NCBI GenBank assembly: GCA_031287565.1
Contig: JAITSS010000069.1
Span: 1 to 64,000 of the forward strand
Source: Desulfobulbaceae bacterium
Lineage (GTDB): Bacteria > Desulfobacterota > Desulfobulbia > Desulfobulbales > Desulfocapsaceae
DNA: 64,000 nt
Reading direction: 5' to 3'
The position numbers were made by a program, and so were the translations under genes. Of the stretch, positions 1-64,000 are shown piece by piece. The notes under the pieces are model-generated. The model was not told the DNA's origin, searched no databases, and worked only from the letters and a program-made list of their open reading frames with translations. The stretch's first letter is position 1. Each line of letters begins with the position of its first letter.

Positions 1-860
1 ATGCCCGCTGACAACACGCGGGCATGACGTTATGAGGCATTCCCGCACTTTCCCCGTCATTCCCGCGCCAGCGGGAATCCATGCCCGGAGATGGGAACGG
101 AACCGGTTCCGATTGTGACTTTTTGCTGTCATTCCCGCGCAAGCGGGAATCCAGACTGCCCGTTTCTCGGCATTTTCTTGATGCCCCTGGATGCCCGCTG
201 AAAACACGCGGGCATGACATTATGAGGCATTCCCACGCTTTCTTCTGTCATTGCCGCGCCAGCGACAATCCAGACGGGCGAACTAACCTGCCTTTCTCCC
301 CTCTCCCGCTTGCGGGAGAGGGGCGGGGGTGAGGGTTTCAACAAATCAAATGCGCCCTCACCCGGCGCTGACGCGCCACCCTCTCCCGCAAGCGGGAGAG
401 GGGAATTCACATATCGCGTGTGTAGAGACTCCTGCTATAGACAGGCGGAATAAATCAGCGCTTCCTTAACTCCCAGAGATGGAAAGGGAACCGGTTCCGA
501 TTGTGACCTTTTGCTGTCATTCCCGTGCCAGCGACAATCCAGACGGGCGAAACACAGTTCGCCCCTACAAATCACCCCTGGATGCCCGCTGAAAACACGT
601 GGGCATGACATTATGAGGCATTCCCGCGCTTTCTTCTGTCATTCCCGCGCAAGCGGGAATCTATGCCGTCGCTTTTGCGCTATCCTGCCTGGATGCCCGC
701 CTGCGCGGGCATGACGGCTGTAGACCGCATTTCCTTCCGTCATTGCCGCTTGCGCCGGAATGACACATGCAAATGAAACTCTCCCGCCGACGGGCGAGGG
801 GAATTCACGTATGGGTTGTGGAGAGACTTCTGGTTTGCTACAGGCAGAGGCAGGCGGCAG
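1..860. repeat. Cluster of composite palindromic (REP-like) repeats upstream of the giant adhesin
   Basis: No credible gene lies here. The stretch is built from a few repeated palindromes. Unit A is a hairpin reading about ATTCCCGCG-CAA-GCGGGAAT, near 57-81, 129-153 and 638-664, with decayed copies near 252, 515 and 740. Unit B is a hairpin of ATGCCCGC against GCGGGCAT, near 1-28, 191-217 and 582-608, with a variant near 693-716. Units A and B join into a composite of about 107 bp at 128-234. Other repeats are a GGAACCGGTTCC palindrome at 99-110 and 487-498 with similar flanks, a CTCTCCCGC/GCGGGAGAG palindrome near 299-322 and 382-403, and a GAATTCAC-containing segment near 402-450 and 800-860. 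The same A+B composite recurs at 13969 and 14109. Confidence 0.85.
128..234 (+). repeat. Composite repeat, copy 1 (left of adhesin)
   Basis: This is a unit A hairpin, a linker and a unit B hairpin, 107 bp in total. By eye it differs from the copy at 13969-14075 at only four positions, and both lie in the same orientation on either side of the adhesin gene. Confidence 0.85.
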
Positions 861-1412
861 ACAGCGCCGCTGTTCTCCTCACCCCGACAAATGGAAGCGG
901 CAATATGTTGTTATCAAACCGCCTCTGGTTTCTAAAAACGCGACACTGTTCCGCCAATCCGTAAAGTAAAGAAACGGTAAATTCCATAGATATTTGAGGT
1001 CGCGTTTTTCGTCCCGTTCCGAACCGTGGCTGGTTCGGGTCTGTCGTTCAATCTCGTGTTTTCGTATCAATTTTATCTCGTAATATTCACATCTTGCATG
1101 AATGCCGCGCCATCGCCTCGTGCTCGTTTGTCAGCGCGACGAAGCCAATTCCAGCCAAGGGCAAAACGCCGTCTCATCTTTCCAGATTCGGAGCAAATCC
1201 CAGTCGAAGTCCGCGATTTCACGAAGAATATGTGGCGACAGGCCAGAGCGAACCGACGAAATCGGCGCTGCTATAAAGAAAATCGCCGGATCAGCCGAAA
1301 GGCCATGTGGGCGATTTGACAAGGGTGGAAGCCTTGTACCACAATCGTCCTATCTGGATAAAAAGCGAGCATCGATGCCCGCCCCATTCGCCAATCATCA
1401 GGAGGATTTCTC
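860..1412. other. Non-coding interval before the adhesin
   Basis: I see no convincing gene in this interval of about 550 bases; the open frames lack recognisable protein character and overlap one another. It contains a hairpin at about 1018-1037 (CCGAACC pairing with GGTTCGG) and, nearer the adhesin, several stems described separately. A TTGACA lies at 1316-1321, but no good -10 element is correctly spaced from it, so I do not call a promoter. Confidence 0.5.
1238..1344 (+). promoter_or_regulatory. Structured leader of the adhesin gene
   Basis: Several stems lie in tandem just before the adhesin start. A small stem near 1252-1265 pairs CCGA with TCGG. An 8-bp stem pairs 1280-1287 (AAATCGCC) with 1310-1317 (GGCGATTT) and encloses an inner GCC-GAAA-GGC tetraloop hairpin at 1294-1303. 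A third stem pairs ACAAGG near 1319-1324 with CCTTGT near 1332-1337, and GGTGG at 1325-1329 could instead pair with CCAC at 1338-1341. It does not match the c-di-GMP-I riboswitch consensus as far as I can tell. Whether it is a functional RNA is unproven. Confidence 0.35.
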
Positions 1413-4400
1413 ATGGCGTCACAGCGTATTATTGGCACGGTTTCCATTGTTCACGGCGCGGTTAAGGCGGTTTCGTCCGCAGGCGTCGAACGCATTCTGG
1501 TCGTGGGCGGCCCGGTTTTTGTTGGCGAGCGCATCGTGACCGGCGCCGATGGCGTTGTTTCCATCGCCTGGCTCGGCGGCCAAGGGGTCAGCCTTGATTT
1601 GGGGCGGATGAGTGAAATCCTTGTCGATGACAGCCTGTTCGATGGGGCGGCGACCGTGGCCGCATTGCCACAGGACGAGGCGGCAATCATCACTGATTTC
1701 GAAGAGAATCCGGAACTGCTGAATACCTTGCCGCCCAGTTCCAGCGGCGGCGCATATTCCGTCACCGAAGCCGGCGGCAGCCATCACTACACGGTGGCTG
1801 TGGCGGCTGGCCAGGAGGTTTCGCCCGATTCTGGCGCGGAAACCCGTGGTGTCCTTGGCTACAGCGCCAATGAGGACGAGGGCTTTCATCTGACCTTTCT
1901 TGACCCGCCGGGTGGCGAAGGCCAGCGCCTCGATACGGCCAATCCGGCAATTGGGTCCGACAACACAAGCTCAGTCGCGCCAGAGCCTTTCGTCGCCGAG
2001 CAAAGCGCCGTCAACATCGACCTGGCCGCCAGCATCAGCCAAGCCACCGTCCCCGACACCGCCGCGCCGGTTAATCCGGTTACTCCTGCGCCAATCGATT
2101 TCGCGCCGCGTCTCGCCGCCGCCGCCGTTGATTTGACCGACGGGGCGTATGAATCAGGCAAGATGAGCATCGACAGCCCGGATGGCATCAAGGCGATTGC
2201 CTTCACGACTGACAGCAGGCAGCTTTCCGGTCTGAAATCCGACGGACAAAATCTGGTTTGGCGACATGAAACCGGCTCAAATATCTGGACAGTCGTCACA
2301 GAACAAGACGGCAAGGAGATTCTCACTGTCACCGTCGATGGCGGCGGCAACTATGCCGTTATCCAGAATCAGCCGCTGTATTCGGAACATCGGGGCCAAG
2401 ACACCTCAATCATCACCTTGCCTTTTATCGTCACCGATGACGACGGCGACGCCGCCACCGCCAATCTGGCCATCACCGTGCCGATGACCGAGCCGCCCGC
2501 GCCGGTTCTTTCCGCCGAAAGCGTCAGCGCCAGCGCCGTGGACGCGGGCGGGGCGGGAAAATTCGCTGACGCCGCCAGTTTCGACTTGACCTCGCTGGTT
2601 TCTTCTTCCGGCGTCGTTGATGATGCGCTGACCTTCAGACTGGCGCAACTGAACGGTCAGGATTCCGGCCTGAAATCGAACGGCGAAACCGTTTTCTACA
2701 AAACTGAAAACGGCGTTCTCACCGCCTACACTGAAAACGCCGCCGGCGAGCAAGCGACCATCTTCACCTTCACGGTGTCGGCAAGCGGCGAAACCGCCTT
2801 CAACATGATTGGCGCGATTGACCACGCCCAGCCAACTCTCGATCCAAGCGGCATGTGGGTTCAGGCGGAAAGTCCTGAAAGTCAGAATCTGACCATTGAC
2901 CTCGGTCAATACGTCGAGGTGGCGAACGCCTATGGCGGTGCCACCGATTTCAGCGGCAAGATTCCCGTCACCATCGAAGATGTCGCGCCATCCGTCGATA
3001 CCGGTCTGCGCATCACTGGCTTGTCGGTCGGCGAAACCGTGACCCGGCCTTTTGTGACCAGCGCCGAAGCCGTTTCCTCCGCTCGTTTTTATGAACTTGA
3101 TTCGGGCTATGCCGACGACATGGTGTCTCGCTTTGTGTCCGACGGCCAGACTCTGCATTGGCTGGCGGGTCAAGACGGACGTTCCTGGCGGCTGGTTACT
3201 GATACGACCGGAGATGATGTCCTCTCGATTCGCATTGGCGAGGACGGCGCCTTTTCCACCACCTTGCATCAGAACATGCAGGATAAAAACAATCCTGACG
3301 CCAGCTATGAAATTAGCCTTAGCCTGGGCTTTGCCGTGTCCGACGCCGACGGCGATTTGGCGCAGGCCCTGTCGTCGGGCAGCGTCGGCATATCCCTGTC
3401 TCTGAATCCGCCGGTGGTCGCCGCCGACAGCCTGGTTGGCATCGCCATGGACGGCGGCGGCGCGGGCAAATTTTCTGGCCAGGAAAGCTATGACCTGAGC
3501 GCGCTGGTGACTTCCACCGGCATCGCCGATCAGGCAATGGGTTTTTATCTCGCCGATTTGTGGCAGGAAAATTCCGGTCTGACCTCAAATGGCGAGATTG
3601 TTTATTACCAGACGAGAAACACCAACCAAAACAGCGTGTTGACGGCCTATACCCAGGATCAATCCGGACAGCGCCACGATGTGTTCACCTTCACGGTTTC
3701 CGCCAACGGCCAGACCAGCTTCAACATGATCGGCTCGCTCGATCAGATTGATGACCCGACCACCCCGGAGAATGAGGGCGCGGCCATTACCGTTGATCTG
3801 GGCCAATACGTTTTCGTCAGCAACGCCGGTGGCGGTTCGGCCAATTTTGCCGGACGCATTCCGGTGACGATTGCCGATGCCGCCGCCGCGCATGTGACCG
3901 ACGCGGGCGGCGAGGCGAGTTTTTCCGGCGCGAACAGCTATGATCTGGCTTCGCTGGCCGCCGCCGCTGATCTTGCCGCCGCTGGCGCGACCTTCTCGCT
4001 AGCGGATATGAATGGCCAGGATTCCGGCCTGAAATCAAATGGCGAGACCGTTTTCTACAAAACTGAAAACGGCGTTCTCACCGCCTACACTGAAAACGCC
4101 ACCGGCGAGCAAGCGACCATCTTCACCTTCACGGTGTCGGCAAGCGGCCAAACCGCCTTCAACATGACCGGAACGCTTGACCACGCCCGTCCAACCATGG
4201 ACCCAAGCGGCATGTGGGTTCAGGCCGAGAGCCAGGAAAGCCTGAGCATGATCATCGACTTGGGTGAATACGTCAGGATGACCGACGCCTCCGGCACCAC
4301 CGTCGAGTTCACCGGCCATATTCCGATAACTATTGATGACGTCACGCCGACGGCCGATACCTCGTTTCGTCTTGATTTGACCGACGGCGCGGTCAGCGAG

Positions 4401-7400
4401 CAGCCGGGTTTTATTACCAGCGCCGAAGCGTTCACCGTGAACTTCCTCAACATCAATTATGAGGAACACGGGGATATATCTCATTATATGAGCGGCGGCC
4501 AGGCGCTTTCCTGGCATCAGGATGAACAAAAGCAAAACACCTGGAGCATCGTCCGCGAAGACGGCGAACAGGTGTTTACCTTCACGATTCACGGTGATGG
4601 CTCGGTTAGCGCCGAATCGTTGCGGGAGATGTACGACGCCAACCCCGATAACTGGGGCGCGCCGCCGGAATTCTCCCTGGAGTTTCAAATCACCGACGCC
4701 GACGGCGATCAGGCGGTGGTCATGAGTTCCGGTAGCATGGTGGTTGATTTGCCGGTCGCCGTGACTCCGCCCGCGCCGGTTTTGGCGTCAGATATGGCTA
4801 CGATTGACGCCACAGATGGCGGCGGCGCTCTTTTTAACGGCGACGACAATTCGGCTGATTTGTCCGCGCTCTTTTCCGGCAACGGCTTTGCCGGGGAAGG
4901 AAAACTGGACCTGACCTTTCGTTTTAAGGAGATAGAAGGTGAGGAATCGGGCCTGACCTCAAATGGTGAGACCATCTACTACCGCGCCACAGGCGAGACG
5001 CTCACCGCTTATACCCAGGACGAATCCGGCAATACCCAGACGATTTTTACCCTGACTAGCGAGAAGTCCGGTCAAGTCGCTTTCAATATGACTGGCACCG
5101 TCGATCATATCGACAATCCGCATACCGAAGCCGACGAGGGCCAATCCCTGACCATTGATCTTGGCCAATACATCGTCGCCACCAACGCCCAGGGTGGTTC
5201 CGTGACGCTGGATGGCCATGTGCCCTTAACCATCCACGACGCCACGCCGACAGCCGGTGAGCTTACGCTCAGCCCGTCCCAGGCCGGGGCGGTCAACCTT
5301 GATTATACATGGCACATGGATGAAGTCCTGGCCAATTCGCCTTACACCAACTATGGCCAGTACCACACCGCTGACGGCACTGTATACTACGAAATGTATG
5401 CGATAACCGAATGGACGCAGGTTGGCGGTCACACTTGGGTTGAGCAGGGTCTGCCGACCGGGCTGACCTCGAACGGCCGCGAGGTGCTGGTTATCAACGA
5501 CGATTGGCATGAGGAAAGCCCGTACACCCACCATATTATTGGCTATGTCGAAAGCGAAGGCGGCAAGCGCGAGACCGTCTTCACCCTGAGTTTTGACTAT
5601 TACACCGATCCAAGGCTGGTTGAAGAGGGTGGTTCTGGCAGTGTCAACGGCCTGGTGCAGTTACACGTCACCGGCGCGATTGACCTGGATGCTTCCGGTC
5701 AGGCCATGCCCTTCGACATTGGCCAGTTTTTTTATGTTGGCAATCAGGACGGCCTGTATACCGATCCGGAAGGCGACAGTTATGGCCTCGAAGCCGGTCT
5801 GTTCGCGCCGCCGATCGGCGACCCGTGGGCTGGTTTCGTCAATGCCGACGGCGCGTTGCCCGTTGATAGCGCCGACGCCATTGTCGCCGCCGCCTTTGAC
5901 ATTGATGACCAGCAACTGGCCGGGCTGAAAGCCTGCGGTCAGACTCTGGTCTGGGAGCATGAAGAAGGCAGCGACACCTACCGCGTTGTCACCAGCTACG
6001 ACCAGACAACGGTATTAACCGTCACCGTCAGCGCCGATGGCCAATACGCCGCGCGGCAGAGTGAGAGTATCTATCTCGCCGCTGGCAGTGGCGCGACGGC
6101 TCAACCCACCTTGACCTTGCCGTTCACCGTCACCGACCAGGACGGCGACCAGGGCGCGGGCAATCTGCATATCGCCCTGGGGTTGGGCCAGCCGTCCAGC
6201 CCCAGCCTGACCGATGCGTCCGCCGCGATCACGGCGACCGACGGCGGCGGCCAAGGGGAAATTGATGGCGCGGCCAGCTATGACTTGTCGGCTTTGGTCA
6301 AGGATGACGGCGGCGGCATCAGCTTTCAGCTCGCTCACTTGACCGATTTCAAATCCGGCTTGACCTCGAATGGAGCAGCGGTCCTGTACACAACCGACGG
6401 CGACACCTTGACCGCCACCGCCGATGGCGAGACCATTTTCACCTTGACGGTGGAGGCGGATGGAACCGCCGTTTTCAGCATGGTCGGGGCGCTCGACCAT
6501 TTCAAAGCAAACGACGAGACGCTCAGCGGCCTTGACCTGGGCCAATTTGTGCAAGCCGTCAACGCCGACGGCGGCCAAACCAAGCTTACGGGCAAAATCC
6601 TGGCCTCCATCGCCGATTCGACGCCGGAGGTCGCCTCGGACGCGGCCATTACCCTGACCGCCACCGAACCAAGCGTCAGCGAAGCGCTGGCGACAAGCGC
6701 CGACGGCGTGGCCACTATCGCGCTGCAACCCAGTGACGACCAACTGGTCAATATCCGCAGCGAAGGTCTGGAACTGTTTTGGAAACAGAGCGGCGACGCC
6801 TGGAAAATCGTCAACGAAAACGATGAAAGCGTCATGACGGTTATTCTCGGCAAGGATGGTTCGGTTCACATCGACCAGCATCGGCAAATCCATTACGCCG
6901 AAGCCGGACACGAAGCCGAAAACACGGCCACAATCACCATTCCCTTCACGGTGACGGACGCCGACGGCGACAGCGCCAGCAATTCCTTCACCCTGACCGC
7001 GCCGGTGGTCGAAATCCCGACACCGCCGCAAATCACCGGCGTCGTCAACCAGGCGATCACCGAAGACGTTTTGGCCCCGGACGGCCTGATCGCCGCCGGT
7101 CAGTCGATTTTAATTTCCACCATCACCGCCGTTGATACGGATGGGGCGCAGCAGGTGATTTTCTCCATCGATGGCGACAAAACCGCGATTTTAAAAGGCG
7201 TGAATGGCGAGGAAATCCAGTTGGGCGTTTACCGTGTCGAAAGCGACGGCTCGTTGTGGCTCGACATGGATGCCGGTCTGGATGAAGCCGCCCAGGCCGC
7301 CGTCAACGCCATGCATCACGGCAACTCCTATCAATTGTCGGATGTCATGGTGACGATTTCCGACGGCAAGGACAACACCTATCTGAAGGCGCAGCCGGGC

Positions 7401-10400
7401 GTCACCGGTGTCAACGACCGGCCGGAACTCCAGAACGCCACCGCCTATGGTGATGAAGACGTGGTTCTGCGCGGTAGCCTCGCCGATACGATGAGCGACG
7501 CCGACGCCGGTGATAAGCACACCTTCGCCATTTCCGGGGAGATTTTCTTCAACGAGGAAAAATACAGCGCCGACGAGTTGGGCTTGAGCCTGGGCAAAGA
7601 CGGCAGCTACAGCGTTGATACCACCAAAGCGATCTATCAACGGCTGACCGAAGGCCAAACCGGCGAGCTGCAATTCAGCTATACGGTCAGAGACAGCAGC
7701 GGCAGCGCCACCGCCACCAGCGAAGCGGCGACCATGACCATCGAGATCGCCGGACATGCCGAAACCTTGGGCGAACACGACCTGACCGAAGCGGCCGTCG
7801 GCGGCGCGACTCCGACCAACATTGCCCTTGATTTGGAAAAGACCGTTAGCCACGACAACATCGTCAGCGTCGGCTTTACGGTGAGCGATACAAACGGTGA
7901 AATCGCCGCCGGCGTCGATACTCTCTACCTGCATTACGATGGCGCGACCGGCGCGGCGACTTGGAGCGACCTGGCCGACGGCGCGGTCGGCCATATGGCC
8001 TATGACCAGACCAGCGGCAAAATCAATGTCGCCATCTACGACCAGAAGGACGGCGCGGGCCATGCGCTGCCTGGCGATTTCAGCCATGAATATCAAGTGA
8101 CGGTGACGCCGAACGACGGTGGTGGCAGCGCGATCGAAGCCGTGCCCCTGACCTTAACCATCAATGGTAGCGACGACACGGCGGTTTTCGCTGAACGGCC
8201 TTTCAGCCATGACAATCCCAACATGGTGCTGACCCCCTATGTCGTCGAGGGCGCCAGCAATATCCTGACCGGTTCAATTGCCGTTTCCGATGTCGATGAC
8301 CCATCGGGCAGCGAGCGTTTCGCCATATGGAACGGCAAGCACGGCGCGGCCTCCGAATATCTTCAAGGCGTATGGGATGAGGCGAGCAACACCGGCGTCT
8401 TCACCCTTGATAACAGCCAAATCACCCTATCTTTTTCTGAAGAAGACGGCTGGCGCTACGAGTATGAATCAAACGCCAAAGCCAACGCCGGCGGTGGTGT
8501 GATCAACGATATTATCAAGCTGCGCGCCTACGACCCCGATGTCTATGACGCGAATGATCCAGCGACCTACAGCGAGAAGGGGTTCACCGCGACGGTGGTC
8601 ACGGCCCAACCGGTGGACGGCGGCCCGAAGGCGGTCTTGGACCTGCTGACGGTACAGGCTGGGGCCGATGGCGCGGCCAATGTCGCCTTGAGCTTGAACG
8701 GCTTACCGATTGACGACCGGGGTATCAATGTCCTGGATAACGACCTGACGCATACCGGGGCCGATGGCGCGGTTTGGAGCGGTTCATCCTGGCAGACTAA
8801 CGCCTCGATGACGTTGCCGCAAAGCGTGGCCGCTGGCGGCGAAAAAGTCTACGCCGGTTTGTACGGCAATCTGATTATTGCCGCCGATGGCGTCGCCCGC
8901 TATGAGCTTGATCCGGCCAAGTCGGCCAATGTGCGGGCTTTGCTACCCACCGACGACAGCCTGCGCGACAGCTTCACCTATGAAATCGTCGAGAACGGCA
9001 AGACCGTTTTAGGCGTCATGATCGTCAATATCCAGGGCGTCAACGACAGCCCGTCTCTGGCCTTGCCCAAAATGTCGCTCAACGTCAGCGCCAGTTGGAA
9101 TCCCGGCTACGAACACCCAGAAGCGGGCGTCATTAAAGGGACGGTCATCGACCCGGATATCAATGACAGCCACCACTTTGTCTTCGCCACCAAAGTAGAC
9201 GCCGCGTCCGACTCGACACTGCGGGAAGTGGGCGAAGCGGATGGCTACGGCAACATGGTGCTGCATGTCGATAAAAGCTTGGCCCAGGTATTGACCACGG
9301 CTGAAAACAACACGGTCAACAACTACGGCCTGACCAACGCCGCTTTCGACCCCGACCACAACGGCCAACAGGGTATTCAGATTGATCTCATCGCCAAGCA
9401 TATTTATGAAGCGCCGCACGGCTGGCTGCTCGACCACGGCGACGGTACCTTTTCCTTTGTCGTTGACCGCTCGAATCAGCAGGTGATGGATCTGACCAGC
9501 ATTGATTCGAGTTATCTCACCGACACTTTTTATGTCAAGGCGGTGGACGCCGCTGGCGCCGAGAGCGCCTGGAGCGAATTATCCGTGACCATCACCGGGG
9601 CCAACGACAAACCGATCGTCAAACCCTTTGGCAGCGACAGCAACGACTTTTACGGCAACATGTGGCGCGTCGATGACGCAGGCGAAAAAGTCGTCTTCAT
9701 TGGCCAGAACACTGCCACCATGGCCAGCCCCGGCGCGCTTGATTTCACGCCGGGTTCGCTGAATAACATCTCGTATTTGTATGACAATGTTTACACGCCG
9801 GATAGCGGCGGCTCGGTCTACCTGTATAAATCCGCCACCGAAGCCAGTCAGGGAACAATCCCGATATACGCCCGGCTGGGCGCGGATGGCGCGATGGTTG
9901 GCGTCGGCAACCTCTATCTTTCCCAGAGCTACGTTTATTTTTATCCGAGCACCAATTTCGGCGACCTCCTGAAGCTGCGCGGCGAAGTCAGCGAGTTGTT
10001 CACCGACGCCGCCGGAACCAAGCCGTTCACCGGCGTGTGGGCCGCTTCGGCCTACAGCGACCAAACGACCGATATAAGCCGGGCCGAACACAGTTTCATC
10101 CCGATGAACCTGAAACTGGTCTTTGCCGATGAAGCGCCGACGCTCTATTGCGACGGGAAACGGGTGCCGACCACCGATGCCGCCATCGACGCCAGCGGCA
10201 AAATCCAGTTCAACGACCTGGAAGGCGAGGGCTTGACCCTGCAAGTCTGGGATTTCACCTTGAACGACTGGCGCACCATTGAGGCCGACAACACCAAAAT
10301 CGCCACCGAACACGGCAGTTTGCGCGTCGATCAAGACGGCTCGTGGCGTTTTAACGCCGATACCGGCGCGACCGGCCTGGATAATATCCGCGTGCGGGTG

Positions 10401-13400
10401 CTGGAACAGGATGATCCGCGCTATGCCGCCGACACCGAAAACCAGAGTACCGAAAGCGTGTTGTCGCTCGAAATCGGCGACTATGAGGGGCAAAGCGTGG
10501 TGCGGCTGGTCGATGACATCGTTGGCGGCACCTATGCTGGCAACAGAAACACCATGTCCATCAACCTGCTCGGCAACGATCAGGGAGCACAAAATCTGCA
10601 CATCATGAACGCCGGGGTCTACGAGGTGTATCAGCAGTGGATCACCGCCGACGGTCACAGCGCCCAGGCGAGTGTCGCTGACGGCCAAGTGGCCAAATAT
10701 CTGGTGAGTGGCGCCGAGCGGTTTGAGTTTTTTGTGCAGGAGATGAATATCGCCGTCAATGAAAACGGCCAGGGCCAAGTCAGCGAATATATCGGTTCCG
10801 GCTATATCAGCGGCAGCCAGGTGTATAGCGCGATTGTGTACGACCGCGAAACCGGCAGCCGGTTTGCGATAAACGACCAGACCGCGCCCGGCATTTTAAG
10901 CTGGATTAAGAACAACATTACCGGCAACGACGCGACGGGTGATGCGGCGGCCAGGGAAATGCTGCGCGTCCAGCTTCCCTATCAGGTGCAGGACCCGGCG
11001 ACCGGCGAGGTGCTCCAGGCTAATCTGGTCATCGACTTCTCGAAAATTTTAGTCAATCACTCGCCGACGCTGTATTCGACCTACACCTATTATGTCGGCC
11101 AGTACGAAAACCTGAACTATTCGGTTGGCCAGTTCTCCTATGACCAGGATTTGGGCGATATTTATGGCAGTCAGGTGAGCATTGGCGAAAATCCGACGGT
11201 CAGTAATGGCAAGCTGGTTTTCGACGCCAATCACCGGCAGCCGCTGGTGACGGATGGCCAGGCGAATACGCTTGAGAACTACATCCTGCAACAGGGCGGA
11301 AGCATCAATTACACGACTGGCATCGTCACCGGCCCGACTGACTCGACCACCGGCAAAACGACCACCATCACGCTGGACGTTCCGGTGTATCGCAATGTCG
11401 GCGGCGTCGCGGTGGAAGTGGGCGTGGTGACATACTCAATCACCAGCCTGGGCGGCCAGGTGCAGATCGGCGTCGATGTCAATGGCCAGCCAATCATGGT
11501 TGGCGGCGGCACCACCTTTGGCAACAGCGGCGTGTTCACCTTGCATCACGCTGACCCTGACGCGCCGGAAGACGCTCTTTTGCGTCAGGCTATAAGCGAA
11601 ATCACGGCGGCCATGCGCGATAGCCATGAAAACAACTCTGTCGCAATCGGGCAAACCAATATCACCGTTCTTGACCCGCAGGGAAGCGGCTACAACGGGT
11701 ACAACAACACCGTGTATTGGTCTGGCAAGGATGTGCTGATGGGCAACGGCGCGGGGACGCAGCTTGCCTATAACGCCCCGGCCCCGGATTTTTCCGTCGG
11801 CACAGCCGAAGATGTGGCCTCGCAGGCGGTAAATATCATGGGCGGCACCCAGCACACCGCTTCAACGAATCGCGTCGATGCCAGCGGCTGGGATCACTTC
11901 ATCATCAATGGCGTCGAACAGGCGGTGAGCGCCAGCGGCGTCACCACCTGGAACGGCCAGTATGGCGTCTTGAAATACGACCCAAGCAAGGCCGCCGCCG
12001 CGCAGTGCTTCAGCTATGAGCATTACGACGTGGCGACAACCAAGGCCGAGTTGCAAGAAGCCAGAGAAGCGCTGGCTTTGGCGCGGCAGCTGGGCGCGGA
12101 CAATATTGATGAGCTGGCGACGGCGGTGACGGCCCTTGAGGCGCAACTTGAGGCGGCGCGGCTGGTGGTTGGTCTGCGTGGCGATTCCGACCCCTTGATG
12201 GAGCGTTTTGATTACACCCTGGTCGATAAGAACGGCGAATCCGGTTCCGGCGCGGTGACGATCACCGTGCAGGGCAAAGACAGCGCTTTCACCTATGACA
12301 AGAATTATACGCGCGAGATGACCGAGGGCCAGGGTTTGGTTGCCGGCAGTATGGGCGAGGTGGTCGCCAACCCGGATATGGGCTACATCTCACGCTATAT
12401 CCTGACCTACGGCGGCGTGACCTACGGCGAATCCGGTGGCGACGTGACCATTGAGACGGAATACGGCAGGCTCTATTTCAACGCCGATTCCGGCATCTGG
12501 TCGTTCCAGGATGACGGCGGTTTACAGGCCGGGGAAACAGCCAGTCTGAAGATTTCGATAGAACTGCAACTGGGCCACCGCGAAAACGGCATCTATCTGG
12601 TTGACCGCGAGTCGGGGACGGTCGATTGTCGGCTGGAATTGCAGGGCGTCAACAACGCGCCGACGGTCTTTGTTGGCAATCAGATCGTCGCCGGTCTGGA
12701 TGAGGCCGTCCGCACCGCTGGGGCCTTCAGTTGGACTGATGTCGATAACACCGCTGGATTCAACCTGACCGCCAGTCACGACGGCCAAAGCGGCCAGGTA
12801 TTGAACGGCGTCTATACGGTGGCAGGCGGCTATGGCTCGTTGAGCTTCCCGATGGTCGGCGACGGCGGCGCGTCCTGGGAATACGCGGCCAATGCCCAAG
12901 CAGTGGCTGCGGCGGCGGCTTTGGGTGATCATCGGGTCGCCGATAATTTTGAAGTTAGCGTCACCGACGCCGGCGGTGCGACGTCCAGCAAAACCATGAC
13001 CTTCTACGCAGTGGACGGCGAGCATGTCACGGGCACGGCGGGCAATGACACCCTGGTTGGCGCGGCGGATAAGGCCAATGTCATCCAGGGCGGCGCGGGC
13101 GACGACGTGATTGATTTGTCGGCCAGTCTGCAAGACATTCTGGTCTGGGATTTTGACGACATTGGCACGCCGGAGGCCCCGGCCCACGACACGGTGATGG
13201 GCTTCACCGTCGGTCTCAATCAGGACGCCGACATGATGGATCTGCGCGGCCTGCTCGGTAGCGACAGCGAAAAATTCAGCGATTTGCTCAGCTATCGGGT
13301 TGAAGACGGCAACACGACCATTTCGATCAAGGCCGGAGTCGATGATGAGGCCGCCTCGCAGGAAATTACCCTGACCGGCGTCGAGCTGAATGCCGCCGAC

Positions 13401-13841
13401 AGCGGCCACGGCACCTTCGACGAGCTGAAAGAGCAGGTGCGGCTGATTGATGTCAACGATAAGGAAGCCGAAGCCGATGATGTGGCGGCGGCACCCGCTT
13501 TGACAGAAAGCGCCGCGACGGGGCCGGAAACGCCTGGCCTCGATACTGGGCATGAACAAGCCGCCGCTGGCGCGGCGCCGGGCGATTCCGAATCGAGCAA
13601 TGGGGATAAATCCGACCTTGAAGCCGCCGAACCCGGCGCGGAAGGTGACGCGGAAAGCGGCGCGGAAAGTGGCGATAGCGCGGAAGATGATAAATTTGGC
13701 CAGGACGATCTGGAGAGCGCGATTGGCGGCAACGGCTTCGATGAAGGCGGTGATGCCGTGACTGGCGGCGACAGCGCCCTGCCGGATCACGATGACCTGA
13801 ATAGTCTGATTGGCGGGAATACGGAAAACGGCGCGGCATAG
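1413..13841 (+). CDS. Giant LapA/BapA-like repeat adhesin secreted by type I secretion
   Basis: A 4142-residue surface adhesin or biofilm-type protein. Residues 1-85 resemble the LapA retention module, which holds such adhesins in the outer-membrane TolC-like pore. A VAAG at 130-133 is placed like the LapG protease site. From about residue 240 to 1900 there are several T1SS-143-type domains of about 150 residues (hallmark: SGLxSNGE followed by FTFTVSA) alternating with related Ig-like domains. VCBS/cadherin-like domains ending in GVND or GAND junctions follow to about 3860. Residues about 3539-3590 form an isolated coiled-coil-like segment. One RTX-like GTAGNDTL/GGAGDD unit at about 3872-3900 leads into a VCA0849-type secretion target domain, then an acidic tail of about 130 residues. 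The start has a strong GGAGG at 1401-1405. No lapB/C/E, lapD or lapG lies in the window, so exporter and protease must be elsewhere. Family confidence is high; substrate is unknown. Confidence 0.93.
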   Translation: MASQRIIGTVSIVHGAVKAVSSAGVERILVVGGPVFVGERIVTGADGVVSIAWLGGQGVSLDLGRMSEILVDDSLFDGAATVAALPQDEAAIITDFEENPELLNTLPPSSSGGAYSVTEAGGSHHYTVAVAAGQEVSPDSGAETRGVLGYSANEDEGFHLTFLDPPGGEGQRLDTANPAIGSDNTSSVAPEPFVAEQSAVNIDLAASISQATVPDTAAPVNPVTPAPIDFAPRLAAAAVDLTDGAYESGKMSIDSPDGIKAIAFTTDSRQLSGLKSDGQNLVWRHETGSNIWTVVTEQDGKEILTVTVDGGGNYAVIQNQPLYSEHRGQDTSIITLPFIVTDDDGDAATANLAITVPMTEPPAPVLSAESVSASAVDAGGAGKFADAASFDLTSLVSSSGVVDDALTFRLAQLNGQDSGLKSNGETVFYKTENGVLTAYTENAAGEQATIFTFTVSASGETAFNMIGAIDHAQPTLDPSGMWVQAESPESQNLTIDLGQYVEVANAYGGATDFSGKIPVTIEDVAPSVDTGLRITGLSVGETVTRPFVTSAEAVSSARFYELDSGYADDMVSRFVSDGQTLHWLAGQDGRSWRLVTDTTGDDVLSIRIGEDGAFSTTLHQNMQDKNNPDASYEISLSLGFAVSDADGDLAQALSSGSVGISLSLNPPVVAADSLVGIAMDGGGAGKFSGQESYDLSALVTSTGIADQAMGFYLADLWQENSGLTSNGEIVYYQTRNTNQNSVLTAYTQDQSGQRHDVFTFTVSANGQTSFNMIGSLDQIDDPTTPENEGAAITVDLGQYVFVSNAGGGSANFAGRIPVTIADAAAAHVTDAGGEASFSGANSYDLASLAAAADLAAAGATFSLADMNGQDSGLKSNGETVFYKTENGVLTAYTENATGEQATIFTFTVSASGQTAFNMTGTLDHARPTMDPSGMWVQAESQESLSMIIDLGEYVRMTDASGTTVEFTGHIPITIDDVTPTADTSFRLDLTDGAVSEQPGFITSAEAFTVNFLNINYEEHGDISHYMSGGQALSWHQDEQKQNTWSIVREDGEQVFTFTIHGDGSVSAESLREMYDANPDNWGAPPEFSLEFQITDADGDQAVVMSSGSMVVDLPVAVTPPAPVLASDMATIDATDGGGALFNGDDNSADLSALFSGNGFAGEGKLDLTFRFKEIEGEESGLTSNGETIYYRATGETLTAYTQDESGNTQTIFTLTSEKSGQVAFNMTGTVDHIDNPHTEADEGQSLTIDLGQYIVATNAQGGSVTLDGHVPLTIHDATPTAGELTLSPSQAGAVNLDYTWHMDEVLANSPYTNYGQYHTADGTVYYEMYAITEWTQVGGHTWVEQGLPTGLTSNGREVLVINDDWHEESPYTHHIIGYVESEGGKRETVFTLSFDYYTDPRLVEEGGSGSVNGLVQLHVTGAIDLDASGQAMPFDIGQFFYVGNQDGLYTDPEGDSYGLEAGLFAPPIGDPWAGFVNADGALPVDSADAIVAAAFDIDDQQLAGLKACGQTLVWEHEEGSDTYRVVTSYDQTTVLTVTVSADGQYAARQSESIYLAAGSGATAQPTLTLPFTVTDQDGDQGAGNLHIALGLGQPSSPSLTDASAAITATDGGGQGEIDGAASYDLSALVKDDGGGISFQLAHLTDFKSGLTSNGAAVLYTTDGDTLTATADGETIFTLTVEADGTAVFSMVGALDHFKANDETLSGLDLGQFVQAVNADGGQTKLTGKILASIADSTPEVASDAAITLTATEPSVSEALATSADGVATIALQPSDDQLVNIRSEGLELFWKQSGDAWKIVNENDESVMTVILGKDGSVHIDQHRQIHYAEAGHEAENTATITIPFTVTDADGDSASNSFTLTAPVVEIPTPPQITGVVNQAITEDVLAPDGLIAAGQSILISTITAVDTDGAQQVIFSIDGDKTAILKGVNGEEIQLGVYRVESDGSLWLDMDAGLDEAAQAAVNAMHHGNSYQLSDVMVTISDGKDNTYLKAQPGVTGVNDRPELQNATAYGDEDVVLRGSLADTMSDADAGDKHTFAISGEIFFNEEKYSADELGLSLGKDGSYSVDTTKAIYQRLTEGQTGELQFSYTVRDSSGSATATSEAATMTIEIAGHAETLGEHDLTEAAVGGATPTNIALDLEKTVSHDNIVSVGFTVSDTNGEIAAGVDTLYLHYDGATGAATWSDLADGAVGHMAYDQTSGKINVAIYDQKDGAGHALPGDFSHEYQVTVTPNDGGGSAIEAVPLTLTINGSDDTAVFAERPFSHDNPNMVLTPYVVEGASNILTGSIAVSDVDDPSGSERFAIWNGKHGAASEYLQGVWDEASNTGVFTLDNSQITLSFSEEDGWRYEYESNAKANAGGGVINDIIKLRAYDPDVYDANDPATYSEKGFTATVVTAQPVDGGPKAVLDLLTVQAGADGAANVALSLNGLPIDDRGINVLDNDLTHTGADGAVWSGSSWQTNASMTLPQSVAAGGEKVYAGLYGNLIIAADGVARYELDPAKSANVRALLPTDDSLRDSFTYEIVENGKTVLGVMIVNIQGVNDSPSLALPKMSLNVSASWNPGYEHPEAGVIKGTVIDPDINDSHHFVFATKVDAASDSTLREVGEADGYGNMVLHVDKSLAQVLTTAENNTVNNYGLTNAAFDPDHNGQQGIQIDLIAKHIYEAPHGWLLDHGDGTFSFVVDRSNQQVMDLTSIDSSYLTDTFYVKAVDAAGAESAWSELSVTITGANDKPIVKPFGSDSNDFYGNMWRVDDAGEKVVFIGQNTATMASPGALDFTPGSLNNISYLYDNVYTPDSGGSVYLYKSATEASQGTIPIYARLGADGAMVGVGNLYLSQSYVYFYPSTNFGDLLKLRGEVSELFTDAAGTKPFTGVWAASAYSDQTTDISRAEHSFIPMNLKLVFADEAPTLYCDGKRVPTTDAAIDASGKIQFNDLEGEGLTLQVWDFTLNDWRTIEADNTKIATEHGSLRVDQDGSWRFNADTGATGLDNIRVRVLEQDDPRYAADTENQSTESVLSLEIGDYEGQSVVRLVDDIVGGTYAGNRNTMSINLLGNDQGAQNLHIMNAGVYEVYQQWITADGHSAQASVADGQVAKYLVSGAERFEFFVQEMNIAVNENGQGQVSEYIGSGYISGSQVYSAIVYDRETGSRFAINDQTAPGILSWIKNNITGNDATGDAAAREMLRVQLPYQVQDPATGEVLQANLVIDFSKILVNHSPTLYSTYTYYVGQYENLNYSVGQFSYDQDLGDIYGSQVSIGENPTVSNGKLVFDANHRQPLVTDGQANTLENYILQQGGSINYTTGIVTGPTDSTTGKTTTITLDVPVYRNVGGVAVEVGVVTYSITSLGGQVQIGVDVNGQPIMVGGGTTFGNSGVFTLHHADPDAPEDALLRQAISEITAAMRDSHENNSVAIGQTNITVLDPQGSGYNGYNNTVYWSGKDVLMGNGAGTQLAYNAPAPDFSVGTAEDVASQAVNIMGGTQHTASTNRVDASGWDHFIINGVEQAVSASGVTTWNGQYGVLKYDPSKAAAAQCFSYEHYDVATTKAELQEAREALALARQLGADNIDELATAVTALEAQLEAARLVVGLRGDSDPLMERFDYTLVDKNGESGSGAVTITVQGKDSAFTYDKNYTREMTEGQGLVAGSMGEVVANPDMGYISRYILTYGGVTYGESGGDVTIETEYGRLYFNADSGIWSFQDDGGLQAGETASLKISIELQLGHRENGIYLVDRESGTVDCRLELQGVNNAPTVFVGNQIVAGLDEAVRTAGAFSWTDVDNTAGFNLTASHDGQSGQVLNGVYTVAGGYGSLSFPMVGDGGASWEYAANAQAVAAAAALGDHRVADNFEVSVTDAGGATSSKTMTFYAVDGEHVTGTAGNDTLVGAADKANVIQGGAGDDVIDLSASLQDILVWDFDDIGTPEAPAHDTVMGFTVGLNQDADMMDLRGLLGSDSEKFSDLLSYRVEDGNTTISIKAGVDDEAASQEITLTGVELNAADSGHGTFDELKEQVRLIDVNDKEAEADDVAAAPALTESAATGPETPGLDTGHEQAAAGAAPGDSESSNGDKSDLEAAEPGAEGDAESGAESGDSAEDDKFGQDDLESAIGGNGFDEGGDAVTGGDSALPDHDDLNSLIGGNTENGAA
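2658..2808 (+). repeat. Intragenic duplication, copy 1
   Basis: By eye this 151-bp stretch differs from 4017-4167 at about five positions. The two lie 1359 bp (453 codons) apart in frame, inside two T1SS-143 domains of the adhesin. Other domain copies have diverged far more, so this pair suggests recent duplication or gene conversion. Confidence 0.85.
4017..4167 (+). repeat. Intragenic duplication, copy 2
   Basis: This is the partner of the segment at 2658-2808. The differences are mostly silent third-position changes, with two substitutions, one Ala to Thr and one Glu to Gln. Confidence 0.85.
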
Positions 13842-13931
13842 CGTCCGGAAACACCCAGACTGAAGCCTTCGTTGCGCTCGTAATGATATGAAATAATTAA
13901 AGAATATCATTTCGAGCGCCGCGAGAAATAC

Positions 13932-13959
13932 GTAGGGACACGGCGCGCCGTGTCCCTAC
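13932..13959. repeat. Perfect 28-bp palindrome
   Basis: The half-site is GTAGGGACACGGCG, followed directly by its exact complement. An identical copy lies at 14225-14252, and looser variants occur near 544-568, 20471-20493, 38066-38093 and 43932-43951, always between genes. Confidence 0.9.
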
Positions 13960-13968
13960 TCTACTTCC

Positions 13969-14075
13969 GTCATTCCCGCGCAAGCGGGAATCCAGACTGC
14001 CCGTTTCTCTGCATTTTCTTGATGCCCCTGGATGCCCGCTGAAAACGCGCGGGCATGACGTTATGAGGCATTCCC
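13969..14075 (+). repeat. Composite repeat, copy 2 (right of adhesin)
   Basis: A full-length composite of the unit A and unit B hairpins, in the same orientation as the copy at 128-234 and about 96% identical by eye. With that copy it brackets 13.7 kb that contains the adhesin gene alone. Confidence 0.85.
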
Positions 14076-14108
14076 GCGTTTCCTTCCGTCATTCCCGCGC
14101 TTTCTCCC

Positions 14109-14195
14109 GTCATTCCCGCGCAAGCGGGAATCCAGACTGCCCGTTTCTCTGCATTTTCTTGATGTCCCTGGATGCCCGCTGAAAACGCGCGGGCA
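14109..14195 (+). repeat. Composite repeat, copy 3, truncated
   Basis: The same composite as at 13969, but it stops early in the second arm of the unit B hairpin, where the sequence changes to GCAGACGG. Confidence 0.8.
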
Positions 14196-14224
14196 GACGG
14201 TGCTAGCGGCCCGCCGCGCCTGTG

Positions 14225-14252
14225 GTAGGGACACGGCGCGCCGTGTCCCTAC
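14225..14252. repeat. Perfect 28-bp palindrome, second copy
   Basis: Identical to the palindrome at 13932-13959, 293 bp away. Confidence 0.9.
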
Positions 14253-14597
14253 TCTGCAAGCCATACATGAAGCGGGATAAAGCGCCCGTTCGTGGTGAGA
14301 AGCCTGTCGAACCACGAACGGTTTCGCCCTTCGATATGCTTCTCAGGGCGAACGGAAAAACAACTTGCGCAGATATTCATGGCTATAAATAGGTGAATAA
14401 GGGCCGGGTATTCCGGTTGTTTCCTCACTATTATCTTCTCTTTGTCCATGCGCGGGTCACAATCTCGGCAAAGCGCGTCGCCGAAAATCCGGCCAAATCA
14501 GTCCGGCGAAATCCATCAATCCGCGCCGGAAAAAAGCGCTTGACGCCGCTTGCCCACGCCTGTATTTTCACACAAAATTATTTTCAATAACACAAAA

Positions 14598-14631
14598 CGG
14601 TCGCAACGACCGCTGGACGTTCAGCGGGTCG
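14598..14631 (+). promoter_or_regulatory. Alternative hairpins upstream of the nickel transporter operon
   Basis: CGACCG at 14607-14612 can pair with CGGTCG at 14598-14603 around a three-base loop. It can instead form the 5' arm of a longer stem, 14607-14615 with 14622-14631, that has a six-base loop and one bulge. The two structures exclude each other, as in attenuators and riboswitches. It matches no known metal-sensing RNA that I recognise. The distance to the first gene is about 115-150 bases. Confidence 0.35.
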
Positions 14632-14745
14632 CAGTGAAAAACGCCACATATTTTTTCTGCTTATTTCTTGTAACAAACTGATTTCACGATTTTTTCGTCA
14701 TACCGTTCGCGGTCTCTCTATCAACCTCTGCCAATTGGTGCCAAT

Positions 14746-15555
14746 ATGGGAATGAACATGTCGATTTTCTCTCGCGCAAGTCTAGCTTGTTCCTGCCTGG
14801 TCGCGGCTTCTGCCTGCCTGCCGCCGCAAACCGCCGAGGCCCATTTCGGCGCGATCATTCCCAGCGACAATATTGTCAGCGAGGCGGCGCAAACCACCCT
14901 CATTCTCGATGTCGAATTCCTTCATCCTTTTGAGCAAAATTTTATGCCGATGGCCAGGCCGAACGCCTTCGGCGTGCTGCATCGCGGCCAGAAAACCGAT
15001 CTTATTTCCACTCTGAAGGAACGAAAAATACAGGAAAAAGATGGGGAGGTCGCCGCCTGGCGAGCCAAATACCCAATCAAGCAGCCCGGCGATTACACAT
15101 TTTATGTCGAGCCGCAGCCATATTGGGAACCAGCGGAGGATTCTTACATCATTCATTACACCAAGGTTTGTGTGCAGGCTTTGGGTATGGAGGATGGTTG
15201 GGATGAGCCGGTCGGCCTGAAAACGGAAATCATCCCGCTGACCCGCCCCTATGGATTATGGAGCGGCAATCTGTTCACTGGCAGGGTGTTGCGCGACGGT
15301 AAACCCCTGGCCGGGGCTGAAGTTGAGGTGGAATATCTCAATGCTGACGCCAAAGTTCACGCGCCCGCTGACGCCTATATCACCCAGGTGGTGAAAACCG
15401 ATGAACGAGGCATTTTCAGCTACGCCATGCCGCGCGCCGGTTGGTGGGGATTCGCCGCCTTGAGCGAGGACGACCGGAAAATTAGGCATGACGGGGTGGA
15501 AAAATCGGTGGAAATCGGCGCGGTGTATTGGGTGCGCGTCGCCGACATGCGTTGA
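14746..15555 (+). CDS. nikK: Periplasmic DUF4198 component of Ni/Co ECF transporter (NikK-like)
   Basis: 269 residues: an N-terminal signal peptide (residues about 1-32) ending in AEA, then a mature domain beginning HFGAIIPS, typical of the DUF4198 family found with nickel/cobalt ECF transporters. Proteins of this family are thought to bind Ni2+ or Co2+ in the periplasm and pass it to the CbiM/NikM membrane subunit. The C-terminal half (about 175-265) looks like an immunoglobulin-type fold with [11 protein letters not shown] and GWWGF motifs. It is the first gene of a tight operon (16 bases to the next gene). Start codons at 14752 or 14758 are also possible; the GGGA at 14748-14751 fits 14758 best. 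Specificity (nickel versus cobalt) cannot be decided from sequence. Confidence 0.82.
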
Positions 15556-15571
15556 AAAAGGTGGAGAAAAG

Positions 15572-15907
15572 ATGAAGCGAATCGTCCGCTTTTGTTTGCT
15601 CGCGTTGTTTGTCGCTTGCTGTTGGCCGCCGACCGCCGCTTTGGCGCATAAGGTAACAATTTTCGCCTATACTGAAGGAGATACGGTTTATAGCGAAAGT
15701 TATTTCTCGGATGGCGATCCGGTTCTCGGTGGCCTGGTCACGGTGGCCGACGCCCAAGGGAAACAAGTCTTGTCAGGCAAAACTGACCAGGACGGCCATT
15801 TTCATTTCCCGATGCCCACGCCGAAAAGCGATCTGGTTTTGTCGCTTGACGCCTCAATGGGGCACAAGGCGATCTTTACTCTGAAGCTGGACGAGGCGGC
15901 GCCATGA
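15572..15907 (+). CDS. nikL: NikL-like periplasmic protein, N-terminal part
   Basis: 111 residues. A signal peptide ends at AALA, so the mature protein would begin with His (HKVTIFAY). The rest is a small beta-rich domain with a GGLVTVADAQGKQV...TDQDGHFHF pattern, like the amino half of NikL from Ni/Co ECF systems. The usual family member continues into a C-terminal helix and membrane anchor; here that part is encoded by the next gene, which overlaps by four bases. I chose ATG 15572 because GGTGGAGAAAAG lies just upstream and the codons before it do not form a signal peptide. It probably takes part in periplasmic metal capture for the CbiM subunit. Confidence 0.75.
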   Translation: MKRIVRFCLLALFVACCWPPTAALAHKVTIFAYTEGDTVYSESYFSDGDPVLGGLVTVADAQGKQVLSGKTDQDGHFHFPMPTPKSDLVLSLDASMGHKAIFTLKLDEAAP

Positions 15908-16260
15908 AATTCGCCAAGACCGCCATCCGTTGCGCGGTGTTTCTGGGGCTGTTTGCGCCGCTGGTTTTGATCGCCCAGGTCACGGCGGCGGCGGAACCTC
16001 CATCATCCGATTCCGACAAGGCGGTCGAATCTCCCATTCCCGCCGTGACTGACGGCGGCGATTGTCCGACTTTAGCGGCGATGATGCGGGAACACCAGGC
16101 CGCCACCGCCCGCGACCTGCGCCAGATCAAACGCGATATGGCCATGTTGCGGCAAAGTCTCGATAAGCCGGGAATCGCCGCCATCTTTTCCGGCATTGGC
16201 TACATTTTCGGCCTGTTCGGTGTCGCGGCCTTTGTCGCTTCACGAAGCAAAAAAAACTGA
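15904..16260 (+). CDS. NikL-like C-terminal membrane-anchor protein
   Basis: 118 residues, overlapping the previous gene by ATGA. It has its own signal sequence (residues about 1-30, ending TAAAEP), a short linker, a helical segment around 60-85 (MMREHQAATARDLRQIKRD) and a C-terminal membrane helix with GIGYIFGLFGVAAF. That last motif is the usual C-terminal signature of NikL. The protein therefore looks like the carboxyl half of NikL encoded as a separate, independently exported protein. It is not a simple frameshift, because it carries a full signal peptide. Function in metal uptake is inferred from its place between nikL and nikM. Confidence 0.7.
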   Translation: MKFAKTAIRCAVFLGLFAPLVLIAQVTAAAEPPSSDSDKAVESPIPAVTDGGDCPTLAAMMREHQAATARDLRQIKRDMAMLRQSLDKPGIAAIFSGIGYIFGLFGVAAFVASRSKKN

Positions 16261-16272
16261 GGGTCGCTCATT

Positions 16273-16911
16273 ATGCACATTTCCGATGGCGTGTTGCCGA
16301 TCAGCGTTTCCGTGGCCGCCTATGTCGCGGCGGGCGCGGGCGTGGCCGTCAGCCTGCGTTTTTTACGTCCGGAGGATTTGCCGAAGATCGCCGTCGTCAC
16401 CTCGGCTTTTTTCGTCGCCTCGCTCATTTCCGTGCCGATGGGACCAACCAGCGTGCATCTGCTCTTGCCGGGAATTGTTGGCATTTTGCTTGGCCCAGCG
16501 GCCTTTTTGAGCATTGCCGTCGGCCTCATCTTGCAATGTTTTCTCTTCCAATTCGGCGGCATAACCGCTTTAGGCGTCAACGCCCTGATGATGGGCGTTC
16601 CGGCCCTGGTTTGCGCCGGTCTCTTTCGTTGGCTGCAAAATGGCGATAGGCGGCGGGCGATGTGCAGCGGCGCTTTGGTCGGCGGCTTAGGCACGGCTTT
16701 GGCCGCGTGTTTTCTCGCGCTGTTTCTCGCTACCGCCGGGGAAAATTTTTTCGCGGCCGCCAAACTGGCGTTGGTGGCGCACGCGCCGGTGGTGATTCTG
16801 GAAGCGGTGGTGACGGCGGCGATGACAGGATTTTTGTTCCGCGTCAAACCAGAGCTTCTTTGCCTGCCGCCCCGGTCTAAGTGGCGAGGGAAGGGTGACT
16901 GTTCATTGTGA
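16273..16911 (+). CDS. cbiM: CbiM/NikM substrate-binding membrane subunit of Ni/Co ECF transporter
   Basis: 212 residues, strongly hydrophobic, with about six membrane segments. It begins MHISDG. In this family the N-terminal Met and His2 coordinate the metal ion inside the membrane protein, and both are present. Conserved features include VPMGPTSVHLLLPG (about 56-69), LQCFLFQFGGITALGVN (about 86-102) and a late segment with HAPVVILEAVVTA. It is the S-component that takes up Ni2+ or Co2+ with the CbiQ T-component and CbiO ATPase encoded next. The start of cbiQ (GTG) overlaps its stop. Confidence 0.9.
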   Translation: MHISDGVLPISVSVAAYVAAGAGVAVSLRFLRPEDLPKIAVVTSAFFVASLISVPMGPTSVHLLLPGIVGILLGPAAFLSIAVGLILQCFLFQFGGITALGVNALMMGVPALVCAGLFRWLQNGDRRRAMCSGALVGGLGTALAACFLALFLATAGENFFAAAKLALVAHAPVVILEAVVTAAMTGFLFRVKPELLCLPPRSKWRGKGDCSL

Positions 16912-17837
16912 ATGCCGCGCTTTCCTGGCTTGAATCGCTCCTGGTGTTGGCGGGATTGTTGTCGCCGCTGATGCTGCCGATGCTGTATTTTCTCCTGTAT
17001 CGTCCGAAACGTCGCGACGGCTTGGCCTCGCCGATTGATTCCCTTGATGCGCGGGCGGCGCGGCCATCTTTTTTTCAGCGCTGGCACTGCGGCCTCAAAG
17101 TCGCTTGCCTGCTTGCTACCTGCTTTTTGTTCATTTCGCCGCGCGGTCTCGCCGTCTGTCTCGCCGATGTGGCCATCGCCCTGTTGGCGACGGCTTTGTC
17201 GCGTCCATCCTGGCGGCGGGTTTTGGCTCGCTTGGCCGCCATGTCAGGTTTTTTGACCATGCTGTTGCTCATGCTGCCGTTCAGCGGTGCGGTTCAGGCG
17301 GGCGAACCGACCTATTCGCTGGCCTTTTTGCCGGATTCCTTGCCGTTGCGGCTTTCCGGTTTGGGCGCGGCGACGCTGATTATTTTGAAAGCGACCGCCG
17401 TCGCCCTCTTGATGGAGCCGATGCTTTCGACCGCCACTCTGGCTGACACTCTGCACGGATTCAGGCAGTTGGGCGTTCCGGCTTCCCTCACCCAAATGCT
17501 GCTTTTATGCCATCGCTATATTTTTGTCTTTCAGCACGAGGCGGCGCGGATGTGGCGGGGAATGCGGCTGCGTGGTTTTGTCGCCGGGGCCAATGCCGCG
17601 AGTCTGTTTGCTATCGGCAATTTCCTGGGGATGCTGTTCGTGCGTTCATTTGAGCGCACGCAGCGGGTTTACGAAGCGATGCTCTGCCGTGGGTTCACCG
17701 GTGAAATGCCGCGAGCCGCCGCCCCGCCGATGACGGCGCGGGATGCGCTGAAGGCGCTTTTCTGGTTGGCGCTGGCCGTTTCGCCGCTCGTGACCGAGAT
17801 GTATTTCGCTGATTTTATGCGATTTTTGGGCGAGTGA
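16908..17837 (+). CDS. cbiQ: CbiQ/NikQ ECF transporter T-component
   Basis: 309 residues with several membrane helices. It couples ATP hydrolysis by CbiO to movement of the CbiM subunit. Both coupling motifs of ECF T-components are visible: ARMWRGMRLRGF near 218-229 and ERTQRVYEAMLCRGF near 248-262, each ending in Arg-Gly. It starts with GTG at 16908 within the stop of cbiM, so the two are likely translationally coupled, and the cbiO ATG follows directly after its stop. The insertion of about 40 charged residues after the first helix (about 30-50) is a little longer than usual. Confidence 0.9.
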   Translation: MNAALSWLESLLVLAGLLSPLMLPMLYFLLYRPKRRDGLASPIDSLDARAARPSFFQRWHCGLKVACLLATCFLFISPRGLAVCLADVAIALLATALSRPSWRRVLARLAAMSGFLTMLLLMLPFSGAVQAGEPTYSLAFLPDSLPLRLSGLGAATLIILKATAVALLMEPMLSTATLADTLHGFRQLGVPASLTQMLLLCHRYIFVFQHEAARMWRGMRLRGFVAGANAASLFAIGNFLGMLFVRSFERTQRVYEAMLCRGFTGEMPRAAAPPMTARDALKALFWLALAVSPLVTEMYFADFMRFLGE

Positions 17838-19373
17838 ATGGACGGATACGAACAGCATAGTGGCCATATCGCCTGCGAAAACTTGCGTTTTTGTTATCCC
17901 GACGGCGCTTTAGCGATTGAGAAGGCGACGATAGCGATAAACCATCACGAGCGGGTGGCGCTGGTTGGCCGCAACGGCTCCGGCAAGAGCACCCTGATGC
18001 GCCTGTTGTCCGGGCTTTTACCGTGTCAGGATGGGGCGATTTTTTATCGCGGCGCAATCGTCGCGAAGAAGAATACGCCGACGCCGCTCGCCGGTATGGG
18101 CATCCTCTTTCAAGACCCAGATGACCATCTGTTTTGCAATACGGTGTTTGAGGATGTCGTTTTCGGTCTGTTCAATCAGGGAAAAAGCGCGGAAGAATGC
18201 CGAATTATCGCGATGCGCCAACTGACTGCCGTCGGTTTGGCCGACAAAGCCGATATGCCGCCGCATGTTCTCAGCCATGGCCAGAAGAAACGGGCGGCGC
18301 TGGCGGCGGTGTTGGCCATGGCGCCGGAACTTTTGCTTCTGGATGAGCCTGCCGCCGGGCTTGACCCGTCGCAGATCGAGGCAATCGCCGCGATTCTGGC
18401 TGAATACAGCGGCACTTTGATCGTCATCGACCACGATTTGCCCTTTCTGGCCCGGCTGTGCTGTCGCGCCGTGGTGCTGGCCGATGGTCGGATCCGGCAC
18501 GATATGGATATGGCCGAATTGATGCGTCATCCCCATAATTTGCGCGAGCACGGTCTCGATTTCACCTTTCGCCTTACCGCCGACCAGCCGCCGGAGCGCG
18601 ACAAACGCCATCGCCACTATCAACCGCGCCATGATCATAGTAATGGTTTGGCTCATCAGAACTGCCAAGTCGAAGTGCCGCCGATCATCGAATTGCAGCA
18701 TTTTTCCTACCACTATCCGGACGGAACAAGGGCGCTTTTTGACATCAATCTGGGGGTGCAAGCTGGGGAAAAAGTGGCGCTGATCGGTGAAAACGGCGCC
18801 GGTAAATCGACGCTTGCCGCCTGTCTGCTTGGATTGCGGCTGGGGAACGGCCAGTATTTTCATCATGGCCAGGAAGCGCGGCCGCAAAATCGCCGCGACT
18901 TGTGGCGGCGCGTCGGCATGGTTTTTCAGGACAACGCCGACCAGCTCTTTTGCCCGTCGTGCCGCGAGGAGGTAGCCTTCGGCCCTCGCTGGATGCGGCT
19001 TGCTCAGGATGAAATCAGCCGCCGCGTCGCCGTCGCGCTCGCCGCTGTCGGCCTGAGTGGTTATGAAGAGCGGGTGCCGCTGCATCTAAGCGGCGGGGAA
19101 CGTAAACGGCTGGCAATTGCTTCGGCGCTGGCGATGGAGCCGGAGCTTTTGATTCTCGACGAACCAACCGCCGGTCTCGACCCGGCCGGTCAGGAAATTC
19201 TGTTGCGCATCCTGGAAAATATTCGCGCCGCTTTCCTGCTCATCACCCACGATCTGTTTTTCGCCCGACGCCTGTGCTCCCGCGCCGTGCTGCTACACCA
19301 CGGCGAAATTATCCGCGACGACACCAGCGCCGATTTTTTCAACAAAATCGATAACAGTTACATTTTAAGTTAG
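17838..19373 (+). CDS. cbiO: Double ATP-binding subunit of Ni/Co ECF transporter (fused CbiO-CbiO)
   Basis: 511 residues, about twice the length of a single CbiO, with two complete ABC ATPase domains. Domain 1 has Walker A GRNGSGKST at 44-52 and Walker B LLLLDEPAAGLD near 166-177; its signature is LSHGQ instead of LSGGQ. Domain 2 has Walker A ENGAGKST near 317-324, a canonical LSGGE and LLILDEPTAGLD near 436. A His-rich linker (RHRHYQPRHDHSNGLAHQN, about 256-274) lies between them. A fused pair takes the place of the usual homodimer or EcfA1/A2 heterodimer. It is the last gene of the operon. The His-rich linker might bind the transported metal; that is inference. Confidence 0.9.
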   Translation: MDGYEQHSGHIACENLRFCYPDGALAIEKATIAINHHERVALVGRNGSGKSTLMRLLSGLLPCQDGAIFYRGAIVAKKNTPTPLAGMGILFQDPDDHLFCNTVFEDVVFGLFNQGKSAEECRIIAMRQLTAVGLADKADMPPHVLSHGQKKRAALAAVLAMAPELLLLDEPAAGLDPSQIEAIAAILAEYSGTLIVIDHDLPFLARLCCRAVVLADGRIRHDMDMAELMRHPHNLREHGLDFTFRLTADQPPERDKRHRHYQPRHDHSNGLAHQNCQVEVPPIIELQHFSYHYPDGTRALFDINLGVQAGEKVALIGENGAGKSTLAACLLGLRLGNGQYFHHGQEARPQNRRDLWRRVGMVFQDNADQLFCPSCREEVAFGPRWMRLAQDEISRRVAVALAAVGLSGYEERVPLHLSGGERKRLAIASALAMEPELLILDEPTAGLDPAGQEILLRILENIRAAFLLITHDLFFARRLCSRAVLLHHGEIIRDDTSADFFNKIDNSYILS

Positions 19374-19437
19374 GAAAATGCTGATTGAATCCGTTCGCTC
19401 ACCAGGCGCGGTGGAAGCGTCAATCCACGTTTCGCCA

Positions 19438-19472
19438 AAAAAAATCCCTGGCCAGTTATGGGCCAGGGATTT
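19438..19472 (-). terminator. Rho-independent terminator of the minus-strand lipoprotein gene
   Basis: A perfect 10-bp stem (19444-19453 with 19461-19470, ATCCCTGGCC/GGCCAGGGAT) has a 7-base loop. Read on the minus strand it is followed by eight U residues (19437-19444). It lies 46 bases after the stop of the lipoprotein gene and also ends the region after cbiO. Confidence 0.85.
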
Positions 19473-19515
19473 GTCGGTTTTCAGGACGTCGGTTTTCAGG
19501 ACAATTGGTACGATT

Positions 19516-20007
19516 TCAGCGAATCGGCTCGCCGAAAGGATTGGTGCGGGTGCCGGTGGCCAGATCGCTGGTGACGTACAAGGTGGCGTAGGTGCTGCTG
19601 AAAAAGCCGCCGTCTTCCAGGGCGATCAGACAGGTGCGGGCCGGTTTGGTAAAGGCCAGGATGATTTTGTCGGCGTATTGGGTGTCGCCGACCATTTTCC
19701 ATTTGTTATTGGCCATGCTACTCAAAAGAAAATCGCGCAGTGAATTGATTTCGACGCGACCGGCGTATTTGGCAATGCCGCCTTGAAATGAGCTGGTGTT
19801 GACGGTGATGCTTTCGGCAGTGTCCCATTTCATTTCCACCGGCATTTCAATATCTTTGAAATTGGCGGCCATCGCGCCGACGGTGGCGGGAGTGGCCAGG
19901 CCATCGTCCGTTGTTTGCGCGCTTTTCGACGAACAGCCGACGGTGGCGAGAAGTGCGCAGGCCACAGCGGCCATGACCAATTTTTTACTGAATTCGGCTA
20001 TTGCCAT
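19516..20007 (-). CDS. Predicted small lipoprotein of unknown function
   Basis: 163 residues. The N-terminus has a charged start, a hydrophobic stretch (9-24) and a lipobox-like TVGC with Cys25, so the mature protein is probably a lipid-anchored periplasmic or outer-membrane protein. The rest is a soluble domain with no family I can name; it contains KDIEMPVEMKWD near 50-61, EINSLRDFLLSSMANNKWKM and a late TLYVTSD. It stands alone with its own terminator, divergent from the S4-domain gene. The -3 residue of the lipobox is Thr instead of the usual Leu, so lipidation is likely but not certain. Confidence 0.65.
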   Translation of the reverse strand: MAIAEFSKKLVMAAVACALLATVGCSSKSAQTTDDGLATPATVGAMAANFKDIEMPVEMKWDTAESITVNTSSFQGGIAKYAGRVEINSLRDFLLSSMANNKWKMVGDTQYADKIILAFTKPARTCLIALEDGGFFSSTYATLYVTSDLATGTRTNPFGEPIR

Positions 20008-20204
20008 TGTCTTTACCTCCAGCGGTTGTGTAAAGGATGCGCCGTCATTTGCGCATGATTTGGTGGACGCGACGGCTTGCGCCGTAATTCGATAACTGAA
20101 TACTAATAGAATACTTTTCGGGCGCTGTCGAGGGAAAACCGGCGCATAATCAGTGGCCGACCCGTGTACGTTTCGGCGACATCAATGATAAATCGGAGAA
20201 AAAC

Positions 20205-20453
20205 ATGAACAATGCTAGGATTCGCCAGATCGACATCGCCAGATTCCCAATTTCACTGGGGCAATTTCTCAAACTGGTCGGCCTGGTCGATTGCGGCGCG
20301 GCGGCCAAAGAATGGCTGGCGCAAGGGAAAGTTTTGGTCAACGGCGAAATCGTCCATGAACGCGGCAGAAAATTGCGGGTCGGCGACCAGGTGGCGGCGG
20401 GCGAAACGCGGTTCGTGTTGCAAGAAAACGAGGGGGACATAAAGAAAGGTTGA
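20205..20453 (+). CDS. Small S4-domain RNA-binding protein (YbcJ/RlbA type)
   Basis: 82 residues, almost entirely one S4 RNA-binding domain: SLGQFLKLVGLVDCGAAAKE, then QGKVLVNGEIVHERGRKL and VGDQV. The length and the early ISLGQFLK fit the YbcJ/YaaA-like group of free-standing S4 proteins. They are predicted to bind structured RNA such as rRNA, but their exact role is poorly known. A CGGAG ribosome site precedes the ATG. It is a single gene, convergent with thiE and divergent from the lipoprotein gene. Confidence 0.85.
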   Translation: MNNARIRQIDIARFPISLGQFLKLVGLVDCGAAAKEWLAQGKVLVNGEIVHERGRKLRVGDQVAAGETRFVLQENEGDIKKG

Positions 20454-20470
20454 TTATTTCTGTTCAGATT

Positions 20471-20493
20471 GTAGGGGCGCGGCCTGCCCTTAC
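20471..20493. repeat. Degenerate member of the GTAGGG palindrome family
   Basis: An imperfect palindrome beginning GTAGGGGCGCGGC and ending GCCCTTAC in the gap between the S4 gene and thiE. It is related to the perfect copies at 13932 and 14225. Confidence 0.5.
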
Positions 20494-20569
20494 CTCCGCG
20501 CATGGTGAGTGAACGGAATCAATCAGCATTGCCATAAGCGACTGTCGCATTTGAGGTTTTTCCGTGACT

Positions 20570-21208
20570 TCAGAAAACGTCAGTCATGCGTCGCAAACGC
20601 AGCGCCGTCTCGGCTATATCTTTGGCGCCGACTATTTCCGTGACCAGGCAGACGGTTTTTGCGCCATGGGCCAGAACCTGTCCGATATTATTCTCCTTTA
20701 TGCCGCCGATGGCGACGAAGGGCAATGGCGAATTTTTAACCACATAATCAAGATAGGCAAAGCCCACCGGAGCGCAGACGTCGCTTTTGGTTCGCGTGGC
20801 GAAAATCGGGCCGACGCCGATATAGTCGGCGCCGGATTTCCTGGCCGCAAGTTCTTGTTCTGGCCCATGTGTCGATAGACCTATTATTTTATCAGGCCCG
20901 ATGAGTTTTCGCACTTTGTCGGGCGGGAAATCGTCCTGCCCGACGTGCACGCCGTCGGCGTCAACCAGCATGGCTAAATCCGGATAATCGTTGACAATGA
21001 ATAGCGCCCCGGCCTCGCGGGTCAGGGCGCGAATGGCCAGGCATTCGTCCAGCATAGCGGCGAATGTTTTGTCAGGTCTTTTTTCACGGTATTGAATGAT
21101 GCGGATGCCGCCCGCCAGCATGGCCCGCGCCACTTCCCGATTGTCGCGTCCACAGGAGAATTTTTCCGCCGTGATGCCGTAGATGCCGACGGGCAGTGTC
21201 GGTTTCAT
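20570..21208 (-). CDS. thiE: Thiamine-phosphate synthase
   Basis: 212 residues, usual for ThiE, a cytoplasmic TIM barrel that joins HMP pyrophosphate and thiazole phosphate to make thiamine phosphate. Visible motifs are QYREK (about 39-43), a pyrophosphate-binding FIVNDYPDLAM (about 69-79), DGVHVGQDD (about 84-92), IGLSTHGPEQ, DYIGVGPIFATRTKSD (about 128-143) and the phosphate-binding VAIGGI (about 164-169). TenI is the alternative, but the active-site pattern is complete for ThiE. Its start overlaps the stop of the flavoprotein gene by four bases, so the two are co-translated. No TPP riboswitch was seen nearby. Confidence 0.92.
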   Translation of the reverse strand: MKPTLPVGIYGITAEKFSCGRDNREVARAMLAGGIRIIQYREKRPDKTFAAMLDECLAIRALTREAGALFIVNDYPDLAMLVDADGVHVGQDDFPPDKVRKLIGPDKIIGLSTHGPEQELAARKSGADYIGVGPIFATRTKSDVCAPVGFAYLDYVVKNSPLPFVAIGGIKENNIGQVLAHGAKTVCLVTEIVGAKDIAETALRLRRMTDVF

Positions 21209-21744
21209 ATGGTTTCGCCCAGTTTCCTGGCTTCCGACAGCTCAGGACGACCATCAATTTCACCGGGTTCATGGAGATTGGGCGCGACAACAATGCCCGC
21301 CTCCCGCCATTTTTGATACGAACCAATGGCGCGGAACATGAAAATTACCGATTCAACCACCCTCGTCGTAGGCGCGCCGCAGGTCAAAAGAAGCGCCGAC
21401 TCACGGATAGGCATCCCCGCCTTTGTCATGGCATACAGCCGATCAATCGCGGCCTTTAGTTGTGCGGAAACGGCGAAAAAATAGATCGGCGAGGCGAACA
21501 CTATGGCGTCGGCTTTGCTGACAGCGGCGAGGATATCCGCCATATCATCCTTTTGGGCGCAGACGCCGGGGTGTTTGAAGCAGGCGTTACAGCTTAGGCA
21601 TGGGGCGATTTTCATGTCGGCGACCCGGAATACGCGCGCCTTTTTCCCGGCGGCGTTCGCCCCTTCGACAAAGGCCGCGACCAAACGGTCGGTGTTGCCA
21701 TTTTTACGTGGTGAACCGGAAAGTAAAACGATGTTGTTGGCCAT
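21205..21744 (-). CDS. NADPH-dependent FMN reductase / iron-sulfur flavoprotein family
   Basis: 179 residues with a flavodoxin fold. The N-terminal LLSGSPRKNGNTDRL (7-21) is the FMN phosphate loop of this family, and ASPIYFFAVSAQLKAAIDR (about 84-102) is the second FMN-contact segment. A CLSCNACFKHPGVC cluster at about 49-62 matches the compact cysteine motif of iron-sulfur flavoproteins that can hold a 4Fe-4S cluster, so the protein is probably a redox enzyme in anaerobic metabolism; its partner is unknown. It is upstream of and overlapping thiE. A link to thiamine synthesis is suggested only by the gene order. Confidence 0.82.
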   Translation of the reverse strand: MANNIVLLSGSPRKNGNTDRLVAAFVEGANAAGKKARVFRVADMKIAPCLSCNACFKHPGVCAQKDDMADILAAVSKADAIVFASPIYFFAVSAQLKAAIDRLYAMTKAGMPIRESALLLTCGAPTTRVVESVIFMFRAIGSYQKWREAGIVVAPNLHEPGEIDGRPELSEARKLGETI

Positions 21745-22095
21745 GGTCGATTCTCCTTGTGATAGTTATCGACCCGCGCTGTTGGTGTTTTTTCTTGCTC
21801 TTTTTTCGGGCGACGCGCGGGCGGGGAATGTGAAGTATTAGCACGAATTCCCAAAAAATTCCGCCGATTTCCGCAAAAAGACGGGTCGCGGCCCGACCGG
21901 GGCGTTGAGGTAAAGAAAAGGTAAATACTGGCAAAATGAGGGTGGAAAAATTTTGACTTTTCCGATTTTTATTGGCGATAATCAAAAGAGTCTGTTGCCT
22001 TAGGCGGTGGAATTTCGTCAAACCGAAACCAATACTCCGGAAAGCAGGAATAAGTTCCGCCGGTTTTCCGGATCGCGCACCCGTGATTGCCACAT
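21745..22095. other. Divergent promoter region between flavoprotein and pilus ABC operon
   Basis: About 350 bases without a gene. It holds the ribosome site of the flavoprotein on the left and a likely promoter for the rightward operon at 21953-21982, leaving a leader of roughly 105 bases. No structured RNA is evident. Confidence 0.5.
21953..21982 (+). promoter_or_regulatory. Sigma-70 type promoter for the ABC/pilin operon
   Basis: TTGACT at 21953-21958 and GATAAT at 21977-21982 are separated by 18 bases, and the region is A/T-rich. It is about 110 bases before the ATPase gene. Confidence 0.5.
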
Positions 22096-22851
22096 ATGAT
22101 TGCATTCGAGAATGTCAGTAAGCAGTACAACAAAGAATTGTTTCAGAAGGTTGCGCCCGCCTTGGTCGGCCTGTCCTTTTCTTTGAGCTACGGCAAAACT
22201 CTGGGACTGATTGGCGCGAACGGCGCCGGTAAATCAACCTCGATTCGTCTGCTGATGGATTTTATCCGCCCCGATTCCGGCCAAATCACGCTTTTCGGAC
22301 GCCCGGCTGGTGATTTGGCCAGCCGCCATTTGATCGGTTATCTCCCGGAAACGGCAAGTTTTCCGGCCAACCTGAATATCCTCGACATGATTCGCTTCAC
22401 CGCCGCCACCTGCGGCATGAGCGCCAAAGACCGCAAAGAGCGCGGCGAAACGCTCCTGCGCGATCTCAATCTCTGGGAAGCCAGGAAAAAGCCCTTGCGC
22501 AACTATTCCAAAGGAATGCAGCAGCGGGCCAATTTTGTCCTGGCCCTTCTGAACGACCCGCGCCTTCTCATCCTTGACGAGCCGATGAGCGGCCTTGACC
22601 CTCTGGGGCGCAACCAGATTATCACCCTGATTCAAAACCTTAAAGGGCAGGGCAAGACCATTTTGTTCTGCTCGCATATTTTAAGCGATGTTGACCGTCT
22701 GGTTGACGAACTCTTGGTGCTGCATCAAGGACGTTGCCTGTTCCACGGCGCGCCGGAGACCTTTCTTCAGGCCGAAGGCCAGGAAAATGTCGAGGCTGCC
22801 TATCTCTCTCTGATTGCTAAAGAAAGCGCGAAGGAACATCATGCTGTCTAA
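22096..22851 (+). CDS. ABC transporter ATP-binding protein, PilH-like
   Basis: 251 residues, one ABC ATPase: Walker A GANGAGKS (about 41-48), a Q-loop region near LIGYLPETASFP, a signature read as NYSKGMQQR, and Walker B LLILDEPMSGLDPLG (about 157-171). It belongs to the ABC-2 exporter class. It overlaps the permease gene by 11 bases and the set continues into a TPR-like protein and a type IV pilin. This order resembles pilH-pilI-pilG of Myxococcus xanthus, an ABC system needed for type IV pilus assembly. I chose ATG 22096 over an in-frame TTG nine bases upstream. ATPase is certain; the pilus role is inference. Confidence 0.85.
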   Translation: MIAFENVSKQYNKELFQKVAPALVGLSFSLSYGKTLGLIGANGAGKSTSIRLLMDFIRPDSGQITLFGRPAGDLASRHLIGYLPETASFPANLNILDMIRFTAATCGMSAKDRKERGETLLRDLNLWEARKKPLRNYSKGMQQRANFVLALLNDPRLLILDEPMSGLDPLGRNQIITLIQNLKGQGKTILFCSHILSDVDRLVDELLVLHQGRCLFHGAPETFLQAEGQENVEAAYLSLIAKESAKEHHAV

Positions 22852-23644
22852 GATTTGGAGTCTTGCCCTGTTGGTGATTCTCGACGGCCTGCGCCGCCAC
22901 GCCTTGATCGGTCTTCTGCTCTTGGCTTTGCTGCTCGAAGCCGCCGGTCTGTTCTTCTTCCAATTCATTCCGCGCGATATTGGCCGGGCTTCGGCTGATT
23001 TCATTCTGTCAATCGGTTGGCTGACGGGTTTTTTGTTTTTGTTCTTCCACGCCGTCCAGGTCATGGCTTGGGATGAAGAGCGCCGCACCATCCACACCCT
23101 GTTGGCACGGCCCATTTCGCGTGGCCAATATGTGTTGGGCATCTATCTGGCCCTGGCCCTTTTGATTTTAGCCTTGAATATCATTTTGGCGGGCATTGGC
23201 TACGGCATTTTAGAAATGATTCAAGGCTCGGTGAAACCGATCTATTTCACCAATCTGTCGCTTGGGCATTACGCCTTGGCTTGGTTGGGATTGTACTTCA
23301 TGGAATTGGTGATTCTGTCGGTGATCCTGTTCTTTTCCGGCCTGGTGCGCGGCGGTTTTCCAGTGCTGCTTTTGTCAGTGAGCTACTACTTCATCTGCGT
23401 CGGCCTGCCGGTGGTGCGCGAGGCGGTGAAACGAGACGGCGACGCGGCCATGTCCCGGTTTCTGAAGGGCATGACGGCGGTCTTCCCCGATTTTTCCCGC
23501 TTTGACTTCAAATCCCTTATCACCACGCCGTTGCAGCAACCGTTTTCCCACTATTTTGGTAGCGATTGTTTGCTGGTTGCCGCCTATGTCGCGGTGACGC
23601 TCATGATCACCGCCGTCATCTACCAAAAGCGCGACCTGCAATGA
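22841..23644 (+). CDS. ABC-2 type transporter permease, PilI-like
   Basis: 267 residues with six predicted membrane segments; early ones lie around 18-38 and 48-75. WDEERRTIHTLLARPISRGQYVLG (about 79-102) is the cytoplasmic coupling segment typical of ABC-2 permeases. It pairs with the ATPase just upstream, whose last 11 bases it overlaps, and the next gene starts inside its stop (ATGA). The substrate cannot be read from sequence; by analogy with the Myxococcus pilHI system it may support pilus assembly and not act as a general exporter. Confidence 0.82.
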   Translation: MLSKIWSLALLVILDGLRRHALIGLLLLALLLEAAGLFFFQFIPRDIGRASADFILSIGWLTGFLFLFFHAVQVMAWDEERRTIHTLLARPISRGQYVLGIYLALALLILALNIILAGIGYGILEMIQGSVKPIYFTNLSLGHYALAWLGLYFMELVILSVILFFSGLVRGGFPVLLLSVSYYFICVGLPVVREAVKRDGDAAMSRFLKGMTAVFPDFSRFDFKSLITTPLQQPFSHYFGSDCLLVAAYVAVTLMITAVIYQKRDLQ

Positions 23645-24516
23645 AGACGAAAAGACTGTTCATCTTCGCGCCGGTTTTGCTTCTGCTCTATGCCGGATTA
23701 TTTATAGGTCAGGATCGACTGTTCGCCGGGCGTGAACAGACCCTGGGTTTCGCGCCGCCGGAGCCATTTATGCGCGCCTGCGTTGGCTATTGGCGGCAAC
23801 TGGCCGCGGAAACGATTTTCGTCAAAACCGCCGTGTTTCTGGGCGGCGTTAAACCCGGTAGCGACAAGATGGCTTACGCCCCGGCCCTGGCCAATAATTA
23901 TCGGCAGATTACCCTGTTGTATCCGGAATTCCGCGACCCGTATTTTTTCACCCAGGGCTATCTTCCTTATATCAATCAGGATGCGGCCAGAGCGGCCAAC
24001 GAAATTCTGGCGACCGGCCTGACCGCCTATCCGGATAGCTACGAGTTACGGTTGTTTCGCGGCTTTAATTTTCTGAACAATCTCAACGAGCCGCTCAAGG
24101 CCGCCGAAGTTTTTCAGGAAGCGAGTAAACGCCCGGAAGCGCCGCCGATTTTTGCCTATTTGGCGGCGCTGTTTTCCGCTGACGGCGGTGATTTGCAGGC
24201 GGCGCTGATTACGCTACGCGCCTTACATCAAGCGGAGAACGACCCGCTGGTTACAGAACGCTACGAGAAAGAAATCGGCCTGATGGAAAGGGCTATCGGC
24301 CTGTTTGAAGCTGCCAAACGCTATCAGGCCGAGCATGGCGAATTTCCCGATATTCCTGAACGGTTGATTCCGGCATACGTCACCGAAATTCCGGAATTCA
24401 TGCCCAATTTTGAACTGGTCTGGCAGCCGCCGCAGGTGCGATTAAAGCGCCCGGACCCGGCTAAGCTCCAGCGTTACAAAGAGCGGCATGAAAAGAAAGG
24501 CATTCCTTTTTTGTGA
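23641..24516 (+). CDS. Membrane-anchored TPR-like protein, PilG-like
   Basis: 291 residues. One N-terminal membrane helix (about 5-22) is followed by a periplasmic helical domain. ALANNYRQITLLYPEFRDPYFFTQGYL and PDSYELRLFRGFNFLNNLNEPLKAAEVFQEASKR have the spacing of tetratricopeptide repeats. The C-terminal part (about 220-290) has a YQAEHGEFPDIPERL stretch like those in type II secretion and pilus-associated proteins. Start and stop overlap both neighbours by four bases. Its position between an ABC-2 permease and a pilin gene matches PilG, the third member of the Myxococcus pilus ABC set. Similarity is by architecture, not confirmed by alignment. Confidence 0.7.
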   Translation: MKTKRLFIFAPVLLLLYAGLFIGQDRLFAGREQTLGFAPPEPFMRACVGYWRQLAAETIFVKTAVFLGGVKPGSDKMAYAPALANNYRQITLLYPEFRDPYFFTQGYLPYINQDAARAANEILATGLTAYPDSYELRLFRGFNFLNNLNEPLKAAEVFQEASKRPEAPPIFAYLAALFSADGGDLQAALITLRALHQAENDPLVTERYEKEIGLMERAIGLFEAAKRYQAEHGEFPDIPERLIPAYVTEIPEFMPNFELVWQPPQVRLKRPDPAKLQRYKERHEKKGIPFL

Positions 24517-24590
24517 CGATGGATGCGCGGCAAAAACGTAAACAGTGTGCGAGGAAATATGTCCCACCCCAAGACCGGTTTTTTTATCCC

Positions 24591-25199
24591 ATGGCTTCTG
24601 TGAAATTGTCGCGCACATTGCGGGCCGCTGGCTTTACTCTCGTTGAGCTTTTGACTGTCTGCACGGTGATAGGCATTTTGGCGGCCATTGCCATTCCGCA
24701 GTTTCAGGGCTACCGGGCGAGAACCATGGACGCTATGGCGCTGAGTGACATAAAAAACCTGTTTAACTTACAGGAAGGCTTGTTCGCGTCGGCAAAAAGT
24801 TATGGCATGACGCAGCAGACCCCCGGCGGGTTTACAGTTTTTTGCCCAACCAACCCCAACAAAATATATGTCGTCGGCGCTGTCGGTGGCGGCCTGACCT
24901 GTTGCCCTCCTTTTGTGAATACTCCTGCGGGCGAGCCTGTCGGCGTCTCGAACGGCGTGGTTATCGCCGCCAAACTTGGCGCGAATGGCGATTATATTTC
25001 TGTCGCCAAGCATGGCGGCGGCACTGTCTGCTTTGCCATGGACAGCAACGCGGCGCTCATTTACCGCAATGAAGATCAGGCGAAATTCGCCCCTGGCAAA
25101 AGCATAGGGCTTGCCCCAGCGGAAGATGTCCTGGCCGGATTCACCACCAACGACGCAAACGATAACATCCAGGGCCAATCCGGCTGGTCGCCGCAATAA
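24591..25199 (+). CDS. Type IV pilin / pseudopilin
   Basis: 202 residues from this start. A 14-residue leader ends in Gly and is followed by FTLVELLTVCTVIGILAAIAIPQF, with the Glu5 needed for prepilin processing and assembly, then YRARTMDAMALSDIKNL as in major pilins. The globular domain has paired cysteines: TCCPP near 104-108, FCP near 85 and VCF near 147. It is the last gene of the ABC/TPR operon. The frame is open back to GTG 24513 and ATG 24519, overlapping the previous stop; those starts would add 24-26 residues before a normal leader and lack a well-placed ribosome site. No pilB, pilC or pilD is in the window. Confidence 0.85.
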   Translation: MASVKLSRTLRAAGFTLVELLTVCTVIGILAAIAIPQFQGYRARTMDAMALSDIKNLFNLQEGLFASAKSYGMTQQTPGGFTVFCPTNPNKIYVVGAVGGGLTCCPPFVNTPAGEPVGVSNGVVIAAKLGANGDYISVAKHGGGTVCFAMDSNAALIYRNEDQAKFAPGKSIGLAPAEDVLAGFTTNDANDNIQGQSGWSPQ

Positions 25200-25226
25200 C
25201 CGAATAAAGCGGTCGGGATGGGATTG

Positions 25227-26174
25227 TTATTTTCCCATATCGGCGCGCAGAAAACGAATCAGCGACTTTTCGCGGGCGCTACGCCGCTCTTCAATTCGTT
25301 CCGGCGACCAGCTATAGAGTCCTTGGCCGCTTTTCAGGCCCAGCTCGCCTGCCGCGATCAGTTTTTTCACAAAATCCGGGGCCTCACCCGCCGCGCTCAG
25401 TTCCTTGCCCAAGCCGTCCAAGAGCGAACCAAGAATATCCCAACCACCCATGTCGGCGCTTTCCAGCGGCCCGGTTTCTGAATAACGTCGTCCCAGGCTC
25501 AAAACCACCGCCGCATCGACGGTCTCCGGGCTGGCCCAACCGCAGGCGACGATATGGGCGGCCTCGCGCAAGACGGCGGTCTGAATGCGGTTGATAAGAA
25601 AACCCGGCACGAATTTTTCAAGAATAATCGGTCGGTTGCCTATACTCTCCACCCAATCTACCGCCGCCTGGCACACCGATGCCAAGGTATGCGCGGACGG
25701 GCAGATTTCCACGGTCGGCATCAGATAGGGCGGGGTGAAAAAATGCACGGCCAGAAAACGTTGCGGGCGTTTCAGCGCGGCGGCGATGGCGTTTATATCC
25801 AGACCGGAGGTGTCGGTGGCAAAAATGGTATCTTCACGACACACGGCTTCCACCCGCGCGAAGACCTGCCGCTTCACATCCAGGTTTTCGGCCACCGATT
25901 CCATCACCAGGTCGGCGTCCGCCGCCGCTTCTTCCAGGTTGGTGACGCCCTTGATGCGCGTAAGAATGGTTTCGCCCGCGCCCGCCGCCAGCAAAGCGTT
26001 TGCTTCATAGAGGGCGGCGGCCCGCGCAATGCTTGCCAAGCCGCGCTCGATACTTTCGGGCGAGCGACCGAAAAGACGCGCTTCATAACCGGCTTTGGCG
26101 GCGAGAAAGGCGACACCGTGGCCCATGACGCCAGTTCCCAGACAGGCAATTGTATGAATTGTTTTCTGCTCCAT
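25227..26174 (-). CDS. 3-hydroxyacyl-CoA dehydrogenase family protein
   Basis: 315 residues. The Rossmann NAD-binding loop is GTGVMGHG (14-21). The dyad region reads AVHFFTPPYLMPTVEICPS (about 140-158): the His and Glu are kept, but the Asn of the usual FNP is Thr. FVPGFLINRIQTAVLREA (about 186-203) and a C-terminal GLKSGQGLYSW (about 277-287) are family hallmarks. Members oxidise L-3-hydroxyacyl-CoA with NAD, and the PPYLMP pattern also recalls lambda-crystallin/gulonate dehydrogenase-like members. The gene stands alone, convergent with the pilin gene and divergent from the biotin-related pair. The exact substrate is unknown. Confidence 0.85.
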   Translation of the reverse strand: MEQKTIHTIACLGTGVMGHGVAFLAAKAGYEARLFGRSPESIERGLASIARAAALYEANALLAAGAGETILTRIKGVTNLEEAAADADLVMESVAENLDVKRQVFARVEAVCREDTIFATDTSGLDINAIAAALKRPQRFLAVHFFTPPYLMPTVEICPSAHTLASVCQAAVDWVESIGNRPIILEKFVPGFLINRIQTAVLREAAHIVACGWASPETVDAAVVLSLGRRYSETGPLESADMGGWDILGSLLDGLGKELSAAGEAPDFVKKLIAAGELGLKSGQGLYSWSPERIEERRSAREKSLIRFLRADMGK

Positions 26175-26274
26175 GTCGGCTCCCGCGCTGTTTTTTTAAG
26201 GACATGATTTGTGATTTTCCTAGAATTACCGCGCCCTTGTCAAGAAACAATTGGCCCGGCGTCCGGCAAATTTC

Positions 26275-26303
26275 TTGCCTTGTCGCGGCGCTGTCGGTAT
26301 AAA
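26275..26303 (+). promoter_or_regulatory. Sigma-70 type promoter for the lipoyl-like/BirA-like pair
   Basis: TTGCCT at 26275-26280 and TATAAA at 26298-26303 are separated by 17 bases, about 65 bases before the ATG at 26368. Confidence 0.5.
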
Positions 26304-26367
26304 TTCCGCCCCTTGCCGCCGCCTGGAACACGGGGCAGTCGCAGGCCACGTCATCAAAGAGAAAAAC

Positions 26368-27030
26368 ATGAACAACGATATTGATTTTGAAGAAATTTTA
26401 GCCCAATACCGCGCTCAGCCTTACGAATTGGTGCCCATCCAGGCCGTGCATACCGGCGAAGTGCATTTCCTGGCGCGGCAGGACGATGAAGCCGCACCCG
26501 CTTCCGGCGAATGGTTGCAGATCCCCGGCACAGCGCTCTATGAAATAGTCAGAGAAAAAAACACCAAGCGAGTCGCCGCCACCACCAACGGCCAGGTCTC
26601 GATGATTCGTCACGAGCTGGAGGGGCGCTTCGTTGAGGCCGGGGAGACTCTCATGGAGATTCGCCATCCCCTGAAAAAAAAGGAAATTATCGAGGCGATT
26701 CTGCGTGAGGTTTTGCTCCTGTTTCCGGCCCCGGAAACGGCCAAGTATTTTTTCGCCATTGATGTGCAGAGCTGCATCGACAAGAAGGGCGCGCGTTCGG
26801 TCACGGTCGATCCGGGCGACGAAATCCTCACCATGTCTTTGATGAAAAGGGATACACCTTTGTACTACCACGGCGAGCGCGGCGTGCTCTATTCAATCTA
26901 CTTTACGCCAGGTTTATCGGTGGCGCGGGGTGAGCCGCTGATTGGCGTGTGTCCGCCGGAAAAGTTGCCGCTGATTCAGAAGATCATCACGCGGGTCAAG
27001 GCCGAATGGGATGCCGCTGGACGCGCCTGA
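26368..27030 (+). CDS. Biotin/lipoyl-carrier-like protein without attachment lysine
   Basis: 220 residues. Two segments have the glycine pattern of lipoyl/biotinyl half-barrels: NGQVSMIRHELEGRFVEAGE (about 74-93) and GERGVLYSIYFTPGLSVARG (about 171-190). Neither is followed by the AMKM-type loop that carries biotin, so it does not look like a normal biotin acceptor. The middle region (about 108-165, including FFAIDVQSCID) is unassigned. The next gene, a BirA-like protein, overlaps it by 20 bases, so the two are translated together and probably act together. It could be a regulatory or scaffold homologue of the acetyl-CoA carboxylase carrier. An inverted arrangement with a hydroxyacyl-CoA dehydrogenase upstream gives a weak link to acyl-CoA metabolism. 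Confidence 0.6.
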   Translation: MNNDIDFEEILAQYRAQPYELVPIQAVHTGEVHFLARQDDEAAPASGEWLQIPGTALYEIVREKNTKRVAATTNGQVSMIRHELEGRFVEAGETLMEIRHPLKKKEIIEAILREVLLLFPAPETAKYFFAIDVQSCIDKKGARSVTVDPGDEILTMSLMKRDTPLYYHGERGVLYSIYFTPGLSVARGEPLIGVCPPEKLPLIQKIITRVKAEWDAAGRA

Positions 27031-27958
27031 CGATATTTTCATCCGGAAAACCGCGTCGTTCCTGCCTGATTTATTGCGGGAAGAGACGCGCCGCCGTCGG
27101 GGCGATTTCACTGATTCCGATTGCCAGGTCATTCTGAAACGCGGCGGCCATATTGGCGCGACGCTTCTCCACTATGACCGCCTGCCCCGCGCCATGGCGG
27201 CGGCGCGGCGGCGCATTATTGCGGCGGAAAGAGAAGGCCAGGCGAGCGACGGCGGCCTGGTGATAGTCGCTGACCAGCTTTCGGAGTCGAAGGGACGATT
27301 TCATCGCCTTTGGCACGCGCCCGAAGGCGGTTTGTGGGGATGCCTGGCCCTGGCCAACACTATGCTGCCCGAATCACGCGCCCTGTTGTCGCTGGCGGTT
27401 GGCGTCGCCGCCGCTGAAACCGCGCGCGTCTTTGCCGCCGACGTGGCCTTGCGCTGGGTCAACGATGTGCTTGCGCGCGGCCGCAAGCTGGCCGGGTTCC
27501 TCATCGAAAGCTTTTCCACACCGATTTATCGCGAGGAATTTGACCTGATTGGTTTCGCCTTCAACCTCAATAACCAGGATTTTCCCGCCGATTTACGCGA
27601 AAACGCCACCTCGCTCGCTTATGAAACGGGCCAGGAAATTTCTTTGCCGTATTTCCTCGCCGTGTTTCTGGTCAAATTGCGTTGGAATTGCGGCCTGCTG
27701 CTGCATGAAGAAGAACGGCTGCTGGCGGCGGAACCATGCCAAACCAGGCATTCATTGCTTGCCGCCTGGCTTTCCCTGACCGACACAATTGGACGTCGCC
27801 TGCGCTACGGTTTTGATGTCTTCAGCAATCCGCAATACGAGGCCACAGCCACCGGCATCGACGAGCGCGGTGGCTTGATCCTCGAACACCAGGACGGTTG
27901 GCGGCGCGTCGAATACAGCGGCGAAGTGCGCTATCTTGAAACGCCAATTCCATGCTAA
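27011..27958 (+). CDS. BirA-like biotin-protein ligase family protein
   Basis: 315 residues. The biotin-ligase core is recognisable: VIVADQLSESKGRFHRLWHAPEGGLWGCLAL (about 85-116) corresponds to the family segment that binds biotinyl-AMP, and LRWVNDVLARGRKLAGFLIE (about 151-170) to the KWPNDV...KIAGILIE catalytic segment. Key positions differ: the usual GRGRRGR is SKGRFHR and KWPND is RWVND, so the Lys that contacts the adenylate is Arg. A C-terminal SH3-like domain (about 265-310) is present; there is no N-terminal DNA-binding domain. Active, divergent ligase or inactive paralogue cannot be told from sequence. Together with the upstream carrier-like protein it forms a two-gene unit. Confidence 0.72.
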   Translation: MPLDAPDDIFIRKTASFLPDLLREETRRRRGDFTDSDCQVILKRGGHIGATLLHYDRLPRAMAAARRRIIAAEREGQASDGGLVIVADQLSESKGRFHRLWHAPEGGLWGCLALANTMLPESRALLSLAVGVAAAETARVFAADVALRWVNDVLARGRKLAGFLIESFSTPIYREEFDLIGFAFNLNNQDFPADLRENATSLAYETGQEISLPYFLAVFLVKLRWNCGLLLHEEERLLAAEPCQTRHSLLAAWLSLTDTIGRRLRYGFDVFSNPQYEATATGIDERGGLILEHQDGWRRVEYSGEVRYLETPIPC

Positions 27959-28009
27959 GGAAACGCTGATTATTTCTTCCATCATTCGGACTGAGATTGT
28001 CTGTTACCT

Positions 28010-28045
28010 TTGACAATTCTAAAGTATCAATTTAGAATTGCCGCA
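28010..28045 (+). promoter_or_regulatory. Promoter within an inverted repeat; likely leaderless start of the DUF4143 ATPase
   Basis: TTGACA (28010-28015), 17 bases, TAGAAT (28033-28038): a near-perfect sigma-70 promoter. Its -10 hexamer ends only six bases before the ATG at 28045, which puts the expected transcription start on or next to the start codon. A perfect 10-bp inverted repeat, CAATTCTAAA/TTTAGAATTG with a 7-base spacer (28014-28040), covers the end of the -35 and all of the -10, an arrangement expected of an autoregulatory operator. No ribosome-binding site is seen. Confidence 0.65.
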
Positions 28046-29211
28046 TGAATTATCAACAACGAACTCTTGAAAATGAAATTGCCCGCGCCGCCAAGTTTTT
28101 TCCTTGCGTGATTTTGACGGGGCCGCGTCGTTCAGGGAAAACCACGCTTTTGCGGCATTTGCTTCCGGATTGCCAGCACGTGTTGCTGGAAGACCTCGAT
28201 GTGCTGGCGCGCGCCTCAGCCGACCCCAACGCCTTTCTCGATGCCTTGTCGTTCCCGGTTATTCTTGATGAAATCCAGAATATTCCCAGCCTGTTTTCTT
28301 ACATCCGCTCTCGAATTGATGCCGACCCGACGCAGAAAGGGCGTTGGTTCCTGACCGGTTCTCAGGAAGCGCCGTTGATGAAAGGGGTTTCCGAGTCCAT
28401 GGCGGGACGCGCGGCCGTCTTCACATTGCTGTCGTTTTCAGCCGAGGAATCGTCTGCGGTATCGCCGTTCCTCGGTGGTTTTCCGGAGGTGCTTGCCGCG
28501 CCAGAGGTCGCCGACATTTGGTTCCGCTCCTACATACAAACCTATCTTGAACGGGATGTGCGCGCCATCGCCTCCATCCGCGATTTGGCGACTTTTCGCC
28601 GCTTTCTCGGTCTTCTCGCAAGCCGTTGCGGTCAGATGCTGAACAAAACGGATATCGCCGCGCCGCTTGGCGTCAGCGTTCCGACTTTGACGCAATGGCT
28701 TTCCATTCTCGAAATCACGGGTCAGATCATCCTCGTTGCGCCGTGGTATGAAAATTACGGCAAACGGCTGGTCAAAAGCCCTAAACTGTATTTTACCGAT
28801 TGTGGTTTGGCGGCCGCGCTTTTGGGAATCCGCAGCGAAGAAATGTTACTCAATTCGCCATTTCGGGACGCCTTGTTTGAAGGGCTTGTCGCGGCGGAAG
28901 CGCTGAAACTTCGGTTGGGGCGTGGTTTGGAGCGCGGGCTTTATTATTTCCGCGACCGACAGGGATTGGAAGTCGATTTCATTGTCGATAACGGCAACGG
29001 AAAACTTGTGTTGCTTGAAGCGAAAGCCACAAAAACGCCGATGCCAAGCGATGCTCGCAACATGACGCGCCTTTTGCGAAACATCCCGGCGAGCGCGCAA
29101 TCGCGGAATTTTGTCGTGTGCGACATCTCCGCCACTCAGTCAATTGCCCTTTGTCCAAACATCCGCGCCTTGCCTTGGCGACTCTTGCGGGAAATCTTGC
29201 CCTTGGATTAA
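28045..29211 (+). CDS. AAA ATPase with DUF4143 domain
   Basis: 388 residues. The N-terminal P-loop ATPase has Walker A TGPRRSGKTT (27-36), Walker B PVILDEIQN (about 71-79) and a sensor-like WFLTGSQ (about 101-107). The middle holds a winged-helix-like region (about 192-240, LASRCGQMLNKTDIAAPLGVSVPTL). The C-terminal DUF4143 domain has YFRDRQGLEVDFIVD and LLEAKAT (about 305-330), spaced like a PD-(D/E)XK nuclease fold. Members are common, often solitary and probably mobile; their role is unknown, with suggestions of DNA-linked regulation or toxin-antitoxin-like behaviour. It has no operon partner here, and the promoter arrangement suggests self-regulation. Confidence 0.88.
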   Translation: MNYQQRTLENEIARAAKFFPCVILTGPRRSGKTTLLRHLLPDCQHVLLEDLDVLARASADPNAFLDALSFPVILDEIQNIPSLFSYIRSRIDADPTQKGRWFLTGSQEAPLMKGVSESMAGRAAVFTLLSFSAEESSAVSPFLGGFPEVLAAPEVADIWFRSYIQTYLERDVRAIASIRDLATFRRFLGLLASRCGQMLNKTDIAAPLGVSVPTLTQWLSILEITGQIILVAPWYENYGKRLVKSPKLYFTDCGLAAALLGIRSEEMLLNSPFRDALFEGLVAAEALKLRLGRGLERGLYYFRDRQGLEVDFIVDNGNGKLVLLEAKATKTPMPSDARNMTRLLRNIPASAQSRNFVVCDISATQSIALCPNIRALPWRLLREILPLD

Positions 29212-29253
29212 AAAGCGTGGGATGCGTCCTGGGATTCATCACGCTGTCGCCGT

Positions 29254-30012
29254 TCAATGGGCCGTCAGTTGCGTAAACAGTCGCCACGAGACGATTTCCC
29301 GGCCCAGGACCGCGTTGCCGTAACGCCAGAGGATATTCAGCGCTTCGACCAGCGGCGCTTCGGCGATTTTCAGGCGGTGTAAGCGGGGCAACGGCGCGGC
29401 GCGGCAGGAAACGAGGAATTTCGCCGTGCCTGGTTGAATTGGCTGGCCGCCGTGGTCGCTGGCGCACAGCGGGCAGATGATGCCGCCTCTCGCGGTATTG
29501 AACAGCCAGGAAGGGCCGGTGGTCATCGTTTGGCCACATTGGCGGCAATGTTCCAGTTCCGGGCGATAGCCGATATGCTCGTAGAAGCGGCTGAGAAATT
29601 GCGCCGTCACCACGCGGCAGTCCGCGCCCTGGTCAAAGCGCGCCAGCGCCCACAGCGTCAGGGCGAACAGTTCCGGGTCGGCGTCGCCCTCATGCGTGGT
29701 GATCAGCAGAAATTCGCGTAGGAGCGAGGCGGCGGCGTAGAGCGCGATATTCTGTCGGATATGGACAAAGCTGTTGACGAGTTCCGCCTCTTCCAGGAGC
29801 GCCAGGCCCCGGCGCGGCGGCCGCAGGAAGACATCCAGCAACGTAAATATTTCTAACTTATTGACGAATCGGCGTTTGCTTTTGCGGGCGCTTTTGGCGA
29901 TTGTCTGGATACGTCCGAATTGTCGGCTGAACAGCGAGACAATCAGGTCAGCCTCGCCGTAATTGCGCTGGTCAAGGACAATCGCCTGGCAGGAAAACAC
30001 CTGGCCGGACAT
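29254..30012 (-). CDS. recO: DNA repair protein RecO
   Basis: 252 residues, usual for RecO, which binds single-stranded DNA and SSB and loads RecA with RecR. The N-terminal OB fold begins SGQVFSCQAIVLDQRNYGEADLIVSLFS (about 2-29). GLALLEEAELVNSF follows at about 69-82, and the zinc-binding CRQCG plus CPLC pair lies at about 156-160 and 180-183. It directly follows the HTH/RodZ-like gene on the same strand (five bases), after surA, an order known from Desulfovibrio-type genomes. Confidence 0.9.
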   Translation of the reverse strand: MSGQVFSCQAIVLDQRNYGEADLIVSLFSRQFGRIQTIAKSARKSKRRFVNKLEIFTLLDVFLRPPRRGLALLEEAELVNSFVHIRQNIALYAAASLLREFLLITTHEGDADPELFALTLWALARFDQGADCRVVTAQFLSRFYEHIGYRPELEHCRQCGQTMTTGPSWLFNTARGGIICPLCASDHGGQPIQPGTAKFLVSCRAAPLPRLHRLKIAEAPLVEALNILWRYGNAVLGREIVSWRLFTQLTAH

Positions 30013-30017
30013 CGAAA

Positions 30018-30614
30018 TCAGCGCTCTCCGTTCAGAGTGACGAGTGTCTTCTTCTTTTCGTCGGTGCGGCGGATGACTTTGCTGGTGTTGGGGATGCGGA
30101 AATGTCGCTCGCGCTGCAACGAGCGCATCTGCACCAGGTGGATTTTTTCCCGGATAACCATGACCGGGTTGACTTCAAAACGCCAACAGAGCAGGGCGGC
30201 GAGAACGGCCAGCGCGACGATGATGATAATGAAGGTTACAAATGGTTGGGCATGTCTGGCGCTGGCCATGTGGTGGGTCGCCGCCGCCGCATGGATGGCT
30301 GAACCGCCTGCCTGAGTAGACAGGCCGCCGTGTTCTTCCGCCGCGCTGTCTGCGCGCCGCCGTTCTTCGCCATACCAGTTGACGATTCGCTGATCGTTTA
30401 AGGCCAGCGACTTGGCGTAGAGGGCGTAAAAACCACGGGCGAAGGCGTGCGCGGGCAGGGCCGCGTAGTTGTCCGCTTCCATCGCCCTGAGAATCGCCGA
30501 CGAAATTCTGGTGCGCAGGCATAAGGCCTCGACCGTCATTCCGGCTTCTTCTCGTTGTCGGCGCAGATAATCCCCAAGACTCTGGGTTTCCTGGCTGTCG
30601 CTGTCTTCAAGCAT
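30018..30614 (-). CDS. Helix-turn-helix membrane protein, RodZ-like
   Basis: 198 residues. The N-terminal XRE-type domain has the RodZ pattern: SLGDYLRRQREEAGMTVEALCLRTRIS (12-38) then AILRAMEADNYAALPAHAFARGFYALYAKSL (about 40-70). A linker leads to one membrane helix at about 124-144 and a short basic outer domain (about 145-198). RodZ links MreB to the cell wall elongation machinery; this protein has the cytoplasmic HTH and the transmembrane part, but its outer domain is shorter than in E. coli, so it may be a reduced RodZ-like protein. It lies between surA and recO in a likely operon. Confidence 0.8.
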   Translation of the reverse strand: MLEDSDSQETQSLGDYLRRQREEAGMTVEALCLRTRISSAILRAMEADNYAALPAHAFARGFYALYAKSLALNDQRIVNWYGEERRRADSAAEEHGGLSTQAGGSAIHAAAATHHMASARHAQPFVTFIIIIVALAVLAALLCWRFEVNPVMVIREKIHLVQMRSLQRERHFRIPNTSKVIRRTDEKKKTLVTLNGER

Positions 30615-30634
30615 GGCGATGGTCTCGTTTATGA

Positions 30635-31693
30635 CTACATCTTGCGGATATAGGCGTTTTCCCGCAGTTCTTTAGCCCAGTCGGAAAACGCCTTTTTGAT
30701 TTCCGCATTATACATCTCATTGATAATTTGTTCTTTGACCAGCGGAAAATCATCGACGGGTTTTTCTTTTTCCGCTGTGTCGGACGCCGCTTCATCCTCG
30801 CGCTCACTCTTAACCAATCTGAAAAACTGGAAGGCGTCAGGCGTTTCGATGATGCCGCTGATTTCGCCGTCATCAAGCTTTTTTACCGCCGCCAGCATGT
30901 CCTCGCCCAATTCGTCGTCGGGCAGAGCGCCGAGATTGCCCCGGTCGGCGGCGGAGGGCAGGTCGGAATATTGCGCGGCCAGATCGGCGAAATCGCCGCC
31001 GTCCTCGGCCATGCGGTGGACGCGCTCAATCCGATCCCGCGCCGTTTTCTTGTTTTCGGCCAGTTCTTCGGAGGAGAGTTCCCGCCCCTCGACATCGGCC
31101 CAGCGGCAACCTATCTGTTGCAGCGTGTAAATCGTTCGGTCGCCGTTCTTCTTCTTTTCCGTATCGTCGCTTGTCGTCCCGCCTTTCCGTCTTTGGTATT
31201 CTTTTCTCGCCATTTCTTCGGTGATCACCACCTTGTTGCGCAGTTCCTGGGCGACCAGTTTATTCTGCAACAACTGACTACGCAGGGTATTGCGGTAAAT
31301 ATTCTCGTTGACGCCGGATTCGGCGAGACCGGCCAGCAACTGCTCTTTTGTGATCTTGTTGCGCTCAAGCACCTGCTGCACCGCCTCGTCGATTTCGCCC
31401 TCCGAGACCTTCAGCTTCAGCTCCTTGGCTCGCTGCGCGACCAGGATTTTGTCAATTAACGAATCCAGCACCTCGCCTCTGACCTGCTCACGCATCGCCT
31501 GCCGTTGTTCGGGCGGCAAAGTGGCGTCGATCTGGGTGAACGCGCCCTGCGCCTCGGCGTTCAGCTCGGATTGGGTGATGACATCGTTGTTGACCATGGC
31601 GACGATGCGGTCAACCACTTCCGCTTTGGTTGCGGCAACGAGGACAAACGACAGAAACACAAACGCGGCAATGGCGAAAAATGGACGGCGCAT
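30635..31693 (-). CDS. surA: SurA-like periplasmic peptidyl-prolyl isomerase and chaperone
   Basis: 352 residues. A signal peptide (1-24, ending ATKA) is followed by the SurA N-terminal domain: VVDRIVAMVNNDVITQSELNAEA (about 26-48) and REQVRGEVLDSLIDKILVAQRAKEL (about 68-92). A parvulin-type isomerase domain lies at about 190-300 (FADLAAQYSDLPSAADRGNLGALPDDELGEDM). Only one parvulin domain is seen; E. coli SurA has two. It helps outer-membrane proteins fold in the periplasm. It heads the surA-HTH-recO operon and is divergent from the TlpA-like gene. Confidence 0.87.
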   Translation of the reverse strand: MRRPFFAIAAFVFLSFVLVAATKAEVVDRIVAMVNNDVITQSELNAEAQGAFTQIDATLPPEQRQAMREQVRGEVLDSLIDKILVAQRAKELKLKVSEGEIDEAVQQVLERNKITKEQLLAGLAESGVNENIYRNTLRSQLLQNKLVAQELRNKVVITEEMARKEYQRRKGGTTSDDTEKKKNGDRTIYTLQQIGCRWADVEGRELSSEELAENKKTARDRIERVHRMAEDGGDFADLAAQYSDLPSAADRGNLGALPDDELGEDMLAAVKKLDDGEISGIIETPDAFQFFRLVKSEREDEAASDTAEKEKPVDDFPLVKEQIINEMYNAEIKKAFSDWAKELRENAYIRKM

Positions 31694-31841
31694 AAGGCAA
31701 GAAATGGGGCGAAGGGAGGACGGAGCGGCAGGCGCTCCGAGTGTTGACTTTCGTCAGTCAAAGGATATGGTAAAGCGTTTGAACGAACCCAATTGTATAC
31801 CATAATGCCGGGTGACTGAAAACGCCACGGGAGGCGAGGCC

Positions 31842-32345
31842 ATGAAAAAAATTTTCCCATTGTTCACGCTTATTTGCTTACTGTTCCCGCCGATTTTCAC
31901 GGAAAGACCGACCGATAGCGTCCAGGCGGCGGTCAAAATGCCGGGATTTACTTTGCCGGATGCGACCAGCGGTCGGGATGTGAAAAGCGACGATTTTACC
32001 GGCAAGGCCATGTTAGTAACCTTTTTCGCCAGTTGGTGCCCGACCTGTATACAAGAGATTCCGACGCTGGTGCGGGTGCACCAGGAATTCGCGGCCAAGG
32101 GTTTTTCCGTGCTTGGCCTGTCGGTCGATCAGGGTGGCGCGGCGGTGGTGCAACGCTTGATGCGGCGCACCGGGATTAATTTCCCGGTTTTGATGGCCGA
32201 TATGTCCACCGCCGAAAATTTCGGCGGCGTCTATATGATTCCGGTTTCTTTTCTCGTCAACAAAGCGGGTCAGGTGGTGAAAAAATACCCCGGCCCGGCG
32301 CCGGAAAGCGTCCTGGCCAAGGATATTCGCGGCGTCCTGCAATAA
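31842..32345 (+). CDS. TlpA/ResA-family thiol-disulfide oxidoreductase
   Basis: 167 residues. It has a signal peptide or membrane anchor (1-29) and a thioredoxin fold with active site WCPTC (about 66-70) in FFASWCPTCIQEIPTL, a cis-Pro loop MIPVSFLV (about 132-139) and GLSVDQGG. Proteins of this class reduce disulfides in the periplasm, for example during cytochrome c maturation, but no such genes are adjacent. ATG 31842 was chosen because GGGAGGCGAGGCC is just upstream. It is convergent with the von Willebrand protein gene, the two sharing a strong terminator. Confidence 0.88.
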   Translation: MKKIFPLFTLICLLFPPIFTERPTDSVQAAVKMPGFTLPDATSGRDVKSDDFTGKAMLVTFFASWCPTCIQEIPTLVRVHQEFAAKGFSVLGLSVDQGGAAVVQRLMRRTGINFPVLMADMSTAENFGGVYMIPVSFLVNKAGQVVKKYPGPAPESVLAKDIRGVLQ

Positions 32346-32403
32346 AAATCAACGATACCGCGCTGTTTCAGGTGGAAACGCGCCGGATTTTTGTTTCTCG
32401 CAT

Positions 32404-32442
32404 AAAGAAGGGGAGCCGGTTTCGCGCCGGTTCCCCTTCTTT
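32404..32442. terminator. Bidirectional terminator between the tlpA-like and vWA genes
   Basis: A 16-bp stem with one G-T wobble (32404-32419 with 32427-32442, AAAGAAGGGG.../...CCCCTTCTTT) and a 7-base loop lies between two convergent genes. The A-rich and T-rich ends of the stem allow it to work on both strands. Confidence 0.85.
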
Positions 32443-32447
32443 CGTCA

Positions 32448-34262
32448 TTACTCCACTTTCAATGTTTTGATGAGCGGCCTTGGCTGGGGAAACTCTTGCG
32501 GCTGTTTCTGCGCTTCCCGCCGATATTTCGTCAGCGTCGCCGCGCTTTCGACCAGACGGACGAACTCGCCGCGATAGCCGTCGGCATCGGTTCCCCGACT
32601 GGCGGCGGCCAGTTTTATGACCAGCGGATAATCAAGCTGGCCTTTTTGCTGGGCGTCGCCAAGCAGCATGGCGAAACCGGCGACAGCCGAGGCGAAACGA
32701 AAATCATCACTGGTTTTATCGAGGGCCAGCGGCGGCCCCGTCACCGGCTGTTCGACCAGCATGGAATGCTTGGCCCCTTTCGGCTTGTAGCGCAGTTTGA
32801 TGGTCGCCAGTTCCGCGCCGCCAGCGCCACTCTGGCTTTGGTATTTCAAGGCATCGACCGTGGGCAGGTCTTTGGCGTCCGGCGGCAGGATTTCATAGAG
32901 CGCCGTCACCGTGTGGCCAACGCCGATTTCCCCGGCGTCTTTTTTGTCATCGTTGAAATCCTCGCTGGCCAGTCGCCGGTTTTCATAACCGATCAGCCGG
33001 TAGGCGCCAACCAGCGCCGGGTTGAATTCAATCTGAATCTTCACATCGTTGGCCAGCGTGAACAGATTGGCGATGCGCTCCTTTACCAGCACCTTTTTCG
33101 CCTCGGAAATCGAATCAATGTAGTTGTAGTTGCCGTTGCCCTTGTCGGCGAGAAGCTCCATATTGTCGTCTTTATAATTGCCTGTGCCGAAGCCCAGCGC
33201 GGAAAGATAGACGCCAGTTTGCCGCTTGCTTTCAATCAGCTTTTCCAGCTCGTCGCGGCTGGTGACGCCAACGTTGAAATCGCCATCGGAGGCCAGGATG
33301 ACGCGGTTATTGCCGCCGGGAATTTTCCCCTGTTCCGCCAGTTGGTAGGCAGTGATGATCCCGGCGGAGGCGTGGGTTGAGCCAAAAGCGGCGAGTTGGT
33401 TAATGGCCTGGTGGATGATCGCCTTGTCGCCGCCGCCCGTGGACGGCAAGGCCACGCGCTCGTCGCCGGCGTAGGTGACAATGGCCATGCGGTCGGTTTC
33501 GGCCAGTTCATCGGTCAGCATGTGCAAAGCCTGTTGTAAGAGCGGCAGTTTATCCGGTGAATTCATCGAGCCGGAAACGTCGATCAGGAACACCAGGTTC
33601 GACGGTGGCGGCGCGGTATGCAGTTCTTTGGCTTTCAGGCCGATTTTTAAGAGATTCGCCGCCGCCCGCCACGGGTTTTGTCCCAATTCGCTATGGATGG
33701 CGATCTCGCCTTGTCGCGGTTCGGGATAATCATAGTGAAAATAGTTGATCATCTCCTCGGCCCGCGCCGCGCCTGGCGGCGGCATCATATTGTCGTTGAT
33801 GAAGCGGCGGACGTTGGCGTAGGAAGCCGTATCGACATCAATTGAAAAGGTCGATAAGGGCGTTGTTTTTGCCAGGATAAAACCGCTTTGCCGGGTTGGA
33901 TCGTAGGATTCGTGGCTGGTCGCGACCGGGAACGGCGAGTGATAGCCAACGGCCATCATCGACGCGACGGGTTGGGCCAGGCGGGCGGAGTCGCTCCTTA
34001 TTTTGCTGTCGCCGCTTTTTGCCAAGGAGATTGGTTCAGCGACTCTCTCCAGCGCCAGATTGGCTTCGGCGACTGGGGCCGCCGCTTCGAGGGCCTTGGT
34101 TGGTGGCGCCGACGGCCTTGTCGTTTTCACCGTTGCAAGCTGTTTTTCCTTGGCGCTGCTCTGCGCGCCATTGTCGGGCGTCTGCGGCCTTGGGCTACAG
34201 GCGACAAGCGGCAGCAGCAGGGCCGCCAGGCTGATCGCCAATGCTGAACGTTTTGAAATCAT
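32448..34262 (-). CDS. von Willebrand factor A / DUF3520 lipoprotein (YfbK-like)
   Basis: 604 residues. The signal ends in a lipobox LVAC (Cys about 22), so the protein is a lipoprotein. A low-complexity linker is followed by the family N-terminal domain (about 105-205: STFSIDVDTASYANVRRF...EEMINYFHYDYPEP). The vWA domain (about 222-390) has a complete metal site: DVSGS, the Thr in GSTHAS and ASDGDF. The C-terminal DUF3520 domain (about 400-600) includes VKIQIEFNP and GVGHTVTALYEI. It is divergent from a sigma/anti-sigma gene pair, an association seen in other genomes, and may sense or bind an envelope ligand for that pathway. The exact role is unknown. Confidence 0.88.
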   Translation of the reverse strand: MISKRSALAISLAALLLPLVACSPRPQTPDNGAQSSAKEKQLATVKTTRPSAPPTKALEAAAPVAEANLALERVAEPISLAKSGDSKIRSDSARLAQPVASMMAVGYHSPFPVATSHESYDPTRQSGFILAKTTPLSTFSIDVDTASYANVRRFINDNMMPPPGAARAEEMINYFHYDYPEPRQGEIAIHSELGQNPWRAAANLLKIGLKAKELHTAPPPSNLVFLIDVSGSMNSPDKLPLLQQALHMLTDELAETDRMAIVTYAGDERVALPSTGGGDKAIIHQAINQLAAFGSTHASAGIITAYQLAEQGKIPGGNNRVILASDGDFNVGVTSRDELEKLIESKRQTGVYLSALGFGTGNYKDDNMELLADKGNGNYNYIDSISEAKKVLVKERIANLFTLANDVKIQIEFNPALVGAYRLIGYENRRLASEDFNDDKKDAGEIGVGHTVTALYEILPPDAKDLPTVDALKYQSQSGAGGAELATIKLRYKPKGAKHSMLVEQPVTGPPLALDKTSDDFRFASAVAGFAMLLGDAQQKGQLDYPLVIKLAAASRGTDADGYRGEFVRLVESAATLTKYRREAQKQPQEFPQPRPLIKTLKVE

Positions 34263-34402
34263 GCGTCACCTCGTGTATGTATGATGATTTCCCGGTCGGA
34301 TTGACCGCTTGCTTGTGTATACAAAAAAGAATGACGGACACCACGGGCGAATGTGTCGCCGGTGGTCAGAAAAAATTTCAACAACGTTGCCGCCGGAGCA
34401 CA

Positions 34403-35215
34403 ATGGAGCGCGATTATAAGGCCGAAGCGCACGCCCACTGGGACTTTATCAACAAAATGGCGAAAAAGCGCTTCTGGCACAATGTGGTCGCCGAAGAAGC
34501 GGCGCTGGCGGTTATGGACGCCTTGGCCAAAGATGACTGGGCTGTTTTGAAAAAATATCGAGGCGAGGCCTCGTTTGCCGGGTTTTTCCGGGCGGTGGCG
34601 GTAAGCGAGCTGGAAAATTTCGCCCGGAAAAAGTTTGGTCGTGGCCGCCCGCCTCTGTGGGTGACAAAACTCGGCGGCATCTGGGAAAAACTCCACACCG
34701 CCCTGTGCCGCGAACGCTTCCCTTTGCCTGACGCTCTGGAGATGCTGTGCGTCAGCCTGCCAGCGGCTGAAGGCGACAGAAAGGCGCTGGAAGCGGCGGC
34801 CCGACAGCTTTTGGCCCGCATTCCCGACTGCGGCGCGTTCCTGGAAGAAACGCCGCTGGAAGAAGCGCCGGAACTGGTCGCTCCGTCTTCGCCTGACCGG
34901 GAATCAGAGAGGCGTGAGCGGGACGAAGCGCTGACGACGGTTTTTGAATTGCTGCTGGGCGGTGGCCGCGAAGCCGTGAGCCATGCCCGGAACGCCTTTC
35001 AGGCCATATCCATCTCTCTTTCGTCGGAAGAGCGTCTGTTTTTGAAAATGTGCTATCAGGATGGTCTGTCGGTGGCCGGGGCCGGGCGAATGCTTGGCAT
35101 GGGCCGATTTCAGGCGGCGGCGCGGATGCGGCGTCTGCTGGAACGCCTGCGCCGGGAGTTTGAACGGGTCGGCTTGTATCAGGAACTGTTGCTTTTGTTG
35201 CAAGATGGCCGGTGA
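34403..35215 (+). CDS. Sigma-70 family (ECF-like) RNA polymerase sigma factor
   Basis: 270 residues. Region 2 lies near residues 10-75 (AHWDFINKMAKKRFWHNVVAEEAALAVMDAL...YRGEASFAGFFRAVAVSELENFARK). A variable linker of about 115 residues replaces the short one of classical ECF factors. Region 4 lies near 200-255 (LSSEERLFLKMCYQDGLSVAGAGRMLGMGRFQAAARMRRLLERLR), an HTH for the -35 element. I chose ATG 34403, with GGAG at 34395-34398; the frame is open back to 34241, and ATG 34331 is an alternative. The anti-sigma gene starts 11 bases after its stop. Target promoters may include its own, in the gap shared with the vWA gene. Confidence 0.82.
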   Translation: MERDYKAEAHAHWDFINKMAKKRFWHNVVAEEAALAVMDALAKDDWAVLKKYRGEASFAGFFRAVAVSELENFARKKFGRGRPPLWVTKLGGIWEKLHTALCRERFPLPDALEMLCVSLPAAEGDRKALEAAARQLLARIPDCGAFLEETPLEEAPELVAPSSPDRESERRERDEALTTVFELLLGGGREAVSHARNAFQAISISLSSEERLFLKMCYQDGLSVAGAGRMLGMGRFQAAARMRRLLERLRREFERVGLYQELLLLLQDGR

Positions 35216-35226
35216 GGAAGACGCAT

Positions 35227-36474
35227 ATGAAGGAGGATAAACATCTGGCGAAGGTCATGGCCCTTTTGGCTCTGGCGCGAGACGAACATCAGACGGGCGT
35301 TTGTCCCGCGCCAGAAGAAATCGCGGCCATGGCCGAAGAGCGGCTTTCCTGGGAGCGACGAAATCGCCTGACTCGTCATCTGGCGTCTTGTCAGGAATGC
35401 TACCGTGTCTGGCTGGAATCGGCGTGGCCCGGCGGCTTGTTTACGCAGACAGGCCGCCGGGCAATGGCGTGGACATGGCCGAATATATCCTGGAAATCAT
35501 TGGCCTGCGCGGGCGGCGCTCTGCTTGCCGCCTGTTTAGTTGTGTTGCTGTATCGGCAGCATCCCGGCCAATATGCCCCGTTGGAGCGATATGCGACGCG
35601 GGCCAACGAACATCCGCAGGCCGCGACTGGCGCGGCCTCACGGAAGAAGGCGATTATCGAGGCGGACGGGGGAACGACCGGCGGTATTCCCAGCACGGTG
35701 AATGATGTGGCGAAATTTGGCGGCTCGGTGTTGGGTTCCGGCGCCGCCGCGCCGCAGCCAATGCCGCCGCCCGCCGCGTCCCTGTCCGCTGACGCCGCCG
35801 CGAGGTCGGTAGCGCTGGATGCCGCAAGCGGTGACGGTTCCAATGCCGCCGAGATTGCTAACCGTCTTGCCAAGAGCGCCGCGCCGCCTGTCAGTGCCAG
35901 TCTGCTAGCGCCAGACAGACAGGCGGCAGGCATGGATGCGAGCCTGGCCGCGAACACAGAGCAAAAAATTACGGCCAGTGGCGATCAGGCGGATGAAGCG
36001 GCGGGTGATGAAATGGACATGAAGGCGACCGACGCCGATGTGGTCGTTCCGTTGTTCAAGGCGAAGAAGAGCAAACGCATCGTCGGCATGGCCCGCGTCG
36101 CGGCGGACGCGACGGACAGCCTGAGCCTGAAGATGGAAAAGAAAACAAACGATGCCGCGCCATGGGCCGAGAGAAACGACGGCAGCATCCGCATCGGCGC
36201 GGTCGAAGTGCGGCGCTCCGCTGACCAACTGACTGTCTGGTACAGCGACCTCAAGGAAATGTGCCGCCTTTCCCGCTTCGTGCCCGGACAATGGACTTCG
36301 CTTTACGCTAGGGGCGTGGATATTCTTGAGAGCCTGCCGGAAGAGAGCCAGGCCGAGGAAATTGATCGCATGTGGCTGATTTTGGGTCAGATGGAAGGAT
36401 TGACGGCGGCGCGGCGCAAAAGCTTCTGCGCCTGGTCGGACAAAGAACTGCGCCGTGACAAACCACGACCTTAG
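35227..36474 (+). CDS. Zinc-finger anti-sigma factor-like membrane protein
   Basis: 415 residues. The cytoplasmic N-terminus has RHLASCQECYRVW (about 55-67), the His-x3-Cys-x2-Cys zinc motif of anti-sigma factors. One membrane helix follows at about 95-115 (SLACAGGALLAACLVVLLY). The outer part has a long Ala/Pro-rich linker (about 150-250) and a C-terminal domain (about 280-410) without known family, containing WYSDLKEMCRLSRFVPGQW. It directly follows the sigma gene, so it most likely holds that sigma at the membrane until an envelope signal arrives. The GTG at 35212 overlapping the sigma stop is possible; ATG 35227 has a better-spaced GAGGAAG. Confidence 0.78.
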   Translation: MKEDKHLAKVMALLALARDEHQTGVCPAPEEIAAMAEERLSWERRNRLTRHLASCQECYRVWLESAWPGGLFTQTGRRAMAWTWPNISWKSLACAGGALLAACLVVLLYRQHPGQYAPLERYATRANEHPQAATGAASRKKAIIEADGGTTGGIPSTVNDVAKFGGSVLGSGAAAPQPMPPPAASLSADAAARSVALDAASGDGSNAAEIANRLAKSAAPPVSASLLAPDRQAAGMDASLAANTEQKITASGDQADEAAGDEMDMKATDADVVVPLFKAKKSKRIVGMARVAADATDSLSLKMEKKTNDAAPWAERNDGSIRIGAVEVRRSADQLTVWYSDLKEMCRLSRFVPGQWTSLYARGVDILESLPEESQAEEIDRMWLILGQMEGLTAARRKSFCAWSDKELRRDKPRP

Positions 36475-36509
36475 GGCGAATCATGCGCCATCGATGAAAC
36501 GGGACGAAA

Positions 36510-38003
36510 CTATCTCTTCCGCCCCGATGGCGCGGCCCAGGTTTGCAAATGGTCGTTCAGGCGGTCAACCGGCGCGTATTCGTCGGTGAACGGCGGCCAG
36601 ACGCCGGTGGGCGCGGCCAAACGGCGACTAAGCATGTCGCGGAGAGCCGGGTCATCGGGGCGCCGGGCGGTCGGCTCATTTCCTCCAGCTGCCAGAATGA
36701 TGTTTTGCCACAAATGGAGCGCCTTCGGGTCGGTGACGGCGTAGGCGTGGATTATCGGAAAATCAGCGGCCAAGGTAGCTCGCAGGGTTTTGTAAAAACG
36801 GCTCGATACCCCTTCGGGCGAGGCCAGCAGGTTGACCAGTAGCGCGCCGTCGGGTTTCAGGGCGGCGCGGAGCAGGCGCGCGGCCTCGACGGTGACTAAA
36901 TGGAAGGGAATGGAGTAGTGGGAGTTGAACACGTCGCAGAGAATCAGGTCGTAGGGTTGCTTTACTTTGCCGAGAAATGTGCGGGCGTCCTCGGCAACGA
37001 TGCGCAGGCGAGGATGGTCGGCGAGGCCGAAATAGTCGCGGGCCAGCGCGGTGACGCCGGGGTCGAGTTCGACCACATCAATATCAAGTTCGGGATAGTG
37101 GGCCAGGGCGTATTTGGGAAAGGAATAACCGCCGCCGCCCAATACCAACATGCGCCTGGCGTTCGGTCGGTAGTATTCAAGCAGACGATAGAAGCGGGTG
37201 TAGGGCAGGGCCAGCTCGACGGGATCGTCGAGGTACATGGCTGACTGCCGTCCATGCGGGCCGGTGACCATCTCGCGGGTGAGCCGACCGCTGCCCTCTT
37301 CCCGCCCAGTGTACACCAGAATCCGGTTATAGCGGGTGTCGCGGTCGAAAAAGCCCTGCCGGGCCAGCCAGCCATCCTGCTGATGCAAAGCGTAGAGCGC
37401 CAGTAGGAACAGCGCCAAGGAGACCGCCTTGAGCATCTTGTCTTCCGGGGCGGCCATGCAGGAAGCCAGCGTTAGCGTGGCGGCGGTGATGAACAGGATG
37501 GCGGTGCTACCCACCCAGGCGATGAGAACGAAACCGGCGAGAAAGGTGCCAACGATCGAACCGACGGTGGAAACCGCGTACAGGCCGCCAGCGGTGCGGC
37601 CGCCGTGTTCGCGGTCAGGCAGACGCAGGCGGACGGCGAACGGTGAAACCATGCCAAGCAGGATCGACGCCGGCGCGAACAGGGCCACGGTCGCGGTCAG
37701 GGCCACGACATGCGGGTCGCCGACGTCCTGGAGCGCCGTCAATATCCAGGTTTTCGAGATGCCGATGGCGGCGGTGGCCCAGGCGGCGAGGAGAACGATG
37801 CGTCCGAGCGCCCGCGCCTGTGGTCGCCGATCGGCAAGCGCGCCGCCCCACCAGGCGCCGAGGCTGAGACTGGCCAGAATGACGCCGATCAGACTGGTCC
37901 AGACGACCAGAGATGTTCCGAGCAAAGGGGCCAGAATGCGCGAACCGGTCAATTCGATGATCATCAGGGCCGCGCCGCAGACAAAGATGCAGCAGTGGAG
38001 CAT
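36510..38003 (-). CDS. Fused membrane/spermidine-synthase-like protein
   Basis: 497 residues. The N-terminal 200 residues form about seven membrane helices starting MLHCCIFVCGAALMIIELTGSRILAP. The C-terminal half is a polyamine-synthase-type Rossmann methyltransferase fold: MLVLGGGGYSFPKYAL (about 284-299), DVVELDPGVTALARDYF (about 308-324), RIVAEDARTFL and DLILCDVFNS (about 350-359). True spermidine synthases have an Asp pair at that last site (DS/DP); here it is CDVFNSH, so the reaction is unlikely to be ordinary aminopropyl transfer. Members of this widespread fusion have unknown substrates. The start at 38003 follows GAGGAAC and begins directly with the first helix. Confidence 0.8.
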   Translation of the reverse strand: MLHCCIFVCGAALMIIELTGSRILAPLLGTSLVVWTSLIGVILASLSLGAWWGGALADRRPQARALGRIVLLAAWATAAIGISKTWILTALQDVGDPHVVALTATVALFAPASILLGMVSPFAVRLRLPDREHGGRTAGGLYAVSTVGSIVGTFLAGFVLIAWVGSTAILFITAATLTLASCMAAPEDKMLKAVSLALFLLALYALHQQDGWLARQGFFDRDTRYNRILVYTGREEGSGRLTREMVTGPHGRQSAMYLDDPVELALPYTRFYRLLEYYRPNARRMLVLGGGGYSFPKYALAHYPELDIDVVELDPGVTALARDYFGLADHPRLRIVAEDARTFLGKVKQPYDLILCDVFNSHYSIPFHLVTVEAARLLRAALKPDGALLVNLLASPEGVSSRFYKTLRATLAADFPIIHAYAVTDPKALHLWQNIILAAGGNEPTARRPDDPALRDMLSRRLAAPTGVWPPFTDEYAPVDRLNDHLQTWAAPSGRKR

Positions 38004-38065
38004 GACAGTTCCTCGCGTGGAAAAAAGCGCGGCAAGCGCGGATGAACACTTCAATCGTTCGGACT

Positions 38066-38093
38066 GTAGGGGCGCAATTGGTCGCGCCCGAAC
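38066..38093. repeat. Degenerate member of the GTAGGG palindrome family
   Basis: GTAGGGGCGC pairing imperfectly with GTCGCGCCCG in the gap between the RlpA-like and spermidine-synthase-like genes. Confidence 0.5.
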
Positions 38094-38103
38094 CAACAAA
38101 AAT

Positions 38104-38976
38104 TTACAGCACGGTCATCAGCAGACTGCCGACGCCCTGTTTGTCCAGAGAAAGCCGCTTGGCGACGCCATAGCTGAGGTCAACGTCGCGCCCCTCAATG
38201 AATGGGCCGCGGTCGGTGACGGTGGCGACGACTTTTTCGCCGGTTTCCGGGTTTTCCAGACGCACCTTAGCGCCCAGCGGCAAATCTTTGTGGGCGATGG
38301 TGGCGGCATACATATTGAAAGGTTCGCCGTTAGCCATGGCCCGGCCATGGTGGTATTGGCCGTACCAACTGGCGACGACTTTTATGGCCTTGCCCACCGC
38401 GTTTTCGACGGCGGCGCGGGCCGTTTCCCACTTGAAGTCCGAAACGGCGGCCAAGGTTAAGGCGGCGGCCTTGTCCACAGTGGTCTCCGCCGCGTTTTCA
38501 GCGCTGTCGGTTTCGTTGGGAATGTTCGTGGCAATAGCCGCATCCGCTGGTTGAAACGCCGGTAGTCGCTCCGGAATGCGCAGCGTCTGGCCGATTTGCA
38601 GGCGGCGCGGGTCGTCAATCTGGTTGAATTGCTGAAGGGCGTCCGGATCGACACCATATTTTTGTGTGGCCAGCCCCCAGATGGTTTCACCGGCCTGGAC
38701 GGCATGGATGATTTCCTGTCCGTTCTTTATATTCACTTCGCCGCTGATCTGGGCGGACGGGTGAGGCTTGCTGGCCGTATTCGCCGCTGCGCCGAGTTCT
38801 TTGGCGAATGAGGCGTCGTCCACCGACACCGTCATCCCTTCGCGCAAAAACCAGTTGCCGTTTTTCCGCGACTGACCGACCGCCTTGGGGTTGGCTTCTT
38901 TTAGGTCTTTCCAGAGGCAACCAAGTCGTTTGCTGACTTCGGCGATGGTGTCGCCTTTTTGCACGATGTAATCCAT
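38104..38976 (-). CDS. LysM plus RlpA-like (double-psi barrel) protein at the end of the flagellar operon
   Basis: 290 residues. It starts with a LysM domain at once (MDYIVQKGDTIAEVSKRLGC, 1-20), has a second LysM at about 77-122 (QAGETIWGLATQKYGV) and a C-terminal RlpA double-psi barrel at about 195-290 (VASWYGQYHHGRAMANGEPFN and VTDRGPF...RDVDLS). RlpA proteins cleave peptidoglycan glycan strands and LysM binds them, so it should act in the wall, yet no signal peptide is visible from this start or any upstream in-frame start. It lies 36 bases after a flgJ-type gene that lacks a muramidase domain. Export through the flagellar apparatus to open the wall for the rod is an attractive inference. 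GGGGGGA precedes the ATG. Confidence 0.8.
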   Translation of the reverse strand: MDYIVQKGDTIAEVSKRLGCLWKDLKEANPKAVGQSRKNGNWFLREGMTVSVDDASFAKELGAAANTASKPHPSAQISGEVNIKNGQEIIHAVQAGETIWGLATQKYGVDPDALQQFNQIDDPRRLQIGQTLRIPERLPAFQPADAAIATNIPNETDSAENAAETTVDKAAALTLAAVSDFKWETARAAVENAVGKAIKVVASWYGQYHHGRAMANGEPFNMYAATIAHKDLPLGAKVRLENPETGEKVVATVTDRGPFIEGRDVDLSYGVAKRLSLDKQGVGSLLMTVL

Positions 38977-39012
38977 AGCCGTCCCCCCTGACAAAAAACA
39001 AAATCAAAAAAA

Positions 39013-39345
39013 CTATTTCTCTTTCACGGCTTCCAGATGCGCGGCCAACTGCCGATACATGGCCTCGCCGATGCCAAGCCCTTGTCCTTGGGTAGTTTTG
39101 CGGACGGTTTCCATATCCAGCATTTCCTGATAGGTTTCGACGGCCATGCTCTTTTTTACCAGGCCGCTGTCGGGCACGGTTTTGCGCATCGCCTTGAACA
39201 TTTCGCCAACAAAAATCGCTTCGAACTCGCGGCAGGATTCACGCAGGGCGGCCAGATTTTTCGTTTTTGTTTCCAGCGTTTTTTTCTCCGAGATATTTCC
39301 GGCGGCCTGACTGATAATAGTACGTGGATCAATGTGGGTGTACAT
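39013..39345 (-). CDS. flgJ: Flagellar rod-binding protein (FlgJ N-terminal domain only)
   Basis: 110 residues, a single rod-binding domain: LRESCREFEAIFVGEMFKAMRKTVPDSGL (about 35-63), AVETYQEMLDMETVRKTT (about 69-86) and GLGIGEAMYRQL. This corresponds to the amino half of enterobacterial FlgJ; the peptidoglycan hydrolase half is absent, as in many deltaproteobacteria and alphaproteobacteria. It caps or guides rod assembly in the periplasm. It lies 12 bases after flgI and before the RlpA-like gene, which could supply the missing lytic function. Confidence 0.88.
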   Translation of the reverse strand: MYTHIDPRTIISQAAGNISEKKTLETKTKNLAALRESCREFEAIFVGEMFKAMRKTVPDSGLVKKSMAVETYQEMLDMETVRKTTQGQGLGIGEAMYRQLAAHLEAVKEK

Positions 39346-39357
39346 ACAATTTCCCCT

Positions 39358-40494
39358 TTACAGAATAATCAATTCGCCGTGCATCGAGCCGGAAGCCTTG
39401 ATCGCTTGGAAGATGGCGATCAGGTCGCGCGGCGTCGCGCCGATAGCGTTGAGGGCGCTCGCGATTTCGCCGATGCTGACGCCGTTTTTTCCCTCTTTCA
39501 TATCAAGCAACATCAGCTCGCCTTCCTCTTCCTCGACCGACACGTCGGTTGAAGTGATGGTTTCGGTTTCACCCTGACTGAATGAGTTGGGTTGCGCGAC
39601 TTCTTTATTTTCGCGGATAACCAGACTTAAGTTGCCGTGCGAGACCGCCACCGTCGAAAGCCGGACATCTTTTCCCATGACGATGGTGCCGGTGCGTTCG
39701 TTGACCACCACCTTGGCGGCGGTATCGGCCTGGACATCGAGGTTTTCTATCGAGGCGACAAATTCGACAACATGTTCGCGCAGCGCTTCGGGAATTGTCA
39801 CCTTGACCGAGCCGGAATCGTCGGGAAAGGCGGTGCCGACGCCGTATTCGGCGTCAATGGCTTCGGCGATGCGGGTCGCGGTGGTGAAATCGGCGTCGCT
39901 CAATTGATAGATCAGGGAACCGTCGTTGCCCAAGGCCACCGGCACGGTGTTTTCCACCAGAGCGCCGCCGGGGATATTGCCGACGGTCGGATGATTTTTC
40001 TGCGCCCGCGCCGCCTTGCCGCCATAGGAAAAGGCACCGATAGTCAGCGGCCCCTGGGCCACGGCGTAGACTTCGCCGTCAGCGCCGCGTAAAGGCGTCA
40101 TCAAGAGGGTGCCGCCGGCCAGAGACGAGGCGTCGCCGACCGACGATACCTGGGCGTCGATGGTCGCGCCGGTTTTGGCGAACGGCGGCAGTTGCGCCGT
40201 CACCATGACCGCCGCGATGTTTTTCATCTTCAGGTTCCGCATCTGCGCGGCGTCGATGATGATGCCGTTGCGGGCCATCATGTTGTAAATGGCCTGCGTC
40301 GTGAACAGCGACTTTTTCATGTCGTCGCCACTGCCGTTCAAACCGGTTATGAGGCCGTAGCCTATCAATTGATTGCTACGCACGCCGTGCAGTTTGGCCA
40401 GGTCTTTGATGCGGGCGGCCTGGGCCGCGTCAGTCAGAAAAATGACACCGAAGACGACGAGCGCAAGAAAAAAGCGGGCGGAGAAGCGGCGCAT
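39358..40494 (-). CDS. flgI: Flagellar P-ring protein FlgI
   Basis: 378 residues, the normal length. A signal peptide (about 1-26, ending DAAQA) is followed by ARIKDLAKLHGVRSNQLIGYGLITGLNGSGDD, highly characteristic of FlgI, then NIAAVMVTAQLPPFAKTGATID (about 93-114) and a C-terminal VSIGEIASALNAIGATPRDLIAIFQAIKASGSMHGELIIL. It forms the ring around the rod at the peptidoglycan layer. It sits between flgH (nine bases upstream) and flgJ (12 bases downstream). Confidence 0.96.
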   Translation of the reverse strand: MRRFSARFFLALVVFGVIFLTDAAQAARIKDLAKLHGVRSNQLIGYGLITGLNGSGDDMKKSLFTTQAIYNMMARNGIIIDAAQMRNLKMKNIAAVMVTAQLPPFAKTGATIDAQVSSVGDASSLAGGTLLMTPLRGADGEVYAVAQGPLTIGAFSYGGKAARAQKNHPTVGNIPGGALVENTVPVALGNDGSLIYQLSDADFTTATRIAEAIDAEYGVGTAFPDDSGSVKVTIPEALREHVVEFVASIENLDVQADTAAKVVVNERTGTIVMGKDVRLSTVAVSHGNLSLVIRENKEVAQPNSFSQGETETITSTDVSVEEEEGELMLLDMKEGKNGVSIGEIASALNAIGATPRDLIAIFQAIKASGSMHGELIIL

Positions 40495-40503
40495 ATCGAC
40501 TCC

Positions 40504-41208
40504 TTAAAATGGCCAGACATTATCAACGATGCGCATCAGCCAGCCCGGTTCCTGCTTGTCGCTCAAAGCGCCGTCGCCGGTATAGCTGATGCGAGCGTTG
40601 AGTATTTTGGTTGATTGCACGGTGTTGGCGGCGCTGATGTCCACCGGGCGGACGATGCCGGTCAGATAAATGACTTGCACTTCGCTGTTGACCATCACTT
40701 CCTTGCCGCCGCGGATTTTCAGATTGCCGTTCGGATAAGCGCCGATGACCTGCACGGCCAGCGAGGCGTTCAGTTGCCCCTTGCGCGAGGTCGAGCCGTT
40801 CCCGGCGAAGCTGTTGGAAAAATCAGCGCCCAAAAGCGTATTCAAATCGGGATTGCCGGGCAATTCGCTGACCAGCTTCGAGTTTTCCAGGCCCAGGAGA
40901 TGCGGAAGCGCCGCCGAAACGCTGCTGTTGCGGTCGGTTGAGGTTGAGGCTTCTTTGGAGGCGCTGTCTTTTTCCTCAATTAAAACCGTCAGCATATCGC
41001 CAACTTGCCGCGCTTTCAGATCGGCGAACAGCGAATCGCTGGCGCGGCTGTAGAGCGAACCGGCGCTACGCGGCTGCGGCGCGGCCTGCAAACCTTCTTC
41101 CAGCGGCTCCGGAATATCCATCTTTTTCGGCGGGGCGGCGCGGCCGCAGGCGGCAAGCGCCAAAGAAATGGCCAGCAACAAACCGACGGCGCATATTTTG
41201 CTTTTCAC
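40504..41208 (-). CDS. flgH: Flagellar L-ring lipoprotein FlgH
   Basis: 234 residues. A lipoprotein signal has lipobox LAAC at about Cys21. Hallmarks are SLFADLKARQVGDMLTVLIEEKDSASKEASTSTDR (about 59-93), GNGSTSRKGQLNASLAVQVIGAYPNGNLKIRGGKEVMVNSE (about 137-177) and YLTGIVRPVDISAANTV. It forms the outer-membrane ring around the flagellar rod. Its start overlaps the flgA stop by four bases. Confidence 0.96.
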   Translation of the reverse strand: MKSKICAVGLLLAISLALAACGRAAPPKKMDIPEPLEEGLQAAPQPRSAGSLYSRASDSLFADLKARQVGDMLTVLIEEKDSASKEASTSTDRNSSVSAALPHLLGLENSKLVSELPGNPDLNTLLGADFSNSFAGNGSTSRKGQLNASLAVQVIGAYPNGNLKIRGGKEVMVNSEVQVIYLTGIVRPVDISAANTVQSTKILNARISYTGDGALSDKQEPGWLMRIVDNVWPF

Positions 41209-42167
41209 AGCGGCACCTCAACGACGCCCGGCCCGCTGACCTGGCCCCGGACGATTTTTTTGGAATTGCTGTTTTCAACGCGAATCATCTGGCCCAAGGC
41301 GCCATCCGACTGGGCGACGCCCTGGGCGGTGACGAGCATCGCGCCCTGCCGAGCCACCAATTTGACCAATTCGCCGCGATGAACAACCGGCGGTGTTTGG
41401 GCGGCGCGGTTGGTCAGAATTTCGCCAGCCTTCAACGAGCGATTCAGTTTCAGCCCGGCGACAGTCTGCAAATTCGTCACTGGCGCGTCCAAACCGCTCA
41501 GGTCGCGCTTTTCCAGGGAGAATTGCTCTGGGCTAAGCAAATCGCCCTTGGCCAGCGCTTCTTTCGCGACCGCCACCGGCGCGAAGACTTCGAGTTTGCC
41601 GGGAATCGACAGATTTTTCCGCACCTTACCATCGACTTTCAGCAAAACCGCGATACGCGACGAGCCGAGCAGGCCGGGCGAGGCCGGGATGATTTCCCAA
41701 CTGATTTCTCCCTCCGGCAACATGAAGGGCAGAGGACGTTCGGTGGGCGTAAAGCGGATTTCCGCCTCTGGAAAACGCGCCGCCTGGTCGCGCAGATATT
41801 CATCAATCCGTGTCAGAATATCGTCAGCGGTGATTTGCCGCCCGACGCGCCGAATGTCGATATTGGCCGCGCCAGTCAGCTCCAGTTCGATTTCTTGTGG
41901 CAATAAACGGCGGACAGTTTTGCCGACTTCCACGGCGGCGAGGCGCATCAGGCCGCCGGGCGCGGGCGCTCTCGCCACCTCGCGGTCAAGAAGAGCCTGG
42001 CAAATTAGCTCACCATCGAGGCAATCGGCGACATCGCCCACCGTCACTCGTGGGCCGCCGACGGTGGTTTCGCGGTGAAAATCGAGGGTGAGGGCGGCGG
42101 CGGGCATGGTGACAGCCAAGGTCAGGACTGAGACCAAAAACGAAAAAAAGGCCAGTCCGAGGCGCAT
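41205..42167 (-). CDS. flgA: Flagella basal body P-ring formation protein FlgA
   Basis: 320 residues with a signal peptide (1-25). It is longer than E. coli FlgA (about 220); the extra part is an N-terminal domain (about 26-190) that includes GPRVTVGDVADCLDGE. The C-terminal SAF/ChapFlgA domain has EVFAPVAVAKEALAKGDLLSPEQFSLEKRDLS (about 192-223), LNRSLKAGEILTNR, VHRGELVKLVARQGAMLVTAQGVAQSDGALGQMIRVEN and a terminal VVEVPL. It is a periplasmic chaperone for FlgI. It lies three bases after flgG and overlaps flgH. Confidence 0.92.
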   Translation of the reverse strand: MRLGLAFFSFLVSVLTLAVTMPAAALTLDFHRETTVGGPRVTVGDVADCLDGELICQALLDREVARAPAPGGLMRLAAVEVGKTVRRLLPQEIELELTGAANIDIRRVGRQITADDILTRIDEYLRDQAARFPEAEIRFTPTERPLPFMLPEGEISWEIIPASPGLLGSSRIAVLLKVDGKVRKNLSIPGKLEVFAPVAVAKEALAKGDLLSPEQFSLEKRDLSGLDAPVTNLQTVAGLKLNRSLKAGEILTNRAAQTPPVVHRGELVKLVARQGAMLVTAQGVAQSDGALGQMIRVENSNSKKIVRGQVSGPGVVEVPL

Positions 42168-42170
42168 CGC

Positions 42171-42956
42171 TTACACCAGGTTATTGGTGGTCTGCATCAT
42201 TTCGTCCGAGGTCTGAATTGTTTTCGAGTTGATTTCATAGGCCCTTTGCGTCGTGATCATACTGGCCATTTCCTCGACGATGTTCACATTCGAGCCTTCA
42301 ATATAAGTTTGCAGCAGCGTGCCGAAGCCTTCATCGCCGGGCGCGCCCAAAACCGGCGGGCCGGAGGCGTCGGTTTCCTGAAACAGATTTTTGCCCATGG
42401 CGTTTAGTCCCGCCGGGTTGATGAAGGTGGCCAACTCGATATTGCCGATTTCGACATTTTCTCCGCCTTCGCCCATGAGAACGCTGACGATGCCGGTATT
42501 GCCAATGGTAATGCTGGTGGTGCCGTCGGGGATGGTGATAGCCGGGATGATCGGATAACCGTCGGAATTGGTGATGCGGCCGTCGCTGTCGCGTTTTAAG
42601 GAACCGGCGCGGGTGTAGGCGGTATTGCCGTCGGGTGTCTCAATTTGCAGAAAACCGCGTCCCTCAATGGCTATATCCAGCTCGTTTTCGGTATGGATGA
42701 TGTCGCCTTCGGTGAACACTTTGGTCACAGCCGCCGGTTTGACGCCTAAACCAATCAGAATTCCGGTCGGCGATTGGGTATCGGCGGACGTCTGGCTGCC
42801 CGGCACCTTCATGGTCTGGTAGAGCAAATCTTGAAAATCAGCGCGGCTCTTCTTGAAGCCGTTGGTGCTGACGTTAGCCAGGTTATTGGCGATGACATCA
42901 ATATTCAATTGCTGGGCGTGCATTCCGGTGGTGCCGGTCCACAGTGAGCGTATCAT
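42171..42956 (-). CDS. flgG: Flagellar distal rod protein FlgG
   Basis: 261 residues, the usual length. The N-terminal rod motif is SLWTGTTGMHAQQLNIDVIANNLANVSTNGFKKSRADFQDLLYQTM (4-49); the middle has GRGFLQIETPDGNTAYTRAGSLKRDSDGRI (about 99-128); the C-terminus has YIEGSNVNIVEEMASMITTQRAYEINSKTIQTSDEMMQTTNNL. It builds the distal rod and is exported by the flagellar apparatus, so it has no signal peptide. It lies 45 bases after flgF. Confidence 0.96.
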   Translation of the reverse strand: MIRSLWTGTTGMHAQQLNIDVIANNLANVSTNGFKKSRADFQDLLYQTMKVPGSQTSADTQSPTGILIGLGVKPAAVTKVFTEGDIIHTENELDIAIEGRGFLQIETPDGNTAYTRAGSLKRDSDGRITNSDGYPIIPAITIPDGTTSITIGNTGIVSVLMGEGGENVEIGNIELATFINPAGLNAMGKNLFQETDASGPPVLGAPGDEGFGTLLQTYIEGSNVNIVEEMASMITTQRAYEINSKTIQTSDEMMQTTNNLV

Positions 42957-43001
42957 AATCGATTCCTGTTAGTTTGATTGTGCGGTTTCCGCGAAGCCGA
43001 A

Positions 43002-43754
43002 TTAACTCAAGGTGCCTAAGGCGTCCTGCTGCTCGCCGAGCGCTTTATAGCTCTCGATAACCTTGTGATAATTTTCATAGGCGCGGTAATTATCAATCAG
43101 ATTGGTCATTTCTTCGGTCATGTTGACGTTGGCGGTTTCCAGGCTGCCCTGCACCAGACGAAAAGGCGTCGCCAGCTCGGTTTCCGCCGCGCCTTCGCCC
43201 AGGCTGTACATGGTGTTTTCCTCCTGCCTGAGATTCCGCAGGTTGTCGATGCCGACCACCGCCACTTGCCCAACCTCATCGGCGCCGCCGTCGGCGTTGA
43301 CGATGGCGACAATGCCGCTTTCGCCAATCGAAACCTGACTGGTATCAGCGTTTGGAATGGTGATCGGTCCGCCGCCGTTATCCAGCACCATCATGCCGTT
43401 TGATGTCCGTAAAATCCCGGCCTGGTCGGTGACAAAATCGCCGCGCCGGGTGTAGAGCGCGCCGTTTGGCCCCTGAACCTTGAAAAATCCCTCGCCGTGA
43501 ATCGCCACATCGAAGGGATTTTCGGTATGTTTGAGCGGGCCGGGACTGAAATCGGTGTTGACGGTTTTCACCCGGCTGTAATTGATGCCTTTGGCCTTAT
43601 TGGTTTGCTGTTCGCCGCGCAACATTGCCTCGAAACTCAAACCGCGCCGCTTGTAGCCGGTGGTGGAAACGTTGGCCAGGTTGGCCGAGATATGGGCGAT
43701 GGCCTGGTCGCGGGCGATGGCCCCGGACAGGGCGCTGTATTTACCGGATGTCAT
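43002..43754 (-). CDS. flgF: Flagellar proximal rod protein FlgF
   Basis: 250 residues from this start. The rod motif is SALSGAIARDQAIAHISANLANVSTTGYKRRGLSFEAML (about 6-44), followed by GEGFFKVQGPNGALYTRRGDFVTDQAGIL (about 89-117) and a C-terminal SLETANVNMTEEMTNLIDNYRAYENYHKVIESY. FlgF and FlgG are related, but the operon order and shorter conserved core fit FlgF. The frame is open 87 bases further upstream; ATG 43754 has AAAGGA at a good distance and begins the rod motif normally. Confidence 0.92.
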   Translation of the reverse strand: MTSGKYSALSGAIARDQAIAHISANLANVSTTGYKRRGLSFEAMLRGEQQTNKAKGINYSRVKTVNTDFSPGPLKHTENPFDVAIHGEGFFKVQGPNGALYTRRGDFVTDQAGILRTSNGMMVLDNGGGPITIPNADTSQVSIGESGIVAIVNADGGADEVGQVAVVGIDNLRNLRQEENTMYSLGEGAAETELATPFRLVQGSLETANVNMTEEMTNLIDNYRAYENYHKVIESYKALGEQQDALGTLS

Positions 43755-44083
43755 GGCAAATCCTTTGCTGTTTTCTTTTCCCTGACGCGCCAATTTTGTG
43801 TTGCGCGTCGTTTGTGCATAAACCGCGCTACTGATCACCAAGCGAAAGCATTAAACCGGATAGGCGGTCTCCCAGGAAGCGCCGATTCTTTCTTCCACCG
43901 CCTGCCTGGCGGCAGACAGGTTCGGCTGTCGGGGCACGGCGCGCCGCGCCCTGGCTCACCAGGGTGAACGAATAAATCAGCGTTTTCCTGGCGCTCAACG
44001 AAACGTGAATTTTTGAGGTTCCCTATGGATGCTACAAACATCGCGCCCCTCATCCGGAGACGAGGAACAGCGGACAGAATCCA
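43755..44083. other. Gap between the two flagellar gene groups
   Basis: About 330 bases without a credible gene. It holds an imperfect CCTGCCTG/CAGACAGG palindrome near 43902-43921 and a member of the GTAGGG/GGCGCGCC palindrome family at 43932-43951. I could not find convincing sigma-54 or sigma-28 promoter elements for flgF. Confidence 0.5.
43932..43951. repeat. Variant of the GGCGCGCC-centred palindrome
   Basis: GGGCACGGCG followed by CGCCGCGCCC, one mismatch from a perfect 20-bp palindrome. It shares the GGCGCGCC core with the copies at 13932 and 14225. Confidence 0.6.
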
Positions 44084-44539
44084 TCAATGATATATCGGCA
44101 TTTCCGCCGCGTTCTTTAGACCGCTTTCGCCGCCATGCCGCCGTTCGGCCAAACGGGCCAGGGCCACCAGTTGTTCGGCTTCCTGACGGGATAATGACAA
44201 TCCTTCGGCCAGTTGCCCGGCCTCGACGCCGCAGGCGATCAGCGAGCTGGCGTAGCGGTAGCGCTCCGGCGGCTGGGTTTTGAAAAATTTCCGGTTTTCG
44301 CCGTGCGTCTGGCGCAAACGCTGGGAAATCTCCGCCGCGCCGAAGGCGTTGGCAAAGCGTTTGGCCTCGCGTTGTTCCTGGCGCAGTTCACGCAGACCAG
44401 CCTGCGCCCGCGACAGCTCGCGTTCGGTCTGGTCAAGTTTTTGGCGCAGGTTGCGACGGCTCTTTTCGTACAGCAACACGGCGCAGGTCAGGGTCAGGGG
44501 CAGAATAGTCAACGAGGCGACAGAGAATACGGCGTGCAT
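44084..44539 (-). CDS. Membrane-anchored coiled-coil protein, DUF2802-like, flagellar cluster
   Basis: 151 residues. An N-terminal membrane helix (about 4-23) is followed by a long coiled coil (about 26-75, heptads of Leu in RRNLRQKLDQTERELSRAQAGLRELR) and a short C-terminal helical domain (about 95-135: YASSLIACGVEAGQLAEGLSLSRQEAEQLVALARLAE) resembling DUF2802 proteins encoded next to fliA and flagellar genes in many proteobacteria. The exact role is unknown. It lies 12 bases after fliA and is the last gene of the flhB-to-fliA group. Confidence 0.72.
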   Translation of the reverse strand: MHAVFSVASLTILPLTLTCAVLLYEKSRRNLRQKLDQTERELSRAQAGLRELRQEQREAKRFANAFGAAEISQRLRQTHGENRKFFKTQPPERYRYASSLIACGVEAGQLAEGLSLSRQEAEQLVALARLAERRHGGESGLKNAAEMPIYH

Positions 44540-44551
44540 GACGGCTCCTGT

Positions 44552-45289
44552 TCAGTATGGGGTGATTTGATTGCGCACCTTGTTTTTCAGCTTGATTAAG
44601 GCTTGGCTATGCAATTGTGATACCCGACCTTCCGACAATCCCATGACTTCGGCGATTTCTTTCTGAGTCAGCTCTTCATAATAGAGCAGAGAAATCACCT
44701 GCCGCTCTTTTTCATTCAGCGATTCCAGCACTTCGGCGATGACCCGCGTCAGCTCCTCGGCTTCCAGACGGTGTCCGGGCGCATGAAAAGGATTGGTGGT
44801 TTCCAGTTGGTCGAGAAAGGTCGCGCCCTCTTCGGAGTGGTCGAGGGTTTCATGTAAACTGACGCAACCGAGGTGGCTGACCTGCGCCAGTTGCGATTGG
44901 TATTCGTCAAGGCTGAGTTCCAGCTCTTCCGCCACCTCGTAGTCATCCGGGTCGCGGCCAAGCCGGTTTTCCAAGTCGGAAATCGCCCGGCTGATTTTCG
45001 TGTATTTGTCGCGCAGGGTGCGGGAAAACCAATCAAGTTTGCGCATTTCATCCAAAATCGCGCCCCGGATGCGGTGTTCGGCGAAGGTCTTAAACTGGAT
45101 GTTTTTCGTCGCGTCGAATTTGTTGGCGGCGTCGATTAAGCCGACCATGGCGGCGCTTTTCATGTCGTCGCGGTTCATAAAGGCGGGCACTTGCGTCATC
45201 ATGCGGCCAACCAGAATATCGGCCATATACATGTGTTCGCGGATCAAACGCGATTTGTCGTCCGATGCCGGTGGTTGCGGATAGAGCAT
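44552..45289 (-). CDS. fliA: RNA polymerase sigma factor FliA (sigma-28)
   Basis: 245 residues from this start. Region 2 reads AAMVGLIDAANKFDATKNIQFKTFAEHRIRGAILDEMRKLDW, with the RIRGAI...DEMR hallmark of FliA. Region 3 follows (RDKYTKISRAISDLENRLGRDP), and region 4 reads LNEKERQVISLLYYEELTQKEIAEVMGLSEGRVSQLHSQALIKLK. It directs late flagellar genes such as flagellin. I chose ATG 45289, with GGGAG just upstream, over 45307, which would overlap flhG by 17 bases. It follows flhG at once. Confidence 0.95.
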   Translation of the reverse strand: MLYPQPPASDDKSRLIREHMYMADILVGRMMTQVPAFMNRDDMKSAAMVGLIDAANKFDATKNIQFKTFAEHRIRGAILDEMRKLDWFSRTLRDKYTKISRAISDLENRLGRDPDDYEVAEELELSLDEYQSQLAQVSHLGCVSLHETLDHSEEGATFLDQLETTNPFHAPGHRLEAEELTRVIAEVLESLNEKERQVISLLYYEELTQKEIAEVMGLSEGRVSQLHSQALIKLKNKVRNQITPY

Positions 45290-45290
45290 G

Positions 45291-46199
45291 TCAGACTCCC
45301 GTGCCAAAATGCAACAATTTTTTCCAGAAAAACTGCAATCCGCCCTTCGGTTCCGGGCTGATTGGCTCCAGACAGAGGCGGGCGGCCAGATTGGCGAAGG
45401 CGATGGCGCTTTTGGCGTGCGGATAGAGTTCGCTTATCACGCGCTGGCGGCGAATCGCTTCAATCAACTGCCGGTCGTGCGGAATTGAGCCTAAAAAATC
45501 GAGTGACACGTCAAGATAGCGGCTGGCGACCATGGTCAATTTTTTGAACACGGTCAGGGCGTCGCCATCTTTTGACACCTGGTTGACCACCAGGTTGAAA
45601 TGCTTTTCGTGGTATTGCGTTGATAACAGCTTCATCAAGGCGTAAGCATCGGTAATGGCCGTCGGGTCTGGCGTGGTCATGACGATGATTTCCTGCGCCG
45701 CCGTGTTGAAATAGGTGACGTTTTCGGAAATGCCCGCCTCGGTGTCGATGAGGAGAAAATCAAAGGTCATCTGCAACGAATCGAGGGCGTCGAGCAGGCG
45801 AATCTTCTGCTGGCTGTCGAGATGTGTCACCTGCTGGATGCCGGAACCGGCGGGCAGAATTTTGATGCCTAAAGGCCCGTCGGCGAGAATGGCGGCGAGT
45901 TCCTGTTCGCCCGCGAAGAAATGGGACAGATTGTACGAAGGCGCGAGGCCGAACATAACATCGATGTTGGCCAGGCCCAGGTCGGCGTCGAGAATCAGCA
46001 CCCGTTTGCCTAAAAGCGCCAGATTGTAGGCCAGATTGGCGGTGAGCGCGGTTTTGCCGACGCCGCCTTTGCCGCCGGTGATCGCATAAACGGCGGTGCC
46101 CGTTTCGGCCAGAGCGCCGCCGCTCATGGCCCCCATGTCCGGGGCGTTGATGGCCCGCAGGGTATCGGCCTGATCGTTGGTGCGGCGTGGACTAGACAT
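45291..46199 (-). CDS. flhG: Flagellar number regulator FlhG/FleN (MinD-like ATPase)
   Basis: 302 residues. The deviant Walker A is ITGGKGGVGKTALTANLAYNLALLGKRVLILDADLGLANIDVMFGLAPSYNLSHF (about 40-94), typical of FlhG. Further motifs are DFLLIDTEAGISENV (about 147-161) and MTTPDPTAITDAYALMKLL (about 173-191). It limits flagellar number and works with FlhF, encoded just upstream with an 8-base overlap. No N-terminal activator helix of the DQAxxLR kind is obvious except DQADTLRAI at 9-17, which fits that consensus and would stimulate the FlhF GTPase. Confidence 0.94.
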   Translation of the reverse strand: MSSPRRTNDQADTLRAINAPDMGAMSGGALAETGTAVYAITGGKGGVGKTALTANLAYNLALLGKRVLILDADLGLANIDVMFGLAPSYNLSHFFAGEQELAAILADGPLGIKILPAGSGIQQVTHLDSQQKIRLLDALDSLQMTFDFLLIDTEAGISENVTYFNTAAQEIIVMTTPDPTAITDAYALMKLLSTQYHEKHFNLVVNQVSKDGDALTVFKKLTMVASRYLDVSLDFLGSIPHDRQLIEAIRRQRVISELYPHAKSAIAFANLAARLCLEPISPEPKGGLQFFWKKLLHFGTGV

Positions 46200-47691
46200 G
46201 GCGCGCGGCTCCTTCGGACAAAATCAATTCGGCGACTAGGCGGCGGTCGATTTCCAGCAAATCTTCCGGCACTCGCTGGCCGTTGGTGAGAAATGACAGC
46301 GGCTGGGCGTTATGAATCTGGACGTTTAAGAGGGTGCCCAGATTCGAGCACTCATCAATCTTGGTGAAAATGGCGCGCTCGACCGCCAGCGGCGCGAAGG
46401 CGTTTAGGCTGTGCAATAACTCGTTTTCGCGGGTGGTCGCCGACAAGACCAGATGTTTTTCAATGGCCGGGGCGGCGGTGAAAAACTGGCCCAATTCGGC
46501 CACCGCTTCGGCGTTTTGCGGGCTGTGGCCGGAGGTATCAATGAGGATCAGGGCGGCGTCGCGGTGCTTGTCCAGGCAAGCGGCCAAGTGTTCCGGGTCG
46601 ATGACCACCTCGACCGGCAGGCGCATGATTTCGCCGTAGACCTTCAGTTGTTCAACGGCGGCGATGCGATAGGTATCAATGGTGATCAGGGCCAGCTTGC
46701 CGGAATGGCGGGCCATGTACCAGGCCGCCAGCTTGGCGATGGTCGTGGTTTTGCCAACGCCGGTCGGGCCGACCAGGGCGATGCGCCGCTGTTCGTTAGG
46801 ATTGGAAAAATCGGGCGGCGCCACCGAGATGAAATTTTGCACCGCTTCGATCAGACAGGCGCGCGCCGCCAGCGGGTCGTCCTCCGATGCTTTGGTGAGA
46901 CGCCCGGCGGCGTAGCGGGCCAGGCTTTCGGCGGTCGCCGTTTCGATGCCGCATTGGCGCAGGTAGGCGAGAAGGCGCGGCGGCGGCGGCAAGACCGGCG
47001 CTGCCGTTCGCGCTTCGACAGGCTGGCCATGAACGGGTGCGGCACGCTCGTCACGAATCGTCTTTTCTCCGTTTGCGCCGCCTTTGCGCCGCGCGCTTTT
47101 GCTGGCTGTGGTCGCTTCCTTGTCCAGCGGTTTTGCCGCGTTCGCGCCGCCTTTGCCGCCGCGCTTTCTGACAACAGGTTTGGCCTCCGGCGTCGGCGTC
47201 GCTTCAGTCGCCGCGTCGTTTTGGGCGGCCACCGCCAATTCGTCAAACAGAAGGCGCATCTCTGGCTGAATCGCCGTTGGCTTCGGTTTGAGCGCTGATT
47301 CAGACGATGATTTGCTTGAGGCCACCGCCAACGAAACGTCCGGATTTTTCTCCGATGCCGATAATTCCGCGAGCAGATCATCATCGGCGCCGATGGTGAA
47401 GTCGAGTCGCCCGCCGCTGGCCTGGTCGTTCGCCTGGATGCCGCGTGATTTTTTCTTCGGCATCGGCCCGCCGCCGGTGAGCAGTCCGCGTTCATCTGGC
47501 GTCACCGCCTGGCCGCCGCCAGCCGGGCCGTCGATGGCCGCTGTGATTTCCAAAATTGGTTTTCCGAGCAAACCCAAAGGGCCGTCGCGCCGTGTGCGCG
47601 TTGATAAAATCAGCGCGTCCGGGCCGAGTTCTTCGCGGATGCGCTTGAGACCGGTGGTCATATCGGGGGCTTCGTAAATTTTCACTTGCAT
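46192..47691 (-). CDS. flhF: Flagellar biosynthesis GTPase FlhF
   Basis: 499 residues. The N-terminus MQVKIYEAPDMTTGLKRIREELGPDALILSTR is typical of FlhF. A long Ala/Lys/Pro-rich linker (about 70-235) leads to the SRP-type NG domain: ALVGPTGVGKTTTIAKLAAWYMARHSGKLALITIDTYRIAAVEQL (about 302-346), ILIDTSGHSP (about 381-390) and FTKIDECSNLGTLLNV (about 440-455). It sets the position of the flagellum at the pole. It overlaps flhA upstream by one base and flhG downstream by eight bases. Confidence 0.95.
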   Translation of the reverse strand: MQVKIYEAPDMTTGLKRIREELGPDALILSTRTRRDGPLGLLGKPILEITAAIDGPAGGGQAVTPDERGLLTGGGPMPKKKSRGIQANDQASGGRLDFTIGADDDLLAELSASEKNPDVSLAVASSKSSSESALKPKPTAIQPEMRLLFDELAVAAQNDAATEATPTPEAKPVVRKRGGKGGANAAKPLDKEATTASKSARRKGGANGEKTIRDERAAPVHGQPVEARTAAPVLPPPPRLLAYLRQCGIETATAESLARYAAGRLTKASEDDPLAARACLIEAVQNFISVAPPDFSNPNEQRRIALVGPTGVGKTTTIAKLAAWYMARHSGKLALITIDTYRIAAVEQLKVYGEIMRLPVEVVIDPEHLAACLDKHRDAALILIDTSGHSPQNAEAVAELGQFFTAAPAIEKHLVLSATTRENELLHSLNAFAPLAVERAIFTKIDECSNLGTLLNVQIHNAQPLSFLTNGQRVPEDLLEIDRRLVAELILSEGAARHV

Positions 47692-49784
47692 CAGAGCGTC
47701 ACCGTGGCCAAGGAGCGGATTTTCAGGTTCGGGGCAATCTCATTATGCGATAAAACGAAGAGACTGGGGAAGTAGCGTTCAGTCAGACTGCGCACATGCG
47801 GACGAATCTGCGGCGCGGCTAAAAGCACCGGCTTTTGCCCGCCTTCAAACAGCGGCAATCCCTGGCCGATGGAATCGAGAATATTCTGGGCAAGTTTCGG
47901 GTCGATTGACAGATAGCTACCGGTTTCCTTGTGCTGCACGGCGGCGGCGATGGCGTCTTCCACCGGTTTCGATAAGGTCAGAAGCGGAATCACGCCGTCC
48001 ACCGCCAGTTGCAGGCTGATGGCGCGCGCCAGCGCATGACGGACATATTCGGTGAGGACTTCCGGGTCGCGGGTCATCGGCGCCCAGTCGGCCATGGTTT
48101 CGAGAATCGTGCGCAGGTCGCGAATCGGAATTCCTTCCTTTAAGAGCCGCTGCAACACCCGCATCACCGTGCCCAAAGCCAGGATGCCGGGCACTAAATC
48201 CTCCACGAGTTTCGGGTAGGTTTTGCCAAGATTTTCGATCAGTTGCTGGGTTTCCTGGCGGCCAACCAATTCATCGGCATGCTGTTTGATCACCTCGCTG
48301 ATGTGGGTGGCCATGACGGTCGCGGCGTCAACCACGGTGTAACCGGCGATCTGCGCCCGTTCCTTCTTGTCTTCGGTGATCCAGATGGCGGGCAGGCCGA
48401 AGGCCGGTTCGGTGGTGGCGACGCCCTTGATTTTTTCCGTGACCATGCCAGGGTCCATGGCCATGTAATGGCCGGGCAGAATTTCTGAATCGGCGAGCCG
48501 CACGCCTTTCAGGGAAAAGGCGTATTGATTCGGCGAAAGTTGCAGATTGTCTTTGATATGCACCGGCGGCACGATGAAGCCCATCGTCTGGGCGAATTGC
48601 CGACGAATTGCCTGGATGCGCCTGAGCAGCTCGCCATCCTGGTTGGCGTCAACATAGGGAATCAGACCGTAGCCGACTTCGAGCTGCAACAGGTCAACGG
48701 TGAGCATCCGCTCATAATTTTCTTCCGGCGCGACTGGCGCTTCCTCTGGGATCGCCATCTCTGGCGCGACGACCGCTTCTTTTTGCTGCTTCTGATAGAT
48801 ATGCAAAGCCATCATGCCAACGCCAATCGACAACACGGCGAACGGGAAAAAGGGCATTCCGGGGATGAAGGAAAAGAGCAGCACCATCACCGACACGACG
48901 AACAAAGCCACCGCGCTCTGCGAAAATTGCTTTTGCAGATCGCTGCCGAAATCCTTTTCGCCGGCGGCCCGCGTCACCAGCATGGCGGCGGCGGTCGAGA
49001 TGATTAAGGCGGGAATCTGGCCGACCAGGCCGTCGCCGACGGTTAAAATGGTGTAGTTGGCGGCGGCCTCGGCGATTGGCATCCCATTTTGCACGACGCC
49101 GATGACGAATCCGGCGCCGATATTGACCAGGGTGATGATAATGCCGGCAATGGCGTCGCCCTTGACAAATTTGGAAGCGCCGTCCATCGCCCCATGAAAG
49201 GCCGATTCTCCGGCGATTTCCTCGCGGCGGCGGCGGGCGGTTTTTTCGTCGATCAGCCCGGCGTTCAGGTCGGCGTCGATGGCCATTTGCTTGCCAGGCA
49301 TGGCGTCAAGGGTAAAGCGGGCGGCGACTTCGGCGACGCGGCCCGCGCCCTTGGTGATAACCATGAAATTGATCAGCACCAGGATGCAGAAAATAACCAC
49401 GCCCACCACATAGTTACCGCCGACAACGAATTGGCCGAAGGCTTGGATGATATGTCCGGCGGCGTCCGGCCCCTGGTCGCCATGCAGAAGAATCAGCCGC
49501 GTCGAGGCGACGTTTAAGGCCAGGCGGAACAGGGTGGTGGTGAGCAGAAGCGCCGGGAAAATTGAGAATTCGGCGGCCTTGACCGTGTAGATGCTGATGA
49601 TCAGGATGAGCAACGAAACGCTGATGTTAATAGCCAGAAAAAAATCGAGCAGAATTGACGGCAGCGGGATGATCATGACCAGGAGAATCGACACCAAGCC
49701 AAAGGCGGCCATGATGTCGCTGCGGGTGCCGAGCGCCTTGATGTTGTCTTTGGTGATGAGTTGCCGCGCCGCCGCCAGTTCCAT
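47691..49784 (-). CDS. flhA: Flagellar export gate protein FlhA
   Basis: 697 residues, full length. The N-terminal half has about eight membrane helices; the conserved FHIPEP-type segment is GRVAEVAARFTLDAMPGKQMAIDADLNAGLIDEKTARRRR (about 144-183). The cytoplasmic domain (about 350-697) includes VGYGLIPYVD, IRRQFAQTMGFIVPPVHI and LVEDLVPGILALGTVMRVLQRLLKEGIPIRDLRTILETMADW. It forms the nonamer gate of the flagellar type III export apparatus. It starts six bases after flhB. Confidence 0.97.
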   Translation of the reverse strand: MELAAARQLITKDNIKALGTRSDIMAAFGLVSILLVMIIPLPSILLDFFLAINISVSLLILIISIYTVKAAEFSIFPALLLTTTLFRLALNVASTRLILLHGDQGPDAAGHIIQAFGQFVVGGNYVVGVVIFCILVLINFMVITKGAGRVAEVAARFTLDAMPGKQMAIDADLNAGLIDEKTARRRREEIAGESAFHGAMDGASKFVKGDAIAGIIITLVNIGAGFVIGVVQNGMPIAEAAANYTILTVGDGLVGQIPALIISTAAAMLVTRAAGEKDFGSDLQKQFSQSAVALFVVSVMVLLFSFIPGMPFFPFAVLSIGVGMMALHIYQKQQKEAVVAPEMAIPEEAPVAPEENYERMLTVDLLQLEVGYGLIPYVDANQDGELLRRIQAIRRQFAQTMGFIVPPVHIKDNLQLSPNQYAFSLKGVRLADSEILPGHYMAMDPGMVTEKIKGVATTEPAFGLPAIWITEDKKERAQIAGYTVVDAATVMATHISEVIKQHADELVGRQETQQLIENLGKTYPKLVEDLVPGILALGTVMRVLQRLLKEGIPIRDLRTILETMADWAPMTRDPEVLTEYVRHALARAISLQLAVDGVIPLLTLSKPVEDAIAAAVQHKETGSYLSIDPKLAQNILDSIGQGLPLFEGGQKPVLLAAPQIRPHVRSLTERYFPSLFVLSHNEIAPNLKIRSLATVTL

Positions 49785-49790
49785 AGAAAA

Positions 49791-50858
49791 TTATTCCACC
49801 GTGATTCCTTTTAAGCTGTAGACGTGGGCCAGGATTTCGGCCACGGCCTTGAACATTTCTTCCGGGATGGTCGCCCCAAGATCAAGTTTATGCAAGTATC
49901 GCGCCACCGGCGGATTTTCAACAATCGGCACTTGATTTTCTCTGGCGACTTCTTTGATTTTTTCAGCCAGAATATCCATGCCCTTGGCGATGACCGTCGG
50001 CGCGGCCATTTCGTCGGGCTTATAACGAATGGCCACCGCGTAGTGGGTCGGGTTAGTGATGACCACATCGGCCTTCGGTACCTCGGCCATCATTCGTTTG
50101 CGGGCCATCGCCTGCTGAATCGAGCGAATCTGCGCTTTGATATGTGGGTCGCCCTCGGTCTCCTTGTATTCCTCCTTCACCTCCTGCTTGGTCATCTTCA
50201 TCTTTTCTTCCATTTCAAAACGGACGAAGAAAATGTCGATGGCGGCCAGGACGATCATGATCGCGCAGACCTTGGCCATGATCAGAATGGCGGTTTGCGC
50301 GAGATAGGAAACGGTCGCGCCGATTGAGGCGTCGATCAGGAGCAAAGCCTCGCCGAATCGGCCTTCGACGGTGGAAAAAGCCAGCCAGCCGATCAAAAGC
50401 ACCTTGGCCATTGATTTGACCACTTCAAGCAGCGAGCGTTTGGAAAAGAAACGCCCCATGCCGCTGATCGGATCGAGTTTTTTCAAATCGGGCATCAGCG
50501 GCGTCGCCGTCACCAGCCAGCCGATTTGCAGAAAGGTGGCGAAAAAGGCCACCAAAACGATGAAGCAAAAGAGCGGCGCCACGAGAATCGCCGAGCGGAG
50601 GACGAGAAAGACGAAGAGGTTGACGGTGGCGGCGTCGGCGCCGTTGAAACTGTCAATATTTTGAAAGATGTGGCGCAACAGGTCCAGCAGTCCATGCCAG
50701 AATGTCGGCATGTAGAAAATCCAGAACAGCAGGCCCATGGTGAAAATGGCCGCCGTCTGCGCCTCGCGGCTCTGCGCCACCTGCCCTTTTTTGCGAAAAT
50801 CGTCGCGCCGCTTGGATGTGGGGGACTCGGTGCGTTCGCCGCTCGATTCTTCCGCCAT
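49791..50858 (-). CDS. flhB: Flagellar export switch protein FlhB
   Basis: 355 residues. The N-terminus is EESSGERTESPTSKRRDDFRKKGQVAQSRE, followed by four membrane helices between about 30 and 210. A cytoplasmic domain has the autocleavage site NPTH at about 267-270 in ADVVITNPTHYAVAIRY. It switches export from rod/hook to filament subunits after self-cleavage. It is the first gene of the minus-strand flagellar group here; fliR, fliQ and fliP are not upstream, since the SNF2 gene ends 86 bases away. Confidence 0.96.
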   Translation of the reverse strand: MAEESSGERTESPTSKRRDDFRKKGQVAQSREAQTAAIFTMGLLFWIFYMPTFWHGLLDLLRHIFQNIDSFNGADAATVNLFVFLVLRSAILVAPLFCFIVLVAFFATFLQIGWLVTATPLMPDLKKLDPISGMGRFFSKRSLLEVVKSMAKVLLIGWLAFSTVEGRFGEALLLIDASIGATVSYLAQTAILIMAKVCAIMIVLAAIDIFFVRFEMEEKMKMTKQEVKEEYKETEGDPHIKAQIRSIQQAMARKRMMAEVPKADVVITNPTHYAVAIRYKPDEMAAPTVIAKGMDILAEKIKEVARENQVPIVENPPVARYLHKLDLGATIPEEMFKAVAEILAHVYSLKGITVE

Positions 50859-50944
50859 GCTGTATTTTCCGCCTGCTGGGGCCGCGCCAGTCGTTTCCCG
50901 CCATTGCAGCGGCGGGGACGCATCGTCAAACTTTTGTCATGCGT

Positions 50945-53900
50945 TCAAGCAAGAATCGGGCCGGGAATTGGATTCTTCTCGTCATCTTCGTTTTTGATCA
51001 AAGACAGCATCTCCCGCGCCGACAGTCGGGCCGGGGCGTCGCTGTCTTCAAGCAGGCTTTCGGCGAGGTCCCTTTTGACCGCGTGCAGATCGACGATTTT
51101 TTCTTCCACTGTGTCTTTGGCGACAATTTTATAGACTGTGACCGGGCGATTCTGGCCAATGCGATGCGCTCGGTCCGACGCCTGTTCCTCAACCGCCGGA
51201 TTCCACCACGGGTCCATGTGGACGACGTAATCGGCGGCGGTCAGATTGAGACCGACGCCGCCCGCTTTCAGGCTAATCAGAAAGCAATCGCCTTCGCCAG
51301 ACTGAAACGCTTGCACCCGCGCCGTCCGTTCAGCCGCCGGTGTGGCGCCGTCAAGATACTGATAACTGACGCCCATTTCCTGTAATCGCGCCCGCAGGAT
51401 TGTCAGATGGCCGACGAACTGGCTGAAGACCAAGGCGCGGTGGCCGCCGGCTTGCAATTCGGCCATGATCTCCGTAAACGCCTCAAGTTTGGCCGAGGGC
51501 GCGGGCCGGTCCTGGTTCAGCGCCAAGGCCGCGTTGCAGCAGGCCCGGCGCATTTTCACTAAAGCCGCGAAGATTTTTATGCGGTTGTCCTCACCGTTAT
51601 CCGTCGCCAGTTCCGTTACGGTTTGCCGACGAATCGCCTCGTATGCGGCGCGTTCCGCGTCTTTTAATTCAACCCGCAGGATGATTTCTGTTTTCGCGGG
51701 CAATTCGGTTAAAACCTGACTTTTCCTTCGTCTTAAGACAAATGGGGCGATCAGACGTTTCAGCCGACGTTTGGCGGCCAGGTCGCCTTGCCGTTCGATG
51801 GGCGCGGCGAAACGCTTGTTGAAGCGCTCAATCGAGCCGAGGTAGCCGGGGTTGATAAAGCGGAACAGATTCCATAACTCGCCGAGATTATTTTCAATCG
51901 GCGTTCCGGTGGTGACGACGCGGAAATCCGCCGTCAGTTTCATGGCGGCGGCGCTGCGTCTGGTGGCCATATTTTTAATCGCCTGGGCTTCATCAAGGAT
52001 TATTGTATGCCAGGTTTTTTTCGACAACATTTTGATTTCGTTCTGTAAAATCCCGTATGAAGCGACCAGAACATCACCGGCGGCCAGAGAGGCGACGGTT
52101 TTTTCTCGGTCGCCGTCGCGCAGTTCGAGGCACGAAAGCGAAGGCGCGAAGCGCGCGGCTTCGGCAAGCCAGTTGGCGCAGACCGAGGTCGGGGCGACGA
52201 CAAGAGCCGGGCCGCCTCGACGCCGCGCCAAGAGTAGGGCGAGAATCTGGATCGTTTTTCCAAGACCCATGTCGTCGGCCAGGCAGGCGCCAGCGCCCCA
52301 ATGGGCCAGGCGCATCAGCCAGTGATAGCCATCGATCTGGTAATCGCGCATATCTCCTTGAAAGGCGGCGGCAACTGGCGGGCTTAAGGTCTGCGACTCG
52401 TCGATTTTCGCCGCCCAGTCGCGCCATTTTCCCTGTTGGTCTGTGAAGGCGCCGACCTCTTCGGGCATACCCGTTAAAAGCGCCGCCGCCAGGGGAGGAA
52501 GCCGCGCCCCGTCTCCTTTTGGTTCGCTTAAGGCCAAGATATCGTCGAGGCGACGGCGGAAATTTTCGCTCAAGGCGATGATTTTTTTGTCGTTAACCGG
52601 GATGAACAGCCCGTCACGGGCGGCGGCCAGCTTCAACAACTCTTTTAACGTCAGAACCAAGTCTTCATCGACCACGCATTGGCCGGACAACTCAAACCAG
52701 TCGCCGACTCGCGCGGCCGCCATACTGACCGCTTGCGTCGGCAATTGAAAAACGCTTTTTTCACCGCCTTTCGGCCATTCGACGATAATATTTTTCCCCA
52801 GATTTTCTTGGTCATCAGTCCCGTCATCTTGCCGTAGCTGACTGATTTGTAAGAGGAATTCCATAGCTAGGCGGCTGTCGGCGACGTTCCAGCGATTGGC
52901 GGCGATCTGCTCGCCCTGGGCCAGGGCCGGACAGCGCCTGGCGAAGTTGGCTAGCAATTCGGCCTCCCGGCGTACATCGCGTTCAACCCGCGCCCTTTTC
53001 CCGTCGCGCAGGCCGAAGAGGTGAATGCCGCCAACGCCCGGCGCGCAGGAAACACCGCCCGCGCCCAAAGGTCGGCTTTGGGCTTCGAGCGTCAGGCCGT
53101 CGCCGTCCGGCTGAATCTGGATATACAGTTTGCTATCGGCGACCAGGTTGGCCAGGTCGGCGTTTTGCCCGGCGACATCGGAATGAACAGTGACGATTTT
53201 GGTTAGGCCGCCGACGATGTTCATCAGATTATCTTTGGCCGCCACCGGCGCGGTCAGTCCATTTTTTCCCAGAATTTGCGCCAGCCGCAGATGCTTTTCG
53301 CTGAAACGGGTGACGGAGAGGGCGCAGGCCGCTATCTCTTTGATTTCAATCGGATTATCAAAACCGAGGTCAGGAAACGGAGAGATGGTCAGGCGAAAAT
53401 CATTTTTGCCCGCGTCAATTCTGACCACCGGCTCGTCGGCGGTGATTTCGACGCGCTCGCCGCTGTTCGCCTTCAACACGAAGGGATGCCCGACCAGATT
53501 CCAGAGCATTTCATCCTCGTCGATCAGGTATTCCGCGCCGCCGTAGTAGCTGTTGCTGATACGGATCGCCTTGCTCGCTTTCGCGTCCAGCTCCGACGCT
53601 TCGGGGACATCGCCGTCTTTTAAGCGCTTCAACGAGACTGGCCGCCCTTTGGTCCAAGTCTGGCCTTTGGCGCTCTGAATCAACGGACGTATATCGTTTA
53701 TGCGCACTGATTTTTGACGCTTTTCCCAAGATAGCTCCCAAATCAGACGTTTCTCCGCCTGCTTTTCCGCCTCGCCCGCGCCGCAGATTTCCGCCAGAGC
53801 GGCGAACGAAAGCTCCCAAGCGGGTATTGGGCGGATGAGATTTTTCAGGGGATGGGCCGGTTCCGGCAAAGCGGCCAGGGCTTGCGCCCGCTCCGGCGCG

Positions 53901-55279
53901 ATTTCTCTGATGATCGACGCGCTTTCCTTGGCCCAGAAAAGCAGGCCGTTTTCCATCATCTTGACCGTCTTTGCCGTCGCCGTTTTGCCGTAGACGGCGG
54001 CGGTCTCTTTGGGGTCAACCCAGTAGGCGAGCAGCAAGAGGAAAAAGACTTCGAAAGCCGGTCGGTCAGTTCGCAATTTGACGTGACGTTGGTCAAAAAT
54101 GGAATTCCGGACATCTGTTTGTTCCGACAAAAACAGACTCAGCGGATTGCCGACCATGCCGTTGCCGGATTCCCGGATGAGATCGATAAGCGTGAGGATT
54201 TTTTTGCGCGGCGCGGCGGCCCACAGCAGGAGCAGGGGGTGAAAAACGCCATAAGGGTGAAGCCAGATGGCTTTTCGTTTGCCAAGGGCCAGGCGAAGTA
54301 TTTTCAGGCCGCTTTCCAAGCTGGAAAGGGCCTTTTCATACTCGCCGCGGGCGAGCGCCGCCCAGGCGAACAAGGGCGCGGATTGCGGCGCGGTGGTGAC
54401 AATTTTCGGTTTGAATATGTCCGGGGGCGTAAAAACCCGGTCTTCTTCGAGTAGGCGTAAGAAGAGAAGTCCCTGCAAAATATGGTTGTCGGGATCACGC
54501 GATACCGCCTGTTCGAGAGCGGCGTTGATGGTTGCGCGCCATCCGCCGTCCTCGCCGAAAAAAATCGCCGCATGGTAGAGGACCCTCGCCACTGTGTCGG
54601 GCGGCAGGGTGAACAGAATCGTTTGCTCAAATGGGTTGAAGAGGATTCCCACCAGGGCCGACATGGTGCCGCCAAAGCGCTCGTTATTGTCGGCGCTCTC
54701 CAGCAATTCCTGAAAGGTGTGCGTATTGCCCAGGTACAGAGCGAAACGCAGCTCGCGCAGAAAATGTTCACGACTCTTGAAGCTCTGTTTGTGGCTCCAT
54801 ATCATCGTTGTGTACGGACTGAGTTCTGTCACCTCCTGGCGCAGCCGACCAAGACGCGGATATTCCTTGAGACGTATCGCCTCGCGGATCAGCAACTCGA
54901 CGATGAGCGGATGACAACGCCAGATCACCTGCTTACGGTTTATGGACTCGTTTTCGATCAGGCCGAGTTGTTTCCATCTCTCAAAGGATTCGCCGATTCC
55001 CCCTATCATGCTTGGCAAAGCCTTCCATTTTTCATCAGGATGGCCGAGCGCTTCCATGGCTCTTCCAACAACGCGATTGATGGCGGTGATGTTGGTTTCG
55101 CTACAAAAAACCGCCATAATCCGGCAGGCTCGCCGCTCCCGCTCTGGCAGGGCGTCATAAAGCCGCATCAGGGTTTCGCGCGCTTTATCCGGACAGGCTG
55201 GACGCGGCTCTTCGATGGTTTCCGGCGCGGTTTGCGGGGCGGCGTCGGGGAACAGCGGCAGTTGTTTGATTGCTTTCAT
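50945..55279 (-). CDS. Very large SNF2-family helicase with winged-helix/helical-repeat N-terminus
   Basis: 1444 residues from ATG 55279; an in-frame TTG at 55321 would add 14. The C-terminal third (about 970-1440) is a complete SNF2/RapA-type motor: [14 protein letters not shown] near 1000, a DEAQ box in [12 protein letters not shown] near 1095, [32 protein letters not shown] near 1280, [40 protein letters not shown] near 1340-1375. The first 130 residues look like a winged-helix domain; about 150-450 is helical and TPR-like; about 500-950 is unassigned. The motor translocates on double-stranded DNA. It ends 86 bases before flhB and its upstream region consists of IS debris, close to recB and a Septu pair, which suggests a defence or repair role. 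Confidence 0.88.
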   Translation of the reverse strand: [1444 protein letters not shown]

Positions 55280-55391
55280 TGACGTGTCGTTTGTGGGTTT
55301 TTTTGGCGAAAATTTTGCCAAAGTTTTTCCCGGTTACAGATAATTTGGTGATGTTATGGAATGGTTATACAAAAATTTTAATTATTATGTA

Positions 55392-55424
55392 ATTGACGAA
55401 AATCAATAACGAGGTGGAATATGG
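55392..55424 (+). repeat. 33-bp direct repeat, copy 1 (left end of IS1-like element)
   Basis: Identical to 55570-55602. In the second copy it leads into the insA fragment and carries the GAGGTGG ribosome site and ATG. Confidence 0.8.
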
Positions 55425-55455
55425 CTGATGTTATGGAATGGTTGAAGAGTAATTT

Positions 55456-55557
55456 TATAGTAAACGGCATAAATAATCGTGCTTGAAATATATTTGATGG
55501 TATTGCTCCACCAATTAAATCTCGAAAGTGGCACAATTCATAATGTCGTTTACTATA
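55456..55557. mobile_element. MITE-like miniature element with terminal inverted repeats
   Basis: 102 bp with 15-bp ends: TATAGTAAACGGCAT at 55456-55470 against ATGTCGTTTACTATA at 55543-55557, one mismatch. Its right part (from about 55500) matches the end of the insA fragment at 55776-55821, so it is an internal deletion derivative of the same IS1-type element. No clear target duplication; only ATTT is seen on both sides. Confidence 0.65.
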
Positions 55558-55598
55558 ATTTGTGATATGATTGACGAAAATCAATAACGAGGTGGAAT

Positions 55599-55820
55599 AT
55601 GGTTTATATCAAAGTATTATGTCCGCATTGCGGAAGTGATGATATTGTTTTCCATGGTAAAAATACGAAGGGCAAGTAGAGGTTATTGTGTCGAAATCCA
55701 GAATGTTCACACAAGATATTTCAGCTTGGTTATGCTTACAAGGTCTGCCAGCCTGAGATAAAACAACAAATTATTGATATTGCTCCACCAATTAAATATC
55801 GAAAATGGCGCAACTTATAA
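55599..55820 (+). pseudogene. insA: IS1-family transposase InsA remnant
   Basis: The frame starts MVYIKVLCPHCGSDDIVFHGKN and continues past an in-frame TAG at 55677-55679 (where a Gln codon would be expected) into RLLCRNPECSHKIFQLGYAYK, CQPEIKQQIIDIA. These are the zinc-finger and QP...QIIDM hallmarks of InsA of IS1-family elements. After IIDIA the sequence jumps to PPIKYRKWRNL and stops, so the HTH part of InsA and all of InsB are deleted. GAGGTGG precedes the ATG. It is inactive. Confidence 0.82.
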
Positions 55821-56034
55821 TATTGATTTTACGTAATTCTTTTTTCGTAATTTACCAGATTTAAGTGGTGGATCAATAGTAAGATTGCAAAAGATACCGG
55901 CGATATATTCCGCTCCAGCATGGCCAAGGCCAAGCCAATGCCCAGAATTTGAATCGGGACTTCGCTGATATCAGAGAATTTTTGAGGAAACTCTGAGGCA
56001 ATGCGACCATAAACCGATTCGCGGCCTCTTCCCC

Positions 56035-59000
56035 TCACCGCCGTTCCCCCAATAAATCGGTCAGGCGCTCAAGTTTCGCCAAGTCGGGCTTAGTGGCGAA
56101 GACGCCCGCGCCGGGCCGATCGTGGCGCATTCCACGCACAAAAAGGTAGTATACGCCAGCGAAATCACGTTCATAATTGTAGTCTCGTTGTTGCCAGGCA
56201 AGCCAGCGATGGGCGGCCAGCGTGTAGAGCCAGTATTGCAGGCCATAATTATGTTCGGCCATAGCCTGGACAAGGGCTTGCCGACGGTAATCGGCCTGAC
56301 AGCCGCCGAGGAAATTGGTTTTGTAGTCGAGGATATAATATTTGTTGCGGTATCGGCAGAAAAGATCAATAAAACCGGTCAGATAACCGGAAATTGGCAA
56401 GCCGGACACCGGCGATGCGGCTTCCTCGTCAGCCAGAATTGCGCTGATTTCTTCCGGTTTAATTTTTCTCATGGCGAATGACCACGGCATTTCTTTCATG
56501 AATTCACCGGCTTGCAAATCAGCCAGCCGCCAGCCGTCGTCGCTTCGCCCGCCCTGAGAGTCGATGCTTGGCAGTGATGTAGTAACGATTTCACCCAGTA
56601 ATTCCGCCACGTCTTCCGCCCGATCTTCAAGGCCGAACAGGGTGGATTGTTGCCTGGCCAGTGTCTGGATATGCTCCGGTGGCGCGGCGAAATCCATCAT
56701 ATCGAGGCAGGCATGAATCAGATTGCCGAAACGTCTTCCTTTTGGCAAAGAGGGCAGAGCGATCTTCGCCGTTGATTCCCCCGGAGCCTGATGAGCTTCA
56801 CTGTTGCTAGGAAGATCGGACAATTGGTCCGGCTCGTTGTCGGGAGCGTCGTCGCCGCGGCGGGCCAGTGAAGAAAAGCTCGCCACCTGCCACGAGCGGT
56901 CGAATTGGCCGTGAAAAACGCGGGCGGCGGCGTCTTGGCCTTCTTCCTCGTTGCGCGTGGGTATCGGCGTGTCGCTCCGCTCCGCTTCTTCCGCCGTCAC
57001 CCCGGTTTTCTCCTGGCTACGCGCCAAAAAGAGCCGCCGCATGGTCGCGCCTGTGGGTTCTTCTTCTTCGCTCGCCAGCAGATAACAAAAAGGCGAGCGC
57101 GGCGCCGCCAGCGCATCATCGGCAAAGAGCGGCCAGAACACCACGTATTGTAGCTTCGCTCTTGTCAGGGTTACGTAGAGCAGGCGCAATTCTTCGGCGT
57201 GTTCCTCGGCGGCGGCTAGGCGCAGGGCCTCGTCGAATCGCGGTGAGCCGAGGTCTACCACCGTTTGTCCGGCATCGTGACAGGTGACTTGCGCCGGATT
57301 TTTTCGCTCCATCGCGCCTCGCCACAGCGACGGGCAGAAGACGATGGGAAATTCCAGACCTTTGACACCGTGCATGGTCAGGATTCGCACCGATTTTCTG
57401 TCGCTTTCAAGACGCAATTCATACTCTTCGCCGCTGCCTTCGTTGCGGCGCGCCGCCAGCCATTCTAGGCATTCGCCGATACCAGCGCCGCGCTCGTTTT
57501 CCAGCACGGCGAGCAATTCAGTCAGGTGCAAAATGTTGGCGATACGCCGTTCAAAGCGCGGAAGAACACGCAAATACCGATACACGGCTTCGCCGGAAAG
57601 CAGGGAATGGATCGCCGATTCCGCTCCCTCCGCCAGCCAAGTCCGCTGGTAGCCATACCAGCGTTCCAGCCTTGCGGCCAACATATCTTCATTTTCCTCG
57701 CTAAAGAGAGTCGCCAGTTCCACCCCATTCAATCCGAACCAATCACAGGCCAGGGACAAACGCAGGGACGCCGCATCGCCCGGCGCGGCGACGGCGGTCA
57801 GAATCGCCAGCAAATCCTGACATTCTTGGCTGGAAAAAATCGAAACCCGGCTGTCGAGCGAGGCGGCGACGCCGACTTCGGCCAAAGCCTGGGCCATTGC
57901 TTCGGCTTCGGCATTGGTCCGGGTTAGGACGGCGATATCGTCGGCAGTGATCAAGCGATTGATTTCCTGGCCATTATTCTGGTATTTATAGACCACTGGT
58001 TTGTTGGGATCGAGCAGGTCGATGATTTGTCGCAGGCAGTCGTCGCGCAGGGTGGCCGCGATTTTTTCCTGACTCTTTTCTCCTGTTTTCAGCCGCGCCA
58101 GGCGATAGCGACAAACCGGCAATGGCTCGCCGTTGCGCCACAGCGAGCCGTCGGCCTCGGCGCGGGCGGCTTCCGCCGGTTGAAAAGCGATCTGTTCCTC
58201 ACTGAAAAAAAACGGTCTGGACCGCCCGGAAAAGAGTCGGTTGATTTCAGCCGTCAAAAGCGGATGCGAGCGAAAATTTTTTGTCAGGGAAAGATGCCGG
58301 TTCGCCGCTTTGGCCGCCTGAAAATACGAGAAAATATCCGCGCCGCGAAAGCGATAAATGGCCTGTTTCGGGTCGCCGATGAGATAAAGATAGTGTTCGC
58401 CGGTCGCAAATAACCTGGCAAAAATACGCCACTGCCAGATGTCGGTGTCCTGAAATTCATCAATGAGCGCCATTCGGTAGCGTTCACGCAATTCTGAGGT
58501 TAGGTTTCGCTGCGCGCCGTCATTGTGGTCGGCGCAGGCGGCATGAGCCAGGCGACGGGTCAGCTCGTTGAATGAAACCTGGCCTTCGCGGCGGAGCCTG
58601 GTGGCGGTTTCTCGGCGCATAAATATGGCCAGGTTAAGGCGCAGAGCCAGGAGAAATCGGCTGGACGCCCGCGTTAGGTTGTCAACCGGCGCGTCAGCGA
58701 GTGGCTTCAATGTGGCGAGGAAATCGGCTTTCTTCTGGTCGCCACGCATTTTCTGGCCGTTGATTAGGCCGAACAGGCCGCTTTCAGTCAGCCACGGGAA
58801 AAATTGTTCTGGCCAGGCATCCATGCCATTGGCAAAATCTGTCAGGCATTGTCGGCCTTCGTGCCACTTTTCAGAGAATTCTTTCTTGAAATATCCGGCG
58901 CTTATCGCTTTTTCGAGCGCGGCTAGCAATCCCTTGGCCCGCTGTCGCCACCACAAACCAAAGGCGGCGCGGGCGGCTTCCAATTCCTGGCATGATTCGT

Positions 59001-59616
59001 CAAGAGAATCATTGTCAGGGCGAATGGCGCCGTCTCCGTCCAAGGCCACCGCGATACTCATCGCAAGCGCCTGCGGGTCGGCGTATTTTCTGGTCGCCAC
59101 CGAGGCGATCCAGGCTGGCAACGGATAAACGCTTTGTCGCCAGAAATCCTCGGCGATTTCACGACGGCATTCTTTTTCGTCAGCGAGTTCGTTGTCAGGC
59201 GGTTCGCCGCAGGCCAGAGCGTGTTCCGCCAGCGTCTTCTGGCAAAAACCGTGGATGCTGCTGATTTCCGCTCGGTCGATATCGCGCAAAGCCAGACGAA
59301 TGGCCGCCCGCGATTTCTCGATATTTTCAAGATTATCACGCCAAGCAATTAAAATATCGTCATAATTTCCCTCTTCATAAGCCAAGGCCGATTGCGCCTG
59401 GCGCAGGCGGTGGCGCACGCGCTCACGCAATTCTTCGGTGGCGGCCCGCGTGAAGGTGACGACGAGAATTTTTTCCAACGGGATGAACAGTTCGGCTACC
59501 GCCCGCAATACCAGCATGGCGATAGCGAAAGTTTTGCCGGACCCGGCGCCGGCTTCGATCAGATTGACGCCGGTCGTGAGATGTTCCCGCGCGACATCAA
59601 AATTATGACCAATCAT
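56035..59616 (-). CDS. recB: RecB-like exonuclease V beta subunit (UvrD/Rep helicase plus nuclease)
   Basis: 1193 residues, close to E. coli RecB (1180). The helicase core has LIEAGAGSGKTFAIAMLVLRAV (19-40), LVVTFTRAATEELRERV (about 51-67), ALIDEFQDTDIWQWRIF (about 382-398), LIGDPKQAIYRFRGADIFSYF (about 407-427) and RILTMHGVKGLEFPIVF (about 746-762). The C-terminal PD-(D/E)XK nuclease shows GFIDLFCRYRNKYYILDYKTNF near 1083-1104, with the catalytic Asp and DYK. RecB works with RecC and RecD to unwind and degrade broken DNA and load RecA. Neither recC nor recD is adjacent: upstream is a methyltransferase gene, downstream is IS debris. An AddA-like single-partner system is less likely, as the motif order and length fit RecB. 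Confidence 0.9.
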   Translation of the reverse strand: MIGHNFDVAREHLTTGVNLIEAGAGSGKTFAIAMLVLRAVAELFIPLEKILVVTFTRAATEELRERVRHRLRQAQSALAYEEGNYDDILIAWRDNLENIEKSRAAIRLALRDIDRAEISSIHGFCQKTLAEHALACGEPPDNELADEKECRREIAEDFWRQSVYPLPAWIASVATRKYADPQALAMSIAVALDGDGAIRPDNDSLDESCQELEAARAAFGLWWRQRAKGLLAALEKAISAGYFKKEFSEKWHEGRQCLTDFANGMDAWPEQFFPWLTESGLFGLINGQKMRGDQKKADFLATLKPLADAPVDNLTRASSRFLLALRLNLAIFMRRETATRLRREGQVSFNELTRRLAHAACADHNDGAQRNLTSELRERYRMALIDEFQDTDIWQWRIFARLFATGEHYLYLIGDPKQAIYRFRGADIFSYFQAAKAANRHLSLTKNFRSHPLLTAEINRLFSGRSRPFFFSEEQIAFQPAEAARAEADGSLWRNGEPLPVCRYRLARLKTGEKSQEKIAATLRDDCLRQIIDLLDPNKPVVYKYQNNGQEINRLITADDIAVLTRTNAEAEAMAQALAEVGVAASLDSRVSIFSSQECQDLLAILTAVAAPGDAASLRLSLACDWFGLNGVELATLFSEENEDMLAARLERWYGYQRTWLAEGAESAIHSLLSGEAVYRYLRVLPRFERRIANILHLTELLAVLENERGAGIGECLEWLAARRNEGSGEEYELRLESDRKSVRILTMHGVKGLEFPIVFCPSLWRGAMERKNPAQVTCHDAGQTVVDLGSPRFDEALRLAAAEEHAEELRLLYVTLTRAKLQYVVFWPLFADDALAAPRSPFCYLLASEEEEPTGATMRRLFLARSQEKTGVTAEEAERSDTPIPTRNEEEGQDAAARVFHGQFDRSWQVASFSSLARRGDDAPDNEPDQLSDLPSNSEAHQAPGESTAKIALPSLPKGRRFGNLIHACLDMMDFAAPPEHIQTLARQQSTLFGLEDRAEDVAELLGEIVTTSLPSIDSQGGRSDDGWRLADLQAGEFMKEMPWSFAMRKIKPEEISAILADEEAASPVSGLPISGYLTGFIDLFCRYRNKYYILDYKTNFLGGCQADYRRQALVQAMAEHNYGLQYWLYTLAAHRWLAWQQRDYNYERDFAGVYYLFVRGMRHDRPGAGVFATKPDLAKLERLTDLLGERR

Positions 59617-59672
59617 GGAGGCGTATCGTACATGAAAGAGGGTGGTGACGGTTCAGTTTGAATTTCTACAAA

Positions 59673-60509
59673 TCATAGTGATTTCGGCATCTTTCGCGCC
59701 GCCAGACAATAGCCGTAGCCACGGTCGCCGCTGTAAAAAACCCGTTGCAGACGACTCATAAATCCCAACACACTATACGGTGTAAAATGGCTGAAACGCC
59801 AATCTAATTTGCGGTCGATGCCGCTTTCCAGGGTGCGCTCGTGTTTGGTCAGGGATTTTTTGGCTGAGAATTTGCGTCGGTGCAGCAGAAGATTGACCAG
59901 CGGTTGCAGAATATTGGTGAATGGATAGCCAAAACAGTAAATATTCAGCGGCTCCAGGCCACAATCAGCGCAGAGTTCGATAAGCTGGGCTTTTTCGTAG
60001 CGGCGGACATGGCCGGCGTAGTCATCGACATGGTTCCAATATTTTTCGTGCGCGGGCACTGAAAGAAAGAGAACGCCGCCGGGTTTCAGGACATTGGTCC
60101 ATCCGCGTAGGGCCGCTGCGTCGTCTTCGATATGTTCTAACACTTCATATAGGCCGATATAATCGAAAAATTCGCTATCATTTTTATCAATTTTCGCTTT
60201 AATTTCGATTCTTTTTTTGTCGGTATTAAAAACATCATCGACCAAAGCCAGCGCGTCTTGGTTCAGGTCGTGCGCCGTCGCCTGGCAGCCGCGACGATAG
60301 GCTTCATAGGCGAAGACGCCGGTGCCGCAGCCGATTTCCAGATAGCGTGGCCGCGACTCGGCGTCGGGCGAGGGAATGTATGTATCCATCAGGTCGAGGA
60401 TGGCGCGCCGACGAAAGGTCTGGCCGACGCCGGGAACGATGTGGTATTTGGCGCAACGCACGCCGCCCAGGGCGTCGTTGTAGGTGAAGAGTTCCTCTGG
60501 TTTTGTCAT
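59673..60509 (-). CDS. Class I SAM-dependent methyltransferase
   Basis: 278 residues. Motif I is YLEIGCGTGVFAYEAYRRG (about 56-74); acidic motif II is ATAHDLNQDALALVDDVF; later motifs are FDYIGLYEVLEHIEDDAAALRGWTNVLKPGGVLFLSVPAHEKYWNHVDDYAGHVRRYEK (about 113-171). The His-rich segment after motif IV and the C-terminal basic region (about 215-278) resemble UbiG/COQ5-type or lipid/glycan methyltransferases. The substrate is unknown. It is divergent from a UPF0104-type membrane protein gene and upstream of recB, 56 bases apart, so both may share a transcript. Confidence 0.85.
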   Translation of the reverse strand: MTKPEELFTYNDALGGVRCAKYHIVPGVGQTFRRRAILDLMDTYIPSPDAESRPRYLEIGCGTGVFAYEAYRRGCQATAHDLNQDALALVDDVFNTDKKRIEIKAKIDKNDSEFFDYIGLYEVLEHIEDDAAALRGWTNVLKPGGVLFLSVPAHEKYWNHVDDYAGHVRRYEKAQLIELCADCGLEPLNIYCFGYPFTNILQPLVNLLLHRRKFSAKKSLTKHERTLESGIDRKLDWRFSHFTPYSVLGFMSRLQRVFYSGDRGYGYCLAARKMPKSL

Positions 60510-60658
60510 GCCGTTTTGTTGGTGAATGGGAAAATTTTTGCTGGATAAGGCCGCGACGCCTGGCTACCATACGAAAGTTTTATCCGTCCGACAAGGAGCG
60601 CGGACGAAAAACCGGGTGGAAATCCCACCTGTGTTGCTTGGGTAAAGGTCAAAAAATC

Positions 60659-61591
60659 ATGCGCATTCCCTATCTGAAAATCGCAGGCGGCCTGCTGATG
60701 CTGGTTTCGCTTATTTTTATAGTCAGAAAAATTCTTTTTTTCGACCTCGATTTTGGTCGTTTGCTACTTTGGCGCAATCTGACGGCATTCACTTCGGCGC
60801 TTTTGGGCGCGGTGGCGATTGTCGTCATCGGCGCGGCCATCTGGCGAAATTTTCTGTCTTTTTTCGCCGATATGCCGGTGTCCTTCGCCCCAGCCTTTTC
60901 GACATTCGCCAGGGCGAATTTGGCCAAATATCTGCCGGGCAATGTCGCCCATTATGCCGGGCGGCAGCTTTTCGGCGCGGCTCTGGGCGTGAAGCAGCGG
61001 CATCTCGCCCTGGCTTCGCTTCTTGAAGCCTTGTGCGCGGCGGCGGCGGCCCTGATTTTGTCGGCGCTTTTAGCGGGTGGCGACGCGCCGACGCTCGTCT
61101 CCCGCTATAACCTGAATATAAAATGGAGTGTATTGGCGGCGGTTTTGGCAACGGGCGCGGTTGTTGTTACTATGACCATTATTTTTGCCAGGAAAAAGAT
61201 TTATGATACCCTTGGGCGTCTTGTCGCGATGGCGGGATTTTATCGGATATGCGGCGTCAATATTCTGTTGACTATGGTTAATTTACTGGTTATTGGCGGC
61301 ACCCAGACCATTCTGTTTCATGCCTTGGGCGATGCGGTTTCGCCGCCGCCGACCCTGGCCATTATGACCGCCAGCGTGGTGTCCTGGTTTATCGGCTATA
61401 TCGCGCCAGGCGCGCCCGGCGGCATCGGCGTGCGCGAGGCGGTGTTCACGCTGATGCTCGCGCCATTTTATAACGAACAAACTGTGCTTTTAGCGGCGGT
61501 GGCGCAGCGTCTGTTTCTCGTCTTTGGTGATGTGCTGGCCGCGCTCCTTGCCTGCCTCACACAAAGAGCTTATGCAGCGGCAAGTGTCTGA
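60659..61591 (+). CDS. UPF0104/LPG-synthase-like integral membrane protein
   Basis: 310 residues with about eight membrane helices. ANLAKYLPGNVAHYAGRQLFGAALGVKQRHLALASLLEALCAAA (about 90-133) and SWFIGYIAPGAPGGIGVREAVFTLML (about 242-267) are the hallmarks of the AglD2/UPF0104 family related to the flippase domain of lysylphosphatidylglycerol synthase. Such proteins are linked with polyprenol or lipid-linked sugar handling. Divergent from the methyltransferase gene, it may belong to the same lipid- or glycan-related function. ATG 60659 follows GGTAAAGGTC; the open frame reaches further upstream but has no membrane-protein character there. Confidence 0.82.
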   Translation: MRIPYLKIAGGLLMLVSLIFIVRKILFFDLDFGRLLLWRNLTAFTSALLGAVAIVVIGAAIWRNFLSFFADMPVSFAPAFSTFARANLAKYLPGNVAHYAGRQLFGAALGVKQRHLALASLLEALCAAAAALILSALLAGGDAPTLVSRYNLNIKWSVLAAVLATGAVVVTMTIIFARKKIYDTLGRLVAMAGFYRICGVNILLTMVNLLVIGGTQTILFHALGDAVSPPPTLAIMTASVVSWFIGYIAPGAPGGIGVREAVFTLMLAPFYNEQTVLLAAVAQRLFLVFGDVLAALLACLTQRAYAAASV

Positions 61592-61712
61592 GAAAATGAC
61601 CGAGCGCCTCGCCGCCAGGCTTCCCGGCGCGGCCAAAGTGGATAATAATGCGCGGGGCGGCTGGTCGGCTGGGCCAGGCTGCTTGCTTGTGGATTGAAGC
61701 AAAGGGAAATAC

Positions 61713-63113
61713 ATGAAAATCAAATCGATGCACCTGGAAAATTATCGCTGCTTTGAAAATTTCGACATTGATTTTGATGATCAGTTGACGGTTTTGGTTG
61801 GCGTCAACGGCTCCGGCAAAACGGCGGTGTTGGATGCGCTGGCGGTGTTTTTGCAAATAGCCATAGAGAGAAGCGCTAAGGCGCCAATTCCCACTTTGAT
61901 GGCATCAGATGCGCGCATAGATAGCGATAAAATCATAGTACTGTGTTTGGAAATTTTTTTCGGTCAGAACCCGCAGGAGAGTCAAAGAGTTTTTGTAAAC
62001 TTGAATACTGGTCTTCTTTTAGAAGGAAAATATCTTGACTGCACTCAGAAAATGCCTGAGAACCGACGCTGCCGTTTGAAAGAAAAAGGAGGATGCCCTG
62101 GGCAGAAACAGATTAAGTTCGATAAATTCCCTCAAAAATTTTCTAACCGTTCCAAAGAAGGGATAGAAATTCTCAATCCTTCAACGCCACTATTTCTTTC
62201 AGCATATTATGGCGCTGGCCGTTGCCTGCCGACAAGTCAAGCAAGTGCGGAACAGGCTTTGACGGGCAGAGAAAGCGCTTTCAAAAAAGCTTTCGATTCC
62301 AAAATAAATTTCAATACGACATTGAACTGGTTCGACGCCAAAGACGCTGAAGAAGCTCGCGCCCGCAGTAATAACCCTGACAAAAAAGATTACAGAAATC
62401 CTGTTTTGCAAGCTGTTCGCGATGCCGTCGCTTTAGCGCTTGGTGATGGTGATGTATACGAATTTCCGCATATGGACGGCGTCCCACCGAGACTCTTCGT
62501 GAACCATAAAACCACGGGTATTGCTTACGAAGTAAACCAACTCAGCGACGGCTACCGCACCATGCTGGCCCTGGTTATGGATTTGGCGCGGCGTATGGCG
62601 GTGGCCAACGAACATGTCAAGTGGCCAGAAGGTCAGAGCGCGCTGCACTCCCCGGCCATCGTCCTGATTGATGAGGTGGAATTGCACCTGCATCCATCCT
62701 GGCAGCAAACGGTTTTACCAAGTCTGATGAAAATATTTCCGCAGACGCAATTCATCGTCACCACCCACAGCCCGCAGGTGTTGACGACTGCGCGTAAGGA
62801 ACACATCAGGATTCTTGCTGACAATCACAGGGATGCGATTATTCCGGAGGATGGCACCTACGGCGCGGAAAGTTCGCGGGTTTTAGCTGAAGTGTTTAGC
62901 GTGTCTCCGCGTCCGGAATCGGCGGCCTCAGTCTCAATGCTACACAAATACTGGGAACTGGTGGAAAAGGGACAATATGACTCATCAGATGCAAAAGAAT
63001 TGCGGGCAGAATTGGAAAAAGATTTAGGCGCTGACGACCCGGATTTGAAGATGGCGGATATGCGCAATTTACAACTGCAAGTTCTTGCTAACAAAAATGC
63101 GAACAATCAATAA
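61713..63113 (+). CDS. ptuA: Septu system ATPase PtuA
   Basis: 466 residues, an OLD/RecF-like SMC-type ATPase. Walker A is GVNGSGKT (30-37) after MKIKSMHLENYRCFENFDIDF. NQLSDGYRTMLALVMDLARRMA (about 274-295) is the signature region, and the late ABC part has IVLIDEVELHLHPSWQQTVLPSLMKIFPQTQFIVTTHSPQVL (about 314-356), with the Walker B Asp-Glu and the switch His. The region of about 110-200 is a family-specific insert. The downstream HNH gene overlaps by 17 bases, which is the classical ptuA-ptuB order of the Septu anti-phage system. It senses infection and controls the PtuB nuclease. AAAGGGA precedes the ATG. Base composition is more A/T-rich than upstream genes, consistent with transfer. Confidence 0.9.
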   Translation: MKIKSMHLENYRCFENFDIDFDDQLTVLVGVNGSGKTAVLDALAVFLQIAIERSAKAPIPTLMASDARIDSDKIIVLCLEIFFGQNPQESQRVFVNLNTGLLLEGKYLDCTQKMPENRRCRLKEKGGCPGQKQIKFDKFPQKFSNRSKEGIEILNPSTPLFLSAYYGAGRCLPTSQASAEQALTGRESAFKKAFDSKINFNTTLNWFDAKDAEEARARSNNPDKKDYRNPVLQAVRDAVALALGDGDVYEFPHMDGVPPRLFVNHKTTGIAYEVNQLSDGYRTMLALVMDLARRMAVANEHVKWPEGQSALHSPAIVLIDEVELHLHPSWQQTVLPSLMKIFPQTQFIVTTHSPQVLTTARKEHIRILADNHRDAIIPEDGTYGAESSRVLAEVFSVSPRPESAASVSMLHKYWELVEKGQYDSSDAKELRAELEKDLGADDPDLKMADMRNLQLQVLANKNANNQ

Positions 63114-63714
63114 GAGGCAAGCTCCCGATTGCTTGGCGAGACAATTGGCTGGACAAGCTTGGGAATCTTTCGTGACAAACGAAGATAGCCGCTGCTGTTA
63201 CGAGGAAACGCGCCAAGCCTTGTTCGAAGAACAGCATGGATTATGCTGCTACTGTGAGCGTGAGATCGCCGCCGAAAATAAAAAAAATTCTGTCGAACAT
63301 CTTGAGCCGCGAAGTAGCAATAAGACCAGGGTTTACGATTATGCCAATCTAGCGCTTTCCTGCACAAAGTCCGATCATTGCAATAACTACAGAGGAAACG
63401 AATACGATGCTGGAAAATTTTCTTCACCGCATGATCCAGTGACGAAATCTTTGTTCCGTTACATGCCGCATGGACTCGTTGTGTCAAGCGGCGTTGATGA
63501 CGATAAAGCTGACTATCTTATCAAGACTCTACAATTGAATTGCGCATCCCTTTTGCATGAGAGGCGCTCTCATGCGAAAAGACTGATTGAATCCATGCAC
63601 AATCAAGCGCCGGAAGTCATAGATGCTCTGCGTAAGTCATATCTGTGCCCGGATGATAAGACAGGATATTGTCAAAGTTTTCCTTCTCTTTCTCAAACGA
63701 TTCTTCTTCCATAA
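63097..63714 (+). CDS. ptuB: Septu system HNH endonuclease PtuB
   Basis: 205 residues. The HNH nuclease has CCYCE (about 50-54), VEHLEPRS (about 66-73) with the catalytic His, YDYANLALSC (about 82-91) and HCNNYRGN (about 95-102). This is the TIGR02646/PtuB-type arrangement. It cleaves DNA when released or activated by PtuA. I chose ATG 63097 inside the last codons of ptuA; the frame also has a TTG at 63085. The C-terminal helical part (about 135-205) follows the family. The ptuA-ptuB pair looks complete and intact. Confidence 0.9.
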   Translation: MRTINKRQAPDCLARQLAGQAWESFVTNEDSRCCYEETRQALFEEQHGLCCYCEREIAAENKKNSVEHLEPRSSNKTRVYDYANLALSCTKSDHCNNYRGNEYDAGKFSSPHDPVTKSLFRYMPHGLVVSSGVDDDKADYLIKTLQLNCASLLHERRSHAKRLIESMHNQAPEVIDALRKSYLCPDDKTGYCQSFPSLSQTILLP

Positions 63715-63738
63715 TCAGAACATTAAATAAGAAATCCC

Positions 63739-64000
63739 ATGAAAACAGTCAGTTCTCTGCTCGACGCCGAGTGGTGCGCGCGCTACAAAAGAATTTCGAA
63801 ATTGAATATCCGCAGCTCAATTTATGATGTGACTGATCGCTGCAATTTACGCTGCAAGGGTTGTTTTTTCTTCTCGTCCGGCGAGCATGAGGTGGCGCGT
63901 GAGGAAAAAGACCTGGGCAAATGGGAGAAATTCGTCGAAAAAGAGATGGTCAGAGGCGTAAACCTGGCCATTCTCATCGGCGGAGAACCGACGCTTTGTC
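63739..64000 (+). CDS. Radical SAM protein, 5' part (cut by window end)
   Basis: The first 87 codons are visible. Cys35, Cys39 and Cys42 in DRCNLRCKGCFFF form the CxxxCxxC motif that binds the 4Fe-4S cluster and S-adenosylmethionine, and LIGGEPTLC near 78-86 is the GGEP motif. No clue to the substrate yet. It starts 24 bases after the ptuB stop, on the same strand, so it may be transcribed with the Septu genes. Whether it belongs to the defence unit or is a chance neighbour cannot be told here. Confidence 0.85.
   Translation, partial: MKTVSSLLDAEWCARYKRISKLNIRSSIYDVTDRCNLRCKGCFFFSSGEHEVAREEKDLGKWEKFVEKEMVRGVNLAILIGGEPTLC

Follow-up and report, generated by a model that had tools for sequence, protein, structure and literature searches.

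The gene and its setting

The window, that is, the whole stretch of 64,000 nucleotides that was analysed, carries an AAA_14-DUF4143 gene that stands by itself, with a biotin-ligase-like gene on one side and recO, in convergent orientation, on the other. Both domains pass their Pfam cut-offs (80.2 bits for AAA_14, with a cut-off of 27, and 154.1 bits for DUF4143, with a cut-off of 28.1), and this combination is presumably the one classified as COG1373. All seven PADLOC models of PDC-S01 also match the protein, with a best E value of 9.6e-95. A PHROGs search with the same protein returned no match, and a sequence search of the PDB nothing convincing.

Table 1. Positions in the window of the gene, its predicted regulatory elements and the residues discussed in the text
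Feature	Position	Strand	Details or basis
-35 hexamer TTGACA	28010-28015	+	35 bases 5' of the start codon; position matched in relatives
-10 hexamer TAGAAT	28033-28038	+	17-nt spacer from the -35 hexamer; six bases to the ATG at 28045
Predicted operator	28011-28043	+	13-bp arms 28011-28023 and 28031-28043, 7 nt between them, axis at 28027
AAA_14-DUF4143 protein, 388 aa	28045-29211	+	ORF, Pfam, PADLOC PDC-S01
Walker A GPRRSGKT, residues 26-33	28120-28143	+	sequence; invariant columns
Walker B D75/E76	28267-28272	+	sequence; invariant columns
Residues 211-217 (SVPTLTQ), start of the wHTH recognition helix	28675-28695	+	co-vary with half-site positions 11-14
R305-Q306 turn, nuclease-like domain	28957-28962	+	co-vary with half-site positions 2, 3 and 5
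PD-(D/E)XK motif: E309, D311, E325, K327	28969-29025	+	conserved columns and fold

The full-length structure model has a mean pLDDT of 93.6, and residues 262-388 modelled alone reach 94.4. For residues 1-261, the nearest solved structures are those of two archaeal ATPases, PABY2304 (2qen; Z 15.4, rmsd 3.1, 237 residues aligned) and SSO1545 (2fna; Z 14.2, rmsd 3.4, 238 aligned), whose record titles name no function and whose alignment is limited to the ATPase and winged helix-turn-helix (wHTH) part. The wHTH recognition helix spans residues 212-224 in the predicted structure. The PD-(D/E)XK fold of residues 262-388 is supported by structural matches to Can2, McrC, restriction enzymes and Hjc; the likeness extends over 124 aligned residues for Can2 of the Can2/Card1 group (Z 9.5, rmsd 4.5) and over 122 for McrC (Z 9.1, rmsd 3.5). 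Can2/Card1 are activated by cyclic oligoadenylate and McrC by McrB, whereas the window protein has no domain for such an activation. Over 63 aligned rows, E309 and D311 are invariant and E325 and K327 are conserved in at least 90%. From this fold and these kept residues, the protein is a putative nuclease, which would cut DNA. The turn formed by residues 305 and 306 joins two strands of this domain (299-304 and 309-315) in the predicted structure.

In 7 of 10 relatives, including a genome of the same genus (G001), the biotin-ligase gene adjoins recO and the locus holds no DUF4143 match; the window thus carries the gain of a single gene. The closest proteins, 70-78% identical, belong to one Desulfobacteraceae, one Anaerolineaceae and three Lentisphaerae records, the first of which shares its phylum with the window's genome, and copies with up to 78% identity are scattered in several phyla. 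Relatives are also found in 8 phage and 381 plasmid records, all of them distant (<60% identity). One genome of the window's order (G045) yields 42 matches to the window protein, mostly on separate contigs. In Thermus parvatiensis (L231), the annotation splits the gene into an AAA piece and a DUF4143 piece that overlap, perhaps because of a frameshift.

No conserved partner gene was found: in flanks of up to about 1.5 kb, no open reading frame is common to more than 3 of 34 loci. The original prediction had likened the gene to mobile toxin-antitoxin genes. This likeness is not supported, since the gene stands alone, a flanking open reading frame recurs in at most 2 other loci of the 34 and PADLOC lists the protein as a single-gene defence candidate; a toxin-antitoxin reading was rejected for lack of a conserved adjacent partner gene in these loci.

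Promoter, palindrome and start codon

The best promoter-like site between positions 24000 and 34000 is TTGACA-17-TAGAAT, with 11 of 12 matches to the consensus. The coordinates in Table 1 bear out the initial claim that this promoter ends six bases before the ATG, and its hexamers predict a transcript start at 28044-28046. Six promoter-like sites are present in the same interval as compared with 3.9 +/- 1.7 in shuffled sequence, so that the promoter match taken singly is weak evidence. A perfect 10-bp inverted repeat had also been reported over the promoter. It is indeed present (arms 28014-28023 and 28031-28040, 7 nt apart), but its size was understated: it forms the core of a longer predicted operator, whose extent was set by alignment with relatives and in which 11 of the 13 pairs are formed in the window's copy. 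In the 93 nt around the start, 100 dinucleotide shuffles never equalled the inverted-repeat score (p 0.010, which is the floor of this test). By itself, the single locus shows barely more than chance; the arrangement goes beyond chance because it is found again in relatives. Even when up to 3 mismatches are allowed, the 2.7-Mb genome has a single copy of the 31-base site. An RNA hairpin or riboswitch was considered and rejected, since no Rfam match was found in 27000-30100 and a transcript from the predicted start would not include the repeat.

The family-wide comparison started from 176 loci located by homology, of which 17 were dropped (duplicates, fragments, no start, redundancy, short upstream region) and 159 kept. 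Start codons were picked by homology to the window protein, ignoring the promoter, and 263 genes taken from these loci and from the window served as controls. A TTGACA hexamer with at least 5 of 6 matches lies at -40 to -33 in 72 of the 159 family genes, exactly at -35 in 42 of them, as compared with 16 of the 263 controls. The distance from the end of the -10 hexamer to the ATG is 6, 7 or 8 nt in 36, 23 and 19 family genes, against 10, 2 and 3 controls. Shine-Dalgarno cores are depleted (26/159 versus 81/263). As judged from geometry, the gene would be leaderless: the promoter places the start at the ATG, and no Shine-Dalgarno sequence precedes it.

Inverted repeats are likewise enriched, both at p<=0.05 (67/159 versus 19/263 controls) and at p<=0.01 (36/159 versus 11/263). 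A dyad scan of fixed geometry detected 105 of 160 genes (controls 7/263, shuffles 16/800); the remaining 55, about a third, fall below the palindrome cut-off. With the pure dyad, scored without the core term, 77 of the 160 genes reach at least 12/16, against 6 of the 263 controls and 6 of the 800 shuffles. In these 77 strong-dyad loci, the axis has two preferred positions before the ATG, at 17-20 bp (26 loci), which is between the hexamers, and at 37-40 bp (29 loci), which is at the -35 hexamer.

The layout of promoter, palindrome and ATG is a family trait, shared by relatives from several phyla. It had been suggested that such an arrangement might be general in this family, and the search of homologues, on which the original prediction had staked itself, found it present in relatives: the leaderless geometry recurs in the 159 genes as compared with the 263 controls, and so does the palindrome covering the promoter. 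Leaderlessness is not universal, since some of the distant copies, in particular the Firmicutes-like ones, have a leader with a sequence resembling a Shine-Dalgarno motif. Eight such Firmicutes-like loci (L056-L060, L205, L208 and L209) have promoter repeats together with this leader. On another distant branch, L162, L167 and L161 carry perfect repeats of up to 19 bp, of other sequence, near the ATG and surrounding a TTG-containing spacer.

Covariation of the operator with its own protein

The close subfamily consists of 34 non-redundant members with TTGA(C/G)...(G/C)TCA palindromes. The operator ends 1-3 nt before the ATG in 31 of them, and 29, 45 and 47 nt away in the other three. Two close relatives, L236 and L239, have their palindrome 45-47 nt from the ATG; in L236 a second promoter-like pair of hexamers adjoins the ATG, with no palindrome there. 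In the first 23 members, the arms pair in 82.9% of cells as compared with at most 46.2% for slid axes, and 24 two-sided changes are counted against 13.5 +/- 3.0 in shuffles. In the slid-axis control, pairing amounts to 80.6% at the adopted axis and to 37% with the axis off by one. The operator class changed at least twice on the protein tree between TGAC..GTCA and TGAG..CTCA, the TGAC class having arisen at least twice. Residue 305 follows this switch: all 11 C5-G31 operators go with R (K once), and all 20 other operators with data go with Q, E or H, 3 more lacking the region. In the first 23 rows, columns 8, 257, 291, 305 and 336 fitted the classes, and only 305 stayed after adding relatives. 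In one member (L237), the palindrome has changed to a longer, perfect one, TGTGGTGAAATTTAAA/TTTAAATTTCACCACA, and residue 305 is E, which would fit the adoption of a new site.

The scan was extended to the whole family by computing, for every half-site position against every protein column, the average-product-corrected mutual information. Four of the 105 scored operators were dropped beforehand, leaving 101 (effective number 46); the left and right half-sites of a locus were counted separately and are not independent. The highest Z values were obtained for the residue-position pairs 306-2 (7.9), 217-14 (6.2), 213-12 (5.8), 211-13 (5.8), 305-3 (5.3) and 212-11 (4.7), with 3.4 for 305-5. Every pair with Z of at least 4.7 links either residues 211, 212, 213 or 217 of the wHTH helix with positions 11-14, or the 305-306 turn with positions 2-3. 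The wHTH residues 211-217 thus track the inner half-site and the 305-306 loop the outer one. The positions tracked by these two parts lie about 10 bp apart, that is, one turn of DNA, which is consistent with reading from the same side of the helix. Recognition by the wHTH alone was rejected, since 305 stayed in the close subfamily and the family-wide scan gave the helix together with the turn.

The pairings can be read as a code. When residue 306 is R, K or H, position 2 is G in 26/26, 11/12 and 8/8 half-sites, respectively; N goes with A (26/30), Q with T (53/56) and D with T or C (22/24). Position 11 is T in 65 of 68 cases when residue 212 is V, and G in 45 of 56 when it is H. Such residue-base pairings, for example Arg, Lys or His with G and Asn with A, are textbook chemistry. 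Left and right halves alone each recover 306-2, 305-3, 213-12 and 211-13, and 306-2, 217-14, 305-3, 213-12 and 211-13 persist after removal of the close subfamily.

The Z controls are noisy, with values of up to 5.4 for permuted operators and up to 6.6 for flanking DNA, found in scattered columns, many of them in the ragged C-terminus. Since these controls were not clean, the rule was fixed beforehand and tried on new loci, taken from Chloroflexota and Acidobacteriota: 44 were located and 42 used, of which 5 were redundant, leaving 37, with 28 over the palindrome cut-off. The -10 hexamer of these held-out loci also peaks at a gap of 6 (15 hits in 37 loci). The matches clearly exceed those expected from base content (in brackets) for 306-2 with 29/34 (10.7), 212-11 with 38/40 (16.6) and 213-12 with 31/36 (16.4), and are weakest for 305-3 with 24/38 (15.3) and 305-5 with 19/30 (12.4). 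In total, 141 half-site matches were obtained in the 28 loci, whereas 10,000 permutations that moved whole loci averaged 71.3 and never exceeded 103. Taken singly, the values for 305-3 and 305-5 were reached in 149 and 100 of the 10,000 permutations, those of the other three never.

Because its pair distances ranged from 37% to 92% identity, a test on nearest pairs gave a weak result, with 306-2 in 16th and 217-14 in 1239th place of 3210. Among distant pairs, residues 306, 305, 212 and 211 top their positions at 25-40% identity, and 306, 213 and 211, not 305, at 40-60%; the remaining positions are topped by unrelated, mostly near-invariant columns. When the scan was confined to the 35 loci that share one operator position, 306-2 was the only pair to pass.

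The operator thus changes symmetrically and coevolves with two DNA-facing parts of the protein, the coevolution being seen on the held-out loci as well. The self-regulation that had been suggested for this ATPase is strongly indicated by this coevolution: the operator overlaps the gene's own promoter and co-varies with the DNA-binding residues of its own product. A second DUF4143 gene of the window's genome (L001) has its own, different dyad, with a score of 15.0, 57 bp from the chosen start, and its protein carries K305-S306. When paralogues of one genome are compared, operators and 305-306 residues differ in most cases, as if each gene regulated itself alone.

Proposed regulation, alternatives and known systems

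The reading that appears likely is that of a horizontally moved single gene whose protein binds the palindrome, represses its own promoter and is translated from a leaderless message. This self-contained unit would encode an AAA+ ATPase with a wHTH and a PD-(D/E)XK nuclease-like domain, which, as a symmetric dimer or a higher oligomer, would bind the palindrome over its promoter and exclude RNA polymerase, a negative autoregulation. Within each half-site, the inner part would be read by the wHTH recognition helix, and the outer part, at a distance of about one helical turn, by the 305-306 turn. When the protein is scarce, as in a new host, or taken off the operator, perhaps by invader DNA, transcription would begin at or beside the ATG, and the message would be translated without a leader. 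Binding of the protein to its own operator is strongly suggested by the coupled sequences; repression and leaderless translation are proposed. Since the promoter lies within a palindrome that co-varies with DNA-reading residues of the same gene, autorepression of the leaderless gene by its product is very probable throughout the family.

A palindrome of this kind could instead serve the nuclease domain as a site for cleavage or homing, the element moving by cutting at matching sites, with repression secondary or absent. The PD-(D/E)XK motif is kept, a loop of the nuclease domain reads the site according to coevolution, and single-gene insertion with scattered copies in several phyla would fit such movement; this explanation is nevertheless improbable, since the site is found only once in the genome, before the gene itself, the axis keeps to preferred distances from the start codon, centred on the promoter, and inspection by eye of the 3' boundary and of the empty site displayed revealed no operator-like copy. 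It is equally unlikely that the protein activates its own promoter, or activates and represses it by dose like the C proteins of restriction systems. Coevolution does give binding specificity and not its sign, and the two operator positions lie about 20 bp apart relative to the promoter, but an operator whose axis lies at -18 to -20 spans both hexamers, which are so close to the consensus (11/12) that no activator is needed.

That ordinary AT-rich promoter DNA would by coincidence hold a palindrome at this spacing, or that a host regulator binds there, is hardly credible. An inverted repeat in 93 nt is not rare, as the 11 of 263 control genes with p<=0.01 illustrate, but this one recurs in relatives, changes symmetrically in pairs and co-varies with residues of its own protein, held-out loci included.

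Autorepression remains the favoured reading, and regulation of a DUF4143 gene in nature is on record. In Thermus thermophilus, the DUF4143 gene TT_P0211 rose 6.6-fold with a plasmid in an Ago+ strain, so that such genes can be induced; it adjoins another induced gene (PMC4406477). A bolder extension can be offered tentatively, as possible though doubtful. Each PDC-S01 member would have a private two-module code for reading DNA, and its nuclease would stay locked on its own promoter until an invader releases the protein, which would both free the nuclease and open the leaderless promoter; so compact a cassette could work on arrival in unrelated phyla. If true, the operator would be a repressor site and a safety catch in one.

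More generally, an uncharacterised family becomes quickly testable once its operator, start point, symmetric site and residue-to-base code can be predicted. The coevolution of its turn suggests that a nuclease-like domain reads sequence, and the compact arrangement of promoter and operator offers a simple reason for the movement of the gene between phyla. Full-text searches, which reached only a minority of subscription papers and preprints, brought up no functional study of DUF4143 and no published report of the promoter-palindrome-leaderless layout for DUF4143, COG1373 or PDC-S01. Self-repression is known; as far as searched, it is new for the AAA_14/DUF4143 family, or with a turn of a nuclease domain in the reading head.

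Among known systems, the window protein is placed in AAA_14/DUF4143 and PDC-S01, and not in toxin-antitoxin systems. PDC-S01, a candidate phage-defence system, is said to rank fourth in frequency among the defence systems of prokaryotes, with 29,494 bacterial and 9,986 archaeal systems (PMC12988326), although most PDCs are unvalidated as defence (PMC12988326, PMC13356809), and the window gene may serve defence. As reported for PDC-S01 and S27, the window protein is an ATPase fused to a PD-(D/E)XK domain, whereas the accessible text of that description gives no regulator, operator, leaderless start or DNA specificity (PMC12988326). The nearest working analogue would be the homing endonuclease I-TevI, a transcriptional autorepressor: as is proposed here, the nuclease lowers its own expression from an operator that overlies its promoter (PMC2988022). 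I-TevI is a GIY-YIG enzyme of a phage intron, a single enzyme with the homing site as a second target (PMC2988022). In contrast, the present family combines AAA+, wHTH and PD-(D/E)XK parts, has a palindrome for each gene, and no second site was found in the genome.

Type II toxin-antitoxin operons and C-protein restriction systems self-regulate through a palindrome at the promoter. What the window gene would share with them is a negative or biphasic self-regulation of this type (PMC12255303). These systems comprise at least two genes, with a separate small DNA-binding partner, whereas in the window one gene would do it all.
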